Source of the DNA: Syntrophus aciditrophicus SB
Lineage (GTDB): Bacteria; Desulfobacterota; Syntrophia; Syntrophales; Syntrophaceae
Direction of reading: 5' to 3'
Assembly: GCF_000013405.1 (NCBI RefSeq)
Contig: NC_007759.1
Location: 1,923,001 to 1,987,000, forward strand
Length of the DNA: 64,000 bases
Under the pieces are notes generated by a model. The model ran no database searches. It worked only from the letters and a program-made list of their open reading frames with translations, and was not told the origin of the DNA. The stretch's first letter is position 1. Each line of letters starts with the position of its first letter. Below are positions 1 through 64,000 of this stretch, piece after piece. The translations under genes were made by a program, and so were the position numbers.

Positions 1-39
1 CTGGCCGTCTTCCACGACCAGGATATTAAGACTCTTCAT
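1..39 (-). CDS. Response regulator, N-terminal fragment at window edge
   Basis: Only the first 13 codons are inside the window. They read MKSLNILVVEDGQ, which is the first beta strand plus the acidic pocket of a receiver domain. The gene lies directly downstream of the sensor kinase on the same strand, 23 bases away, so the two form a two-component operon. The kinase is of the NtrB/ZraS kind, which usually pairs with a sigma-54-activating NtrC-type regulator, but the output domain cannot be seen here. Confidence 0.6.
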   Translation of the reverse strand, partial: MKSLNILVVEDGQ

Positions 40-62
40 GTTACCCTTCAGGCTTGAATATT

Positions 63-1853
63 CTATGTTGCCATATTTGTTGATTTATCCTGCTTTCGTT
101 CTGCAGGAAGGATGAGCTCGAAGGTCGTTCCCACCTTTTCCCGGCTCAAAACCCGGATTTCCCCGCCATGGCCGCGAATGATCTCATGCGCGAGGGACAA
201 CCCCAGCCCCAGCCCCTTCTGCTTGGTCGTGTATTCCGGATTGAAAATCTTTTTCACTTCCTCTTCGGTCATTCCGCAACCGGTGTCCGCGATGCGAATG
301 ATCCGACGATGACGGTCCTCATTCGACAGGGAAATCGTAATGGAACCTCCACCGGAGATGGACTCCATGGCATTTTTTACGAGGTTGAAAAGGGCCTGCT
401 GAAGTTTATCCACATCCATGGGAATGATGACCGGCTCATCGCTCCATTCCGTTTTCAGTGTAATTCCCCGGGATTCGGCCTCCTCCCGGATCAGGTCCGT
501 CATCTTCCGCAAAACTTCGGTTACGGAGTAATCCCGCATATCCAGACGGCGGCTTTTGGAAAAGGTCAGAAATTCCTCGATAATTCCGTTCAATCGTCGG
601 ATCTCATCCCGAATCACACCGGCCATGTTCTGAAATTCCTCGGCCTTTTCGGGCTCCGCCGGCATAAATTCCCGTTTGAGCCGTTGACTGGCCATGCTGA
701 TGGCATTGAGGGGGTTGCGGATCTCATGAGCCACTCCCGCCGCCAACTGGCCGAGAGACGACAACCGTTCCGCCTTTTCCAGGCGCCGCTCAAATTCAAT
801 GATCCCGGCAAGATGCCGGTTCTGGTTGTGATAGAGAAGCCACATGGCAAGCAGGGCCACCAGAACGGTGAAAATGAGAGAGACAAACATATTCCTGCGG
901 TTCTCGGAAAGGATCTTCTCAGCGCTGTCCCGCTTCAATCCGATCCGGGCAATTCCTCCCGCCCGGTCGCTGATCTTGAAGGGAGCCGTAATGTCCAGAA
1001 TCGGTTGATTATCAAACTTCATCTTCCGTGTTTCCACAGCCTTCCGACCATACAACACGTTGTAGAAAGCCTGGTCGAGTCTCTTTGAAGTTCCGGGAAG
1101 ATTTCCTACCTGCCCCAGCAACTTTCCTTCGTGGTTCATGACGACCAGATAAACCATTTCCTGTCCTTCTCCGAGTTTTTCCATTGCTTTCTCAACGGAT
1201 ACCCTCAGTGCCCAATACCGGAGAGAGTCCTTTTCCAGGGCGATCACCACTGTTCCGCTGCCATCTTTTCTTCTCAGCGCGACAAAATTGATACCCTTCT
1301 TTTTGAGTGAGGAAATGAGATTTTCGCCGCTTGACAAGGGGGGCTCTTTTGATCCCGGATTGCTTTCTCCAGCAGAAGGTCCTTCAGGTCGACTCTGAAA
1401 AACGACTTTCCCGTCCTTGTCCATGACCGCAATCAGCCAGAGGCTTTCACGTAGAGCAATATTTCTGAGATATTCATTACTTATCTGTTCCGCCTGCCAC
1501 TGCTCATCCACATCCCGGCCGATTCCCGCCAGCGAGGAGGTCAGCCAGTGCTGCGGAGCAAAGGATTCCTCCTGCAAAGGGGTAAAAATAGGTACGTTTT
1601 CGCGTTGGCTGGCTTGAATAAGATTCTTCAGGTTTTCTTCCGACACTTTTCTCACAACACTGATTGTTGAAAGTCCCTGATTCTGCATGAATCCTGTGAG
1701 CGTCCGGTCGCTTCGGCGGAAATCCATGATTCCCATGAAAAGAATCAAGCCGATAAACACGGCGCAGACAATCGCCACGGCAATGGGCTGCAGAAAAGAA
1801 CGCTCATGTCCGGGCAGTGAGTCCTGCCAGATAATTTTTTCTTCTTGCTTCAT
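63..1853 (-). CDS. Membrane sensor histidine kinase (NtrB/ZraS-like)
   Basis: An integral membrane sensor kinase that should phosphorylate the response regulator encoded just downstream. From the start chosen here (596 residues) it has a first membrane helix near 23-43, a large extracytoplasmic region of about 270 residues, a second helix near 323-345, a HisKA domain with the phospho-acceptor His at about 376 in the motif AHEIRNPLNAI, and an HATPase domain with N box NLVKNAME, G1 box DTGCGM and G2 box GLGLGLS. The open frame extends upstream to 1907. I prefer the ATG at 1853 because AGGAAA sits six bases ahead of it. The ligand cannot be inferred. Confidence 0.9.
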   Translation of the reverse strand: MKQEEKIIWQDSLPGHERSFLQPIAVAIVCAVFIGLILFMGIMDFRRSDRTLTGFMQNQGLSTISVVRKVSEENLKNLIQASQRENVPIFTPLQEESFAPQHWLTSSLAGIGRDVDEQWQAEQISNEYLRNIALRESLWLIAVMDKDGKVVFQSRPEGPSAGESNPGSKEPPLSSGENLISSLKKKGINFVALRRKDGSGTVVIALEKDSLRYWALRVSVEKAMEKLGEGQEMVYLVVMNHEGKLLGQVGNLPGTSKRLDQAFYNVLYGRKAVETRKMKFDNQPILDITAPFKISDRAGGIARIGLKRDSAEKILSENRRNMFVSLIFTVLVALLAMWLLYHNQNRHLAGIIEFERRLEKAERLSSLGQLAAGVAHEIRNPLNAISMASQRLKREFMPAEPEKAEEFQNMAGVIRDEIRRLNGIIEEFLTFSKSRRLDMRDYSVTEVLRKMTDLIREEAESRGITLKTEWSDEPVIIPMDVDKLQQALFNLVKNAMESISGGGSITISLSNEDRHRRIIRIADTGCGMTEEEVKKIFNPEYTTKQKGLGLGLSLAHEIIRGHGGEIRVLSREKVGTTFELILPAERKQDKSTNMAT

Positions 1854-1997
1854 CTCGGTTTCCTGCCGCTGTATTGCGAAGAGTATCCATAAGATCTTTT
1901 CAAGCACCCCGCGTCCGACATCTTAGGTTGATCCATAAAAAAGTCAACCCCTTTTCAATTTTCTTTCTGTTGGATTCGAATGCAAATGAGCCTGATT

Positions 1998-2011
1998 CGA
2001 CAATATTGTCG
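1998..2011. promoter_or_regulatory. 14-bp perfect palindrome, possible activator site
   Basis: CGACAATATTGTCG is a perfect inverted repeat with no spacer, in an AT-rich gene-free stretch. It lies about 180 bases upstream of a sigma-54-type promoter and beside a two-component operon, so it is a candidate upstream activating sequence for a dimeric NtrC-type regulator. That role is inferred from position and symmetry only. Confidence 0.4.
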
Positions 2012-2189
2012 GAGAAGCGACAACGGATATTCATTTCGTATCCTTATGTAATTATTCATAATATTTTATATCGCCATTTTCGGGCGACCGACATTTATTG
2101 CCTTCTACAAAATACTTATCACGTTTCACTCCTTCTCATAATCTTAATATCCCAATGATTACTGGCATATGGATATGCATATCACCTGT

Positions 2190-2206
2190 TGGCACAATCA
2201 GTGCTT
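2190..2206 (+). promoter_or_regulatory. Sigma-54 (-24/-12) promoter
   Basis: TGGCACAATCAGTGCTT matches the RpoN consensus TGGCACG-N4-TTGCW at nearly every key base: GG at -24 and GC at -12 with exact 12-base spacing, and a full TGGCAC block. The predicted transcript starts near 2215-2216 and runs on the plus strand into a region with no credible protein gene. Confidence 0.6.
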
Positions 2207-2215
2207 GGTAATAGA

Positions 2216-2336
2216 TCAAAAGACGAAAATCCGGCAAATTCAAACGGGCAGAATGAACCGGATTACATAACGGACAAAATCCAAAATCGTCTTTTCCTCC
2301 TGAACGGAAGGGGAGTCCAAACGGCTCCCCTTCCGT
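2216..2336 (+). ncRNA. Candidate sigma-54-driven structured small RNA
   Basis: Starting two or three bases after the predicted start site, this stretch can fold into nested helices. A 9-bp perfect stem pairs 2218-2226 with 2287-2295 and encloses a 7-bp perfect stem of 2228-2234 with 2258-2264. A separate 12-bp perfect hairpin follows at 2304-2315/2325-2336 with a 9-base loop. Between them lies an unpaired CCTCCTGA, complementary to a Shine-Dalgarno sequence. No clear U tract follows the last hairpin, so the 3' end is uncertain. No family is recognised; this is a prediction from the sequence alone. Confidence 0.45.
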
Positions 2337-2545
2337 CGTTATGATTCCCTGCGAAAGTTTGTATTTTTTTCTCTTCACTCTTCGTTGAATTTTTCTGATC
2401 GCAAGATTCGATTGAACGGACTCCCCTCCTTGTGTTATTTCGATTTCCAATTCGGAGGGAATTTCATGACGGTAAGTCAAAGTCGGCACCGGCAAAAGCG
2501 ATGCAGCCGGTGATGAATCAATAAAAAATCAGCAGAAAGACACGA

Positions 2546-2574
2546 TTGACAAAAAAATTGAACCCATATTTTTA
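2546..2574 (+). promoter_or_regulatory. Putative sigma-70 promoter of the deaminase gene
   Basis: A perfect -35 hexamer TTGACA at 2546-2551 is followed by an AT-rich segment holding TATTTT (15-base spacer) or TTTTAA (17-base spacer). It ends about 45 bases before the ATG of the next gene. The -10 match is weak. Confidence 0.4.
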
Positions 2575-2618
2575 AGTGCAGGGGATATCTTCAGATTTTC
2601 CCGACGAGGTCATTTTTC

Positions 2619-3956
2619 ATGGCAAAAACAGAGCTTGATCTATTGATTCGCGGCAGCGTCCTGTTGACGATGCGCGAGGAGGAGGCTGTCATTGAAAACC
2701 CCGTCGTCGGCATACGGAACGGAAAAATCGTTCTGATCATGCAGAACGATCTCTTTACTGAGGAAGAATACACAGCCAGAAAGGTCCTGGATAGAAGCAA
2801 TACCCTGATCATGCCCGGACTCGTGAATACGCACACACACCTGGCCATGTCGTGCTTCCGTGGACTGGCCGACGATCTCCCCCTGATGGCCTGGCTTCAC
2901 GAATACATTTTCCCCGCAGAAGCGCGGCACGTCAATCCGGAAATGGTTTACGCGGGTTCCCTGCTGGCCATGGCGGAAATGATTCTGTCCGGCACAACGA
3001 CCTTCTGCGACGGCTACTTCTTTGTCGATCAGGTCGCCCGGGCGGCAAAGGATGCCGGGATGCGGGCTGTTGTCTGCCAGGGATTCATCGATTTTCCCAC
3101 GCCGGACACATCCGACCCGTCCCGGCAGATGGAAACCGCGGAACGGTTTATTGGAACGTGGAAAGACGCTTCACCTCTGATTCAGCCTGCCCTCTTCTGT
3201 CATTCACCCTACACCTGCTCCCCGGAAACACTGGTCCGCATCAAAGAGGCGGCCCGAAGGGAAAAAATCCTCTACGTTCTGCATCTTTCCGAAACCCGTG
3301 AGGAAGTTTCCCTGATCCAGGATTGTTATGGGAAACGGCCTGCTTTACATCTCCACAACCTGGACGTTCTTGATCCGGATACCCTTGCCGTGCACTGCGT
3401 ATGGCTCGACGAGGAAGAGCAGGGCGTCCTGGCGGACTGCGGCGTCCGGGTTTCTCATACCCCGCAAAGCAACATGAAACTGGCGGCGGGCATCGCTCCT
3501 GTCCCGGCCATGCAGGCCATGGGCATTTCCGTATCTCTGGGAACTGACGGCTCAGCCAGCAATAACGATCTGGACCTTTTCCGGGAAATGGATTCGACGG
3601 CAAAGATCCACAAGGTCGCCACTGGAAACCCGGCCGTCATGGATGCCGCAAGGGTCGTCCGGATGGCCACTTCCGAAGGGGCCGGAGCCCTGGGGTTGCA
3701 GGACCGGATTGGGTCTCTTGAAGTCGGCAAGGCTGCGGATCTCATCATCCTCGATCTGAATCAACCTCATCTCACGCCGATGTACCATCCCTTTTCTCAT
3801 CTCGTCTACGCGGCCTCCGGCGCGGATGTGCTCACCACCGTCATTGACGGCAACGTGGTCATGGAAAATCGGAAAATCCTCTCTTTCGACCTGGAGGCAA
3901 TCATGAGGGAAGTCGAGAAAATCGCGGAGAAGATAAGAAAAAGCTGCAGGAAATAA
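2619..3956 (+). CDS. mtaD: Amidohydrolase, MTA/SAH (adenosine-type) deaminase family
   Basis: A cytosolic metal-dependent deaminase of the 5-methylthioadenosine/S-adenosylhomocysteine group, converting the adenine ring to hypoxanthine in methyl-cycle salvage. The 445 residues show the complete metal set of this superfamily: H72 and H74 in [14 protein letters not shown]222 in LHLSET, H259 in AVHC and D310 in [15 protein letters not shown]. The length is normal. The start has GAGG eight bases upstream. Chlorohydrolase-like relatives share this fold, so the exact substrate is less certain than the family. It stands alone between the sigma-54 region and a convergent gene. Confidence 0.85.
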
Positions 3957-4121
3957 CACCATCATATCATGCCGCATTCCATAAAGAAAAAAGTGAACAG
4001 AGATGCGGCAATACACAGCACCGATGGATCGTGCGTTGACATGCAGGCAATAAAGCGATCCAGGCAGGCAAGGGCTATAACGGATCATCCGACAGTTGAT
4101 CCCGGCAGGCAGGCTTACAAC

Positions 4122-5489
4122 TTACTTTTCCGAAGAGGTCTGTTGCTGTCTTCTGGCTTCATTCAGACGTTTTTTCCATTTTTCCAGGCGTTCACGAATC
4201 GTCCGCTCATAGCCGCGGTCCGTGGGTCGGTAAAATTCATGCTCTTTGGCCAGAAGGGCGTCGGGAAGATACTCCTGGGGAACCCAGGCGCCTTCATAAT
4301 CGTGAGCATAACGGTAATCCCGGCCGTATCCCAGATCCTTCATCAGACGCGTCGGGGCATTGCGGATATGCAGGGGAACGGGAAGCGTTCCCGTTGCGGC
4401 AATCGCCGCTTTCACCCGACCGTAACCCGCATACAGGGCGTTGCTCTTCGGCGCCGTCGCCAGATACACGGCAGCCTGCGCCAGGGCCAGTTCGCCTTCG
4501 GGCAGTCCGATAAAATGGAATGCCTGCATTGCGGTCATGGCGATGCTCAACGCCATGGGATCGGCATTGCCTACATCCTCCGAGGCAAACCGGACCATCC
4601 TGCGCGCGATGTAAAGGGGGTCTTCTCCCGCCGTAAGCATTCGTCCCAGCCAGTAGAGGGCGGCATCGGGATCGCTGCCCCGGAGACTTTTATGAAAAGC
4701 CGAGATGAGATTGTAATGCTCCGCTCCGGACTTATCGTACTGCAGGCCTTTTTTCTGCAGGGCCTCCTCGACCTGCACACGTGAAATCCGCGATGATTGT
4801 CCTTCTCCTGCAGCAAGCAGAGACGCGACGGCCTCCAGACTGTTCAGCGCGGTCCGGGCGTCTCCATCGGCGGTGTGGACAAGGTATGCCAGGGCATCCT
4901 GATCAAGCTCCAATCCGAGGTTTCCCAGACCCCGCCTGCGGTCCCTCAGCACCCTGTTGAGAATGCGGACCAGATCTTCATCCGAAAAAGGTTTGAGAAC
5001 AAGAACCCTGCAGCGGGACAGCAGCGGGGCGATGACTTCAAAGGAAGGGTTCTCCGTGGTCGCTCCGATGAGTGTGATCAGGCCGCTCTCCACATGAGGG
5101 AGAAAGGCATCCTGCTGGGCCTTGTTGAAACGGTGAATCTCGTCGACAAAGAGAACCGTTTTCTGTCGGTTGTTTTGCCATCGTGCCTCCGCTTCCTCCA
5201 CAACCTTCCGAAGCTCCTTTACACCGGAAAGCACTGCGGAGAAGGCGGCAAAATACGCTTTGGTCTCGCCGGCCACAATCCTGGCCAGGGTCGTCTTTCC
5301 AGACCCCGGCGGTCCCCAGAAGATAACGGAAAACAGCCGGTCCTCTTCAATCGCGCGCCGCAGAAGACTATGCTTCTTCAGAAGATGCTCCTGTCCGAAA
5401 AATTCATCCAGGGTCTCCGGCCTCATTCGATCCGCCAGAGGCCGGCGGCTTTGTTCCGTTGTCTCATTGTTTCGATCAAAAAGATCCAT
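4122..5489 (-). CDS. rarA: Replication-associated recombination protein A (AAA+ ATPase)
   Basis: A clamp-loader-like AAA+ ATPase acting at stalled replication forks (RarA/MgsA/WRNIP1 family). From the ATG at 5489 (455 residues) it has Walker A GPPGSGKTT at 59-67, Walker B VDEIHRF near 115-121, sensor motif GATTENPSFE, and the C-terminal helical region with AKSNALYAGYG and HIRNAPT, typical of the family. The open frame runs 23 codons further upstream, but AAGGGA sits just before the ATG at 5489 and MDLFDRN is the normal N terminus. A small conserved gene lies directly upstream on the same strand. Confidence 0.95.
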   Translation of the reverse strand: MDLFDRNNETTEQSRRPLADRMRPETLDEFFGQEHLLKKHSLLRRAIEEDRLFSVIFWGPPGSGKTTLARIVAGETKAYFAAFSAVLSGVKELRKVVEEAEARWQNNRQKTVLFVDEIHRFNKAQQDAFLPHVESGLITLIGATTENPSFEVIAPLLSRCRVLVLKPFSDEDLVRILNRVLRDRRRGLGNLGLELDQDALAYLVHTADGDARTALNSLEAVASLLAAGEGQSSRISRVQVEEALQKKGLQYDKSGAEHYNLISAFHKSLRGSDPDAALYWLGRMLTAGEDPLYIARRMVRFASEDVGNADPMALSIAMTAMQAFHFIGLPEGELALAQAAVYLATAPKSNALYAGYGRVKAAIAATGTLPVPLHIRNAPTRLMKDLGYGRDYRYAHDYEGAWVPQEYLPDALLAKEHEFYRPTDRGYERTIRERLEKWKKRLNEARRQQQTSSEK

Positions 5490-5558
5490 GGTTATTCCCT
5501 TATCCGCCTTACCGGCGCTGAAGTTCGCCTGGAACGGAGAAGTCGCCCCACTCACCAC

Positions 5559-5825
5559 TCACGATGGAGTTTTCCCCAGCTTTCTGGCCGCTTCGATCAG
5601 TTCAACCAGGGAAGATACCTTGTCTTTGGATTCCTGAAGGCTGTACCGTTCCCATGCCTCCGGAGTCATCTTTTTTCTCAGGTAAATTTCTGCAGGGATA
5701 CGGGATTCCCAGCAGAGAAGAAAGCGGAAGCAGGGAAGCTCTTCGGCTTCCCTGAGGCAATAGGACAAGAGGATCTCGTGCCCCAGCCGGGGGCAGCGTA
5801 TTTCAAGATCATCAAAGGATTCCAT
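5559..5825 (-). CDS. Small conserved Cys-rich protein of unknown function
   Basis: A predicted protein of 88 residues with the pattern RCPRLGHEI...SYC, LPCFRFLLCW. The paired Cys and His suggest a small metal- or redox-active fold. It recalls hypothetical proteins of deltaproteobacteria that share an RCPRLGHEV..YC..E opening and a CW end, although I cannot confirm this here. The ATG at 5825 is preferred to an upstream TTG at 5861. It ends 70 bases before rarA and is probably cotranscribed with it. No function is assigned. Confidence 0.6.
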   Translation of the reverse strand: MESFDDLEIRCPRLGHEILLSYCLREAEELPCFRFLLCWESRIPAEIYLRKKMTPEAWERYSLQESKDKVSSLVELIEAARKLGKTPS

Positions 5826-5927
5826 AAGATCACAATTATTTAAGAAAAGAAGCTTTTTCAAATTTCGGGAGGCGAAGGTTCAATTCTTCTTCTCCGTCTC
5901 CCGAAAGAATATGATGCATTGAGAAAT

Positions 5928-7289
5928 TCAGGGTTTAGGCATGTTTTCCGTCGCTTTCAGGACCCGCTGAATTTCCTCTTCCGGCAGTTCATAGGGCATC
6001 AGTTTGCCGGACAGGTATGCGTCATAGGATGCCAGATCAATCAAACCGTGGCCGCTCCAACTGAAGAGAATGCTCTTTTCCTTACCTTCCTCTTTAGCAC
6101 GTTTCGCTTCATCCACGACCGCCGCGATCACGTGGCAGGTTTCCGGTGCAGGGACAAACCCTTCGGAACGAGCCCATTTGATGCCGGCTTCAAAGGTTTC
6201 CAATTGATCGTAGGCCCTTGCCTCGATCAGCCCCAGGTTGAGCAACTGGCTGACAATCGGCGCGATGCCGTGATAACGGAGGCCGCCGGCATGAATGGGC
6301 GCCGGCACATAATCATGACCGAGGGTATGCATCGCCAGCAGAGGAGTCATTTTTGCCAGATCACCGAAATCATAGGAATATGGCCCCCGGGTCAAGGTCG
6401 GGCAGGAGGTGGGCTCCGCCCCGACAATTTCCACCTGCTTCCCTTCGATTTTATCCTTGACGAAAGGCAGAGATATACCTCCGAAATTGCTCCCGCCGCC
6501 GCAGCAGCCCATGACCACATCGGGATAAACACCGAGCTTTTCCATCTGCTTCTGTGCTTCCAGACCGATAATGGTCTGATAGAGAAGGACGTGATTCAGC
6601 ACGCTGCCCAGAGCGTAACGGGTGTTTTCCGAAGTGACGGCATCTTCGATGGCTTCGCTGATGGCAATGCCCAGGGTGCCCGGCGTATCCGGAGAATCAG
6701 CCCGGATCTGCCGTCCAATACGGGTCAGTTCGCTGGGGCTGGAAATGCATTCGCCGCCCCAGGTATTCATCAGGATCCGCCGGTAAGGTTTCTGATCGAA
6801 GCTGACCCGGACCATGTAGACCCGGCATTCCAGCCCGAACATCTGGGCCGCCATGCTCAGGGCGCTGCCCCACTGTCCCGCCCCGGTTTCCGTCGTCAGC
6901 CGCTTGATGCCGAACTGTTTATTGTAAAAAGCCATGGGAATGGCGGCATTCGGTTTGTGGGAACCGGCAGGACTCACTCCTTCATGTTTATAGTAGATTT
7001 TCACCGGTGCATCGAGCAGCTTTTCAAAATTCCTTGCCCGGTACAGCGGAGAAGGTCTCCATATCAGATATTTTTCCAGGACTTCTTCGGGAATGTCAAT
7101 CCAGCGCTGTGTACTGACTTCATGCTCGATAATGTTCATGGGGAAAATCGGCGCCAGGTCTTCCGGACCGACAGGCTGATGCGTTTCCGGATGGAGCGGC
7201 GGACTGAGAGGCTTGGGCAGATCTGCCAGGATGTTGTACCACTGTCGGGGAATCTCGCTGTCTTCCAATATGACCTTTCTTGGTTCCAT
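5928..7289 (-). CDS. trpB2: Tryptophan synthase beta-like protein, TrpB2 type
   Basis: A PLP enzyme of the TrpB2 subgroup, which makes tryptophan from indole and serine and is encoded apart from trpA. The 453 residues begin with the TrpB2-specific N-terminal extension. They include the PLP lysine K112 in [11 protein letters not shown], the [12 protein letters not shown] loop and the phosphate-binding [11 protein letters not shown]. The start has AAGGAGA seven bases upstream. The gene is preceded by a leader peptide with Trp codons and an intrinsic terminator, which points to control by tryptophan supply. No other trp gene is in the window. Confidence 0.92.
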
Positions 7290-7353
7290 AAACTCTTCTC
7301 CTTTTACTTGTTGATCAAATTTCTAATATCCTTCGCGGCTGAACCGGAAGTCA

Positions 7354-7386
7354 TTAAAAAAGCCATGGGGTTTCCCATGGCTTTCT
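7354..7386 (-). terminator. Intrinsic terminator in the trpB2 leader
   Basis: On the minus strand an 11-bp perfect stem (AAAGCCATGGG paired with CCCATGGCTTT, 7359-7384) closes a four-base loop and runs into a T tract (7356-7361). It lies 65 bases before the trpB2 start and about 255 bases after the end of gpsA, so it is placed to attenuate trpB2. Confidence 0.8.
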
Positions 7387-7401
7387 GTTCGATTTCAGAG
7401 A

Positions 7402-7494
7402 CATGGGAGAAGGTTCTCTCTACCCACATCTCACAGGAATTATTCATCGGCTATCGTGGGCATGGACGGACTGCAACCGCCATTGCCAGCCCAC
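7402..7494 (-). promoter_or_regulatory. Alternative-pairing segments of a putative Trp attenuator
   Basis: The Trp codons of the leader peptide lie inside the 5' arm of a hairpin: GTGGGC and ATGG (7480-7494) pair with CCATGCCCAC (7456-7465). The 3' arm GCCCAC can instead pair with GTGGGT at 7422-7427. A CCCATG at 7402-7407 can compete for CATGGG of the terminator stem. This layout matches classical ribosome-stalling attenuation. The relative stabilities were judged by eye. Confidence 0.5.
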
Positions 7495-7521
7495 TCTCTG
7501 ATATGCAGGATATGTTGTCAT
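7444..7521 (-). CDS. trpL: Putative Trp leader peptide (25 residues)
   Basis: On the minus strand an ATG opens a 25-codon frame, MTTYPAYQRVGWQWRLQSVH and five more residues, ending in TGA. Trp codons occur at positions 12 and 14. The stop lies 60 bases before the terminator stem. The ribosome-binding site is weak (AGG about 12 bases upstream, TTGGA adjacent). The frame is too short for routine annotation. Its identity as a regulatory leader is inferred from the Trp codons, their place in a hairpin, and the downstream terminator and trpB2. Confidence 0.6.
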   Translation of the reverse strand: MTTYPAYQRVGWQWRLQSVHAHDSR

Positions 7522-7639
7522 TCCAATAACCTGACGATTTTTTAAATTTGCTGTTTCCGCTACCATAAGCCGCTGGACAATGTCAAGGTCTTATTTGAAC
7601 GGGCGGCAGGGCAAGGTCTCGGCCGCGCCCTCTTATCCT

Positions 7640-8845
7640 CTACATATCCAGATTGGCCAGGATGCCCTTTTCACGGCGGTACCACAGATTGGGCATAATC
7701 CGGTAAAGTGCGCGGGAAACCGGTCCGATATATTCCTTTTCTCTCCGGTCAAGCTGGCAGGACTGGATCAGGAGTTCCTTCATATTGCTTTTGCTTCCGC
7801 CTTCGTTGAATATCTGATAGGCACATTGAAACAGCGGGCTGTACATGTTCTTCTTTTCCAGATAGCGATGAACGTTTTTGATGGTATTGGGCCCCTCCGG
7901 CGTCCCGTCTATCCGCGCCAGAACCCTTTTGTTTGTCTCAATGGTATTGCCGTCATAGAGCTGGTAGAAATATTTCCCGTAACGATAATTCTTGCTGGCA
8001 TCGGATGACAGGGTCACATACATGTCCCCCACCCCGGCCTGGCTGTAGAATGCCTGAAAACTTCCCCCAAGAAGTTTGGCCAGGGAACGGATTTCCACGC
8101 CGGAACGGGCGAATATGGTTCCGGGAAAGGAATCGCCCAGATCGAGGGAATCCGCTACGCCCTTGATGTTGGCCACGAGATTTTTAAGGGATCCGCAGGC
8201 TTCAACACCCACGATGTCAAAGTTGTAATAGGAATTCAATTCTCGACGGTTGAATTTGAATAGTTCCTCCCGTATAAACCGGCAGATTCGACTTTTTCCG
8301 GCTATGGTCACACAGACGGGACGTCCCAGGGCGATGTCCACATCAAAAAAAGGGCCGCCGATACAGACGACCTGATATTTGTTCTTCAAGCGAAAAAGGT
8401 GGTTGTGAATCAACTGGGATGGCGTGATGAGCTCCTTGGTCAACTCATCGGAAGTCAGCCCCTTGATTGGAGAAATAAGGCAGGTATCTCCGGCTTTTTT
8501 TTCGATGAGGGGCTGCAGATAGCCCAGCAGTTCAGGAAGCCGGTTCATGGTTATGGAGAGCAGTATAAAATCATGGTCTTCCACAACCCGCTCCAGATCG
8601 TTGGTTGCAGTGACCCGGGTGGAAAGTCTCGGCACCCGGTCCATGCCTCCCGACCGCAAGGCAAGGTCCTCCGTCAGATGTTTGGGATTGAGATGCTCCC
8701 TGTTGATTTCCCGGCAGATATCCGCATCGTGATAATAAAGGGTGACCTTTATGTTATCCCGTCCAAACTTGTAAGCGAAAGATGTTCCCAGTCTTCCCGG
8801 ACCGATAACGGCAATCCGGCTTGTATCCAGATTTAATTTAAGCAT
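7640..8845 (-). CDS. NAD(P)-dependent glycerol-3-phosphate dehydrogenase-like protein
   Basis: A cytosolic dehydrogenase resembling GpsA, which makes sn-glycerol-3-phosphate for phospholipids. The N terminus has a Rossmann motif IGPGRLGTSFAYKFG. The C-terminal domain has GVEACGSLKNLVANIKG, equivalent to the GpsA catalytic-lysine segment, and AGVGDMYVTLSS...KNYRYG, equivalent to the G-GD substrate loop. At 401 residues it is about 60 longer than usual GpsA, and IGPGRLG departs from GAGAWG, so it may be a divergent paralogue. The ATG at 8845 is used; a TTG immediately precedes it. Confidence 0.75.
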   Translation of the reverse strand: MLKLNLDTSRIAVIGPGRLGTSFAYKFGRDNIKVTLYYHDADICREINREHLNPKHLTEDLALRSGGMDRVPRLSTRVTATNDLERVVEDHDFILLSITMNRLPELLGYLQPLIEKKAGDTCLISPIKGLTSDELTKELITPSQLIHNHLFRLKNKYQVVCIGGPFFDVDIALGRPVCVTIAGKSRICRFIREELFKFNRRELNSYYNFDIVGVEACGSLKNLVANIKGVADSLDLGDSFPGTIFARSGVEIRSLAKLLGGSFQAFYSQAGVGDMYVTLSSDASKNYRYGKYFYQLYDGNTIETNKRVLARIDGTPEGPNTIKNVHRYLEKKNMYSPLFQCAYQIFNEGGSKSNMKELLIQSCQLDRREKEYIGPVSRALYRIMPNLWYRREKGILANLDM

Positions 8846-8848
8846 CAA

Positions 8849-9301
8849 ATTTTTCTACCCATGAATTAACAGCTTCCCCGCCGGCCTGAGGATTCAGCCT
8901 TTTTTGTCCCGCGACAACAAGAGTTTCTTCTTTTGCCGGGATTTCCTATACGTAATATTCCTCATTAATGCAACAGATTACATGCCAAAGATCGCCTGCG
9001 GCTCCAGTAAGGAAGAAAGGACATATTGTTTTGAAGATGCCCGGATATGAGACTTTTTAAAGGATTGTAAATCTATGAGGCTTGCTTTTTTTTGTCAATT
9101 ATAATTTCCATTCTCTTCGGTTTTTACGGGAAGCAACTTCAAACCGGCTCACTTCGAAAAAGCCGCTTATGTGCCATCCTCATGAATCTAAACCTTGTGA
9201 AGACCAGCAGAAAACCGGGAGAAATTATTTTGAAAAATCGCCGTCCTTCTGATATGGACTCCTCAATTTAAGAAACAGTTAAAATAGGGAAAAGGAAGAC
9301 A
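8849..9301. other. Gene-free spacer between divergent genes
   Basis: This AT-rich spacer separates the gpsA-like gene and the stress-protein gene. No credible reading frame is present. A small plus-strand hairpin (CTGA at 8886-8889 with TCAG at 8894-8897, flanked by GG and CC) followed by six T at 8900 looks like a terminator with no upstream plus-strand gene. A T8 run lies near 9086. I see no clear consensus promoter. Confidence 0.4.
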
Positions 9302-10051
9302 GTGAGCAGCGTTTCCATCCATGCGGTTCTGATCCCCCTCGACGGTTCCTCCTTCAGCCAAAGGGCAGTTGCATACGGGATTTATGTCGCCAAAAAAATG
9401 AATATTCAACTGATCGGAATACATGCCAGAACCCGGGGGGATTCGTCAGCAGAGGAAACCTTTATCGAGATCTTTTTGGAAGACTGCCGTCGTTTCGGCA
9501 TTTCAATGGAGCTCCGGCAAACGACGGATTTGTCCTCAGCAGCAATCCTGGAGGCGACAGCGGATAAGGAAACCGGGCTTTTTCTCATTCCCAGACCGGA
9601 TCGCCTCGAACTTCAAAGCACGCAGAATAAACCAGCGCATCTCGCCCTTCCCGGCGCGCCTTACACTCTGATGGTCATTCCTCCAGAATTTCGGGAAATT
9701 GAAAGTATGGGGCTGATCTATAACGGATGCTCCGAAGGGGACCATTCCCTTGATTTGGCTGTCTCTCTTTCCCGGCAAGCTTCCTGGCCGCTGACGATCC
9801 TTCTTCCTTCCGAAGATCCATTTCGGATTGATTCTCTCAACCGTCAACTGGAAGATTACTTTGACCAGCTGACCGGTGAACCGCTCATCGACTGGGATAC
9901 CGTTGTCCTAAGCGGACAACAGGGAGAAGCAGCTTTCCGTTTCCTCCTCGACGGCTCCATCGAACTGCTGGTCATGTCCCGGCCCGACCTGGACTCATCC
10001 ATGGTGATGCTTCTCAACAAAAGCCCGATTCCCGTGATTGTCACACGTTAA
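9302..10051 (+). CDS. Universal stress protein (UspA) family
   Basis: A 249-residue soluble protein with the UspA-type opening AVLIPLDGSSFSQRAVAYG and closing SPIPVIVTR, long enough for two Usp folds in tandem. The first half is the clearer one; the second half ends in a degenerate form of the usual nucleotide-binding G-x-S region, so ATP binding is doubtful. The start is GTG with AAGGA six bases upstream. It is convergent with surE, eight bases from its stop. The role is presumably stress or energy-status signalling, as for the family; no specific partner is evident. Confidence 0.75.
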   Translation: MSSVSIHAVLIPLDGSSFSQRAVAYGIYVAKKMNIQLIGIHARTRGDSSAEETFIEIFLEDCRRFGISMELRQTTDLSSAAILEATADKETGLFLIPRPDRLELQSTQNKPAHLALPGAPYTLMVIPPEFREIESMGLIYNGCSEGDHSLDLAVSLSRQASWPLTILLPSEDPFRIDSLNRQLEDYFDQLTGEPLIDWDTVVLSGQQGEAAFRFLLDGSIELLVMSRPDLDSSMVMLLNKSPIPVIVTR

Positions 10052-10058
10052 AGCTCAT

Positions 10059-10859
10059 TTAATCCTGGAAATCACATTTCGCAACAGGAAGAAGGCTGGT
10101 TTCCTTTGACAGAAGAGCCTTTAAACCATCCAGTGCGTCATAGCGTGTCATGTCATGATAAATCGGGGTAATGGAGATCATCCCCCGGCTCAAGGCGCTG
10201 CCGTCGGAATCCGGTTCTTCCTGCTCCGATAACTGCGTTTCGCCCGCCAACCAATAGTAGAGCCTCTCACGGGGATCAACACGGCGGTCGAAGCTCTCGA
10301 TCAGTCTCGCCTTTCCCTGCCGCGTCACGGCGTACCCTTTTATATCCTGCACCGGAAGGGCCGGCACATTGATATTAAGGGCCACGCTTTTTTTTTCAAA
10401 ATACTTCATTATGAATCGAGCCATGGTACGGGCAAAATGGGCGGCAAAGGTGTAATCCGCATTGCGCAGCGTACCCAGTGAAATGGCCATGGAGGGAACC
10501 CCCAGAATTGCCCCTTCCGTTGCCGCGGATACCGTACCAGAATAAATGACGTTGATTCCGACATTCGCCCCGATGTTGATCCCCGATACGACCAGATCCA
10601 CAGGCTTCTCCGATAGTTCCTTTATTCCAATTTTGACGCAGTCAGCAGGAGTTCCGGAAACGGCGTAGCCAAGAAAATTGCCGTCCTTTTTGGTCCGCCG
10701 GACCATGAGGGGACGATTGAGGGTAATGGCATGACCGACTGCGCTTCGTTCCACCTCCGGCGCGACAATAAGACAGTCCGCGTCTTTCGACAGCTCCGAA
10801 TAGAGCGCGCTCAGGCCCCGGGCATAAATCCCGTCGTCATTGGTCAACAGATACCTCAT
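10059..10859 (-). CDS. surE: 5'-nucleotidase SurE
   Basis: A survival-protein nucleotidase that dephosphorylates nucleoside monophosphates with a divalent metal. The N terminus LLTNDDG supplies the metal aspartates D8 and D9. VAPEVERSAVGHAIT and SGINIGANVG hold the other metal and phosphate contacts, and SGTVSAATEGAILG is family-typical. At 266 residues the length is normal. AAGGAA lies upstream of the ATG. It is the last gene of the minus-strand run that begins with the SIS protein, but a hairpin separates it from dnaK, so expression may be partly uncoupled. Confidence 0.95.
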   Translation of the reverse strand: MRYLLTNDDGIYARGLSALYSELSKDADCLIVAPEVERSAVGHAITLNRPLMVRRTKKDGNFLGYAVSGTPADCVKIGIKELSEKPVDLVVSGINIGANVGINVIYSGTVSAATEGAILGVPSMAISLGTLRNADYTFAAHFARTMARFIMKYFEKKSVALNINVPALPVQDIKGYAVTRQGKARLIESFDRRVDPRERLYYWLAGETQLSEQEEPDSDGSALSRGMISITPIYHDMTRYDALDGLKALLSKETSLLPVAKCDFQD

Positions 10860-10888
10860 TGTGATATTCCTTTCCTGAGTTCAAATAA

Positions 10889-10926
10889 ATATGCCCGGAA
10901 ATCAAATTTCTTGAAATCCGGGCATC
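10889..10926 (-). terminator. Hairpin after dnaK
   Basis: Nine-base perfect arms (ATGCCCGGA at 10891-10899, TCCGGGCAT at 10917-10925) with further TCAA/TTGA pairing inside sit between dnaK and surE. The minus-strand tail is ATTTATTTG, not a clean U tract, so this may be a partial terminator or an mRNA-stabilising end. Confidence 0.6.
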
Positions 10927-10949
10927 TATCAGGCTCACGATCAGCAAAC

Positions 10950-12863
10950 TTATTTCACTTCTTCAAAATCTGCATCGACCACATCTTCATCCTTTTTCCC
11001 CGGCCCCTGTCCGCCGGTGCCAGGCCCCGCTCCAGGCTGTGGACCCGCCCCGGCCTGAGAGGTCTTTGCATACATCGCCTCGGCCAGCTTGTGGGAAGCC
11101 GTCGTCAATTCATCCTGAGCCGACCTGATGGCATTGATGTCATCGCCTTCAACGGCTTTCCGCACTTTGGCAATGGCATCCTCGATCCTTGCCTTTTCCG
11201 CGGCATCAACTTTGTCGCCGAATTCCTTGATATTCTTTTCGACGCCGTATGCCATGGCGTCGGCAGAATTCCTTGCCTCCACGAGTTCCTTCTTTTTGCG
11301 GTCCTCTTCACCGTGAGACTCGGCTTCCCTGACCAGCTTCTCGATTTCCGTCTCGGAAAGACCGCTCGATGCCGTAATCTTTATGCTCTGTTCCTTTCCG
11401 GTTCCCAGATCCTTTGCGGAAACATGGACGATGCCGTTGGCATCGATGTCGAAGGTCACTTCGATCTGGGGAATTCCGCGGGGCGCCGGGGGAATTCCAA
11501 CGAGGTCGAACCGGCCCAGAGTCCGGTTGTCCCCTGCCATGGAGCGTTCCCCTTGAAGGACATGAATGCTCACGGCAGGCTGATTGTCCGCCGCAGTGGA
11601 AAAGATCTGGCTTTTCCGGGTCGGGATGGTTGTGTTCTTTTCGATGAGTTTGGTCATCACGCCACCCAGGGTTTCGATTCCCAGGGACAGGGGCGTGACG
11701 TCGAGCAGCAGAACATCCTTCACTTCTCCACCCAGGACTCCGCCCTGAATCGCCGCGCCGACAGCCACGACTTCATCGGGATTCACGCCTTTGTGAGGTT
11801 CCCGATCAAAGATCTCCTTGACTTTCTGCTGGACTCTGGGCATACGGGTCATGCCCCCGACGAGGATGACTTCATCGATGTCCTTCGGGCTCAGGCCGGC
11901 ATCCTTGAGGGCGGTCCGGCAGGGACCCTCGAGCCTGTCGATCAGTTCTTCCACCAGCGCCTCCATTCTGGCGCGGGTCAATTTGATGTTCATGTGCTTC
12001 GGACCCGACGCGTCCGCGGTAATGAAGGGCAGATTGATGTCCGTCTCCATCGAGGAGGACAGCTCCATCTTCGCTTTTTCCGCTGCTTCCTTAAGCCGCT
12101 GCAAGGCCATCTTGTCGCTGCGGATATCAATCCCCTGGTCTTTCTTGAATTCGCTGACCAGATAATCGATGATCCGCTGATCGAAGTCTTCCCCTCCGAG
12201 ATGGGTGTCCCCGTTGGTGGATTTGACTTCAAAAACGCCTTCGCCCAGCTCGAGGATTGAGATATCGAACGTCCCGCCACCCAGGTCGAAGACGGCGATT
12301 TTTTCATCCTTTTTCTTATCCAGTCCATAAGCAAGGGCTGCCGCCGTCGGTTCGTTGATGATTCTCAGAACATTCAAGCCCGCGATCTTCCCCGCGTCCT
12401 TCGTGGCCTGACGCTGGGAGTCATTAAAATATGCCGGGACGGTAATCACTGCGTCAGTAATCTTTTCGCCCAGATAATCTTCGGCGGTCTGTTTCATTTT
12501 CACCAGAACCATGGAGGATATTTCAGCAGGACTGTACGCCCGGCCTCGCACCTCAATCTGGGCATCCCCATTGGGCGCCTCGGAAATCTTGAAAGGACTG
12601 ATACTCTTGTCATACTGAACTTCCTTGGAATTATATTTCCTGCCGATAAGTCTCTTTACGGCGTAAACTGTATTTTCCGAGTTCGTTACAGCCTGCCGTT
12701 TGGCAACCTGTCCCACCAGTCTTTCACCGCTTTCCGTAAAAGCAACAATCGACGGCGTCGTTCTGTTCCCTTCCTGATTTGCTATAACAACGGGGTCCCC
12801 CCCTTCCATTACGGCAACGCATGAATTGGTGGTTCCCAAATCAATTCCGATAATTCTTCCCAT
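10950..12863 (-). CDS. dnaK: Chaperone protein DnaK (Hsp70)
   Basis: The full-length 637-residue Hsp70 chaperone. It begins [20 protein letters not shown] and contains the ATPase signatures [12 protein letters not shown] and [14 protein letters not shown]. The linker [13 protein letters not shown] leads to the substrate-binding domain, and a Gly/Pro-rich tail ends in [20 protein letters not shown] precedes the ATG. It follows grpE by 66 bases on the same strand. No dnaJ follows; surE does. Expression is probably sigma-32 driven, since rpoH is encoded 18 kb away and no CIRCE element is visible upstream. Confidence 0.99.
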
Positions 12864-12929
12864 GTGGATTCATCCTCCTTAATCTCTTATGTCTGGTGCT
12901 GTATTCCATTTCCATAAATGCTTTTTTCA

Positions 12930-13571
12930 TTATTTCTCTCTGCGCTTACAAACAGAAACCTTGGACGGCCTCAGCAGTCTCCCCTTCAAGAGGTATCCCC
13001 TCTCATATTCATCAACAACCTTTCTGTCTTCATGCTGATCGCTTTCAACCTCAAGCATCGCTTCATGCACATGGGGATCGAAATCCTGACCGCATGCGGG
13101 AATCGGTTCAACTCCGTATTTTTCCAGGCAACACAGGAGCTGATCTCTCACCAGTTTCAGCCCCTCCCGGAAAGAATCGAAATCATTGGACTTGATTGCC
13201 GTTTCAAGGGCCCTGTCCAGGCTGTCCATAATTGGAAGGATATCCCGAAGGAGATTTTCATTTCCGAATTTAATGAGATCGGACTTTTCCCGGGAAGCCC
13301 TCTTTTTATAATTTTCAAGATCGGCAAGTGCCCGCAAATAATTATCATAGTTTTCGGCTACTTCTTTTTCCTTCAACTCAAGTTCCGCTTTCAGCGATTC
13401 TCTGTCATCGCCGGCGCCGGCCTCACCCTCCGCAATCTTCTGAATCTGCTCTTCGGAAGATTCGGGAACGATGGTTTCCTCCTCTTTCCTGTCCGTGTGC
13501 TTCATGCCGTAAAGCGTTTCCTTTCTTGTCATTTCAGCAGATTTCCATAATCCGCTTTTATTGCTTAACAT
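12930..13571 (-). CDS. grpE: Nucleotide exchange factor GrpE
   Basis: Releases ADP from DnaK. It has an acidic N-terminal tail, a coiled-coil region (ELELKEKEVAENYDNYLRAL), and the family signature region DFDPHVHEAMLEVE...GYLLKGRLLRPSKVSV near the C terminus. The 213-residue frame begins at ATG 13571. Later ATGs at 13532 and 13505 are possible; the last has AGGAAA some 12 bases upstream and would give a 191-residue protein closer to the usual length. It lies 28 bases after the SIS-domain gene, with no hrcA between them. Confidence 0.95.
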   Translation of the reverse strand: MLSNKSGLWKSAEMTRKETLYGMKHTDRKEEETIVPESSEEQIQKIAEGEAGAGDDRESLKAELELKEKEVAENYDNYLRALADLENYKKRASREKSDLIKFGNENLLRDILPIMDSLDRALETAIKSNDFDSFREGLKLVRDQLLCCLEKYGVEPIPACGQDFDPHVHEAMLEVESDQHEDRKVVDEYERGYLLKGRLLRPSKVSVCKRREK

Positions 13572-13599
13572 TTTTCTTTACGATGATTTTACCGGAATC

Positions 13600-14184
13600 T
13601 CATTTGTGTTCCGGTCTCTGAAAGAGTTTAAAATCAATCATTTCGCAGATGACATGGCCAATCGCGATGTGCACCTCCTGAACGCGGGGCGCGCTGTTTG
13701 AAGACACATTCAGGGAATAATCAACCATCCCGGCGATATCCCCGCCGTCCCAACCGGTCAGCCCGACGGTAATCAGTCCCATCTTTCCAGCAACTTCCAA
13801 TCCTTTTAGAACGTTTGCTGATTTTCCGCTGGTGCTGATTCCCCAAGCCACATCCCCGACCTGACCGATCGCTCGAATCTGCTTGCTGAATATTTGAGAA
13901 AAATCGTAATCGTTACCGATTCCAGTGATCACCGAAGTATCGCCGCTCAAAGCAATGGCCGGCAGAGGAGGCCTTTCGATGACGAAACGATTGATGAATG
14001 CCGCGGCAAGGTGCTGAGCATAAGCGGCGCTTGCCCCGTTGCCGAAAATCAGGATTTTGTTTCCGGCCTTCAGGGCGCCGGTCAGTGCCTCGACAACATT
14101 AACCATCCGCCCCAGGTTTTCGTTCAGGAAAATCTCCTTAAGCTGGCTGCTTTCCTTAAAGATTTTAATAATATGATCTTCCAT
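13600..14184 (-). CDS. SIS-domain protein, GmhA/DiaA-like
   Basis: A 194-residue sugar-isomerase-fold protein. GNGASAAYAQHLAAAFINRF, GDVAWGISTSGKSANV and QEVHIAIGHVICEMID place it with sedoheptulose-7-phosphate isomerase GmhA and its non-enzymatic relative DiaA. The position of the GmhA catalytic glutamate (E65 of E. coli) is alanine here (A62), as in E. coli DiaA, which reads AASMINRF. The following ERPPLPAIAL also resembles DiaA. The histidine of the QE-H motif is kept. Isomerase activity is therefore doubtful, and a DnaA-binding or scaffold role is possible. It heads the grpE-dnaK run. Confidence 0.8.
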   Translation of the reverse strand: MEDHIIKIFKESSQLKEIFLNENLGRMVNVVEALTGALKAGNKILIFGNGASAAYAQHLAAAFINRFVIERPPLPAIALSGDTSVITGIGNDYDFSQIFSKQIRAIGQVGDVAWGISTSGKSANVLKGLEVAGKMGLITVGLTGWDGGDIAGMVDYSLNVSSNSAPRVQEVHIAIGHVICEMIDFKLFQRPEHK

Positions 14185-14326
14185 GGAAACCGGGCGATCC
14201 TATCTGTCATGCGACTTGTCTCAGCAATTTCGAGGCTAATATATTTATCGATTATGAGCATGTCAAGGGCGCGACCCTGGATTAATTCCAAAAGAAAAGC
14301 GCCCTGATGGGAGGGAAAAAGTGGCT

Positions 14327-16522
14327 TTAAAAATTCGTGCTGCTTCTATAACAGTCTTTCAATTCGGCCAGCTTACCTTTGTTCCAACCGGATATCGGAC
14401 TGTAATACCGCGTGATTCTGGCCAGTCCGTCGATTGCTTTTTCTCCGCATACGGGGCAGGACTCATGCAGACCCCGTACGGTTTTCCGACAGTCGAAGCA
14501 GGTCGTGAAATCGGAGGAAAACGTGACTCCGGCACTTTCCGTTTCAAAATAGACCTGCCGGATGAAGGACGACAACGCCTCCTTTGATGGCCTCTTCTCT
14601 TCCAGCCTCAGATTGGTCAGTGCAGCCCCTTCGATCAAGGAATGGAAAAGGCCCTCCTGCCGAACGCGTTCAAAGGGCATCATCTTCACCGAAATATCGA
14701 GATTTGTGGAATTGGTGTAGTACAGCCCCCCCCGGACCACATCGCCGCGGATAAAGCGTCCGGCGCCAGGGGAAAAGTAACGGAGATCCAGACGGGCAAA
14801 GCGGTATGCCGTTGTTTCCGCCGGGGATTGTTCAAGAATCAGGCGCATGCCGGTCTTCCGGCTGAGCTTGTCGATCTGCTTCTTCATATGCGCGACAATC
14901 TTCAATCCCAGCTTCAGGGCTGTTGAAGACTCGTGAAGGTGCTTCCCGGTGGAAATTCTCACGAGCTCATTGAGTCCCACCATCCCCACGAGATACGTCA
15001 TCCGGTCCGGGCGCAGGTAGGGATGCCCGTCCCGGTTCATGGTCAGGAGGGACAGAGGTCCTTGCCGCCCGTAATCGAGCAGCTTTTCCATAAAGGACTT
15101 TTTCTGACTGTGAGCCTTGACCGCCAGCTCCAACTGTGCGGTCAGGAGATCGAAGAGGCGGCGACTGTCTCCCTCGGCCCGATATCCCAGCCGGGGCAGA
15201 TTGATCGAAATGTTCTGCATGGATGCATGACGCATCATCCAGGGTTTCTGCATATCCTCTTTATGGGAGGGTGAATTCCCCGGGTAAAGGGAACCGCATT
15301 CTGAAAGTCTCAACAGATCCCCCCGATCGAAGACAAAAATGGGGTTTCCCTTGTCTACAGCCACTTCACAGAGATGATCGAGGAATTCGCCGCAATCCGG
15401 CGTCCGGAAAAATGCTTCCGTGATGTGAACGATAGGCCGGGGAAAGATGAAAGGTTTTCCCAGGGCATCGCCCTCTCTGTAGACGTCGAAGAGAGCCCAG
15501 ACAAAACGCCGGGATTCGGGAAGATAGTCACCGTAACACTTCCCCGTTTCTTCTCCACCCGGCCCGATGGCGGGCACATCGGCAAGATATTCAGGAACTT
15601 CCCAGTAAAGATGGATATCGGTAAAGATGGACTGTCCCCCCGTTGCCGACGCGAGTTGGGAAAATTCGTAAATCAGCATCTGGGCAAGCTGTCGGACCTC
15701 CGCGTCCGGCATCCCCACCAGATAGGGGGCAAAAAACAGATTGACCGCGTGCCAGGCCACCACCCCGGAGAAATGACCCTGAAGTATCGCGGCATAACGC
15801 ACCATGTGGGCCAGCAGAACATCCCCATGTCGGGCGGGGCCGGCCACATTGACGGAATTAGGCAGGTCCATTCCGAACTTTTTTATGTACTCCAGCGAAG
15901 AGCAGATGCTGTAGGGACGGTCGATGTAGCCCAGGGCATGAATATGAAGATCGCCCGCCGTGTGAGCATCGCCGACATCATGGGAAAACACGCTGTGAAG
16001 GGCGTAGGCCCGCTTGATGCCCTCCGCGAGAATGAGATTTGTCGCTTCCGGATTATGGGGCAGATTGGCGTTTCCCCGGTTCGGGTGAAGAATCAGCTGA
16101 CCGACGTCATAGAGCGGGAATCCCAGCAGGGCATGCATCCCCCGGGCGTCTTCCAGCCCCCGTTCGATCAGCTTCGCATCCACAAGTTCACGGATCAGCG
16201 AGGTGGTCAGCAATCCGATCCCGGAAGCCATGATCTGCTTCTCCACTTCCCGGCTGACCGCTTCCGCCGTATCGCTGTCGATGTCCGTTTCCCGGATCAG
16301 GGCATCGACGATGCGCTGCCGATTCCAGCGGGCGACTTCTTCATCCGACGTCCGCACAAAAAGTGTCAGATCCGTCGTATCCCGGTTTCCCGATAATTCT
16401 GTTTTCTTCAACCTGCCTTTCCTTTCCCGTTCGTTCCCGTTTCCGGACCTCCAGCTTTCCCCGTGCGCGAATAAGCCGGGAATTTCTTTTCCGCCTTTAC
16501 AACATTCATCCTCAAAGATCAA
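14327..16522 (-). CDS. nrdD: Anaerobic (class III) ribonucleotide reductase large subunit, altered radical site
   Basis: Reduces ribonucleotides without oxygen through a glycyl radical. An N-terminal ATP-cone-like region (NRQRIVDALIRE) precedes the catalytic barrel, which shows LQGHFSGVVAWHAVNLFFAP, GGQSIFTDIHLYWEVP and SINLPRLGY, all family-typical. Near the C terminus a zinc ribbon CFDC...CPVC leads to RITRYYSPISGWNKGK. The radical glycine normally sits in R-x-x-G-Y, but here the codon at 14408-14410 is CGG (Arg, residue 705). The frame is otherwise intact. A TTG at 16411 with AGGAAAGG upstream may be the true start. No nrdG activase is nearby. Confidence 0.9.
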   Translation of the reverse strand: MIFEDECCKGGKEIPGLFAHGESWRSGNGNERERKGRLKKTELSGNRDTTDLTLFVRTSDEEVARWNRQRIVDALIRETDIDSDTAEAVSREVEKQIMASGIGLLTTSLIRELVDAKLIERGLEDARGMHALLGFPLYDVGQLILHPNRGNANLPHNPEATNLILAEGIKRAYALHSVFSHDVGDAHTAGDLHIHALGYIDRPYSICSSLEYIKKFGMDLPNSVNVAGPARHGDVLLAHMVRYAAILQGHFSGVVAWHAVNLFFAPYLVGMPDAEVRQLAQMLIYEFSQLASATGGQSIFTDIHLYWEVPEYLADVPAIGPGGEETGKCYGDYLPESRRFVWALFDVYREGDALGKPFIFPRPIVHITEAFFRTPDCGEFLDHLCEVAVDKGNPIFVFDRGDLLRLSECGSLYPGNSPSHKEDMQKPWMMRHASMQNISINLPRLGYRAEGDSRRLFDLLTAQLELAVKAHSQKKSFMEKLLDYGRQGPLSLLTMNRDGHPYLRPDRMTYLVGMVGLNELVRISTGKHLHESSTALKLGLKIVAHMKKQIDKLSRKTGMRLILEQSPAETTAYRFARLDLRYFSPGAGRFIRGDVVRGGLYYTNSTNLDISVKMMPFERVRQEGLFHSLIEGAALTNLRLEEKRPSKEALSSFIRQVYFETESAGVTFSSDFTTCFDCRKTVRGLHESCPVCGEKAIDGLARITRYYSPISGWNKGKLAELKDCYRSSTNF

Positions 16523-16651
16523 ACGGCAATAACCTGTTTATTCTTGACACCTCTGCGGCTTTGATTTAGTGCAAGTCATTTTTGTCGCATTCTGATGCAT
16601 CATTCTATATAAGGTTTTCTACACAAAAGTCTCGGGAGGAAAAGTTTTAAG

Positions 16652-18337
16652 ATGAGCCAGGATCCCCACAAAATTATTTATTCCATGATCGGAGTCACCA
16701 AGGTTTACGATAAAAAACCGGTTCTCAGGGATATTTCCCTTTCCTATTTTTACGGCGCCAAAATCGGCGTCCTCGGCCTTAACGGCTCGGGAAAGAGTTC
16801 CCTTCTGCGCATCCTGGCCGGAGTCGACAAGGAATTCAACGGGAAAACGATTCCCTCGCCGGGTTATTCCATCGGCTTTCTGGAACAGGAACCGCAGCTG
16901 GATAACGCTCTGACCGTCCGGGAGATCGTGGAACAGGGTGTTCAGAAGACGGTTGATCTGCTTTCGGAATACAACCGGATCAGCGAGCAGTTCGCCGAAC
17001 CCATGTCCGATGAGGAGATGACCCGTCTGTGCGACCGCCAGGCCGAAGTCCAGGAAAAGCTTGACGCCCTGGACGCCTGGGACCTGGATTCCCGACTGGA
17101 AATGGCCATGGATGCTTTGCGCTGTCCGGCTGGCGATACGCCCGTGAGCGTGCTTTCCGGAGGAGAGCGGCGGCGGGTTGCCCTGTGCCGTCTCCTTCTG
17201 CAGAAACCTGACATCCTGCTTCTCGACGAGCCCACCAACCATCTTGATGCTGAAACTGTGGCCTGGCTGGAGCATCATCTGAAAACCTATGAGGGAACGA
17301 TTATCGCCGTCACCCATGACCGCTATTTCCTGGACAATGTCGCCGAATGGATTCTGGAACTGGATCGGGGCGAGGGAATCCCCTGGAAGGGAAACTACTC
17401 TTCCTGGCTGGAGCAGAAGCAGAATCGCCTGCGCAAGGAGGAAAAGAGGGAAACGGAACGACAGAAAACCCTGGAGCGGGAACTGGAATGGATCCGGATG
17501 AGTCCCAAGGGCCGCCATGCTAAATCCAAGGCCCGCATCTCTGCCTATGAATCCCTCCTTGGCCAGGAAGGGGAAAAGCGTGGCGGCGAGCTGGAAATCT
17601 ACATCCCGCCGGGACCGCGACTGGGCAAGGTCGTCATCGAGGCGGAACATCTCCGCAAGGCCTTCGGCGACCGGATTCTCATCGATGATCTCTCCTTTGC
17701 CCTGCCGCCGGGCGGAATCGTCGGCGTCATTGGCCCTAACGGCGCGGGAAAGACCACTCTCTTCCGGATGATTACCGGCCAGGAAACTCCAGACAGCGGT
17801 ACGCTCCGCGTCGGCGATACCGTAACGCTGGCCTACGTGGATCAGAGCCGGGATATCCTCGATCCCGGGAAAACAATCTGGGAGACGATCTCTGAGGGTC
17901 TTGACACCCTTTCCCTGGGCAGCCGCCAGGTCAACTCCCGGGCCTATGTCGCCCGCTTCAACTTTTCGGGAACGGATCAGCAGAAAAAGGTGGGGGCTCT
18001 CTCCGGCGGCGAACGGAATCGCGTTCACCTGGCGCGGATGCTCAAAGAAGGCGCCAACGTCCTTCTTCTTGACGAACCAACAAACGACCTGGATGTCAAC
18101 ACGATGCGCGCCCTGGAAGAAGCCCTGGAAAATTTCGCCGGCTGCGCTGTCGTCATCAGTCACGACCGCTGGTTTCTGGATCGCATTGCCACCCATATCC
18201 TTGCCTTCGAGGGTGACAGCCGTGTCGTCTGGTTTGAAGGAAACTACTCTGAATATGAAGCGGACCGGCGAACCCGTCTCGGGACCGCTGCCGATCAGCC
18301 TCACCGGATTAAATACCGTCAGTTGACCCGGATCTGA
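16652..18337 (+). CDS. ettA: ABC-F ATPase EttA (translational throttle)
   Basis: A soluble twin-ATPase ABC-F protein that binds the ribosomal E site and gates translation by energy status. The 561 residues hold two ABC cassettes: Walker A GLNGSGKSS and GPNGAGKTT, signatures LSGGERRRVALCR and LSGGERNRVHLAR, and Walker B LLLDEPTNHLD and LLLDEPTNDLD. The P-site interaction linker between them is Arg/Lys-rich (RLRKEEKRETERQKTLEREL). The length and the SPKGRHAKSKAR segment fit EttA rather than Uup or antibiotic-resistance ABC-F proteins. It is transcribed divergently from nrdD. Confidence 0.95.
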   Translation: MSQDPHKIIYSMIGVTKVYDKKPVLRDISLSYFYGAKIGVLGLNGSGKSSLLRILAGVDKEFNGKTIPSPGYSIGFLEQEPQLDNALTVREIVEQGVQKTVDLLSEYNRISEQFAEPMSDEEMTRLCDRQAEVQEKLDALDAWDLDSRLEMAMDALRCPAGDTPVSVLSGGERRRVALCRLLLQKPDILLLDEPTNHLDAETVAWLEHHLKTYEGTIIAVTHDRYFLDNVAEWILELDRGEGIPWKGNYSSWLEQKQNRLRKEEKRETERQKTLERELEWIRMSPKGRHAKSKARISAYESLLGQEGEKRGGELEIYIPPGPRLGKVVIEAEHLRKAFGDRILIDDLSFALPPGGIVGVIGPNGAGKTTLFRMITGQETPDSGTLRVGDTVTLAYVDQSRDILDPGKTIWETISEGLDTLSLGSRQVNSRAYVARFNFSGTDQQKKVGALSGGERNRVHLARMLKEGANVLLLDEPTNDLDVNTMRALEEALENFAGCAVVISHDRWFLDRIATHILAFEGDSRVVWFEGNYSEYEADRRTRLGTAADQPHRIKYRQLTRI

Positions 18338-18458
18338 AAGACGGCCCGGTTTGCGGAAAGAAGAAGTGATCATATAAAAATTATTCAGGAAGACCTTGAA
18401 AGCAAAATACTCACAGGATCACCAGGCATGGCCATGAACGGGCTGTAAAGGAGAAACG

Positions 18459-18929
18459 ATGCCGAATTTCTCAAAGAACGAAGAAGTATTGTTTTCAGCC
18501 GTCAATGAAATCTTCGAGGAAAAAATTCCCTTCAATAAAATCATCGGACTTAAAGTCAGGTTCATAAGCCCTGAGCAGGTAAAGCTTTCCTTTGAGATGC
18601 GGGATGAGTTGATCGGGAACGCCATCCGCAGGATGCTGTATGGCGGGGTGATTTCATCCGCCATCGATATGACGGCCGGCCTGGCAGCATTTATGGGCTT
18701 TCAGGAAAAAATGTCCGGTAAACCCATGGAAGAGAAACTGGCCATGATCGGGCGGTTGAGCACGATGAGTCTTCATGTGGAATATCTGCGGCCGGGCCTT
18801 GGCAGGGAGTTTGTCTGTACGGGATACAACGTAAGAACGGGAAACAAGGTCGCGGTGATCAGAACGGAACTGATGAACGATCAGGATGAGCTCATCGCCG
18901 TGGGAAGCGTTTCTTACATACTGGTATAG
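18459..18929 (+). CDS. Hotdog-fold thioesterase family protein
   Basis: A 156-residue protein of the PaaI/YigI-type thioesterase superfamily. The key stretch is LYGGVISSAIDMTAGLAAFMG, matching the H/Y-GG-x-x-x-x-x-D-x-x-x helix of hotdog acyl-CoA thioesterases with Asp as the likely catalytic residue. SLHVEYLRPG matches the following strand. AGGAGAAACG lies ahead of the ATG. It sits between ettA and cydA on the same strand. The acyl substrate is unknown. Confidence 0.75.
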   Translation: MPNFSKNEEVLFSAVNEIFEEKIPFNKIIGLKVRFISPEQVKLSFEMRDELIGNAIRRMLYGGVISSAIDMTAGLAAFMGFQEKMSGKPMEEKLAMIGRLSTMSLHVEYLRPGLGREFVCTGYNVRTGNKVAVIRTELMNDQDELIAVGSVSYILV

Positions 18930-19082
18930 CCCGCACTGCTCTGCCTTCCCGTCATCTCTTTCATCAAAAACAAATTCCGTTGCATTTCTCACTTTCCCCT
19001 GCGATAATCATTGCGTTTGAACGTTGGCGTCTCAAGGGTAAAGTTCGGCATGTGACTGTTCAATGCATGAGGAGAAGACTCT

Positions 19083-20420
19083 ATGGATGTTTTAACGCTC
19101 AGTCGATTGCAGTTCGCCATGACGGCGGGTTTTCATTTCCTTTTTGTCCCCCTGACCCTGGGCCTCTCCATCCTGGTCGCCTTCATGGAGAGCCGGTATG
19201 TCTTCACCGGAAACCCCTTGTATCTGCGCATGACGCGCTTCTGGGGCAAACTCTTCCTGATTAATTTTGCCGTCGGTCTCGTCACCGGCCTGACCCTGGA
19301 ATTCCAGTTCGGCATGAACTGGGCATCCTATTCCCGTTTCGTGGGCGACATCTTCGGCACCCCCCTGGCCATCGAGGCAACTGCCGCCTTTTTTCTGGAA
19401 TCCACCTTTATCGGCTTGTGGATTTTCGGCTGGAAACGTCTTTCTCCCCGTCTGCATGCCTTTACGATCTGGGTGGTCGCCTTCGCCACCAACTTTTCCG
19501 CCCTCTGGATTCTTCTCGCCAATGGCTGGATGCAGCACCCCGTCGGGTTCGTCCTCCGCAACGCGCGGGCTGAAATGGTTGACTTCCCTGCCCTGCTTAC
19601 CAGCAGTTACGGCTGGCTCAAGTTTCTGCACACCATAACCGCCGGCTACGTAACCGCCGCCTTTTTCGTTCTTGGCATTTCCGCCTGGCAGATCCTGAAA
19701 AAGCGGGAGGTTCCCCTTTTCAAATCCTCTTTCCGGATCGCAGCCGTTTTCGGTCTGTTGAGTTCCATGGCAGTTGTCGGCATCGGCGATTTCCATGGAG
19801 CGGAAGTCGCCCGCGTTCAGCCGGGGAAACTGGCCGCTATGGAGTCGCTCTGGGAAACGGAAAGCTCCGTCCCCTTTTACCTTTTTGTACTGCCGGACGC
19901 AAAGAATGAACGCAACAGCATTGAGGCTGTCGGCATTCCCTACATGGTCAGCTTTCTCGCCTATCGGGACATTCATGCCGAACTCAAGGGTTTGAAGGAA
20001 TTTCCCAGAGAAGATCGGCCTCCGGTCATGGAAACCTTCCTCGGTTTCCGAATCATGGTCGCTCTAGGAGGACTCTTCATGCTTCTTGCCGCCATTGCCC
20101 TTTATCTGAGTGTCCGGAACCGCCTTGAATCTTTACCCCGTTTCCTCTGGCTGATGGCGCTCTCACTTCCCCTTCCCTATCTGGCCGGCCAGGCGGGATG
20201 GGTCGTGGCTGAGGTGGGCCGCCAGCCGTGGATCGTTTACGGCCTGCTGAGAACGAAGGATGCCGTCTCACCCAATATAGCAGGCAGTCAGGTGTTGTTT
20301 TCCCTCATTGGTCTGGGCCTGCTTTATACCTTTCTCGGGATTGTCGGGCTGTGTCTGATGATCTACCACATCAGGAAAGGCCCGGAACCTGAAGCGACCG
20401 AGCCAGGCGCCTCTTCTTAA
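19083..20420 (+). CDS. cydA: Cytochrome bd quinol oxidase subunit I
   Basis: The heme-bearing membrane subunit of the bd-type quinol oxidase, which reduces oxygen to water with high affinity. The 445 residues contain the N-terminal axial histidine (H18 in MTAGFHFLFVPLTLG), the quinol-site GRQPW segment in VVAEVGRQPWIVYGLLRT, a short Q-loop after FHGAEVARVQPGKLAAME, and at least eight membrane helices. The start has GAGGAGAAG upstream. cydB follows 25 bases later. In an otherwise anaerobic gene set it most likely removes trace oxygen. Confidence 0.97.
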   Translation: MDVLTLSRLQFAMTAGFHFLFVPLTLGLSILVAFMESRYVFTGNPLYLRMTRFWGKLFLINFAVGLVTGLTLEFQFGMNWASYSRFVGDIFGTPLAIEATAAFFLESTFIGLWIFGWKRLSPRLHAFTIWVVAFATNFSALWILLANGWMQHPVGFVLRNARAEMVDFPALLTSSYGWLKFLHTITAGYVTAAFFVLGISAWQILKKREVPLFKSSFRIAAVFGLLSSMAVVGIGDFHGAEVARVQPGKLAAMESLWETESSVPFYLFVLPDAKNERNSIEAVGIPYMVSFLAYRDIHAELKGLKEFPREDRPPVMETFLGFRIMVALGGLFMLLAAIALYLSVRNRLESLPRFLWLMALSLPLPYLAGQAGWVVAEVGRQPWIVYGLLRTKDAVSPNIAGSQVLFSLIGLGLLYTFLGIVGLCLMIYHIRKGPEPEATEPGASS

Positions 20421-20445
20421 ACAGCAGAACGGGAGGTACGACATC

Positions 20446-21471
20446 ATGGATTATCAGCTGATCTGGTTTGTTCTCTGGGGACTTCTCTGGGCCGCATATT
20501 TTGCCACCGGCGGTTTCGATCTGGGGGCGGGAATGCTTCTTCCCGGGCTGGGAAAAACGGAACACGAAAAAGAGGCACTTCTGGAAAGTTTCGGTCCGCT
20601 GTGGAACGGCAACGAAGTCTGGCTGGTCACGGCGGGCGGCGCAACCTTCGCCGCCTTCCCCACCGCTTACGCCGTACTCTTCAGTTCCTTTTACATTCCC
20701 CTTCTGTTGATTCTCTTCGCCCTGATTGTCCGGGGCGTCGCTCTGGAATTTCGGGAAAAACTCGCGTCGCAGTCCTGGCGAAAGGCTTGCGATACCGCCA
20801 TCGTAACGGGAAGTGTCGTTCCGGCCTTCCTCTTCGGCGTTTTTTTCGGCAATGTCTTTCAGGGATTGCCCCTGGATGACCGGGGGTACAGCGGGACCTT
20901 TCTTCAGCTTCTCAATCCTTACACCCTCCTGGCAGGGATTCTTTTCTGTGTCCTTTTCCTCTCCCACGGCGCCCTCTGGATCGCCTACCGAACGGAGGGT
21001 GATCTGTCCATGCGGGCGGCAACCTTCGCTCGAAACTACTGGCCCGCTGTTGCCCTGGCCGTGATCCTTTTCTTCATTTCCTCTATCTTCAAGACGCAGC
21101 TTTTCGCAAATTATCTCCAGAACGCCCTTCTGTTCCTCTTTCCTGTCCTGTCGCTGCTTTCCCTTGCCGCTCTGAGGTTTTACCTGAAGAAGTCGGAATT
21201 TCTCTCAGCTTTTCTATTTTCCGGATTGAATATCATCCTGGTCATGGCAACCGCCCTGGCCGGCCTGTATCCGAACCTGCTTCCCTCGCTCTCCAATCCC
21301 TCCTTCAGCATCACGATTTTCAATGCCTCCTCAGGCCTTTACACTCTGAAGATCATGACCGTGGCCGCCGCTGTCTTTGTCCCCATCATTCTCGTCTATC
21401 AGTTATGGGTTTACCGGATATTCCGGCATAAAATCCCCGCCGCGAGGACGGGAGAAGATCTGTACCTTTAA
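20446..21471 (+). CDS. cydB: Cytochrome bd quinol oxidase subunit II
   Basis: The membrane partner of CydA. It begins MDYQLIWFVLWGLLWAAYFATGGFDLGAGMLLPGLG, of which the GFDLG part is diagnostic. FGPLWNGNEVWLVTAGGATFAAFP is the conserved second-helix region. The 341 residues contain about eight membrane helices. GGGAGGT precedes the ATG. No cydX-like short frame or cydCD exporter follows; mscL is next, 89 bases downstream. Confidence 0.97.
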   Translation: MDYQLIWFVLWGLLWAAYFATGGFDLGAGMLLPGLGKTEHEKEALLESFGPLWNGNEVWLVTAGGATFAAFPTAYAVLFSSFYIPLLLILFALIVRGVALEFREKLASQSWRKACDTAIVTGSVVPAFLFGVFFGNVFQGLPLDDRGYSGTFLQLLNPYTLLAGILFCVLFLSHGALWIAYRTEGDLSMRAATFARNYWPAVALAVILFFISSIFKTQLFANYLQNALLFLFPVLSLLSLAALRFYLKKSEFLSAFLFSGLNIILVMATALAGLYPNLLPSLSNPSFSITIFNASSGLYTLKIMTVAAAVFVPIILVYQLWVYRIFRHKIPAARTGEDLYL

Positions 21472-21560
21472 GCACAGCGGCCTTTTTAGACAGCAGATCT
21501 TTATAATGCAGATGATGCTGAATTTTTTTAAAAATTTATATGAATAAGGAGGAATGAACG

Positions 21561-22019
21561 ATGTTCAAGGAATTCAAGGAGTTTGCATTAAAAGGAAACG
21601 TTGTGGATATGGCCGTGGGTATCATTCTGGGTGTTGCCTTCGGCGCCATCGTGAAATCACTTGTCGATGATCTTCTCATGCCCGGCATCGGTATACTCCT
21701 GGGCTCTGCCGATTTTTCCAATCTGTTTCTCGTCATAAAAGAAGGCGCAACCCCCGGACCTTTCACCACCCTGGCTGACGCGCAGAAAGCCGGCGCAGTC
21801 ACGATTAATTATGGACTTTTTATCAATACCATCGTTAATTTTATTATTGTAGCTTTCGCCTTGTTTCTGGTTATCCGCAACATCAACCAACTCCGGAGAA
21901 TGACGGAAAAGCCCCCTGTCGAAGAGGCGCCCACAACCAAAGACTGTCCCTACTGCCTCTCCGCCATCCCCCTCAAAGCCACGCGCTGCCCGAACTGCAC
22001 ATCTGAACTGAAGGGTTAA
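21561..22019 (+). CDS. mscL: Large-conductance mechanosensitive channel MscL with C-terminal zinc ribbon
   Basis: A tension-gated inner-membrane pore that releases solutes on hypo-osmotic shock. [20 protein letters not shown] and [17 protein letters not shown] form the N-terminal helix and pore helix TM1; [17 protein letters not shown] is TM2. After the usual cytoplasmic segment the protein carries [18 protein letters not shown], a four-cysteine zinc-ribbon-like tail that classical MscL lacks. It has 152 residues, and GGAGG lies ten bases before the ATG. The tail may sense redox or metal state, or only stabilise the bundle; the sequence cannot decide. Confidence 0.95.
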
Positions 22020-22487
22020 CTCCACACGTTGTGGTGCGTATGTCCGTCCACCAAAGGCGGCATACGCATCACCGAGAAAAACATTCAGAACACGCAACGT
22101 TAATAGTTGCTGTTATCCAACACTATGTCTACATAGCATCAATTACCCGATTCCTTCCTGACACTTCAACCTGAAATAGAACTGCACCCGCAGAGTTGAG
22201 AATTCCGTCGACCGGTCTTTGTTCCGTTGCTGCGTTCACACCGATGATGATTTTTATGGAAAAAACCCATTTTTTCAGAGCCACCGCAAGGATACGCCTC
22301 GACGTGTTGACTTTCTTTTCTCGAAGCCATACACTCAAATCAAATGGGTCTGGATATGATGCTGACTTACTGCCTTTTTCTTATCGTGGTGATGAGATCT
22401 TGAACGATTGTCTCAGCAGTTCAAGCTATTCAGTATTTGTCTTTCAGTAAAGAAAATCAAATAAGGTTTAAAAAAGGAGGTGTCGGT
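22020..22487. other. Gene-free spacer before the selenoprotein gene
   Basis: No frame here is convincing. Just after mscL an inverted repeat (about GTGCGTATG at 22034-22042 with CATACGCAT near 22061-22069) could fold but has no U tract. At 22399-22405 and 22419-22425 CTTGAAC and GTTCAAG form a spaced inverted repeat, 63 bases ahead of the selenoprotein start, which could be an operator. A short minus-strand frame at 22129-22338 resembles nothing I recognise. Confidence 0.4.
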
Positions 22488-23057
22488 ATGTCAATCAACT
22501 GGATTAGTTCATTTGACGAGGGGGTACAAAAGGCGAATGAGGAGGACAAACTTATTCTTCTCGACTTCTTCAATCCCAATTGAATAGGCTGTAAAACAAT
22601 GGACGCGGTCGCGTACCCGGATGCAGCCGTCACTGACTTCATAACCAGGAATTTCATTCCGATCAGAATTCAGGCAAGTGATGCCGAACTGGGCCCCAGA
22701 TTCCGCATCAAATGGACCCCTTCCCTGCTGATTCTCGATAAACAAGGTCTGGAGCACAACAGATCCCTGGGATTCTTTTACCCCCAGGAATTGATCCCCT
22801 CGTTACTTCTGGGGATAGGGAAAGTTTTCTTCGGTCAGCCGGACAGGCCGAAAGCGATTTCATATTTTAAACAAATCACCATGGCCTATCCCGAATCTTT
22901 TCAGGCTCCGGAAGCCGTGTACCTCAAAGGCGTTTCTCAATATATTGAGGATCACGATGTGGCGAATCTGTTCGATATTTATGAATGTTTAAAATCCCGC
23001 TATCCTGACAGTGAATGGCTTATGAGGGCGGATCCTTATCGACTTTTAAAAAAATGA
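22488..23057 (+). CDS. Thioredoxin-like selenoprotein (UGA-encoded Sec, U-I-G-C site)
   Basis: A 189-residue thioredoxin-fold protein whose frame contains an in-frame TGA at 22581-22583 (residue 32). The context is LLDFFNPN-U-IGCKTMD: selenocysteine in place of the first cysteine of a C-x-x-C redox site, with the resolving Cys at 35. AAAAAGGAGG lies seven bases before the ATG, an ideal ribosome site for the upstream start. KWTPSLLILD carries the cis-proline loop. The last 90 residues look helical and TPR-like. A SECIS-type hairpin follows the TGA. Conventional gene calling would give a truncated protein starting at 22599. Its partner is unknown; a peroxide or disulfide reductase role is plausible. 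Confidence 0.85.
22584..22628 (+). promoter_or_regulatory. Bacterial SECIS element for Sec insertion
   Basis: Directly after the TGA, a lower stem pairs GGCTGT (22587-22592) with GCAGCC (22623-22628). The apical hairpin GGACGCGGTCGCGTACC (22601-22617) exposes a GGUC loop. The E. coli fdhF SECIS shows the same GGUC loop and closing GG/CC pairs. The loop G lies 24 bases after the TGA, inside the range used by SelB. Confidence 0.8.
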
Positions 23058-23195
23058 CACGGAATTTCCTGCATTCCAGGCGGCATTTCCACATATTTAT
23101 GCTTTTCCGGCTGCAGTTACAAAATTGGCCAAACTGTTCTGCGTGATGAAAGACACCCATGGTGTTTGATGGCGGCTGAATGCCTTACATCTACT

Positions 23196-23241
23196 GAAAC
23201 CGGCAAGGCCCGTCCGCCATGTCGGCTGCGGACCTTGCCGG
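23196..23241 (-). terminator. Terminator-like hairpin after the epimerase gene
   Basis: CCGGCAAGG (23200-23208) and CCTTGCCGG (23233-23241) form a 9-bp stem with further CCGC/GCGG pairing inside. On the minus strand it is followed by TTTCAG, a weak U tract. It starts eight bases past the stop of the minus-strand epimerase. Confidence 0.6.
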
Positions 23242-23248
23242 AATCCGG

Positions 23249-23680
23249 TCAGAAATCTCTCTTCTCTTTATCGTCAATCATTTCAACCAGAACCCCGTTG
23301 AGTTTTTTCGGGTGCACAAAGGCATATTCACAGTTGCGGAAAGGACGGACAATCTCTCCCCGCTTATCGGGTATGAACGGATACCCCTTGTCCAGAAGTT
23401 CCTTGACGGCTTCGCGGGTTTTTCCCACATTGAAGCTGATAAGCATGACACCCTCGCCGTTCTTTTCGATGAATTTGGCAACATCGCCGTCCGGTGCTGT
23501 GGATTCCATTAATTCAAATCCCACTTCCCCTATCCAGTAGCGTGCGACGCGTATCTTTTCCGGTTCGTCCACATAAGCGTCGTCCGGCTTGTCTTTTCCC
23601 AAAAGCGGCTCCCATGTCCTGCGGGCCTCATCCAGGTTCCTGACTGCAATGCAGATATGATCCAGCCTTTGGATATCCAT
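23249..23680 (-). CDS. mce: Methylmalonyl-CoA epimerase-like VOC protein
   Basis: A vicinal-oxygen-chelate protein of 143 residues resembling methylmalonyl-CoA epimerase, which interconverts the R and S forms in propionate or succinyl-CoA metabolism. Metal ligand candidates are H8 in LDHICIAVRN, the Glu of GFELMES, the His of FVHPK and the Glu of GVLVEMI. The open frame extends to 23731, but AGGAGAGG sits just before the ATG at 23680, which also gives the normal N terminus. It is isolated from mutase genes here, so other VOC functions remain possible. Confidence 0.8.
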   Translation of the reverse strand: MDIQRLDHICIAVRNLDEARRTWEPLLGKDKPDDAYVDEPEKIRVARYWIGEVGFELMESTAPDGDVAKFIEKNGEGVMLISFNVGKTREAVKELLDKGYPFIPDKRGEIVRPFRNCEYAFVHPKKLNGVLVEMIDDKEKRDF

Positions 23681-23795
23681 TACCTCTCCTTCTTTCTGCA
23701 GGCCGGGCACACCTGCGTCTTCCAGGTTCAACAGAAACGGCGGGACTAATCGCTTGAGGTATCGTACGGATACGGTGCCGCCCTCTCCGAGATTA

Positions 23796-24407
23796 TCATT
23801 TTACAGTAAAGGATGCCTGCATTTCGTCTGAGGCTGTTCCCGATTTAATCCTGTAGGTAACGATGTAAAGGCCTTTTTTCGCGGTCTCCGGCAATGTTAA
23901 GGGAATGCTTGAAGTAAAGGTCCCCGTTCCCCTGGTTGTCCGTATTTCCGGGTTGCCTACAAGTTCATTCCCCAGTCTTATTTCTCTCGTTTCAACGATA
24001 TTGAGCTGTGCATCCTTCGAATCGCTCAACAGAGCATAAGTCATCTTGAGTTCGACGTTGCCGCCTGGTTTCACAATCTGGGGAACAGTTGAAACATCCT
24101 CAATTCTCAGCAGGGTTCCCTGACTGACATCGTAATCGTATCTTTTTGCCGTTTCCGTACCCGTTCGTTTCTGATCGTAATAATAATGGCCGAGCACGCC
24201 GCCGACAAGAGCGCCGATAAGACCTCCGATAACAGCGCTTTTTGTGTCCTTTCCTAAAACCGAGCCCAATACGGCTCCTGCCGCCGCGCCCATTCCCGCG
24301 CCTGTCGCCGCACCTTTACGCTCCTCCGGAATGTTCGGCATTGTCTGACAACTGGTCACAAAAACGAAAGCCGCCAGAACGAGAACAAGAATTATCCTTT
24401 TTTTCAT
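23796..24407 (-). CDS. Lipoprotein with glycine-zipper segment
   Basis: A 203-residue envelope protein. The signal peptide ends in a lipobox VTSC (Cys20). A glycine-rich double zipper follows (GAATGAGMGAAAGAVLGSVLG then AVIGGLIGALVGGVLGHYY), typical of small outer-membrane or periplasmic lipoproteins. The C-terminal half is beta-rich and may be an Ig-like or adhesion fold. GGGGGGATAA precedes the ATG. It lies next to a BON-domain lipoprotein on the same strand, 39 bases away. No specific function is known. Confidence 0.75.
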   Translation of the reverse strand: MKKRIILVLVLAAFVFVTSCQTMPNIPEERKGAATGAGMGAAAGAVLGSVLGKDTKSAVIGGLIGALVGGVLGHYYYDQKRTGTETAKRYDYDVSQGTLLRIEDVSTVPQIVKPGGNVELKMTYALLSDSKDAQLNIVETREIRLGNELVGNPEIRTTRGTGTFTSSIPLTLPETAKKGLYIVTYRIKSGTASDEMQASFTVK

Positions 24408-24446
24408 AGTATTATCCCCCCATCAGGCAACTGTTGTCGTTCTTTT

Positions 24447-24761
24447 TTATTTTAGAATCAAATTGTTCTTTACGGAAACTACCCCCTGGACGCTTCTTGC
24501 AATTTTTTCAGCGTGTTCCTTAGTTTTCTGGCTGTCTACAAAACCGCTCAACTGAACCACGCCTTTGTATGTCTCCACACTGATTTGAAACACCTTCAGG
24601 CCTGCATCCTGAGCCAGCAACGTTTTTACTTTAGTGGTAATGACGGAATCATCAATAAATTCCCCGGTGCTTGACGATGTAGGAGTTGACGCACAGCCCA
24701 GCAGGGCAACCATCAGAAGCAGACTGATTAACGTTCTTGCGATTATCTTTGATTTAGCCAT
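24447..24761 (-). CDS. BON-domain lipoprotein
   Basis: A 104-residue lipoprotein with signal peptide and lipobox LLGC (Cys22), then a single BON domain: DSVITTKVKTLLAQDAGLKV, VETYKGVVQLSGFVDS and IARSVQGVVSVKNNLILK. BON domains, as in OsmY, bind phospholipid surfaces and are often induced by osmotic or envelope stress. GGAGGAGG lies seven bases before the ATG. It probably forms an envelope-stress operon with the glycine-zipper lipoprotein downstream. Confidence 0.9.
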   Translation of the reverse strand: MAKSKIIARTLISLLLMVALLGCASTPTSSSTGEFIDDSVITTKVKTLLAQDAGLKVFQISVETYKGVVQLSGFVDSQKTKEHAEKIARSVQGVVSVKNNLILK

Positions 24762-24869
24762 GGTTTTTACCTCCTCCTTGAAATAATTGAAAATTGTTAA
24801 AAAACTCTTCCCTCTCTCCTTTTAAAAATGGGACAGACTTTTCACCTTCTCTTTTCTGCTGTCTCTATC

Positions 24870-25604
24870 TCATTTAGGGCCTTGTGCCTTTTCAGGCCTT
24901 CCCTTGCCGTCCCTTTTTTCTCCTCCTCTCTGTTCATGCCCCCCTTGGGATCTCCGAGAATCCTGATGCCGGACTTCCCTGAAGTGCTGCCGGTCTTTGC
25001 TTTCTTCGCGGGATTGCGGCCGGGGTTGCGGCTGGTATATCTCACGCTGTTGCGGCCGGGATTGGGGCCGATTCATTTCTTGCGGCTGCGGTCGGGGTTG
25101 CGTCTGTACGGATCGGGGGGACTGCTGCGGCTGCGGTCTGGATTTCATATCCGGAACCCCCCAATACTGCCGGCGTTCCCAATGTTTCTGCCTTTCCCAT
25201 TTTTTCCAGTTCCTTTGAACCTGGCTGGCGGGAACACGCTGGTGCTGCCAGGGATAACCCTGCCAGCGATGATCCCGATAATCATCTCTCCACCGCGGGG
25301 GAACCGTTGCGTAGAACAACGGCCTTCCTTTATAGTAAGCCCAGCCTCTGTCATAATAGCGTGAACGATACCAGTACCCTCCCCAAGGACGCCACCACCA
25401 GCCGCCATAGAAAAAAATGTCCACGGGGACGTCCGGAACGGCATAAACATAAGTTCCGGGGATCACGACGGTTACCGGCGGCGCTGAAAATACGATGGCC
25501 GGCGGCAGGGCGATGCCGACGTGAACATTGACGTCGGCTTTTGCTGAGACAGGAACAATCATCAGAAGTGCCAGAAGCATTGTTCCCGGAATTATCTTTT
25601 TCAT
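24870..25604 (-). CDS. Secreted Trp/Tyr-rich protein with Pro/Gln/Arg tail
   Basis: A 244-residue exported protein with a cleavable signal peptide (cut after about A23 in SAKADV). The core is AVPDVPVDIFFYGGWWWRPW followed by many Tyr, Trp and Arg residues and a QRNWKKWERQKHW helix. The last 90 residues are low-complexity Pro/Gln/Arg/Ser repeats. Similar proteins occur in Geobacter-type deltaproteobacteria without an assigned role. AAAGGAG precedes the ATG. It lies beside two other envelope proteins on the same strand, so cell-envelope or stress function is a reasonable guess only. Confidence 0.75.
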   Translation of the reverse strand: MKKIIPGTMLLALLMIVPVSAKADVNVHVGIALPPAIVFSAPPVTVVIPGTYVYAVPDVPVDIFFYGGWWWRPWGGYWYRSRYYDRGWAYYKGRPLFYATVPPRWRDDYRDHRWQGYPWQHQRVPASQVQRNWKKWERQKHWERRQYWGVPDMKSRPQPQQSPRSVQTQPRPQPQEMNRPQSRPQQREIYQPQPRPQSREESKDRQHFREVRHQDSRRSQGGHEQRGGEKRDGKGRPEKAQGPK

Positions 25605-25889
25605 CCTGATTAACTCCTTTATTCGTTTATTCTTTCTTTTTGTTTATTTCATTTGTTCTCCAATACTTTCCCGGATTACGGAAATCAAACTCTCTCTGCA
25701 TAATATCTTTTCATCTGATCCAAATCAATCCTGTTGTTTTATAATTCCGCTTCCCCTCCCGAAACATCGCAAAGGCAGTCCTGAATCATGAATAACCTGA
25801 GAGCGCCGTATCTTAATTGTTTGACAAACAACGGCACAAATAATAAGGGTGACCGGGCTGTAATTCTTGGATGGAAAAGAGGAAATGCC

Positions 25890-26555
25890 TTGACTTATCT
25901 GCTGGACATTCTGGGCACTCTGGTTTTTGCCGTTTCCGGGGCCTTCCGGGCTGTCAAGTACGAACTGGACCTCCTCGGGGTCCTTGTCCTCGCGGTGGCC
26001 ACCGGGGTGGGCGGAGGAATTCTCCGCGATCTCCTGATCGGTTTTGTGCCTCCGTCGGCCTTCCGGGATGAAACCTATCTTCTTGTCTGCTTTCTTGGCG
26101 GACTGCTTGTCTTTCTCGCCGCGCCCAAAATCGCACGGCGTTGGGACCTGGTGATGGCGGCGGATGCTTTGGGACTGGGGGTGTTTTCCGCAATCGGCGC
26201 CGCCAAGGCCGCGGAGTTTCACCTTGGGCCCGTGGGAATCGTCATGATGGCTGTTCTGACTGCTACGGGAGGAGGGGTTGTCCGGGATATCCTGGTAAGA
26301 GAAATTCCTGCGGTTATCCGGGTCGATTTTTACGCGACCGCCGCCCTCTGCGGCGGGCTTTCTTTTCTGGCTGCCGGACTGGCCGGTATGAACGAGTTTT
26401 TTCAGCTTCTCATCTCCATTATCGTTGCCACAGGGCTGCGGCTCATCGCCATGATTTATCGGATTAATCTTCCCCGGGTGCGCAGCCTGCCTGAATCTCC
26501 CACGGAGTTGACCCACAGGCATAAAGCTGAGAAGAAAAAACCTCGCGCCTTCTGA
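25890..26555 (+). CDS. UPF0126/TRIC-like membrane protein (YicG family)
   Basis: An integral membrane protein with two repeats of the UPF0126 glycine signature: ATGVGGGILRDLLIG and ATGGGVVRDILVREIP, each following hydrophobic helices, seven helices in all. Bacterial homologues form trimeric potassium-type channels (TRIC fold). The open frame begins at ATG 25788, but AGAGGAAA lies just before a TTG at 25890, giving LTYLLDILGTLVFAVSG, the usual N terminus. A 15-base inverted repeat (TTGTTTG-A-CAAACAA, 25817-25831) lies upstream and may be regulatory. The protein ends in a Lys-rich tail. Confidence 0.85.
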   Translation: MTYLLDILGTLVFAVSGAFRAVKYELDLLGVLVLAVATGVGGGILRDLLIGFVPPSAFRDETYLLVCFLGGLLVFLAAPKIARRWDLVMAADALGLGVFSAIGAAKAAEFHLGPVGIVMMAVLTATGGGVVRDILVREIPAVIRVDFYATAALCGGLSFLAAGLAGMNEFFQLLISIIVATGLRLIAMIYRINLPRVRSLPESPTELTHRHKAEKKKPRAF

Positions 26556-26684
26556 ATGTCTCCTGCCATCATCGTCTGTCGCCCGATCCGGCATGTTCCC
26601 CGAAGCCTGACAAATTGCTTGATTTATCAGAAATGATGATATAGAAGGCGTCTTTGTTTCAATTTTTATTGAAGGTCTCCTTGT

Positions 26685-26721
26685 CCGGACTCGGTGTCCG
26701 GACTTCAGAGCCGAGAGGAGG
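26685..26721 (+). promoter_or_regulatory. Putative rpsF leader hairpin (S6:S18 autoregulation)
   Basis: CTCGG (26690-26694) can pair with CCGAG (26711-26715). The right arm runs into the GAGGAGG ribosome site of rpsF, and the loop contains a CCG within GTCCGG. An S6-S18 binding motif at this place is known in many bacteria. The match is by position and rough shape only. Confidence 0.35.
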
Positions 26722-26728
26722 AAAAGCA

Positions 26729-27190
26729 TTGAGAAGATATGAAACAGTCGTCATAGCCCAGGCGAATCTTCCCGAAGACGATATGACAGGTCTGATCGAG
26801 CGGTACAATTCCATTATTGCCGACCGAAAAGGAACCGTTGTCAAGATCGACCGCTGGGGAGTGAGGAAGCTGGCTTATGACATCAGGAAGCAGACGAGGG
26901 GGGCATATGTGATCTATGATTTCGCCGGCACGAGCGATGTTGTGGCGGAGCTCGAGCGAAATCTCAAGATCGACGACAATGTCCTGAAATACATGACCGT
27001 CTTGACGGACCCGGAAACAACTGCTGAAAATATCATGAAGGAAATTACAGCGTTGGCAAAGAAAGAAACCGAGGAAAAGGTTGCGGCTTCCGCGGAAACC
27101 GCTGCGGAAACACCGGCGGCAGCTCCATCGGCCCAGACCGGTGAGCCTGCCGGCAGCAGTGAGGCACCGACAGCGGTAGAAGAGAAATAA
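26729..27190 (+). CDS. rpsF: 30S ribosomal protein S6
   Basis: A small-subunit protein that pairs with S18 on the platform. The core begins [18 protein letters not shown] and includes [20 protein letters not shown], both typical. The start is TTG at 26729 with GAGGAGG seven bases upstream; the open frame upstream of this has no family match. The last 45 residues are an Ala/Thr/Glu/Pro-rich extension beyond the usual 95-100 residue protein. It is first in the operon rpsF-rpsR-yybS-rplI-dnaB. Confidence 0.97.
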
Positions 27191-27204
27191 AGGAGGAATA
27201 TCTC

Positions 27205-27471
27205 ATGGCATACGAAAGACGCAGCAGACCTTCAGGGCCCCGCAAGAAGTTTTTTCACCGTCGGAAATATTGTAAATTCTGTTCCGATTCAACCATCAAG
27301 ATCGATTACAAGCGCCCGGATATCCTTCACGACTATATTACGGAGCGCGGCAAGATCATGCCTCGCCGGATTACCGGCAGTTGTTCCAAACATCAGAGGG
27401 AACTGACTCAGGCCATCAAACGGGCAAGATCAATTGCCCTTCTGCCTTTTGTCGTTACAGAAGGACGGTAA
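27205..27471 (+). CDS. rpsR: 30S ribosomal protein S18
   Basis: An 88-residue basic protein. [27 protein letters not shown] carries a Cys-x-x-Cys pair typical of zinc-containing S18 forms, followed by [20 protein letters not shown] and [12 protein letters not shown], which bind 16S rRNA. AAGGAGGAATATCTC precedes the ATG. It starts 15 bases after rpsF. A terminator-like hairpin follows, which may lower expression of the genes downstream. Confidence 0.98.
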
Positions 27472-27489
27472 TCAATTCGATGTTTTCGG

Positions 27490-27523
27490 GGGCATTTCCC
27501 GAATTCCGGGGAATGCCCTTTTT
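27490..27523 (+). terminator. Intrinsic terminator after rpsR
   Basis: GGGCATTTCCC (27490-27500) pairs with GGGGAATGCCC (27508-27518) with one G-U pair, and five T follow. It lies within the ribosomal operon between rpsR and yybS, so it probably acts as a partial terminator. Confidence 0.75.
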
Positions 27524-27561
27524 GAATTTCTGTCTTTGCATGCATGGCAAGATAACGGGTT

Positions 27562-28536
27562 GTGGTGTTGAGTAACAAAGGAAAGGGGATCAGTCTCAGA
27601 GACTTTCTGGCGGGCGTTGTCATATCGACGCTTTTTTTAATTTTTTCCGGAATGTCGCCGCTTTCTGCCTCTCTTCTGCTCTTTATCGCGCCTCTGCCCA
27701 TTTTTTATTATTACACCAAACTCGGGAGGAACCACGGGCTTCTTCTGGTTCTTGCGACTCTGCTGATCTCCTTCTCAACCCTGGAAGCACTGAACCGTGG
27801 GGCATATGTACCGCTTCTTTGCCTGTTCACTTCTCTGGGGGTCATTCTTGCTGAGATTGTAAAGAAAAAAGTCTCAATCGAAATAACGATCCTGGCATCG
27901 GTCGCGGTCTTTACAATCCCCCTTCTTGTCCTGATCGCCTACTTGACGATCAAAGCAGGGGAAGCACCATGGCGGCTGATGGAACCCTACATGGTTAACG
28001 CCATTCTGGAGAGTGTTCAACATTATTCCGAAATGGGCGTTCCAACTGAGCAGGTCACCTTGCTCAAAGACAACGCGCGGAAGATCGCCGTCTTTTTTAT
28101 CAGGATACTGCCTGCTTTAGGAATCGTCAGCATAGCACTGTGCAGCTGGCTGAATCTTCTGGCGGCGAGGATGATATTTAACCGCCGTAATCTTGATTTT
28201 CCCGATTTTGGCGACCTTGCCGGATGGAAATCTCCGGAAAAGCTTGTTTGGATCCTTATTTCAAGCGGGGCAATGCTTTTGATTCCCGACGACAGATTTC
28301 ATTACGTCGGACTGAATTTGCTCATTATATGTCTATTTGTGTACCTGCTTCATGGACTGGCGATTGTCAGTTTTTTCTTCAGGAAAAAGAATGTCCCTGT
28401 GTTCCTGAGAACTCTGTTTTATGTTCTGCTGATATTCCAGCAGATGTTCATTCTTCCGGTCATCGCCGCGGGTCTTTTTGACCTGTGGATCGACTTCAGA
28501 AAATTCAATAAAAAGACAAGCGATTCCGCGGCTTGA
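27562..28536 (+). CDS. DUF2232 membrane protein (YybS-like)
   Basis: A 324-residue protein with about eight hydrophobic helices, matching the DUF2232 family, which is found between rpsR and rplI in many bacteria. The opening SLRDFLAGVVISTLFLIFSG and the late ALGIVSIALCSWLNLLAARMIF segments are typical. Some family members are ECF-transporter-like, but function is unknown. The start is GTG at 27562 (GTG at 27565 is equally possible). It is cotranscribed with rplI. Confidence 0.85.
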   Translation: MVLSNKGKGISLRDFLAGVVISTLFLIFSGMSPLSASLLLFIAPLPIFYYYTKLGRNHGLLLVLATLLISFSTLEALNRGAYVPLLCLFTSLGVILAEIVKKKVSIEITILASVAVFTIPLLVLIAYLTIKAGEAPWRLMEPYMVNAILESVQHYSEMGVPTEQVTLLKDNARKIAVFFIRILPALGIVSIALCSWLNLLAARMIFNRRNLDFPDFGDLAGWKSPEKLVWILISSGAMLLIPDDRFHYVGLNLLIICLFVYLLHGLAIVSFFFRKKNVPVFLRTLFYVLLIFQQMFILPVIAAGLFDLWIDFRKFNKKTSDSAA

Positions 28537-28584
28537 ACATCCATTGCGGCCGCACTGAGCGCTTTTTTACAGGAGGGTTGATTC

Positions 28585-29034
28585 ATGAAAATCATTTTGA
28601 AAGAAAACTTCGAAACGCTTGGAAAAGCAGGTGAGATTGTTAAAGTTGCCGACGGATATGCCCGCAACTTCCTGATTCCCAAAGGCATTGCCGCCGAGGC
28701 CAATCTGCGGAACATCAAAGCCCTGGAGCATGACAAGCAGAACATCGTCAGGAAGGCTGAAAAGGAAAGAAAACGCCATGAAAGCCTTGCCGCAAGCCTG
28801 TCCGGCGTAACCTGCACGATTGCCAGACGCGTCGGTGAGCAGGATAAACTTTTCGGCTCGGTCACGGCAATGGATATTGAAGAAGCCCTGCTTGCTCAGA
28901 ATGTCAAGATCGACAGGAAATCGATAGTTCTCGATGAACCCATCAAGGCCATCGGTGAATTCCCCATCGTGATCAAACTGGGCGCCGGCGTAACGGCGGA
29001 AATCAAAGTCAACGTGGTTCCGGAACAGGCATAG
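28585..29034 (+). CDS. rplI: 50S ribosomal protein L9
   Basis: Binds 23S rRNA domain V and helps restrain ribosome slippage. MKIILKENFETLGKAGEIVKV and DGYARNFLIPKGIAAEA form the N-terminal RNA-binding fold; the long central helix contains KAEKERKRHESLAASL; the C-terminal domain ends IVIKLGAGVTAEIKVNVV. It has 149 residues, a normal length. ACAGGAGGG lies ten bases before the ATG. It is 22 bases upstream of dnaB. Confidence 0.98.
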   Translation: MKIILKENFETLGKAGEIVKVADGYARNFLIPKGIAAEANLRNIKALEHDKQNIVRKAEKERKRHESLAASLSGVTCTIARRVGEQDKLFGSVTAMDIEEALLAQNVKIDRKSIVLDEPIKAIGEFPIVIKLGAGVTAEIKVNVVPEQA

Positions 29035-29056
29035 GCACTGCGTAAAGGCTGAAAAA

Positions 29057-30421
29057 ATGAAAGTCAACGACATTGACGTTTCTCTCCACCGAATTCCGCC
29101 TCAGAACCGGGAAGCTGAGCAGTCCATCCTGGGTGGAATCCTGCTGGATAATGAGTCGTTGCACAGTGTCCTGGAAATTCTGCAGATCCCCGATTTTTAC
29201 AGCGAGGCTCATCGGCGGATTTTTTCCGCGATCCTTGATCTCTACGATCGAAATGAACCCTGCGACCTCATAACTTTAAGCAATATCCTCAATGATAAAA
29301 GTCAGCTGGACAACGTGGGAGGCATGGCTTATCTTGCCTCCCTCGTGGACAATGTTCCTTCCTCGGCAAACATTACTTACTACGCGAAGATCGTTAAGGA
29401 AAAATCCGTCCTTCGGTCGCTGATCGGCACCGCGACGGAAATCCTGAGCAGGAGCTACGATCCGGTCAATGACGTCGAGGAGGTTCTTGATCAGGCCGAA
29501 CAGGCCATTTTTGAAATTTCCCAGCACAAAATCAAACCGGCCTTCTCGCCCATGCGGGAAATCATCAAGGACAGCTTCAAGACCATAGAACAGCTCTATG
29601 AACGCAAGTCCATGATTACAGGAGTTCCCACTGGTTTTGAAAGGATAGACGATCTGACTTCAGGTTTGCAGAATTCGGATCTGATTATTATTGCCGGACG
29701 GCCCAGCATGGGAAAGACCGCCTTTGCCCTCAACATCGCCTCCTTTGTCGCTCTGGAGGCAGCGATTCCGGTCGCCATCTTTTCCCTGGAAATGTCCAAG
29801 GAACAGCTTGCTCTCCGTATGCTGGCATCCGAAGCCAAGGTGGATTCGCAGCGCCTGCGGAAGGGTTTTCTCGGTGAAACGGACTGGCCGAAGCTGACGA
29901 ATGCCGCCGGGAGACTAGCCGATGCGGCGATTTTCATCGACGATACGCCTGCGATCACCGTTCTGGAAATGAAGGCCAAGGCAAGGCGACTCAAGGCGGA
30001 ATCGGGACTAGGTCTGGTCCTGCTGGATTACCTTCAACTGATGCGCAGCGGGAATACAAAAGAATCCCGCGAACAGGAAATTTCGGAAATCAGCCGTTCT
30101 TTGAAAGCGCTGGCTAAGGAACTGAGCATTCCGGTTGTGGCCCTTTCCCAGCTCAACCGCAAGGTTGAGGACCGCTCCGACCGCCGTCCACAGATGGCGG
30201 ACCTCCGCGAATCGGGAGCCATTGAACAGGACGCGGACGTCATCGCGTTTATTTATCGTGACGAGGTTTATAACAAGTCGGATGACAATCCGGAAAAGGG
30301 TATTGCGGAAATCATCATCGGCAAGCAGCGAAACGGCCCGACAGGCACCGTCAAACTGGCGTTCATGGAAAAATATACGAGTTTCGAAAATCTTGCCCGG
30401 CCTGAGGACATGGCCTCTTAA
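29057..30421 (+). CDS. dnaB: Replicative DNA helicase DnaB
   Basis: The hexameric fork helicase. The 454 residues have the N-terminal DnaB domain (PPQNREAEQSILGGILLD) and the RecA-like C-terminal domain with Walker A GRPSMGKTAFALN, GLVLLDYLQLM as Walker B, and the QISRSLK/LSQLNRKVEDR and DLRESGAIEQDADV motifs. The length is normal. Its stop codon overlaps the stop of the convergent rpoH gene, the two sharing TTAA. Confidence 0.98.
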   Translation: MKVNDIDVSLHRIPPQNREAEQSILGGILLDNESLHSVLEILQIPDFYSEAHRRIFSAILDLYDRNEPCDLITLSNILNDKSQLDNVGGMAYLASLVDNVPSSANITYYAKIVKEKSVLRSLIGTATEILSRSYDPVNDVEEVLDQAEQAIFEISQHKIKPAFSPMREIIKDSFKTIEQLYERKSMITGVPTGFERIDDLTSGLQNSDLIIIAGRPSMGKTAFALNIASFVALEAAIPVAIFSLEMSKEQLALRMLASEAKVDSQRLRKGFLGETDWPKLTNAAGRLADAAIFIDDTPAITVLEMKAKARRLKAESGLGLVLLDYLQLMRSGNTKESREQEISEISRSLKALAKELSIPVVALSQLNRKVEDRSDRRPQMADLRESGAIEQDADVIAFIYRDEVYNKSDDNPEKGIAEIIIGKQRNGPTGTVKLAFMEKYTSFENLARPEDMAS

Positions 30422-31287
30422 TTACTCCCAGCCTCCAGCAGTTTCTGCTCCTCTCCCAGATAAGGCAGGGCAAGACGCAGTTTCTTCAAGGCCTGCTTTT
30501 CAATCTGCCTGGCGCGTTCGCGCGTGATGTTGTAAATATCGCCGATCTCCTGAAGGGTCTTGGGATCGTCTGCCATCACCCGGTTCCTGATAATATACAT
30601 TTCCTTCTCATTCAGGACGGCAAGTGCGCCCGTAATGTTTTTCCGGACCAGTTCCGCCTCCTCCTTGCGGATCAGGGCGGTTTCCTGATCCTCCCCGGCG
30701 TAGGTCAGAAAATCCATGTGCGATGACCCGCCGTCGTCGCCAATGGCCATGTCCAGGGACAGATCCCGGTTGCTCATGCGGACGTCCATCTCCTCGACTT
30801 CCCCTTCCCTTACGCCCAGCGATTCGGCAATCTCGGAGAACTCGGGGTTTTTCAGGGACAGCGCCTGGATATCTTTCTTTGTCTTATTCAGTTTGAAAAA
30901 CAGTTTTCTCTGCGCCTGAGTCGTCCCGATCTTAACCAGGCTCCAGGTTTTGATGATATAGTTCTGAATGTAAGCCCGAATCCACCATACCGCGTAGGAA
31001 ATCAGCCTGTATCCTTTGTACGGATCGAACTTTTTGACGGCATGCATCAGGCCGATGTTCCCCTCCTGAATGAGATCAGCCAGTTTGACGCCATAATTCC
31101 GATATTCATGGGCGATCTTCACCACGAATCTCAGATTGGAAACCACCAGTTTTTCGGCAGCCTCCATATTCTGATTTTTTTTCCATTCAATGGCATACCG
31201 GAATTCCTCTTCCGCGGTCAGTATGGGAAATCTGTTGATCTCCGCAATGTAAACTTCAAGGGTCCCGGCAATTGCAGGAAGCTTCAA
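30418..31287 (-). CDS. rpoH: RNA polymerase sigma-32 (heat-shock) factor
   Basis: The alternative sigma factor for heat-shock promoters. The 289 residues contain sigma region 2 (NLRFVVKIAHEYRNYGVKLADLIQEG, with AVWWIRAYIQNYII), an RpoH-box-like QRKLFFKLNKTKKD, and region 4 (NITRERARQIEKQALKKLR). It starts at TTG 31287 with GGAGG nine or ten bases upstream. It faces clpB divergently, one of its presumed targets, and converges on dnaB with overlapping stops. A sigma-70 promoter is visible upstream. Confidence 0.95.
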   Translation of the reverse strand: MKLPAIAGTLEVYIAEINRFPILTAEEEFRYAIEWKKNQNMEAAEKLVVSNLRFVVKIAHEYRNYGVKLADLIQEGNIGLMHAVKKFDPYKGYRLISYAVWWIRAYIQNYIIKTWSLVKIGTTQAQRKLFFKLNKTKKDIQALSLKNPEFSEIAESLGVREGEVEEMDVRMSNRDLSLDMAIGDDGGSSHMDFLTYAGEDQETALIRKEEAELVRKNITGALAVLNEKEMYIIRNRVMADDPKTLQEIGDIYNITRERARQIEKQALKKLRLALPYLGEEQKLLEAGSN

Positions 31288-31326
31288 ATCAGGAAATCCT
31301 CCTTAAAATTGAATAATTAGTTTAAC

Positions 31327-31354
31327 ATATTAATTATTGTCACCTGATAGTCAA
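31327..31354 (-). promoter_or_regulatory. Putative sigma-70 promoter of rpoH
   Basis: On the minus strand TTGACT (31349-31354) and TAATAT (31327-31332) are separated by 16 bases, about 40 bases before the rpoH start. Confidence 0.5.
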
Positions 31355-31392
31355 GGTATTTTTCATCAATGAATATTTATAATGGACTCACA

Positions 31393-31421
31393 TTGACAGA
31401 GCTTCCCGCCATGGTTAATTT
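31393..31421 (+). promoter_or_regulatory. Putative promoter region of clpB
   Basis: TTGACA (31393-31398) and TAATTT (31416-31421) are 17 bases apart, 110 bases before clpB. Closer in, CTTGGAA at 31448 and CTTCATTTG at 31468 give a loose sigma-32-like pair. Either could serve; I cannot decide. Confidence 0.35.
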
Positions 31422-31531
31422 ACGAATGAAATCCTGAGATTTCCAGACTTGGAAGTGAGCTCATTGACTTCATTTGAAGCATTTTTTGTGTAAACACCAT
31501 GATTATGAGGAATCAACGCGGAGGAGAAATT

Positions 31532-34123
31532 ATGCGTTTTGACAAATTTACCTTGAAAGTACTGGAAGGCCTTCAGGAAGCCCAGACCCTGGCCGGAAAC
31601 TACGGTCATCATGGCATCGATGTTGAGCATCTCCTGCTGGCTTTTATCGCCCAGCCGGAAGGCATTGTGGGCAATATCCTGAAAAAACTGGGCACGGAGC
31701 CGGCACAGATAGAAAAGGAAATTAAAAAAGTTGTGGAGCGGCTGCCCCGTATTTCGGGTCCGATTCAGTCTTATATCACCCCCAGACTGAATAAAATCCT
31801 GGATAACGCCATGACGGAAGCAGCCCATCTCAACGATGAGTATGTCAGCGCCGAACATGTGCTGATAGCCATGGCCAACGAAAAGGAAGGGGAGGCCTCG
31901 CGCATCCTCCGCTCTGCCGGAGTGACGCGGGACAATATCTTCAAGGTTCTCGTGGAAATCCGGGGAACCCAGAGGATCACGGATCCCAATCCCGAAGAAA
32001 AATATGAGGCCTTGAAGCGGTATGCCAAAGATTTCAATGAACTTGCCCGCAAAGGGGCGTTTGACCCCGTCATCGGCAGGAACGATGAAATTCGGAGAAT
32101 CATGCAGGTTCTTTCCCGGCGGACCAAGAACAATCCCGTTCTCATCGGTGAACCCGGTGTTGGAAAGACGGCGATCGTTGAAGGGCTCGCCCAGCGCATC
32201 GTAAATGGCGATGTCCCGGAAAGCCTGAAGAACAAACGGGTCATCGGTCTGGATATCGGAGCACTGGTAGCCGGAGCCAAGTATCGCGGCGAATTCGAGG
32301 ACCGTCTCAAGGCTGTCCTGAAGGAAGTCACCGACGCGCAGGGCGAGATCATCCTCTTCATCGATGAAATCCATACGGTCGTCGGCGCCGGAGCAGCGGA
32401 AGGGTCCGTGGATGCATCCAACATGCTGAAGCCGGCCCTCGCTCGAGGCGAGTTACGCTGTGTCGGGGCGACAACCCTGAACGAATACAGAAAGCATATA
32501 GAAAAAGATCCCGCGCTGGAACGGCGCTTTCAGCCCATACTGGTCAGGGAGCCCACCGTGGAAGACACCATCGCCATCCTCCGGGGATTGAAGGAACGGT
32601 ATGAAATCCATCACGGCGTCCGGATCAAGGATTCCGCCATCGTCGCGGCGGCAACGCTCTCTAATCGCTACATCAGTGATCGTTTTCTTCCCGACAAGGC
32701 TGTGGACCTGGTGGATGAGGCGGCATCCCGCCTGAGGATCGAACTGGACAGCCTGCCGGCGGAAATCGATGTTCTGGAGAGAAAGGCTATTCAACTGGAG
32801 ATCGAGCGTCAGTCCCTGAAAAATGAAACGGACCGGACATCCCTTGAAAGGAGAGAGAAGATCGAACGGGAACTTGCCGATCTGCGGGAATCCATGAACA
32901 GCATGAAACTCCACTGGTCTGAGGAAAAGGAGGTCATAAAAAGAATCCAGACGATCAAGAGTGATCTCGAAAACTTCAAGAATGAAGAACAAAATGCCAT
33001 GCGGGAAGGCAATCTGGCCCGGGCTGCGGAAATCCGCTACGGGAAACTGGTGGAATTGAACCGGGCGCTTGAAGAAGAACAGAATCGACTTAAAGAAATC
33101 CAGAAGGACAGCAAGATGCTGAAAGAAGAAGTGGATGCCGAGGATGTAGCGGAAGTCGTCGCCAACTGGACCGGCATTCCCGTCGCCCGGATGATGGAAA
33201 GCGACATCCAGAAGCTGATTCACATGGAAGACCGGCTCAAGCAGCGTGTGATCGGACAGGATGAAGGCATTCACGCGGTTTCCGCCGCCCTGCGTCGGGC
33301 ACGTTCCGGGCTCCAGGATCCCAACCGGCCTATCGGCTCCTTTATTTTCCTTGGCCCCACCGGCGTGGGCAAGACCGAGCTGGCCAGGGCGCTCGCGGAA
33401 TTCATGTTCGATAATGAACAGGCCATGATCCGCATCGATATGTCGGAATACATGGAAAAGCATTCCGTCGCCCGCCTGATCGGCGCGCCTCCCGGATACG
33501 TTGGTTATGACGAAGGCGGCTATCTCACGGAAGCTGTCCGCCGTCGACCCTATGCGGTTCTGCTGTTCGACGAAATCGAAAAGGCCCATCCCGATGTCTT
33601 CAACATCCTGCTGCAGATCCTTGACGACGGCCGCCTGACGGATGGCCACGGGAGAACGGTCGATTTCAAGAACACGATCGTGATTCTGACTTCAAACGTT
33701 GGAAGCCAGTGGATTCAGGACATTACCCTGACAGCTGAGGAGAAGCGCCTGAGGACCATGGAAATTCTGCGGGCCACTTTCAAGCCTGAATTTCTGAATC
33801 GAATCGATGACATCATCATCTTCCGCTCACTGACCATGACGGATCTCGAACGGATTATCGCGATTCAGATCGGTCTGATTCAGAAACGGCTTATGGATCG
33901 GAAGCTCTTCCTTGAATTGACAGAAAAGGCCAAAAATTATATATCCCAGGAAGGTTACAGCCCGGTGTACGGCGCGAGACCGTTGAAGCGGGCCCTCCAA
34001 AAGATGCTTCTCGACAATCTCTCCATGAAAATTCTGGAAGGCGCCTTTGTTGAAGGAGATCATATTCTCGCGGACATCGATGACCGGGGCGAAATCAATT
34101 TTACAAAGAAAAGCGGAAGCTAA
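31532..34123 (+). CDS. clpB: ATP-dependent disaggregase ClpB
   Basis: A Hsp104-type hexameric chaperone that extracts proteins from aggregates with DnaK. From ATG 31532 (863 residues) it has the double Clp-N domain, first AAA+ module with [13 protein letters not shown] and [12 protein letters not shown], the ClpB-specific coiled-coil middle domain ([13 protein letters not shown]-like heptads), and second AAA+ module with [13 protein letters not shown] and [13 protein letters not shown]. An upstream in-frame ATG at 31499 is less likely, since GGAGGAG lies just before 31532. A short imperfect hairpin follows the stop, and htpX is 80 bases downstream. Confidence 0.98.
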
Positions 34124-34203
34124 AACATTTTTCCCCTTTTTCCCTCTTTTCGGGAGAGAGGGGTTTACAGGAAAACGCGGAAAATACCGAAGGAGAAAAG
34201 TGA

Positions 34204-35058
34204 ATGAATACAGTTAAAACAGCGTTGCTGCTGGGTGTCCTCACAGGACTTCTCATGCTTATCGGCGGTTTTATCGGCGGAAGACAGGGGGTCATGATCG
34301 CGTTCGTCTTCGCCATGATCATGAATTTCGGGAGCTACTGGTTTTCGGACAAACTGGTTCTGAGGATGTACAATGCTCAGGAAGTATCGGAAAATCAGGC
34401 GCCGGAGCTCTACCGGCTGGTGGGAGATCTGGCCATGCGGGCTCAACTTCCCATGCCCCGGGTCTATATTATCCCTGGAGAAACGCCCAATGCCTTCGCC
34501 ACCGGGAGGAATGAACTTCATGCCGTGGTGGCGGTTACGGAAGGTCTGCTCAGGATTCTGAACAGGGATGAGCTGGAAGGCGTCCTCGCTCATGAACTGA
34601 CCCACATTAAAAACAAGGATATGCTTATCGGCTCCATCGCGGCCACCCTGGCGGGGGCGATCGTCATGCTCGCCAATATGGCGCAGTGGGCAGCCATCTT
34701 CGGAGGACTGGGCGGCCGGGACAGCGATGAGGGCGAAGGAGGAGGAATCTTTGGGATGATCCTGATGGCGATCCTTGCTCCGATTGCTGCAACGATTATC
34801 CAGATGGCCATCTCCCGTTCCCGGGAATATATGGCCGATGACGGCGGAGCCAAAATTTCGGGGAAACCCTACGGGCTGGCCGGGGCTCTGGAGAAGCTGT
34901 CCCGCGCTTCACAGATTGTCCCCATGAACGCAAACCCCTCTACGGCCCATATGTTTATTGTCAATCCCCTGACTGGACGATCGCTGATGAACCTGTTCAG
35001 CACCCATCCGCCCATTGAGGAGCGAATCGCCAGATTGAGAAGCATGAGACCAGTATGA
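34204..35058 (+). CDS. htpX: Membrane zinc metalloprotease HtpX
   Basis: An inner-membrane M48 protease that degrades damaged membrane proteins. It has two N-terminal helices, then catalytic HELTH (H130, E131, H134), two further helices near 150-165 and 190-210, and the third zinc ligand Glu in [13 protein letters not shown]. The C terminus has [14 protein letters not shown]. The 284-residue length is normal. It follows clpB, so the two heat-shock quality-control genes are probably coexpressed. Confidence 0.97.
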
Positions 35059-35144
35059 TCTGATGAAAGAACAACAGGATAAAAAATTTCGGCAGCATAA
35101 GGTTGGAATATTTTTGTTCAGAAATACGGTTGCAGGAGGTTTGT

Positions 35145-35564
35145 ATGGAGGAAGAAAAACAGGAAAAATCATTTGTCGTAAAGGATAAGCGGATATTCAG
35201 CGAATCGGGCGAAAAACGCCAACCTGAGCCGGAAAAGCCTGAAGCACCCTCAGCCGCGTCCGAAGAACCGAAAGCGAAACCCTCACCCGGAAAATCAGAG
35301 GAGAAGCAGGAACAGATTCTGCCCGAGGTGAATTTCCTGAATTTTGTTCTTTCGCTGAGTACGACCGTCATGTTTCATTTCGGCGACTTTCCCGATCCGG
35401 TCACACGGGAAATCAAAAAAAATATCCCCGCCGCGAAACAAACCATTGACATCCTGTCCATGCTCAAGGATAAGACGAAGGGCAATCTCGATGACCAGGA
35501 AAATTCCGTTCTTGAAGAGATTCTCTATGAACTGAAAATGAGGTATGTGAAAGAAACATCCTGA
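35145..35564 (+). CDS. DUF1844 protein
   Basis: A 139-residue protein. The first half is a charged low-complexity region rich in Glu, Lys and Pro. The second half is the DUF1844 core: EVNFLNFVLSLSTTVMFHFG, then a helix with AKQTIDILSMLKDKTKGNLD and EEILYELKMRYV. The family is widespread in deltaproteobacteria and has no established function. CAGGAGG lies before the ATG at 35145. It ends two bases before ispE, suggesting one transcript. Confidence 0.85.
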   Translation: MEEEKQEKSFVVKDKRIFSESGEKRQPEPEKPEAPSAASEEPKAKPSPGKSEEKQEQILPEVNFLNFVLSLSTTVMFHFGDFPDPVTREIKKNIPAAKQTIDILSMLKDKTKGNLDDQENSVLEEILYELKMRYVKETS

Positions 35565-35566
35565 CC

Positions 35567-36406
35567 ATGTTGAAAATATTATCGCCGGCAAAGGTTAACC
35601 TTCATCTTCGGGTCTTAAGAAAAAGGGAAGACAACTATCATGATTTAGCCACACTGATGCAGAAAGTCAGTTTGTACGATGAACTGGAATTCCAGCCATC
35701 CAACCGGGGCATCCAACTGCGATGTCCCGGTTTTTTCCTTCCTGAAAACGAGGAGAACATCGTTTTCAGGGCCGCAAAGAAAATTCTCTCATTCTCCGGC
35801 TGCCCCACCGGCGTCACCATCACGCTTCGCAAGAACATCCCTCTGGCCGCCGGTCTGGGCGGCGGCAGTTCCAACGCCGCAATGACCCTGCTGGCCCTCA
35901 ACAAATTATTCCGCCTGAACTTCAGTACTGGTGAACTGATGAAAATCGGCGCAACGCTGGGAGCCGACGTTCCCTTTTTCCTGTTTCATGGTCCCGCTTG
36001 GGCCTACGGCATCGGAGACCGCCTGAAAGCGGCGCTCGATGTCCCTAAGGTGTGGTTTGTACTGATTAATCCCGGTTTTGAAGTCTCAACCAGAGTGATT
36101 TATGAAAAGCTGAATTTAGGATTGACAAAAGAAATAATCCATTATAGCATTCCGCGGTTTTTAAGCATGGAGGACATGGCTGCAGGGCTCCATAACGATC
36201 TTGAAAGCGTCACGTTGAAGATGCACCCATCCCTGCAGGAGATCAAGGATCTGCTCTGTTCGTATGGCGCTGCGGGTGCTTTGATGTCAGGGAGCGGGCC
36301 GACCGTTTTCGGGATTTTTGAAAACGAAGACAAGGCAAAAGAGGCGGAAACCGTACTGGGGAAACCCGGGACATGGGCCGTTTTTTGTGTACGCTCCATC
36401 GATTGA
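35567..36406 (+). CDS. ispE: 4-diphosphocytidyl-2-C-methyl-D-erythritol kinase
   Basis: The MEP-pathway GHMP kinase that phosphorylates CDP-ME on the route to isoprenoids. SPAKVNLHLRVLRKREDNYHDL is the N-terminal signature, PLAAGLGGGSSNAA the ATP-binding glycine loop, and MSGSGPTVFGIF the third GHMP motif. It has 279 residues. The order ispE, tRNA-Gln, prs, rplY, pth is common in deltaproteobacteria. Confidence 0.97.
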   Translation: MLKILSPAKVNLHLRVLRKREDNYHDLATLMQKVSLYDELEFQPSNRGIQLRCPGFFLPENEENIVFRAAKKILSFSGCPTGVTITLRKNIPLAAGLGGGSSNAAMTLLALNKLFRLNFSTGELMKIGATLGADVPFFLFHGPAWAYGIGDRLKAALDVPKVWFVLINPGFEVSTRVIYEKLNLGLTKEIIHYSIPRFLSMEDMAAGLHNDLESVTLKMHPSLQEIKDLLCSYGAAGALMSGSGPTVFGIFENEDKAKEAETVLGKPGTWAVFCVRSID

Positions 36407-36476
36407 TTTTTTCCCGGTCAATCCTTTAGAGTTCAGCCGATCAGACTGCATCGTCTCTTATCAGCGCGAAATCAAA

Positions 36477-36551
36477 TGGGGCGTCGTCAAGCGGTAAGAC
36501 ACAAGATTTTGGTTCTTGCATGCGGAGGTTCGAATCCTCCCGCCCCAGCCA
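36477..36551 (+). tRNA. tRNA-Gln (anticodon UUG)
   Basis: A full cloverleaf: acceptor TGGGGCG/CGCCCCA, anticodon stem CAAGA/TCTTG around loop TTTTGGT (anticodon TTG), T arm GGAGG-TTCGAAT-CCTCC, discriminator G, and an encoded CCA. It lies between ispE and prs and may share their transcript. Confidence 0.97.
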
Positions 36552-36584
36552 ACAACAGTGACACGCGCAGTGGGAAGGACATAA

Positions 36585-37526
36585 ATGTTAGAGAGAATTA
36601 AGGTTTTTACAGGTAACGCAACGCCCGATCTGGCTCGTAAGATTTGTGACAATCTGGCGATTCCGCTGGGTAAAGCCAATGTCACCACATTCAGCGATGG
36701 CGAAACCAGGGTTGAAATCAATGAAAATGTTCGGGGTATGGATATTTTCATTATTCAGTCCACATGCACTCCCGTAAATGTGACATTGATGGAACTGCTG
36801 ATCATGATTGACGCCCTGAAAAGAGCGTCGGCAGGCCGCATCACGGCGGTCATTCCCTATTACGGATATGCCCGGCAGGACAGAAAAGTCGCCCCCCGCG
36901 CGCCCATATCGGCAAAACTGGTGGCGGATCTTCTTACCACAGCGGGAGCGAACCGGATTCTATCCCTCGATCTCCATGCCGGCCAGATTCAGGGATTTTT
37001 CAATATTCCCGTCGACAATCTCTTTGCCACACCCGTTCTTCTCAATTACCTGAAGACTCATTACCAGGACAATCTGGTCATCGTTTCCCCCGATGCCGGC
37101 GGCGTTGAGCGCGCCCGTGCTTTCGCCCGCCGTCTGGACGCCACGATCGCCATTATCGACAAACGACGGGAAGGTCCCAATGAGGCCCAGGTCATGAATA
37201 TCGTCGGCTCGGTAGAGGGAAAAAACGTCGTTGTTCTTGACGATATGATCGACACCGCAGGAACTGTCGTGCAGGCGGCAAAAGCTCTTCGCAATGCCGG
37301 AGCGACCGCCATATCCGTATGCTGTACCCATCCCGTCCTTTCCGGACCGGCTATGGACAGAATAGAGTCTTCTGAAATCAAGGAAGTCATCGTGACAGAC
37401 ACCATTCCCCTGCACGAAAGGGCGCAGCAGTGCAGCCGGATCAGTGTTCTCTCCGTTGCGGGACTGCTCAGTGAAGCAGTCCGGAGAATCTATTATAACG
37501 ATTCTGTAAGTTCACTTTTTATATAG
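36585..37526 (+). CDS. prs: Ribose-phosphate pyrophosphokinase (PRPP synthase)
   Basis: Makes PRPP from ribose-5-phosphate and ATP for nucleotide, His and Trp synthesis. KVFTGNATPDLARKI opens the protein, YYGYARQDRKVAPRAPISAKL is the ATP/flexible-loop region, LDLHAGQIQGFF holds the metal histidine, and VVLDDMIDTAGTV is the PRPP-binding loop. It has 313 residues, a normal length. rplY follows after ten bases. Confidence 0.98.
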   Translation: MLERIKVFTGNATPDLARKICDNLAIPLGKANVTTFSDGETRVEINENVRGMDIFIIQSTCTPVNVTLMELLIMIDALKRASAGRITAVIPYYGYARQDRKVAPRAPISAKLVADLLTTAGANRILSLDLHAGQIQGFFNIPVDNLFATPVLLNYLKTHYQDNLVIVSPDAGGVERARAFARRLDATIAIIDKRREGPNEAQVMNIVGSVEGKNVVVLDDMIDTAGTVVQAAKALRNAGATAISVCCTHPVLSGPAMDRIESSEIKEVIVTDTIPLHERAQQCSRISVLSVAGLLSEAVRRIYYNDSVSSLFI

Positions 37527-37535
37527 GAGGAGTAG

Positions 37536-38138
37536 ATGGAAGCGCGTGAGTTAAAGGCCAACGTACGCAAGGAATCCGGTAAGGAACAAGCCAGGCGTAT
37601 GCGACGTGAAGGATTAATCCCTGCAGTTTTATATGGTCCCGGAACAGACCCGGTTTCATTGTCAGTCAACGCTTCCGATCTCAAAACGGCATTAAAAGGT
37701 GCGGAAGAGAATGTATTGATTAAACTCATTATTGATGATTCCGGAAGACTGATGGAAAAAAATTCCCTCATCAGGGAGCTTCAGATCGAACCCCTGACAA
37801 ACAATTTTTTCCATGCGGATTTTTACGCACTCCGCATGGATCAAGAGTCGACGTTTGATGTGCCCATCCATTTTGAAGGACAACCGGTGGGGATCGAAAA
37901 AGGCGGCGAACTGCAGTATCTCAAGAGGGAAATCAAGGTTTCCTGCCTCCCCTCGGAACTGCCCGATTGCATAACCGTTGACATTTCGCGGCTCGACGTG
38001 GGTGATGCCGTTCTCATCGGGGATCTCAGCCTGTCTGAGAGCATCCGCTGTTTTGATTCAAAAGACATTGTACTGGTAACGATAGCCGCTCTTCACGGCG
38101 TGAACAAAGCTGAAGAAACGGAAGAAGCTTCCTCATAA
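37536..38138 (+). CDS. rplY: 50S ribosomal protein L25 (Ctc, long form)
   Basis: A 5S rRNA-binding protein of 200 residues with the N-terminal L25 barrel (RKESGKEQARRMRREGLIPAVLYG) and the C-terminal TL5/CTC domain (FEGQPVGIEKGGELQYLKRE, PSELPDCITVDIS). AGGAGG lies six bases before the ATG. It lies between prs and pth, its usual place. Confidence 0.97.
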   Translation: MEARELKANVRKESGKEQARRMRREGLIPAVLYGPGTDPVSLSVNASDLKTALKGAEENVLIKLIIDDSGRLMEKNSLIRELQIEPLTNNFFHADFYALRMDQESTFDVPIHFEGQPVGIEKGGELQYLKREIKVSCLPSELPDCITVDISRLDVGDAVLIGDLSLSESIRCFDSKDIVLVTIAALHGVNKAEETEEASS

Positions 38139-38191
38139 AGGCATTTCGTCATCACGGAAAGTCCTTATCATTTCATTATTGAGAGGTTCTT

Positions 38192-38782
38192 TTGAAGCTG
38201 ATTGTGGGACTCGGGAACCCCGGCGCCCGGTACCGATTCACCCGGCATAATTTTGGATTTTTTGTGCTGGATCAGCTGGCGGAAGATCAGGATATCATGA
38301 TGTCGCAGACAGGGTTTGACGCCCTGTGGGGGAAGGGAGTAATTGCCGGACAGAGCGTTCTGCTTGCAAAGCCGCAGACGTTCATGAATCTGAGTGGAAA
38401 ATCCGTCAGGAAACTGGCGGATTTCTTTAAGATTGTCGTTGAAGATGTTTTAGTCGTTCATGATGATCTGGATCTGCCTTTCGGAGTCATCCGACTCAAG
38501 GCAGGGGGGGGTCAGGGAGGCCATAAGGGGTTGATATCCATTTGTGACTCTCTTGGCGGGCCGGAATTCCAACGGGTCAGACTGGGAATTGGAAAGCCGG
38601 CTCAGAGATCGGCGGTTGAGCGATACGTTCTTGAACCATTCACTGAAAGTGAATTGCGCATTTTGCCCAGGATCATCGTAACAGCACGCAGCGCGATTCT
38701 TGAGGTGATTTCTTCAGGAATCAAAACGGCTATGAACAGCTACAACGGTATGGTTATCAACGACTTAATACAGGAGGTTTGA
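38192..38782 (+). CDS. pth: Peptidyl-tRNA hydrolase
   Basis: Recycles peptidyl-tRNAs that drop off the ribosome. [22 protein letters not shown] contains the catalytic His (H19) and substrate Asn; [15 protein letters not shown] and [12 protein letters not shown] carry the remaining active-site residues. It has 196 residues. The start is TTG at 38192 with GAGAGG upstream. Its last bases overlap the start region of the first pyrophosphatase gene. Confidence 0.97.
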
Positions 38783-41223
38783 TGATGTTTAAAGGAAAAC
38801 GCAATTTTTTGTCTTTCTTCATCATTAGCGCCATACTTTTCTTGCTGGCGCCAATGGCCTTCGCAGGGGAAGCCGATATCGAGCTGCCGGATCTGACCGC
38901 GGTAGTTTTTAATATTTTCGGCAGCCCTGTGGGGGGAATCACGATTCTTAACTTTGGTCTTGTTGTTTGTATCATCGGCATGGGCTTCGGGTTGATGCAG
39001 TATACGCAGACAAAAAATCTGCCGGCCCATCAGGCCATGCTGGATGTCTCCGCCACCATCTGGGAAACCTGCAAAACTTACGTTATCCAGCAGGGCAAAT
39101 TCCTGGCAGGGCTCTGGGTCCTTATCGCTGCCTGCATTCTTTATTACTTTATGGGACTTCAGGGCAAGAGTTTCGGTGACGTATTCATCATTCTTGCTGC
39201 TTCGGTGCTGGGTATTCTCGGATCCTACGGCGTGGCCTGGTTCGGCATCCGGATCAACACCGTGGCCAATTCCCGGGCGGCCTTTGCTTCCCTCAGTGGA
39301 AAGCCGCTCAATATCGTGGACATCTGCCTGAGATCAGGAATGAGCGTCGGCCTGGTGCTGGTCAGTATCGAGCTCTTCTTCATGCTCGCAATCCTTGCCT
39401 ACATTCCGCCGGAACTGATCGGACCCGTCTTCATCGGCTTCGCCATCGGTGAATCCCTCGGTGCCAGCGCCCTGAGAATCTGCGGTGGCATCTTCACCAA
39501 GATTGCCGACATCGGTTCCGACCTGATGAAAATCATTTTCCATCTTCCCGAAGACGATCCGAAGAACCCGGGTGTTATCGCCGACTGTACCGGTGACAAT
39601 GCCGGTGACAGTGTCGGACCCACGGCAGACGGGTTTGAGACTTACGGTGTTACGGGTGTTGCCCTGGTCACCTTCCTCGCCCTGGCAATGGCCGGAAACC
39701 CGGAAATGGGCGGCAAGCTGATTATTTGGATTTTCGCCATGCGTATCATGATGGTCATCACGTCCCTCATTTCCTATTTTGTCAACAATGCCGTCAGCAA
39801 ATCGCTCTTTGGCGCCAAGAAAGAGTTTAATTTTGAGCATCCCCTGACCAACCTAGTCTGGATTACCTCTATTGTTTCCATCGCCATCACCTTTTTTGCC
39901 AGTCATGCCCTGTTGGCGGACATTCCGTCCGTTGGCGGCATCGATCTCTGGCTTGCCCTTTCAATCATCATCAGTTGCGGCACCATTGCCGGTGCGTTGA
40001 TTCCTGAATTGACAAAAGTGTTCACCAGCACGAGCTCCCGACACTGTGCGGAGGTTATTGATGCCTCCCGTCAGGGCGGCGCCTCTCTGAACATCCTCTC
40101 CGGACTGGTGGCGGGTAACTTCTCCGCCTTCTGGGAAGGTCTGGCGATCCTTGCCCTGATGCTGATTGCTTATCTGGTTTCCCAGAGTGCCTCCATTATC
40201 ACTCTTCTGCCTGAGGCCTTCCAGTTTGCCGCTCCCGTCTTTGCCTTCGGTCTGGTGGCCTTCGGTTTCCTGGGCATGGGACCGGTGACCATCGCTGTCG
40301 ACAGTTTCGGCCCGGTTTCAGATAATGCGCAGTCCATCTATGAGCTGTCCATGATTGAAAAACGCCCGGATGCGTCACAGACCGTGAAAAATGCTTACGG
40401 AACAGAGCCTGACTTTGCCCTGGCCAAACATTTTCTGGAATCCTGTGACGGCGCGGGAAATACCTTTAAAGCAACTGCCAAGCCGGTCTTGATCGGCACA
40501 GCGGTCGTCGGCGCTACCACCATGGTTTTCGGCATCATCATTCTGCTTGAAAATCTTTTCGGCGGAGCCATTGCCAAATTAAGCCTTGTGCAGCCGGAAA
40601 TCATTCTTGGGCTGCTCATGGGAGGAGCCATAATCTACTGGTTCACCGGCGCCTCGACACAGGCCGTCGTTACCGGAGCCTATCGCGCTGTCGTGTTCAT
40701 TAAGGATAACATCAATCTCGACAAAGAGCAGGCCGACATCAAGGACAGCAAGGAAATCGTGAAGATCTGTACGATTTATGCGCAGAAGGGAATGATCAAC
40801 ATCTTCATCGTCATCTTCTTCATGGCGCTGGCGCTTTCCTTCTTTAACCCCTACTTCTTCATCGGTTACCTGATTGGTATCGCTTTCTTCGGTCTGTACC
40901 AGGCCATCTTCATGGCTAATGCCGGTGGATGCTGGGACAATGCCAAGAAGATCGTCGAAGTCGACCTGGCTGAAAAGAATACTCCGCTCCATGAAGCCAG
41001 TGTCGTCGGTGACACCGTTGGTGATCCCTTCAAGGATACTTCATCCGTTTCCTTGAACCCCGTTATCAAGTTCACGACCCTCTTCGGGCTTCTGGCCACG
41101 GAAATCGCGGTAACAATGACCAGCCAAAGTCTCAAAATGGGATTGGCAAGCTTGTTCTTCCTGATCGCTTTGGTATTCGTTTACAGATCATTCTATGGAA
41201 TGAGAATCGCTGAAAAGGGTTAA
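38779..41223 (+). CDS. hppA: Membrane-bound pyrophosphatase, divergent K+-independent type
   Basis: A PPi-driven ion pump with about 16 helices. The 814 residues include an added N-terminal signal-like helix. The PPi site is intact: IPEDDP-type [11 protein letters not shown] and the following Asp-rich [20 protein letters not shown], plus [17 protein letters not shown] at the end. At the potassium-determining site it reads [10 protein letters not shown], with Lys, which marks K+-independent enzymes; the overall divergence resembles the Na+-regulated H+-pumping subgroup. The likely start is one of the tandem ATGs at 38779-38785 with GGAGG upstream, coupled to pth. Confidence 0.93.
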
Positions 41224-41245
41224 TCAGCCACAGCTTTTGATTTTT

Positions 41246-41282
41246 AAAGGCGCTCCCTTCATCATGAGGGAGCGCCTTTTTT
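41246..41282 (+). terminator. Intrinsic terminator after the first hppA
   Basis: AAAGGCGCTCCCT (41246-41258) and its exact complement (41267-41279) close an eight-base loop and run into six T. Confidence 0.95.
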
Positions 41283-41336
41283 ATCTCTCCAAATGTGTCC
41301 CTCCGCCTGATTTTGAATTTTTATCTTTCTTTTTCA

Positions 41337-41365
41337 TTGACACACAACCACATTTAACCTATCCT
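41337..41365 (+). promoter_or_regulatory. Putative sigma-70 promoter of the second hppA
   Basis: TTGACA (41337-41342), a 17-base spacer and TATCCT (41360-41365). It would give a leader of about 240 bases before the gene. Confidence 0.55.
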
Positions 41366-41609
41366 CCTTCCGCGAAAGGGCAACTTGTTTTGCGTATCCC
41401 GGTCGGCAGACCTCCTTTTTGCAGAAATGGCCGAACGGCGGGTCGCTTGAGCGATTTTACGGACAGGAGATTTCGGTAGTTACCCGTTACAAATAGAGAG
41501 TGTGAATTGCGGTGATTAATGTGGTTGCATCTGTCATTCAGGCACCGGTGAACGGATGTAACGCAAGAATCATAAAATACTTTAATCAGGAGGTACAAAA
41601 AACGGGATT
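41366..41609 (+). other. Long untranslated leader of the second hppA
   Basis: There is no reading frame of note. Several short hairpins are visible: GGTC-GGCA-GACC followed by TCCTTTTT near 41402-41420, GCCG-AA-CGGC near 41430, and TCGC-TTGA-GCGA near 41443-41456. The leader could carry a regulatory fold, but I cannot match it to a known riboswitch. Confidence 0.35.
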
Positions 41610-43676
41610 ATGGAATTTTTAGTAAATTTCGCTTGGTTGTGGGGTCTCCTCGGACTGGTGCTGGCGTTCTTCATCTATAAGTACGTCATGTCCTTCCCCC
41701 CGGGAGACAAATTAATGGTGGAGATCATGGAGAGGATTCATGCCGGCGCCATGGTCTTTTTGAAGAGAGAATACAAGATTATTTCGATTTTTATCGTCGT
41801 CGTATTCATCCTGCTCTACGTCGCCTTGGATAATAAGTGGTCATCAGTGGCCTTCCTCGTGGGAGCGATCTGCTCCCTGTCAGCCGGCGTGTTCGGCATG
41901 CAGGCGGCGACCCTCTCGAATGCGAGAACCGCGGAAGCGGCCAAGACGCACGGACAGGCCAAAGCCCTTACGGTGGCCTTCTTCGGTGGATCCGTCATGG
42001 GTCTTTCCGTGGCCTCCCTCGGTCTTCTCGGGCTTGGCATTTTCTTCTATTTCTTCGCCGAAACGGATCCGGTCGTCATCAATGGTTTTTCCCTTGGCGC
42101 CTCGTCGATCGCCCTCTTTGCCCGTGTCGGTGGCGGCATCTTCACCAAGACGGCCGATGTGGGTTCCGACCTGGTGGGTAAAGTCGAGGCTGGGATTCCC
42201 GAAGACGATCCGAGAAACCCTGGGGTCACCGCGGACAACGTCGGTGACAACGTCGGCGATATCGCCGGTATGGGAGCGGACCTTTTTGAATCATACGTCG
42301 GCTCCGTCGTTGCCGCCATTGCTATCGGCGCCACGATGGGGCTCGGGATGGATGGCATGGCGATGCGCTGGATGATGCTGCCGATGCTTTTCATCATCGT
42401 CGGAATGCTGGCATCGGTCATCGGGATCGGAATGTTCAATATGCTCAAGAATATGAAACCCTCTTCGGCACTGAGCAACGGCCTCTATATTGCGGGGATT
42501 CTTTTCATTATCGCTGCCTACTTCGTTGTCAAGGGCGTTACGGCAGGGATGTCTCCTGAATACCTGGGCAGCCTCGGAATCAAAGGACCTCTCGGCCCCT
42601 TCTGGGCCGTACTTCTTGGAATTGTCGCCGGCATGCTGATCGGTGCTGTCACGGAATATTACACAGCCCGGGGACCGGTCCACAGGATCGCTGAAGCTTC
42701 TCAGACAGGGCCGGCCACTACGATCATCAGCGGCTTCGCCATTGGTCTCGAGAGCGTTGCCACTCCGGTCTTCTTTATTGCCATGGCGATCTGGGGTTCA
42801 TACGTCACCTGCGGTCTCTACGGTATTGCCATTGCCGGTGTCGGCATGCTGGGCACAGTTGGAATGACCATGTCCGTGGACAGCTACGGTCCGATTTCCG
42901 ATAATGCCGGCGGTATTGCCGAGCAGGCTCACATGCCCCCGCATGTCCGGGAAATCACGGATGGCCTGGACGCGGTCGGAAACACCACCGCCGCGATCGG
43001 TAAAGGGTTCGCCATCGGTTCCGCGGCACTTACAGCCCTGGCCATGTTCGCCGCCTACACCGCAACGGTCAAGACCTTCCCCGGATTTGAAACGTTTACC
43101 CTCGACCTGACAGAGGCACACGTGATTACGGGTGTCTTCCTCGGCGGGATGATTCCCTGCCTGCTGGCAGCGCTCACGATGACAGCGGTCGGTGAAGCCG
43201 CATTCGACATGATCAACGAGATCCGGAGACAGTTCAGAGAGATTCCCGGTATCATGGAAGGAACGACTCCTCCCGATACGAACAGATGTGTCGACATCGC
43301 CACCACGGCCGCCCTGAAGAGGATGATCGTCCCCGGCATCGCGTCGGTTATCGCTCCGATCCTGGTCGGCGTCTTCATCGGCCCCCATGCTCTTGGCGGA
43401 TTCCTTGCCGGAGCTACGCTTACCGGCGTTATCCTGGGTCTTCTGATGGCTAACTCCGGTGGTGCGTGGGACAACGCGAAGAAATACATCGAGCAGGGAT
43501 ATTTCGGCGGGAAAGGATCTGAGGCGCACAAAGCAGGCGTTATCGGTGACACCGTCGGCGACCCCTTCAAGGATACCTCGGGACCGGCAATGAATATTCT
43601 CATCAAGTTGATGTCGGTTGTGTCCCTCGTGACCGCTCCGGCGATCATTTACCTGTACCATATGGTCTACGGCTAA
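41610..43676 (+). CDS. hppA: Membrane-bound pyrophosphatase, K+-dependent type
   Basis: A second PPi-energised ion pump, 688 residues with about 16 helices. It keeps the canonical [20 protein letters not shown] substrate site, [13 protein letters not shown], and [17 protein letters not shown] near the C terminus. At the potassium-determining site it reads [10 protein letters not shown], with Ala and Gly, which marks K+-dependent enzymes, most of which pump sodium. GGAGG lies about 14 bases before the ATG. It has its own promoter and terminator, so it is regulated separately from its upstream paralogue. Confidence 0.96.
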
Positions 43677-43700
43677 TCCGAAAACGTTAGACTCGAACGA

Positions 43701-43732
43701 AAAAGGGGTGGATTTCTTCCACCCCTTTTTTT
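43701..43732 (+). terminator. Intrinsic terminator after the second hppA
   Basis: AAAAGGGGTGGA (43701-43712) and its exact complement (43718-43729) close a five-base loop and are followed by T. Confidence 0.95.
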
Positions 43733-43821
43733 ATTTAATTAAGGAATCCTCATGGATTCCGGCTGGCAATCTCGGCTCCTTTCTTAACCTGGTCATGTCG
43801 GATGATTCAATATATAATCAA

Positions 43822-43850
43822 TTGACACTGTGAAAACTCCATTTTATAAT
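43822..43850 (+). promoter_or_regulatory. Perfect-consensus sigma-70 promoter
   Basis: TTGACA (43822-43827), exactly 17 bases, then TATAAT (43845-43850). Both hexamers match the consensus fully, which is rare. It drives the small gene at 43981 through a leader of about 125 bases holding a small GTCGC/GCGAC hairpin. Confidence 0.85.
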
Positions 43851-43980
43851 TTACTAAAATTGAAGGATTTTAGTAACAAGTCGTTGGACAGGATGTCGCA
43901 TGGCGACCGGTGAATTTTTTCCGGCACAAAGGTTTTTGAGTTCATTACGCAATTTCCTTTATCAATGAAAGGAGACGGAC

Positions 43981-44274
43981 ATGAAGTCAGCGATTGTTTT
44001 TTCCGGAACGGGCCCGATACTGATTCTAACCACCTATGAATCCTTAACACACCCTGCTTTTGTAAAAAAACTGGCAGCGAAGGGAATTAACAAGTTTGTC
44101 GCCGTTGAGCTCCCTGTGGAGAAGGTAAAACAAAAATACGCTGATAACTTTAATATCGTCATGGAAGATCTTCATCAGACCGATGACTTGCGGGTTCTCG
44201 ACTACAACGGACACAGCATCATGAATGCCTTTTCCATGAAGGAATGGGGTCGGCCCATCCCCTACGAACCATAG
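43981..44274 (+). CDS. Small conserved-looking protein of unknown function
   Basis: A 97-residue soluble protein beginning MKSAIVFSGTGPILILTTYE and ending NAFSMKEWGRPIPYEP, with a mixed alpha/beta pattern and no signal peptide or membrane helix. AAAGGAGACGGAC precedes the ATG. The gene is a self-contained unit between a perfect promoter and a strong terminator, which suggests high expression. I do not recognise the family and assign no function. Confidence 0.75.
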   Translation: MKSAIVFSGTGPILILTTYESLTHPAFVKKLAAKGINKFVAVELPVEKVKQKYADNFNIVMEDLHQTDDLRVLDYNGHSIMNAFSMKEWGRPIPYEP

Positions 44275-44296
44275 GATACTCATTACAGGTCACAGC

Positions 44297-44343
44297 AAGC
44301 AGAAAAGGCAGTCCGGAAAATTCGAACTGCCTTTTCTGCTTTT
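44297..44343 (+). terminator. Strong terminator, possibly bidirectional
   Basis: Sixteen-base perfect arms (44297-44312 and 44326-44341) flank a 13-base loop and end in TTTT. The unit lies between a plus-strand stop and a minus-strand stop and could serve both genes. Confidence 0.9.
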
Positions 44344-44378
44344 GATCTCCTCTGCGAAGGAAGCAAGCCTTGGTCGGC

Positions 44379-44969
44379 TCAGACCATACCGTTTTTTTTC
44401 TGTTCGCGAATCAATTTATAGCGCGATATTCTAAGGAGCTTCGCGGCCTCCATTTTCTTGCCGTGACTCATTTCCAGAGCTCTGGACAGGATTCTGCTTT
44501 TGATGGTTCTGGTAATGTTTTCCGTCAGTGCGGTATAATCCATTCCCTCCGATGAAAGATCGGGAAGAAAATCATCGACATGAATTTGAAATCGTTCCTT
44601 CTCAACAGAAGCTCTCATTTCAGCGGGAAGATTTTCCGGCATGATGGTCGTACCCATGTTCTGAAGGATCATGACGCGCTCCAGGATATTTTTCAGTTCC
44701 CGAACATTGCCCGGCCAGGAATAGGCCATGAGAATCTGTTCCGCCTCTCTGCTGAATCCTCCAACTTTTTTCATGAATTTTTTATTGAACTCTTCCACGT
44801 AATGCCTTGCCAGCAGCAGAATATCCTCTCCCCTTTCCCGCAAAGGCGGGATTGTGATCGGGACGACACTGATCCGGTAAAAGAGGTCTTCACGAAACGA
44901 ACCCTCCTTTATCATTTTACTCAGATCCTTGTTCGTGGCAAACACAAAACGGACATCGATCGGAATATT
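44379..44969 (-). pseudogene. Sigma-54-dependent activator, C-terminal part cut off by IS
   Basis: This is the 3' piece of a regulator split by the insertion sequence. It encodes the rest of the AAA+ domain (VRFVFATNKDLSKMIKEGSF, REDLFYRISVVPI, PPLRERGEDILLLARHY, YSWPGNVRELKNILER) and a Fis-type helix-turn-helix ending (SHGKKMEAAKLLRISRYKLI). Without its 5' part it has no start of its own. Removing the IS and one 8-base duplicate rejoins it in frame with the piece beginning at 47824. Confidence 0.92.
44962..44969. repeat. Target site duplication, left copy
   Basis: GGAATATT directly abuts the left inverted repeat. An identical copy lies at 46284-46291. Eight bases is the usual ISL3 duplication length. 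Confidence 0.95.
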
Positions 44970-44992
44970 GGTTCATCCGGTTAATGAGTACC
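44970..44992 (+). repeat. Left terminal inverted repeat of the IS
   Basis: 23 bases starting GGTTCATCCGGTTAATG. It is a perfect inverted match to 46261-46283. Confidence 0.95.
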
Positions 44993-45074
44993 TTGGTATT
45001 GCATAAAATCACATGGACATGGCAAGAGCCCTGTTGTTTGAGACCAATCGAACAACAAAAGGAGGCTCCAGACC

Positions 45075-46280
45075 ATGTCCACATCGGTTCTTTATCATGC
45101 TTTCAATCTGAAGGGTATTACTTATAGAGCAACACGCTTCACGGGTGACGTCATCGAATATTTTGCAGATGTGAAAGAAGAATACATTCGCTGTCCAAAG
45201 TGCGGGCAGCGTAAATTTATCTTTAAAGGACAGAAAACACGGAGTTTTCATCTGGGACCTATGGGGCGTAAGAGGTGTTTCCTTGTACTTTCCCTTCATC
45301 GAATAAAATGCAACACTTGCGACACCCTTTGGTGGCCCGATCTGCCTTTTATGGTGGGGAAGCATAGATTTGCCCGATCCTTTGCTCTGATTGTTCTGGA
45401 TCTGCTTCGATTCGGCACGATTCGCTGGGTTGCCGATTACCTCGGCGTGGGTTGGGATATGATCAAAGAGATTCATAAGTTGAAATTGCAGCGCCTCTAT
45501 CGGAACATTCCTCTTCATAAAGTTCGGTATATCGGTATCGATGAATTCAGCATCCGGAAAGGCCATGAGTACATGACCACGGTGATGGATCTCTCCGAAG
45601 GACGAATCCTTTACGCCACTGAGGGAAAGGGCAAGGAGGGGATTTTACCCTTCCTGAAAAAACTTGCACGCAAGGGGAAAAAACTGCGAGCGGTTGCAAT
45701 GGACATGGGAATTTCCTTCTTCTCCGCCGTCCGGGAAGCCCTTCCCAATATCGATGTCGTCTTCGACCGTTACCATATTATGGCTCTGATGAATCAAGGC
45801 ATCGAAAACTTGCGCAGAAATCATCAGAAAGAACTTGATGATATCGGGAAGCAAACCCTCAAGGGAAACCGCTTCCTCCTTTTGCGAAATTATGATTCCC
45901 TGAAGCCGGACCATAAGGAACGTCTCGATGCCCTGATGCAGGCCAATCAGCCTCTATTCGTCATGCATTCCATGAAAGAGCAACTCAGACTCTTCTGGGA
46001 AATACCGGAGTACGCCCAGGCTGTTACCTTCCTTGACACCTGGTGTAAGGACGCCATGCTGTCCGGAATCAAAGAACTCGTCAAAGTAGCCAAAACGCTC
46101 TCCGGATACAGGACTGCGATACTCAATTATTTCAAACATCACATTACAAATGCCGCCCTTGAGGGCACAAACAACAAAATTAAAACTTTAAAAAGGCAGG
46201 CCTATGGATTCCGGGATATGGAATACTTCAAACTCCGCCTCTATCACCTGCATACTCAGAGGTACTCATTAACCGGATGA
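45075..46280 (+). CDS. ISL3-family transposase
   Basis: A 401-residue DDE transposase. An N-terminal zinc-ribbon-like region (CPKCGQRKF...CNTC) is followed by a helix-turn-helix region and the catalytic core: IGIDEFSIRKGHEY (first Asp), AVAMDMGISF (second Asp) and ALEGTNNKIKTLKRQAYGF (Glu), all typical of ISL3. AAAAGGAGG lies eight or more bases before the ATG. The frame is intact, so the element may still be active. Confidence 0.96.
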   Translation: MSTSVLYHAFNLKGITYRATRFTGDVIEYFADVKEEYIRCPKCGQRKFIFKGQKTRSFHLGPMGRKRCFLVLSLHRIKCNTCDTLWWPDLPFMVGKHRFARSFALIVLDLLRFGTIRWVADYLGVGWDMIKEIHKLKLQRLYRNIPLHKVRYIGIDEFSIRKGHEYMTTVMDLSEGRILYATEGKGKEGILPFLKKLARKGKKLRAVAMDMGISFFSAVREALPNIDVVFDRYHIMALMNQGIENLRRNHQKELDDIGKQTLKGNRFLLLRNYDSLKPDHKERLDALMQANQPLFVMHSMKEQLRLFWEIPEYAQAVTFLDTWCKDAMLSGIKELVKVAKTLSGYRTAILNYFKHHITNAALEGTNNKIKTLKRQAYGFRDMEYFKLRLYHLHTQRYSLTG

Positions 46281-46283
46281 ACC
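46261..46283 (-). repeat. Right terminal inverted repeat of the IS
   Basis: Perfect inverted copy of 44970-44992, overlapping the last codons of the transposase gene. Confidence 0.95.
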
Positions 46284-46291
46284 GGAATATT
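46284..46291. repeat. Target site duplication, right copy
   Basis: GGAATATT, identical to 44962-44969, immediately outside the right inverted repeat. Confidence 0.95.
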
Positions 46292-47824
46292 TTCCGTTCC
46301 GCCGAGACGGCGGATATATCCTTCTTCCAGGACTCTCAAAAATTTGGCCTGCAGAGGGAAACTCATGTCGCCGATTTCATCGAGCAGCATCGTCCCCCCG
46401 TTGGCGTAATCCAGTAACCCGATTTTCTTCTTCCGGGCATCCGTAAAGGCCCCGGCCTCATATCCGAACAGCTCGCTTTCCAGAAGGGTCCCGGGAATAG
46501 CGGCGCAGTTGACGTCGACAAAAGCCTTTCCGCTTCGATTGCTCTGTCGATGAATGGCCCGGGCGATCAGCTCCTTCCCCGTGCCGCTTTCACCCTGGAT
46601 CAATACATTCGTGTCATGACCGGCAACTTCTTTGATTACGTGGAAAATACCGGCCATCTTACTGGATTTTCCGATGATGTTGTCAAAGCCGAGCAGAATA
46701 TCCTCCCGCTCCTTCAATTTTTCCACTTCCGTTTTCAAAGTCCTGGCTTCCAGAGACAGAAGCGAATGCATGATTGCGTTATCATAAGCCGTACATGCAT
46801 TTTTTACGAGGATATCCAGGATGTTGATCTGATCCGGTGTATACAGATTCCTTACCCTGGCCAGATACAGCGCCCCCCTGAACTTGTCCCTGATTCTCAT
46901 CGGAATGGCGATTTCCGAATGATGGTCTTTAAATATTGGGAAAAAACCGTCTTCTTCCGAGGAGGGATGTTTCACTACAATGACATTCGACTCAATAGCG
47001 CGAGATATGATACTTTGTTCAATTTTTTTGTTCCGTATCTGCATCTCCTCGATGGACATCTGTTTTCCATCATATACAAGATACCGTTTCTGATCGTGAT
47101 CGATAAGATAGAAGATTATTTTCGGCGCGCCGGCAATATCCAGTGCGCTTGAGATAAGGATGTCGCGGATGCGATTGTCCAGCACGTAACTGGAATTCAT
47201 CTCCGAAACAGCCTTCCCTAGGACGGTCAAATGGCGGATTTTCTCCGCGTTATTTTTAAAAAGCTGGGCGTTGTAAATGATGATGCTCATCTGGTTGGCA
47301 AAAGTCAGAAAAAGATCCATCATTTCTGGAAAGAATCTTGTTTTCTGACGGCACCACGTTGCTGCGGTTCCAAAGACTTCATCGCCGATTTTCAACGGCG
47401 CGCAGAATAATGATCCCTGATCGTGAATTCTTGTTAAGATACGATCCGTTGCCGTCAGGCGCGTATCCGTCGATACATCCTCGATCACCATCGCCTTTCC
47501 GCTTTTGAACACTTTGGACCCGATGCAATCGTCCGTCAGGTCAATCGCAACCGTAAACGCCCTTTTCTTTTCCTCGGGATTGTAATTTTTTACAACCTTG
47601 GTTTCCAGATACTGCTTGGAATCATTAAGCAAGCGGATGATTCCCTGATCAAAGCCAAGGGCATCGACAACGTCATCGAGTATTTTCTGCATGATTTCCT
47701 CGACATTTGACGGATCGGCGATCAGCGAACTGATACGGAAAAGGGTCTTGAGCAGCTTATCCTTATCAGACAGAGGCATTGACGATGTCAACAGGACATC
47801 CATTTGTCTGGATGTTGTTTCCAT
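46284..47824 (-). pseudogene. GAF-GAF-AAA+ sigma-54-dependent activator (FhlA-like), 5' part cut off by IS
   Basis: The N-terminal piece of an FhlA/NorR-like activator. Two GAF-type sensor domains (about 20-190 and 200-350) precede the AAA+ domain with Walker A GESGTGKELIARAIH, NCAAIPGTLLESELFG, and TMLLDEIGDM. The sigma-54 contact loop reads GAFTDA, not the usual GAFTGA. The frame runs eight codons into the IS before stopping, so the truncated protein lacks sensor II and the DNA-binding domain. The reconstructed gene would encode 707 residues. GAGGAGAAAGG precedes the ATG. The target operon is unknown. Confidence 0.93.
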
Positions 47825-47851
47825 AAAATCGACCTTTCTCCTCAGGAAATG

Positions 47852-47880
47852 TTAAAAAAACGGCCCTTCAAAGGGCCGGC
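47852..47880 (-). terminator. Intrinsic terminator after fusA
   Basis: On the minus strand a seven-base GC-rich stem (CGGCCCT/AGGGCCG, 47861-47878) precedes seven T (47854-47860). It ends the fusA unit just before the activator start. Confidence 0.92.
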
Positions 47881-47920
47881 AAACAAACTGCTCATTTTTG
47901 TAAACTCAGCTGCCAGTCCA

Positions 47921-49954
47921 TTACCCCTGATCATAGGCATAAAACTGCATCGTAAAGACTGCTCGACCCTGCGTCGCGGAGCGCAGATCCGTGGAATAAC
48001 CGAACAGGGCTTTCAAAGGAACCAGGGCCCGGATTTCGCACATGGCCCCCTTGGGCGTAATGGTCTGGATTTCTCCTTTTCTCGCATTGATGTCTCCGAT
48101 GACATCGCCCATAAATTCCGCCGGTGTAATGACGTTGACCGCCATGATGGGTTGAAGAAGAACGGATTCCCCCTTGATGCAGCCGTCCCTGAATGCCGAG
48201 CTCGCCGCAATTTTGTAACCGATCGGTGAAGATTCGCCTTCTTTCAATCCAACTTCCAAAATTTTTATCCTGATATCCACTACAGGATAACCGGCCACGG
48301 CTCCACTGACAAGAGATTCCTGAATGCCCTCTTCAACGGCCTTCACGTATTCCGCCGGAAGAATCGCGGTATCGGCCTTCCATTCAATCTCGACTCCGCT
48401 TCCTCGCTCTTTCGGTTCAAGAACAAGCCGTACATGACCGAAATGTTTTTTATCGCCCAGTTCCCGTTCGAAATGTCCTTCCACATCCACTTTATTCCGA
48501 ATGGTTTCACGATGGACAACCCTCGGCTTGCCCACATTGACATGGGCGTTAAACTCCCGTCCCAGCCTGTCGATAACAACTTCCAGGTGCAGTTCACCCA
48601 TCCCGGAAATCACGGTTTGTGCTGTTTCTTCGTCGTATTTCACCCGAAGGGTCGGATCCTCTTCCATCAATTTCAGCAAAGCCAGCGATAACTTTTCCTG
48701 ATCGGCAGGTGTTTTCGCCTCAATGGCCTGAGAAATGACAGGCTCATAAAATTCCATGGATTCCAGCAGGATGGGATTCTTCTCATCGCAGATCGTGTCG
48801 CCGGTCACCGTCTCTTTCAAGCCCATCACAGCGACAATATCCCCTGCGCCGGCCTGCTCGAGGCGCTCACGCTTGTTTGCATGCATCTTCAACAGTCTGG
48901 ATGCCTTTTCCTTCTTCTTTTTGCCCGCGTTGTAAAGTTCCTCGCCCGCTTTCATCTGCCCGGAATAGATGCGAATGTAGGTCAATTTCCGGCCTTCATC
49001 CTGCATGACCTTGAAAGCCAGCGCAGAAAGAGGTTCCTTTACACTGCTCGCCCTTGACAACTCTTCTTTCGTTGCCGGATGAATGCCTCGAACCGGCGGA
49101 ACATCCTCCGGGGAAGGCAGAAAATTGACCACGGCATCAAGCACTGGCTGTATTCCCTTATTCTTCAAGGCAGAACCGCACATGACGGGTACGAGGCGGT
49201 TTGCCAGTGTAGCTTCCCGGATTGCCCGGAGCAGATCGCTTTCAGAGATTTCCTCTCCTTCCAGGTACTTCTCCGCAATCCCGTCATCCACTTCCGCCAG
49301 GATTTCCAGCATGATTTCCCGATTCGCTTTTGCATCAGCTTCCCTGTCACCGGGTATTTCACTGTATTGATAATTGACGCCCTTCGAACCGTCATCCCAG
49401 GTAACCACTTTTTCCCGTATCAGATCCACAACCCCCAGGAACTGATCCTGCTGCCCCAGAGGTATCTGTATGGGAAGAGGAACGGAAGCGAAGCGTTCCT
49501 TCATCATCTTCACAACCCGGAAATAGTCCGCGCCGACACGATCCATTTTATTTATGAAAGCGATCTTTGGAACACCATATTTGTCTGCCTGATGCCAGAC
49601 GGTTTCCGATTGCGGTTCAACGCCGGCTACGGCATCAAAGACAACCACCGCTCCGTCCAGAACCCGAAGGCTGCGTTCCACTTCAATGGTGAAATCCACA
49701 TGGCCGGGCGTATCGATGATGTGAATTTCGTGATTGGCCCAGTTGCAGGTCGTCACAGCGGAAGAAATGGTTATGCCCCTTTCCTGCTCCTGCGGCATCC
49801 AATCCATGACGGCTTCTCCATCATGGACCTCGCCGATCTTGTAAGATTTCCCCGTATAATAGAGAATCCTTTCACTGACCGTTGTTTTTCCGGCATCAAT
49901 GTGAGCGATGATTCCGATATTTCTGATTCTTGAAAGTCTCGATTTCGGCGGCAT
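47921..49954 (-). CDS. fusA: Translation elongation factor G
   Basis: The ribosomal translocase GTPase. G motifs are [19 protein letters not shown] and NKMD; domain II and the translocation domains IV and V follow ([16 protein letters not shown], then GYPVVDIRI). At 677 residues it is slightly shorter than E. coli EF-G (704). It stands apart from a rpsL-rpsG-tuf operon, so it may be an additional EF-G rather than the only copy. It is preceded on the same strand by a GerMN-domain gene. Confidence 0.95.
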
Positions 49955-49984
49955 TAGAATTCCATCTTTTTGGTCTGACAGCTG

Positions 49985-50611
49985 TTACTGAACTTTGGCA
50001 TTCTGCGCCAGATACTCCCTGTTGAAACTGAAAGGCTGTTTCAGGCTGATGTGGCCTTTCAGCGAATCAACTTCCCGACCTTCGATCAAGATCCGGACCG
50101 CTTTGATTTCGGGAATATTCGCTGTGAGAGAATTCGTCAGCGAATAAACCGTAGCCATTTCACTGGTGCTTCCTCCCGGATGGCTCTGCACGAGATTTTT
50201 GCTGAAACTGACATAGGCTGTCTGATTCTTTTCAATTTTCAGATCCCTGAGTTTGACTTCCGGAGGAAAGGTATTGACTTTTCCTGTCTTGGATCCATCC
50301 AGGATGGCTTTCACAATTTCACCCGCCTGCTGATCCGGCGTTTTGCCTTTGACAAGATAGCGTTTTTCGGGAACAAGAAATCGTTCATTAGCATCGGAAA
50401 AGTAAAGGACAGCGGCAAATTTCTCCCTGGACGCCTCATGCCCTGTCCGACCGCCTATCGGCGGATAGATGACATTAAAAAGCGTTATAAAGAAGAATAC
50501 CAGAAAACCGAAGACCGCAACACCGATTACTCCAAGGATCAGACGTCTTGTATCCTTTTTCTTTTTTTTGTTTTTCAATTCCGTGATTCGCTTCTGTTTC
50601 TTTGTAGCCAT
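49985..50611 (-). CDS. GerMN-domain membrane-anchored protein
   Basis: A 208-residue protein with a Lys-rich cytoplasmic start, one membrane helix (about 24-47, ILGVIGVAVFGFLVFFFITL) and an extracytoplasmic GerMN domain: LYFSDANERFLVPEKRYLV, then AGEIVKAILDGSK, VSFSKNLV, and TNSLTANIPEIKAVRILIEG. GerMN domains occur in spore and envelope proteins; in non-sporulating bacteria the role is unknown. It lies upstream of fusA by about 30 bases. Confidence 0.85.
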   Translation of the reverse strand: MATKKQKRITELKNKKKKKDTRRLILGVIGVAVFGFLVFFFITLFNVIYPPIGGRTGHEASREKFAAVLYFSDANERFLVPEKRYLVKGKTPDQQAGEIVKAILDGSKTGKVNTFPPEVKLRDLKIEKNQTAYVSFSKNLVQSHPGGSTSEMATVYSLTNSLTANIPEIKAVRILIEGREVDSLKGHISLKQPFSFNREYLAQNAKVQ

Positions 50612-50891
50612 ATTACGTTGTACCCCGGCTGGCGAAAAGTTGCCACAATCTAAGGTATTTTCAATGGGCTGTCAAGAAAAGAACGAAACGGAATTCAGAC
50701 AGGCAGGCAAAGTATTCGCTATAATAATTATATAAAATAATTCACATTTACTTACTTTATTCTTGATCTTTAAAAAGGATTATATTAGTGTCCAGCGTTA
50801 AATTGATCAACCTGCCAATATCCGTTTATTGGCTCATCTTATTATTTATTTGCACACCCGAGAACACGGACCGCCGTGCAGGGAGAAAGTC

Positions 50892-53183
50892 ATGACAGAC
50901 ATTCTGACAAAAAATCATCAAATTTCCGAACTCGAGGAAAAACTCCTGTTACGGAAGAAATTGCAGGACATTACCAACCAGATTCATGCCGCCCGGAATA
51001 TCAAACAGATCCTTGTAGACCTCAAAGAAGGCATACTGAACCTTTTCGACGCGTATTCCATTACAATCTATGTCGTCGATCGTTTAAGGAACGAGATTTT
51101 CTCCCTGCTGCTCTCCGCCTCCCAGATAAAAGAAATCCGTGTGCCCATCAACAATAAAAGCATTGCCGGCTACGTGGCCAATAACAAAAAAACCGTCAAT
51201 ATCGCCGATGCTTATGATGTCGCGGAACTGAGACAAATTGATCCCGAGTTGAGCTTCGACTTGAGCTGGGACAAAAAGACCGGGTTCCGCTCTCGACAGA
51301 TTCTCTGCTCTCCAGTTTTCTACAACGGCAAGCTCTCCGGTGTCATTCAGATTCTCAACAAGAAAGGCGGGGGTAAATTTTCGGATGAAGAAGTGGGTTT
51401 TGTCCAGGAAATCGCGGAAGTTCTCGGTGTCGCTTTTTTCAACCAGGAACGATATGCCCGCCGTCGGAAAACCCGTTATGACTACCTCATCAGCAGAGAT
51501 CTGCTGACGGAAGAAGAACTTGACAACGCGTGGGAGGAAGCACGGGACAAGAAGGAACCGATGGAATCTTTCCTCATGAAAAAGTACGACGTTTCCAAGG
51601 AAGACATCGGAAAGTCTCTGTCGGAATTTTATCACTGTAAATTCATACAGTTCGATGACAAATTCCCCATCCCCGGCGATTTGCTGAAAAACCTCAAGCG
51701 GGAATATCTGCGTCGTGAATTATGGGTTCCTCTCTGCAAAACCGATGACAAAATCCAGGTTATCGTTGATGATCCGAACAATATCCTGAAACGGGATATG
51801 ATAGAGAGTCTTTTAAAAACAAAGGCCGTCAAATACGACGTTGCCTTTCCGGAAGACATCATAAGGTATATCAACTATTTCTTTCAGATGCCTGCAGATG
51901 AATCCTCCTTTACCGAACTTCTCGGCAAACTGGACGAAGACGAAGAAACGCCGGAAGAAGACGGTGAAATCGTTACGGAATCGGACAGCGTCATTATGCA
52001 GCTCGTTAACAAGATCATCAACGATGCCTATTTTCGACGCAGTTCCGATATCCACATTGAACCGAACGTCGCGAAAAAAAACGTGGATATCCGCTTCCGC
52101 GTCGACGGCGACTGTTCGCTTTATCAGACGGTGCCCTTTAATTACCGGGCTGCCCTCGTCTCACGCATAAAGATCATGTCCAACCTGGATATTACGGTAA
52201 AAAGAATCCCCCAGGATGGAAAAATCAAGTTCAAAAGTGTCAATGGAGATGAAATTGAACTCCGGGTTGCCACCATACCTACACAGGGCAACGTGGAAGA
52301 CGTTGTCATGCGTATCCTGGCAAAAGGTGAAACTCTGCCTCTTGAAGCTATGGGCATGATGGATCGCAATTACGGTGAAATGCTCAAGATCCTGGAAAAG
52401 CCCTATGGCATGGTCCTTGTTGTCGGCCCGACCGGATCGGGAAAGACCACCACGCTGCATGCAGCCCTTCGCCACATCAACACCCCGGAAAGGAAGATAT
52501 GGACGGCTGAAGATCCGGTCGAAATAACGCAATACGGATTGCGGCAGGTCCAGGTTCAGCCAAAGATCGGTTTTGATTTTGCCGCCGCGATGCGAGCCTT
52601 TCTCCGTGCCGACCCGGATGTCATCATGGTCGGTGAAATGCGAGATTTTGAAACGGCGAAGACCGGTGTCGAGGCGTCCCTGACGGGGCATCTTGTCTTC
52701 AGCACCCTGCATACAAACAGCGCCCCGGAAACCATTACCCGGTTGCTGGATATGGGCATTGACCCTCTCAATTTTTCCGATGCCCTGCTCTGCATTCTCG
52801 CCCAGCGACTGGTCAGGACTCTGTGCAAAAAGTGCAAGGAAGCCTATCATCCAACCCGGGCCGAATATGACGAAATAGCAGAAAGTTACGGTCTGGAGCA
52901 CTTTGCCCGACTGAATCTTCCTTACACGGATGACTTTGTCCTCTACCGCCCCAAGGGCTGCGACGCCTGCGACCGGACCGGCTACAAAGGAAGGATGGGC
53001 ATTCACGAACTGCTGATCGGTTCGGATTCGATCAAGCGCCTGATCCAGAAACATGCCGATATCGATACGATGCGGGAGACTGCTATAGTCGAAGGCATGA
53101 CAACCCTTCTGCAGGATGGCATCAGAAAGGCGATTCAGGGGATGACCGATTTCAGACAGGTTCGCAGGGTCTGCATCAAATAG
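50892..53183 (+). CDS. GAF-domain-fused type IV pilus/type II secretion ATPase (PilB/GspE)
   Basis: A cytoplasmic assembly ATPase. From ATG 50892 (763 residues) it has an N-terminal GAF domain (about 20-175, with VPINNKSIAGYVANNKKTVN), a GspE-N/MshEN-type domain (RDLLTEEELDNAWEEARDKK), and the secretion ATPase core: Walker A GPTGSGKTTTLHAAL, Asp box and Walker B DPDVIMVGEMRD, His box TGHLVFSTLHTNSA, and the tetracysteine zinc motif CKKC...CDAC. AGGGAGAAAGTC precedes the ATG. No other pilus gene is nearby, so it is an orphan. The GAF domain suggests ligand control of pilus extension or secretion. Confidence 0.93.
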   Translation: MTDILTKNHQISELEEKLLLRKKLQDITNQIHAARNIKQILVDLKEGILNLFDAYSITIYVVDRLRNEIFSLLLSASQIKEIRVPINNKSIAGYVANNKKTVNIADAYDVAELRQIDPELSFDLSWDKKTGFRSRQILCSPVFYNGKLSGVIQILNKKGGGKFSDEEVGFVQEIAEVLGVAFFNQERYARRRKTRYDYLISRDLLTEEELDNAWEEARDKKEPMESFLMKKYDVSKEDIGKSLSEFYHCKFIQFDDKFPIPGDLLKNLKREYLRRELWVPLCKTDDKIQVIVDDPNNILKRDMIESLLKTKAVKYDVAFPEDIIRYINYFFQMPADESSFTELLGKLDEDEETPEEDGEIVTESDSVIMQLVNKIINDAYFRRSSDIHIEPNVAKKNVDIRFRVDGDCSLYQTVPFNYRAALVSRIKIMSNLDITVKRIPQDGKIKFKSVNGDEIELRVATIPTQGNVEDVVMRILAKGETLPLEAMGMMDRNYGEMLKILEKPYGMVLVVGPTGSGKTTTLHAALRHINTPERKIWTAEDPVEITQYGLRQVQVQPKIGFDFAAAMRAFLRADPDVIMVGEMRDFETAKTGVEASLTGHLVFSTLHTNSAPETITRLLDMGIDPLNFSDALLCILAQRLVRTLCKKCKEAYHPTRAEYDEIAESYGLEHFARLNLPYTDDFVLYRPKGCDACDRTGYKGRMGIHELLIGSDSIKRLIQKHADIDTMRETAIVEGMTTLLQDGIRKAIQGMTDFRQVRRVCIK

Positions 53184-53189
53184 GACGGT

Positions 53190-55826
53190 TCAGCCTTCTT
53201 TAAGCCTTTCCTGCCAGTTCAGCATCATGTTGAGGGCATCATGCGGCTCCACGCGGGAAATGTTCAACGCCGCAAGCTCTTCGATGACGCGTTCCCGCTC
53301 GCTCATGAAGAGATTCAACTGTCCCGGGTTGCGGGGTTTTCTTTTTCTGCTCCGGGCAATCCTGGGCATGCCCACCTCATCCATTTCCCCTTTTTCCAGA
53401 TTGTCGAGGATCTCTCTGGCGCGGACAATGACCTCTTCCGGAACTCCGGCGATGCGGGCAACCTGAATCCCGTAACTCCGGTTTGTTCCTCCGGGAACAA
53501 TCTTTCTGAGGAAGATGATTCGGTCACCCCATTCCTTGACCGCGATATTGTAATTCCTGTATCCCGTTCCCGCGACGGCCAATTCGGTAAGCTGATGATA
53601 GTGTGTCGCAAACAGGGTCCGCGCCCCGATCCAGTTTTTGTCATGGAGATATTCCGCCACCGCCCAGGCAATGCTGAGCCCGTCAAACGTGCTGGTTCCC
53701 CTTCCCACCTCATCCAGTATGACCAGGCTTCGGCCGGTGGCATGACAGAGGATCTGGGCCACCTCATTCATTTCCACCATGAAGGTGCTCTGCCCCCGGA
53801 TCAGGCTGTCCGCGGCTCCGATCCGCGTGAAGATGCGATCCACGACCCCGATCCGCGCCCGTGATGACGGCACGAAACTCCCCATCTGGGCCATTAGAAC
53901 GATCAGGGCCACCTGGCGGATGTAGGTGGATTTCCCCGCCATGTTCGGACCCGTAATCACCAGGAACCGGTTTTCGTCCGTGTCCAGAACCACGTCATTG
54001 GGAACGAAGCCGTCCCTGAGGGACATCCGTTCGACAACGGGATGGCGCCCCACGTCAATCTCGATCCGATCTTCCAGGTCCACAACTGGACAGCAGTAAT
54101 TATACTTTTCAGCTACTTCAGCCAGCGAGGCCAGCGCATCAAGATCAGCCAGCAGCGTCGCCGTCGCCTGCATTCGAGTAATTTCCGCCGCCGCGCATTC
54201 CCTTACCTGCATGAACAGGTCATATTCCCGCTCCCGGCATCGCGTCTCCGCGTTGAGCACGGTCGCCTCGTATTCCTTGAGTTCCTGATTAATGTAGCGT
54301 TCCGCGTTGACGAGGGTCTGCTTTCTCACGTAATCTTCCGGAGCCAGGGCAGAGTTGGCCTTGGAGATCTCGATGTAATACCCGAAGACGTTGTTAAAAC
54401 CCACCTTGAGCGATGAAATGCCCGTTCTTTTTCTTTCCTTCTCCTCGAGGGCCGCGATCCAGCGCCGGCCGTCCCGCGTCATGAAGAACAGCCGATCCCT
54501 TTCCTCGTCATATCCTTCCTTAATGATCCCCCCTTCTCGAAGCGTGACCGGAGGAGAATCGCAAATCGCTTTTTCAATGAGATCGTAAAGATCGGGCAAT
54601 TCGTCAATGCCGTCTTGAATTCTGTCCAGCATGAACGAATTGCTGTCGGCAAGGAGGTTTTTCAGAACCGGGAGATTTTTCAGAGACTGTTTCAAAGCAA
54701 TCAGATCACGACCGTTGGCAACTCCCAGGGCAATCCGTCCCGCCAGGCGTTCCATGTCGTAAACCTCGGAAAGAACTTTTCGCAGATTTTCGCGAAACAG
54801 GTGATTTTCACGGATTTCCGCAACGGCAGCCAGCCTTGCCTTAATTTTCTCCGGATCGACAAGGGGGTAGTTCAGCCACCAGCGGAGGCGGCGCCCTCCC
54901 ATGGCCGTCACGGTTTCATCGAGAACAGAAAACAGGGAACCGGCAGTCCGGTTATCCTGAATCGTTTTGAAAAGTTCGAGGTTCCGCTTCGCCGTTTCAT
55001 CGAGAACGAGGTATTCAGCCGCCGAGTACCATTGCAGCCGATTGATGTGTGTCAGCCGGCTTTTCTGGGTTTCCTCCACATAGCGCAGGACGGCGCCCGC
55101 CGCCCCGATAACCGCGGGGCAGTCTTTCAGCCCCAGATCTTCCAGGTCCTCTTTCCGGATATAGTCCTGCAGGCGGCCCAGGGCCGATTCCCGATCGAAA
55201 TATTCATCGGGAAATTCATCAAGGCGGCAGGAATTTTCCCTGCCGGCAAAAGCTTTTAAAAAACCTTGCTTCCCGCTTCCCTGTGGAACCATGATCTCTC
55301 GAAAATCCAAGGCTGCAAGCTCCGTTTCAAAAAACCGGATATCCTGAAAATCACTGACCCGGAATTCCCCTGTTGAAATATCCAGAAAGGCCAACCCGAT
55401 ATGATGCTCCAAAGGGAAAACCGCCGCCAGAAAGTTATTTTCCTTGGCATGAAGATTTGCTGTGTCGACAACCAGCCCCGGGGTGACGATCCGAACGACC
55501 TCCCGCCTGACAACGCCTTTGGCCAGTTTCGGATCTTCAATCTGTTCACAGACCGCTACCTTGAATCCCTTTTCAATCAGCTTTGGAATGTAAGTAGACG
55601 ATGCATGGTATGGAAAGCCGCAAAGGGGGATGCTGTCCTCCTTTCCCTTGTTTCTTGATGTAAGGGTGATATCCAGAATTTTGGATGCGGTTACGGCGTC
55701 TTCAAAAAAGATTTCATAAAAATCCCCCATGCGGAAAAGGACAATGCAGTCCTTGTGCAGAGCCTTGACTTCCGCATACTGCTTCATCGCCGGGGTCAAA
55801 CTGCTTATTTCCATGGATTCTTTCAT
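53190..55826 (-). CDS. mutS: DNA mismatch repair protein MutS
   Basis: Recognises mispaired bases. The N-terminal mismatch-binding domain has the Phe-x-Glu motif ([15 protein letters not shown]), followed by connector, lever and clamp domains. The ATPase has [13 protein letters not shown] and [15 protein letters not shown] with [10 protein letters not shown]. It has 878 residues. I use ATG 55826, which overlaps the stop of the upstream gene as ATGA; a TTG two codons earlier is also in frame. It is convergent with the GAF-PilB gene, six bases apart. Confidence 0.98.
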
Positions 55827-56227
55827 TCCCAACGATCGCCGCCTCGTTTTTTCAATTCGATGAAATCCCCGCTTCCCTGCTTCTGATTTCCGAAGAAGGC
55901 ATTCATCAGCCAGTTCGCAGCGCTGATCAGCAGCGCGCCGAACACAGCGGTCCAGAATCCCTGAACATCGAATCCGGGAATGACTCCCGACGCCATCTTG
56001 AGAATCAGGGCGTTAATCAGGAACGTAAACAGGCCAAAAGTGAGAATGTTGACAGGAAGTGTCAGCAGGATGAGAACGGGCCGGAAAAAAACGTTGAGAA
56101 AGCCCAGCATGGCCGCAGCCAGCAAAGCGGAAAAAAATCCACCAACCTTGATTCCTTCCAGTAGATAGGCGGCAAGTAAAACAGACAAGGTTAAAATAAG
56201 CCACTTAATAAGTAATTTCATCATCAA
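55823..56227 (-). CDS. Phage-holin superfamily IV (YvlD-like) membrane protein
   Basis: A 134-residue membrane protein of the YvlD family with four hydrophobic helices: [61 protein letters not shown] and [18 protein letters not shown]. Despite the family name it is a chromosomal envelope protein, not a phage lysis gene here. Its stop overlaps the mutS start (ATGA), which suggests translational coupling. It ends in a short charged tail. Confidence 0.88.
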
Positions 56228-56306
56228 ACGTCCTGTCCTGGTGTTTTATTATGATGGAATGACGAACGTCAAGACCTGTTATTTATAAACCTTCAAACAA
56301 AGAGGG

Positions 56307-56335
56307 TTGACATTCATTTTGTCTTATATTATGAA
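56307..56335 (+). promoter_or_regulatory. Putative promoter of tRNA-Asn
   Basis: TTGACA (56307-56312) is followed 17 bases later by TATGAA (56330-56335); TATTAT at a 14-base spacing is an alternative. It ends 27 bases before the tRNA. Confidence 0.5.
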
Positions 56336-56361
56336 GCAGAACAATCTTCGACTGCACATGT

Positions 56362-56437
56362 TCCTCAGTAGCTCAGTCGGTAGAGCAGATGGCTGTTAAC
56401 CATCGGGTCCGTGGTTCGAGTCCGCGCTGGGGAGCCA
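56362..56437 (+). tRNA. tRNA-Asn (anticodon GUU)
   Basis: A full cloverleaf: acceptor TCCTCAG/CTGGGGA with one G-T pair, D arm AGCTCAGTCGGTAGAGC, anticodon stem ATGG/CCAT around CTGTTAA (anticodon GTT), T loop TTCGAGT, discriminator G and encoded CCA. No integrase or attachment repeat is visible beside it. Confidence 0.97.
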
Positions 56438-56736
56438 ATACATGTTGAGCCGGTCACTTTCGCATGAGGGTGTCCGGCTTTTCATTTTACCCGGATCACC
56501 AATGCAGGAATCTCAAAGAGTCTGCTCCCATCCTGTTGATTTCGGATTACTTTAATAGAACGGACGGGTGGGGCTGGCGCCAACCCCGCATCAACACCAC
56601 AGTTCTTAATTTAATTCAGTCAAATACACAAGTAAAAGGTATCGTTCAGAGATACAAGCGGCCTGTCTATTCTTCCATGTGATGAAATTAATGCGCGAAA
56701 CTCGCATCTTGAAGAAACATTAGCCATTATAAAGGC
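56438..56736. other. Gene-free spacer after tRNA-Asn
   Basis: I see no credible gene, no duplicated tRNA 3' end and no integrase remnant in these 300 bases. Confidence 0.5.
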
Positions 56737-57657
56737 TTATTGCGCCTGCTTCCGAGTTTTATCCGACGCTTCGCCATCCTCTGCCGAAATTGAAACGTCC
56801 CCTTCTCCGACTCCCTGATCCATTTTTTCTTCGGAAGTTGGTCCTTCAATTTCTTCATTCTGCTGTTCTTCGGAATTCGGAGGCGACGGCAATATTTCCG
56901 ATGAATCGGATTCACCCGGAAGAATTTCTTCCGGCTCCTTCATGACCGCTTCATACTCAGGAATAATGACGCCTCGCCTGACCATGATCCGATAAATTCT
57001 TTCGGAGCGATTCCGAACAAATTTTGATGATCCCAGTGGATGATATCGTCTTGGATTCGGAAGGACGGCCGCCAGTTTCGCTGCTTCCCGTGCCGACAAG
57101 GCCGATGCCGCCTTTCCGAAATAATGGCGGGCCGCTGCCTCAATGCCGAAAATACCCTCACCCCATTCAGCAACATTGAGGTAAATTTCGATGATTCGCT
57201 TTTTCGACAGGGTTCTCTCAATCCGCCAGGTGAGAATTGCTTCTTTGATTTTTCGTATGGGATTTTTTGATGGAGAAAGATAAAGATTTTTGACGAGCTG
57301 CTGGCTTATGGTGCTTCCCCCGACTTTGAATTTCCTTTCCCTGATGTCTTCTTCAAAGGCCTGCTGCAGCGCCTCATAATCGAACCCTTCATGATGCCAG
57401 AACTTGTCGTCTTCAGAGATAATAACCGCCTTGATAACATAAGGGGAAATACGGGAGAGCCTGACCCAGTGCTGACGGAATCTGATATTTTTTCCACGCT
57501 CCTTCCGTTCATCCTCCCTGTATTTCATAAAAGCGGTCTTATCCGGGTTTTCCTTTTTTAATTTTTTCACATCAGGATAAAAAAAATACATCCCCATATT
57601 AAACAAAATACCGATGAACATAACAGCCAGAACGATCAAAATAACCTTTTTTATCAT
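56737..57657 (-). CDS. mtgA: Monofunctional peptidoglycan transglycosylase
   Basis: Polymerises lipid II into glycan strands. It has one N-terminal membrane helix (about 2-25), then the GT51 domain with catalytic Glu in SEDDKFWHHEGFD, GGSTISQQLVKNLYLSP, and RTLSKKRIIEIYLNVAEWG. About 60 residues of acidic Ser/Glu-rich sequence extend beyond the normal end. The chosen ATG at 57657 gives MIKKVILIVLAVMFIG; the open frame begins seven codons earlier. It is divergent from the LysM-NlpC hydrolase gene. Confidence 0.95.
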   Translation of the reverse strand: MIKKVILIVLAVMFIGILFNMGMYFFYPDVKKLKKENPDKTAFMKYREDERKERGKNIRFRQHWVRLSRISPYVIKAVIISEDDKFWHHEGFDYEALQQAFEEDIRERKFKVGGSTISQQLVKNLYLSPSKNPIRKIKEAILTWRIERTLSKKRIIEIYLNVAEWGEGIFGIEAAARHYFGKAASALSAREAAKLAAVLPNPRRYHPLGSSKFVRNRSERIYRIMVRRGVIIPEYEAVMKEPEEILPGESDSSEILPSPPNSEEQQNEEIEGPTSEEKMDQGVGEGDVSISAEDGEASDKTRKQAQ

Positions 57658-57813
57658 AGTTTTATCTATCCAACGCACCTCACTCGATTTTTCTGCATGA
57701 ACCGGTCTTATTGACGGTGCCGTCTTTTATCTCATTCCCTCGTATTTTGAAAGCATTAAAATGCCGGTATTATTGCTTTTTTAAAATGTAAAGACAAAAA
57801 TAAAAAAATAAGT

Positions 57814-57842
57814 TTGACTTATTGGAATAATTTTTATAAATA
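57814..57842 (+). promoter_or_regulatory. Putative promoter of the LysM-NlpC gene
   Basis: TTGACT (57814-57819) with TATAAA at a 15-base or TAAATA at a 17-base spacing, within a strongly AT-rich divergent intergenic region. Confidence 0.45.
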
Positions 57843-57936
57843 TTCGCCGATTTTGTGTACAGTTTGTCATCCAATGTCAGAATCTGTGCACCGTTAGACA
57901 ATGTGGCCACCCCCGATCAGACTAAGGAGGTACTTC

Positions 57937-59019
57937 ATGACAAAACGGCGGATTTTCTTTTGGATGGGATTGGCGCTCCTGTTCGTGTTTGGTCTTTTTT
58001 CTCAGGAAGGACTTGCAAAGGAAACCTACAAAGTAAAACGCGGCGATACACTCAGCGGAATCGCCGACCATCTCGGCGTCTCCGTCAAGGAATTGAAGCG
58101 GGCCAATGGTTTGAAAAAAACAGCTCTCAAGCCCAGTCAAATTCTCACCATTCCCCAGAAATCCAAAAAACAGACAGCAGAAAAACCCATAAAGACGTCC
58201 CGAAAGACTTCAGAGAAGGCTTCCGAGTCGAAATCTGAGTATTATACAGTCCGGAAAGGAGACACTCTGGGCGGCATTTCCAAAAAGACGGGAGTTTCCA
58301 TCGGTGAGCTTCAAGCACTGAATCGAGTCCAGGTCCGCGCTTTGAAGCCTGGCCAGAAGCTTACATTATCCAAACGGGAATCCGTCCCGACGGCAAGAAA
58401 AGAGAGCATACGCCATCAGGCGCCTCCGGCAGTGGAAACGTTTGAAGAGGAATTCTATCTGGAAGATGGCCAGGAAGAAGATGAAATTGTCGATGAGGAT
58501 TGGGCATCCGTCGAGAACGACAGGGCAGTCAGTTCCAACTTGCTTGGCAAATGGAACAGCCCTCATGAAAGGCAGATTTTTATCCGTGTCGCAAAAGGAT
58601 TCCTGGGGACTCCATACCGTTTTGGCGGCTCATCCGTCCGCGGCATTGATTGTTCGGCCTTTGTTGCAAAAGTTTATCAATTTTTTGATGTGAATTTGCC
58701 CCGGACGGCGCGGGAACAGTCCCGCATGGGCGTGCGGGTGGCAAAAAATGAACTTCAGGAAGGCGATCTGGTCTTTTTCAACACGAGGCGCGCCTTCGGC
58801 CATGTCGGGATTTACATCGGGAACAATGAATTCATTCATGCCTCTTCAGGACGCAGCTCTGGAAAGAACGTCAGAATAGACAGTCTTGACAAGCCATATT
58901 ATAATAAACGATTTATCAAGGCTGTTCGTGTTAAGGGCATGAAGGAAAAGGTTGCGGAAGAACGTGATGTTTCCTTATTAGAATCATCACTTCAGCTGTC
59001 AGCAAATGCGGTAAACTGA
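57937..59019 (+). CDS. Secreted LysM-LysM-NlpC/P60 peptidoglycan endopeptidase
   Basis: An exported murein hydrolase of 360 residues. The signal peptide covers about 1-27 (cut near GLAKE). Two LysM domains bind glycan: YKVKRGDTLSGIADHLGVSV and YYTVRKGDTLGGISKKTGVS. A C-terminal NlpC/P60 domain holds the catalytic Cys in RGIDCSAFVAKVYQFF and His in FGHVGIYIGNNEF. AAGGAGGT lies seven bases before the ATG at 57937; an earlier in-frame ATG at 57901 is less likely. It sits opposite mtgA, so the region pairs a glycan polymerase with a peptide hydrolase. Confidence 0.95.
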   Translation: MTKRRIFFWMGLALLFVFGLFSQEGLAKETYKVKRGDTLSGIADHLGVSVKELKRANGLKKTALKPSQILTIPQKSKKQTAEKPIKTSRKTSEKASESKSEYYTVRKGDTLGGISKKTGVSIGELQALNRVQVRALKPGQKLTLSKRESVPTARKESIRHQAPPAVETFEEEFYLEDGQEEDEIVDEDWASVENDRAVSSNLLGKWNSPHERQIFIRVAKGFLGTPYRFGGSSVRGIDCSAFVAKVYQFFDVNLPRTAREQSRMGVRVAKNELQEGDLVFFNTRRAFGHVGIYIGNNEFIHASSGRSSGKNVRIDSLDKPYYNKRFIKAVRVKGMKEKVAEERDVSLLESSLQLSANAVN

Positions 59020-59479
59020 ATTTTCCAAAAATGATCTGACATTTACGGCATCGAATCCCGGCCGGGATTCGATGCCGTTTTCTTTGGGAATTTTTCAACT
59101 CCCTTTTTCTTTCCTCATCCAGCTGTTTTATTCTTTGTGAATTCTATCTATCAAGAACAGTTGCTTTAACGCACTCTATCCGTTTCTCGTCTCGATGGCT
59201 CCGGAAACGAACAGATTCTGGTCAATCTCGTTACGTTCCTCTCCCATAATGTCCGGTTATTTCATTTACACATTTCTGTTGATTTATTTGTTTGCTTTTT
59301 ATAGTCAGTCCGTTTAATTTTTGATTTTCATCGCGTAATGCCAACTTTATTTCACCAGTTAAAATGAATAGGTGTGGGTATATACTGTCTGCCAATGGCT
59401 GCAGTTGAGAAATCCCATTTTGAAAGAATAAAAACCGATAAAAGGAAATTTGAAATCACCTCGAGGATAATGTCTTCTC
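59020..59479. other. Gene-free spacer before aconitase
   Basis: It contains the terminator of the upstream gene and then AT-rich sequence with no credible frame. TTGATT near 59280 with TATAGT about 15 bases later is a weak promoter candidate for acn. No operator or riboswitch is recognised. Confidence 0.4.
59045..59083 (+). terminator. Intrinsic terminator after the NlpC gene
   Basis: A perfect 17-base inverted repeat (59045-59061 and 59062-59078) with no spacer between the arms, followed by TTTTCTTT. One of the strongest hairpins in the window. Confidence 0.93.
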
Positions 59480-61411
59480 ATGAAAAAAACTCTGACTCAG
59501 AAAATTCTTGAATCCCATATGGTATCCGGAAGTTACGTTCCGGGAAATGAAATAGCCATCCGAATCGACCAGACTCTGACTCAGGACGCCACGGGAACAA
59601 TGGCCTATCTCCAGTTCGAATCCCTGCGTATATCCAGAGTTAAAACTGAACTATCCGTCAGTTATGTCGATCACAATACAGTGCAGATCGGATATGAAAA
59701 TGCCGATGATCATCGATACCTTCAAAGCGTCGCTGAAAAATTCGGCATTTACTTTTCCCGCCCGGGTAACGGCATCTGTCACCAGGTTCATCTGGAACGG
59801 TTCGGCAGGCCGGGAAAAACCCTGATCGGTTCAGACAGTCATACGCCCACTGGTGGCGCTCTGGGAATGATCGCCATCGGCGCCGGTGGCCTCGATGTCG
59901 CCCTGGCCATGGCAGGAGAACCTTTCTATCTGACCTGCCCGAAAGTGATTAAAATTTATCTTCTGGGACGTCTTCAGCCCTGGGTGTCCGCGAAGGACAT
60001 CATTCTGAAAGTGCTCGATCTCTTCGGCACCAAAGGAAATGTGGGGTATGTATTTGAGTATGACGGCCCCGGACTTGAAACTCTGACAGTTCCTGAACGG
60101 GCAACGATCGCGAATATGGGGGCGGAGTGCGGCGTGACGACCTCGGTTTTCCCCAGCGATGCCATGACCCGGCGTTTCCTGAAAGCGCAGCAGCGTGAAG
60201 GAGACTGGATTGAAATTCGGGCCGACAGGGATTCCGAATACGACCGGGTTGTGGAGATCGATCTCTCCGAGTTGATCCCGTTGACCGCGAAACCCAGCAG
60301 CCCGGGCAATATCTCCCCGATAAGGGAATGCGGCCCGGTCAAGATCCGGCAGGTCTGCCTGGGGAGCTGCACCAATTCGTCATACAAGGATCTGGCTACA
60401 GTCGCGCAAATCCTGAAAGGAAAAGTAACTCATCCCGACGTCAGTTTCATTATCGCTCCCGGCTCCAAGCAGGTTCTTGAAAATCTCGCCCGTGACGGCC
60501 ACCTTGCCGATCTGCTTTCCGCCGGTGCGAGACTCATGGAAAATGCCTGTGGATTCTGCATTGGGAACAGTCAGAGTCCCCCGACTGGATCGGCCTCCCT
60601 CAGAACATCCAATCGTAACTTTCCCGGACGGTCAGGCACGTTGGACGCAGAGGTCTATATCGCCAGTCCGGAAGCGGCTGCCGCATCCATCATCACCGGT
60701 AAGATGACGGACCCGCGGGATCTGGGGATTCCCTACCCCGAGGTTTCCATGCCGGAAACCTTTTACGTCGATGACCGAATGATCCTCAAACCAAAGGATG
60801 CCGAGGCAGCCTCAGCGGTCATCATCTATCGCGGGCCGAATATCGGCCCGCCCCCGACCAACGATCCTCTCCCCATTCAACTGGATGGCGTAGTGACTCT
60901 GAAGGTCAGAGACAATATAACGACCGACCACATCATTCCCGCAGGTAAACGGATGAAGTACCGCTCCAACATCCCGAAATATGCGGAGTATCTCTTTGAA
61001 ATAGTGGACAATACATTTTATGAACGGGCGATGAAGATCAAGGAAAGCGGTCGCCACAATGTGATTGTGGCAGGACTCTCCTACGGCCAGGGTTCTTCAA
61101 GGGAACATGCCGCACTATGCCCTATGTATGTGGGTGTGAAAGCCGTCCTTGCCAGATCCTTTGAACGGATTCATGCCGCGAACCTGGTCAATTTCGGCAT
61201 CCTCCCTCTTACTTTTCTCAACGAAGAAGACTATGACCGATTCGTACAGGGAGATGAAATTCACGTACCGGATATCCGGAACAGCCTCAGTGGCCCCGGT
61301 GTGCTGCAGATTCATAATGTGAACAGGAACATCGTCATTGAAGTGTCCTTCCAACTCACCGAACGGCAGAAGCAGATCCTGCTGGCAGGCGGGGCCTTGA
61401 ACAGACGCTGA
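59480..61411 (+). CDS. acn: Aconitate hydratase
   Basis: Interconverts citrate and isocitrate with a 4Fe-4S cluster. The 643 residues match the shorter aconitase class seen in Aquifex and deltaproteobacteria rather than the 890-residue AcnA. SDSHTPTGGALGMIAIGAGG, the cluster cysteines in LGSCTNSSYKD and CGFCIGN, and the swivel-domain YGQGSSREHAAL are all present. It is followed by isocitrate dehydrogenase on the same strand, making a two-step citrate-to-oxoglutarate unit. Confidence 0.95.
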   Translation: MKKTLTQKILESHMVSGSYVPGNEIAIRIDQTLTQDATGTMAYLQFESLRISRVKTELSVSYVDHNTVQIGYENADDHRYLQSVAEKFGIYFSRPGNGICHQVHLERFGRPGKTLIGSDSHTPTGGALGMIAIGAGGLDVALAMAGEPFYLTCPKVIKIYLLGRLQPWVSAKDIILKVLDLFGTKGNVGYVFEYDGPGLETLTVPERATIANMGAECGVTTSVFPSDAMTRRFLKAQQREGDWIEIRADRDSEYDRVVEIDLSELIPLTAKPSSPGNISPIRECGPVKIRQVCLGSCTNSSYKDLATVAQILKGKVTHPDVSFIIAPGSKQVLENLARDGHLADLLSAGARLMENACGFCIGNSQSPPTGSASLRTSNRNFPGRSGTLDAEVYIASPEAAAASIITGKMTDPRDLGIPYPEVSMPETFYVDDRMILKPKDAEAASAVIIYRGPNIGPPPTNDPLPIQLDGVVTLKVRDNITTDHIIPAGKRMKYRSNIPKYAEYLFEIVDNTFYERAMKIKESGRHNVIVAGLSYGQGSSREHAALCPMYVGVKAVLARSFERIHAANLVNFGILPLTFLNEEDYDRFVQGDEIHVPDIRNSLSGPGVLQIHNVNRNIVIEVSFQLTERQKQILLAGGALNRR

Positions 61412-61515
61412 TTCAAACATGATCTTTTGTACCCCATGATTTTATAAACACCGGTTCCGGCAGTCTGACATTGGAGGCCGCACTGAGAGGTGAAAACAAC
61501 AGGAGGGTTATATCC

Positions 61516-62733
61516 ATGAAATCAAAAATTCGAGTCCATACACCCATTGTTGAAATGGACGGCGACGAAATGACCCGGGTGATGTGGCATATGGTCAAGG
61601 AAAAACTTCTTCTGCCTTATCTGGATATACCTGTGGCTTATTACGATCTTCATGTCAGTCACCGCGACAAAACCGACGACCAGGTTACCGTCGACGCCTC
61701 AAAAGCTATTATGAAATACGGCGTCGGGGTGAAATGCGCCACAATTACGCCCAATGAAGATCGCGTTCGCGAATATGGACTTAAAAAAGCATGGAAAAGC
61801 CCGAATGCAACGATTCGGGCCCTGCTGGACGGGACCGTTTTCCGAAAGCCCATCCCGGTCAGGAATATCCGACCGGCGGTATCTTCCTGGAAGAAGCCCA
61901 TCATCATTGGACGACATGCCTATGGAGATGTCTATAATAATATCGAAATACGGGTGGATGGACCTGGAATGGCCGAGCTGGTTTTTACTCCCCTCATGGG
62001 AGAGCCCATCAGACAAACCATCCATTTTTTTAAAAATCCCGGCATTCTTCAGGGAATTCACAATACGGACGAATCCATTGTCAGCTTCGCCCGTTCCTGC
62101 TTTGCCTTCGCGCTGGACCAGAAAATCGATCTCTGGTTCAGCACCAAAGACACGATCTCCAAAATCTATGATGGTCGATTTCGGGAGGTCTTCGCTCAGG
62201 AATATGAAACATCCTGGAGGGAAGCTTTTCAAAACGCCGGCATTGAGTATTTTTTCACTTTGATTGACGACGCCGTCGCACGGATCATGAAATCGGAGGG
62301 TGGCATCCTCTGGGCGCTTAAGAATTATGACGGAGACGTCATGTCGGACATGATCGCATCGGCGAACGGCAGTCTGGCCATGATGACTTCCGTCCTTGTT
62401 TCGCCATCCGGTTATTTCGAATATGAAGCGGCCCACGGCACAGTGCAGAAACATTATTACAAGCATCTCAAGGGTGAGGAAACGTCCTCCAACTCCACGG
62501 CGCTGATTTTTGCCTGGTCCGGAGGTCTTCGAAAACGCGGGGAACTCGATGCAACCCCCGACGTCGTTTTCTTTGCCGATCAACTGGAGGCGGCCACACT
62601 GGAAACCATTGAATCAGGAATCATGACGGGAGATCTCCTTCTTGTCGCCGACCCCAACCCGGACAATCGCAAGGTTAATACGGAAAGCTTTATCGAGGCG
62701 ATTGCCCTCAATCTGGACAGAAAACTGATTTAG
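61516..62733 (+). CDS. icd: NADP-dependent isocitrate dehydrogenase, eukaryote-like type
   Basis: Oxidatively decarboxylates isocitrate to 2-oxoglutarate. The 405 residues begin [21 protein letters not shown] and contain [48 protein letters not shown] and GSLAMMTSV, the pattern of the homodimeric type also found in mitochondria, not of E. coli Icd. [15 protein letters not shown] lies in the cofactor region, consistent with NADP. AGGAGGG lies before the ATG at 61516. It follows acn by about 100 bases. Confidence 0.93.
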
Positions 62734-62835
62734 CTTTCCGTTTCTGACAATCCTGCGGAAAAATTCAGGAAAGCAAAGGCAAATCGGCCCTTATGCCGTC
62801 GAGCGCCTTTTCACAATTTTTAAAGAAATTTGCAT

Positions 62836-63876
62836 ATGAATCGAATCAATATCAGAGATATGTCACTTGAAGAGATCGAGTCCTTTATTTCCAGTTTGGG
62901 AAAGGAGAAATATCGGGCTCGACAGATCATGAAATGGCTTTACTCCCAGGGAGCAAAATCGTTCGACGAAATGACCACCCTGTCCAGGGCCGTCCGCGAC
63001 CAGTTGAATGAAATGGCCTGCATCACACTGCCGGAAATCGCCAGGGTTCAGCAATCATCCGACGGAACCAGGAAGATCCTCTTTCGACTGCAAGACAACA
63101 GCTTCATCGAAAGCGTCCTGATCCCCGGAAAACATAACTGGACCGCCTGCATCTCCACACAGGTCGGCTGCCATATGGGCTGCCGTTTCTGTTTCACCGC
63201 TCGACAGGGATTCCGGCGGAACCTTAAACCGTCGGAAATTACGGGCCAGTTGACGATGCTCCAGTTTTACCTTCCAGAAGGACCCGAGATCAAGAATATC
63301 GTCATGATGGGCATGGGGGAACCACTGGCAAATTACAGAAACACCCTCAAGGCCATCCGCATCATCACCTCGGATTACGGACTTGGCTTCTCCACCCGGA
63401 AAATTACCCTGTCCACCTCCGGCATCACTCCGATGATTGAACAACTGGGCCGTGATCTCTGTATTAATCTGGCCATATCCCTGAACGCCCCGACCGATTC
63501 CATACGGAGTGAACTCATGCCTGTCAACAGGAAATATCCGCTTGACCGGCTTCTTCAAGCCTGCCGGAATTATCCCATGCCAGGCCGCCGGATGCTGACC
63601 TTTGAATACATTCTCATCGATGGCGTAAATTCCTCACCAGCCCATGCAGAAATGCTCTGCCGGCTTTTGAAAGGCATCCGCTGCAAGCTGAATCTCATCC
63701 GCTTCAATGAGTTCCCTGATTGCCCCTTTAAAACGCCTTCCGAGGAAACAGTCCTCGCCTTTCAGCAGATTCTTGTCAAGCATCATTATACCGCCATCAT
63801 CCGCGCAAGTCGGGGGCGAGACATTCTTGCCGCTTGCGGCCAATTGAGCGGCAAAGCCCTTGAGGAGAAACTCTAA
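62836..63876 (+). CDS. rlmN: 23S rRNA (A2503-C2)/tRNA (A37-C2) methyltransferase RlmN
   Basis: A radical SAM methyltransferase. The C-x3-C-x2-C cluster motif is in VGCHMGCRFCFTARQGF. The conserved MGMGEPLANY, the STSGITPMIEQLG segment and the C-terminal FKTPSEETVLAFQQIL with RASRGRDILAACGQL, which carries the second catalytic cysteine, are all present. From ATG 62836 it has 346 residues; a TTG two codons earlier is in frame. The ribosome-binding site is weak. Its last gene neighbour is beyond the window end. Confidence 0.97.
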   Translation: MNRINIRDMSLEEIESFISSLGKEKYRARQIMKWLYSQGAKSFDEMTTLSRAVRDQLNEMACITLPEIARVQQSSDGTRKILFRLQDNSFIESVLIPGKHNWTACISTQVGCHMGCRFCFTARQGFRRNLKPSEITGQLTMLQFYLPEGPEIKNIVMMGMGEPLANYRNTLKAIRIITSDYGLGFSTRKITLSTSGITPMIEQLGRDLCINLAISLNAPTDSIRSELMPVNRKYPLDRLLQACRNYPMPGRRMLTFEYILIDGVNSSPAHAEMLCRLLKGIRCKLNLIRFNEFPDCPFKTPSEETVLAFQQILVKHHYTAIIRASRGRDILAACGQLSGKALEEKL

Positions 63877-64000
63877 AAAAGGTCCACGCAAAAATGCCCT
63901 TTTCAAACCCTACAATACAATTACAGAGGATTGAATTTATTCCCCGCGGCCTTCCCGGGTATTTCATTCTTCTGGCAAATTATCCGGAAAGGGAGGTTCT

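Follow-up and report, generated by a model that had tools for sequence, protein, structure and literature searches.

In a 2006 survey, 19 selenoproteins were listed for Syntrophus aciditrophicus, including one named thiol:disulfide interchange protein, a class whose three sequences at that time came from S. aciditrophicus and from two species of Geobacter (Zhang et al., 2006; PMC1794560). This selenoprotein was later linked to the Pfam family PF13098 and to a UxxC motif (PMC9312934). Another described system that resembles the locus studied here is CnoX, a thioredoxin fused to a TPR domain, of which the Caulobacter protein retains the CXXC motif (PMC8129009).

The gene described here lies in a 64-kb window (the whole stretch of DNA analysed, C1:1923001-1987000 of the S. 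aciditrophicus genome) and is predicted to encode a selenoprotein that shares both PF13098 and UxxC with the thiol:disulfide interchange selenoprotein of 2006 (Table 1). There are 11 PF13098-like places in this genome, and because the window gene is the only one of them with an in-frame TGA, it is very probably the S. aciditrophicus entry of the 2006 list. Apparently new are the orthologous family and its spread, the TPR tail, the two registers of the SECIS hairpin and the nested reversions from Sec to Cys; the function of the family, too, appears to be previously undescribed. In the literature searched, which took in few subscription papers, we found neither a selenoprotein that combines thioredoxin with TPR nor any mention of a TPR tail for the 2006 class. 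Against the three sequences of that class, the present analysis yields 139 loci with TGA and, apparently, two or more nested changes from Sec to Cys. Selenoproteins are routinely mis-annotated, and relatives of this gene may well be annotated headless, since no NCBIfam model (release of June 2026) reached its cut-off, the nearest, DsbD and TsoB, falling far under theirs.

Table 1. Features of the selenoprotein gene, in window coordinates
Feature	Position	Strand	Remarks
Full predicted selenoprotein gene, 189 aa, Sec at codon 32	22488..23057	+	terminal stop TGA 23055-23057
Shine-Dalgarno sequence (AGGAGGTG)	22475..22482	+	read directly
In-frame TGA, putative Sec32, opening the U-I-G-C redox motif	22581..22583	+	aligned codon TGA in 139/150 loci
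Cys35, closing residue of U-I-G-C (32-35)	22590-22592	+	
Thioredoxin domain, residues about 1-102	22488..22793	+	DsbD-gamma / DsbH / Thioredoxin_2 like
cis-Pro motif WTP	residues 76-78		within thioredoxin domain
Predicted SECIS apical hairpin GGACGC-GGUC-GCGU(A)CC, register B	22601..22617	+	synonymous-shuffle tests and family covariation
GGUC loop of hairpin	22607-22610	+	
C-terminal TPR-like helical domain, residues about 99-187	22782..23054	+	YbgF/CpoB and BamD like

Reading of the in-frame TGA

The ATG of the gene is preceded by a strong Shine-Dalgarno sequence (AAAAAAGGAGGTGTCGGT), in agreement with the original prediction, and a similar site lies ahead of the start in 141 of the 146 homologues with an assignable start. 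The claimed readthrough frame is also confirmed, with a single internal TGA at codon 32 and a thioredoxin fold continuing beyond it. Without recoding, a mechanical listing of open reading frames returns, as had been anticipated, a headless ORF of 152 aa (22599-23057), which drops 37 N-terminal residues including Sec32 and Cys35.

The original prediction had proposed looking for the sel genes and for the residue that homologues carry at position 32. Among 150 homologous loci (a number that includes duplicates between two collections; 107 are non-redundant at 80% identity, 97 of these with TGA), 139 have TGA at the aligned codon, 10 have TGC (Cys) and one has GTG, so that position 32 is Sec or Cys with one exception. 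Standard gene calling, which returns the headless ORF, would agree with a pseudogene or a sequencing error, in which the TGA is a true stop or a mistake and the product either starts at 22599 or does not exist. We regard this as extremely improbable, and by the family pattern already refuted: 139 loci in many genera share the TGA with frames intact on both sides, conservation is no lower in the N-terminal part than elsewhere (W5 and F27 do not vary among 70 sequences), and the hairpin described below covaries.

All four components of the decoding machinery are present in the genome (3,179,300 bases in a single contig), with matches that exceed curated cut-offs: tRNA-Sec (selC, 77.4 bits), selB (373.6 bits), selA (615 bits) and selD (379.6 bits). 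In a sample of 22 genomes with the TGA form of the family, tRNA-Sec was found in 21, and the assembly of the sole genome without a match is broken into about 170 pieces; among 11 sampled genomes with non-TGA homologues, seven have tRNA-Sec and four have none. Two genomes (G029 and G101, the homes of L034 and L043) each contain two tRNA-Sec matches above cut-off. The selD gene (L018, C1:1086624-1087553, minus strand) also has one in-frame TGA, and the selenophosphate synthetase SelD is probably itself a selenoprotein, a common situation.

The SECIS hairpin and synonymous codon choice

The bacterial SECIS model specifies an apical loop of 3-9 nt with a G in the first two positions, a stem of 4-16 bp and a spacing of 16-37 nt (PMC13188914). 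The upper hairpin in the window satisfies this model, having a 4-nt GGUC loop, 6 bp with one bulge, a 17-nt spacer from the UGA and 23 nt from the UGA to the loop, which begins where the original prediction had placed it, 24 bases past the TGA. The claimed 6-bp lower stem (GGCTGT/GCAGCC) did not hold up: all six pairs form only in the window sequence, against a mean of 2.7 over 97 TGA sequences, and we rejected it as unconserved, its match in the window sequence being probably due to chance. An Rfam scan of the 64-kb window returned only two tRNAs.

Judged singly, the window hairpin is unremarkable (z -1.3), and 37% of synonymous recodings of the gene itself pair equally well. The original claim that the signals jointly indicate Sec is supported by the family and not by this hairpin on its own, and it is only the comparison across homologues that renders the hairpin evidence decisive. 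Protein conservation alone could preserve such a hairpin, and we therefore shuffled codons synonymously, drawing them from the remainder of the same genes. Pairing in 120 distinct TGA sequences was 6.12 of 7, compared with 4.35 +/- 0.08 after shuffling, and none of 2000 shuffles reached the observed value; the Cys homologues gave 2.8 vs 2.6 in the same test. When the better of two registers was scored, 97 non-redundant TGA sequences paired at 5.86 of 6 vs 4.43 +/- 0.06 in synonymous shuffles, and nine Cys sequences, which lack the hairpin, showed no excess, at 3.0 both observed and shuffled. By these measures, the apical hairpin is kept in TGA homologues far beyond what the protein requires.

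The two registers differ in their stems. The majority form in the family is GGAUGC-(loop with GU)-GUAUCC, while the window sequence and its near relatives use the shifted GGACGC-GGUC-GCGU-A-CC, with the distance from loop to UGA unchanged. Codon choice at Tyr43 tracks residue 39 in the way that pairing of the hairpin demands: where residue 39 is Asp (GAT), the Tyr43 codon is TAT in 56 of 56 sequences, and where it is Gly (GGT-type), 16 of 18 sequences use TAC and two use TAT, which makes G-U pairs (Fisher p = 2e-14, a value uncorrected for kinship among the sequences). The family is therefore a clear case of an RNA signal constraining synonymous codons.

Taken together, the alignment of TGA with Cys codons, the sel genes, the conservation of the hairpin and the covariation between residue 39 and the Tyr43 codon make it almost certain that the in-frame stop codon is read as selenocysteine. 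The route that the comparison strongly supports is decoding of the UGA by SelB and tRNA-Sec, with the hairpin beyond its spacer as the directing signal. For the joint statement that codon 32 specifies Sec and that this residue belongs to a UxxC redox site, we estimate a probability of roughly 0.9.

Domain architecture and putative function

The AlphaFold2 model of the protein is confident (pLDDT 96, pTM 0.90) and consists of two parts. The first matches Thioredoxin_2 (PF13098; E=2.7e-9, 37.7 bits vs a gathering cut-off of 27), Thioredox_DsbH (PF03190; E=2.1e-8) and Thioredoxin_7 (PF13899; E=3.9e-7), and its best structural matches in VIA are DsbD-gamma (1vrs; residues 1-108, Z 13.2, rmsd 1.9 over 105 residues) and DsbH (2ju5; Z 12.6). 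DsbD-gamma and DsbH are periplasmic or membrane-anchored CxxC proteins. The window protein, unlike them, has Sec, a TPR tail and no signal peptide visible in its N-terminal MSINWISSFDEGVQKANEEDK, and this thioredoxin-TPR selenoprotein is cytosolic. Two other selenoprotein groups have a related thioredoxin-like domain, TsoB (NF045694; E 1.4e-7, 30 bits vs a cut-off of 805) and Trx7/PDZ (NF041199; E 2e-4, 20.4 vs a cut-off of 300); given these scores and their other domains, both were set aside as separate families.

The C-terminal extension is helical, as was originally claimed, although it is less an extension than a TPR-like domain common to nearly the whole family, and the protein is therefore a thioredoxin-TPR fusion. 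Five helices are modelled (residues 99-115, 120-133, 140-155, 159-171 and 176-187). Residues 98-181 resemble BamD (Z 12.7 over 82 residues, rmsd 2.0, VIA), and YbgF also matches, although such Z values in helical repeats may reflect only a common arrangement; sequence profiles tie the tail to CpoB/YbgF (E 2.2e-10), and the BamD profile matches too.

The order of a thioredoxin domain followed by a TPR domain is shared with the CnoX (YbbN) chaperedoxins, and E. coli YbbN (3qou) and the Salmonella protein 3qdn are among the best Foldseek matches. By analogy, the TPR tail might act as a holdase, with the Sec site guarding client cysteines through a mixed selenenyl-sulfide before the clients are passed to a chaperonin. 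We consider this quite unlikely. The thioredoxin domain belongs to another subgroup, more similar to DsbD-gamma and DsbH than to CnoX; the tail is shorter, about 90 residues in five helices as compared with two five-helix subdomains; and the window protein has Sec where CnoX has Ser or Cys. The fold match to 3qou has a TM of 0.42 and an rmsd of 11.9, and no CnoX profile was among the Pfam and NCBIfam matches at E up to 1. Membership of the CnoX family is not supported; 3qou was not among the best 50 VIA-align matches either, although this excludes nothing. A selenocysteine chaperedoxin of separate origin from CnoX, guarding or reducing specific clients in anaerobes, with Sec the usual state and Cys derived at least twice, seems similarly doubtful.

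A thioredoxin-like disulfide reductase with a general role in redox metabolism, in which the TPR tail is merely structural, would account for the UxxC motif with its cis-Pro and for the thioredoxin reductase (TrxR)-like gene that adjoins some relatives. However, the tail is strongly conserved, with A143, L161, P173 and W177 each kept in more than 90% of 70 sequences, which suggests a specific job, and we regard a purely general reductase as possible but rather unlikely.

We infer that the most plausible mechanism is that of a Sec/Cys thiol-disulfide oxidoreductase with a client-selecting TPR-like tail. Judging from the fold, the motif and the conserved cis-Pro, Sec32 would attack and Cys35 would resolve at the UxxC site on the DsbD-gamma-like fold. 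The tail may bind partner proteins, so that the site would reduce or protect thiols in particular client proteins, probably when anaerobes are exposed to an oxidative challenge, and the selenoprotein would then be recharged, probably by a thioredoxin reductase. Selection of clients by the tail, taken alone, has in our view about an even chance of being correct. The pairing of thioredoxin with TPR offers a testable idea for how Sec chemistry could be aimed at particular clients.

Family spread, Sec/Cys exchange and gene neighbourhood

Among 395 genomes searched within the phylum, about 75 full-length relatives carry the in-frame TGA, and some ten have no in-frame stop. GTDB genomes yielded no loci when the single protein was the query and 80 named loci when the alignment was used. 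Hosts include Geobacter, Trichlorobacter, Desulforhabdus, Desulfobacterales, Syntrophaceae and Candidatus Brocadia, as well as bins labelled Nitrospiraceae, Actinomycetes and Armatimonadetes, although metagenome bins may be mislabelled. This is a widespread orthologous family of anaerobic bacteria, mostly Desulfobacterota but also Brocadia, Nitrospirae and others, the motif being UIGC in 125 loci. One genome has two copies about 7 kb apart (L032 and L050 on G312:C10). A shortened form with about 122-126 codons after Sec and the motif UGAC occurs at two loci (L079 and L080). In one branch (L070, L066, L069, L071, L072 and L073), the second Cys is lost (CxxS), and in one case both positions are (VTDE), while the TPR-like tail is kept, and this branch may have a role other than that of a reductase.

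On a quick unrooted tree built from 106 sequences, four changes account for the Sec/Cys label, compared with 9.7 in shuffles. One Cys sequence (L065) is nested in a Sec clade (the inner branch has 95% SH-aLRT support, the clade 100%), and a pair from Geomonas/Geobacter (L169 and L178), whose genomes retain tRNA-Sec, is placed among Sec-bearing Geobacter relatives. These nested Cys forms are apparently reversions from Sec to Cys, at least two in number. For the thiol:disulfide interchange class, the 2006 survey recorded one Cys-to-Sec event and none from Sec to Cys (PMC1794560, Table 1). Sec-to-Cys reversion seems to have occurred here in a thiol-redox family, whereas the changes seen in that survey ran mainly the other way.

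The window gene stands alone, between mscL and a methylmalonyl-CoA epimerase gene on the opposite strand, and no operon partner recurs widely among the neighbours of the 107 non-redundant loci in a Pfam scan. The commonest downstream neighbours are PLD-like proteins (8 of the 130 ORFs scanned). Pyridine nucleotide oxidoreductases account for 3/130 downstream and 3/112 upstream ORFs, and a TrxR-like flavoprotein with CVDC lies directly downstream in 7 of the 80 GTDB loci. The scattered recurrent neighbours (PLD-like in the Geobacter clade, pirin, desulfoferrodoxin, TrxR-like flavoprotein, isochorismatase-like and Macro domain) are suggestive of an oxidative-stress theme. Upstream of the gene, the window also contains cydA and cydB (cytochrome bd oxidase, 19083-21471), which stand out in an otherwise anaerobic-looking genome. 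The MscL-like channel (21561-22019) has a C-terminal extension with two CxxC pairs (CPYC...CPNC) that resembles a small zinc ribbon.
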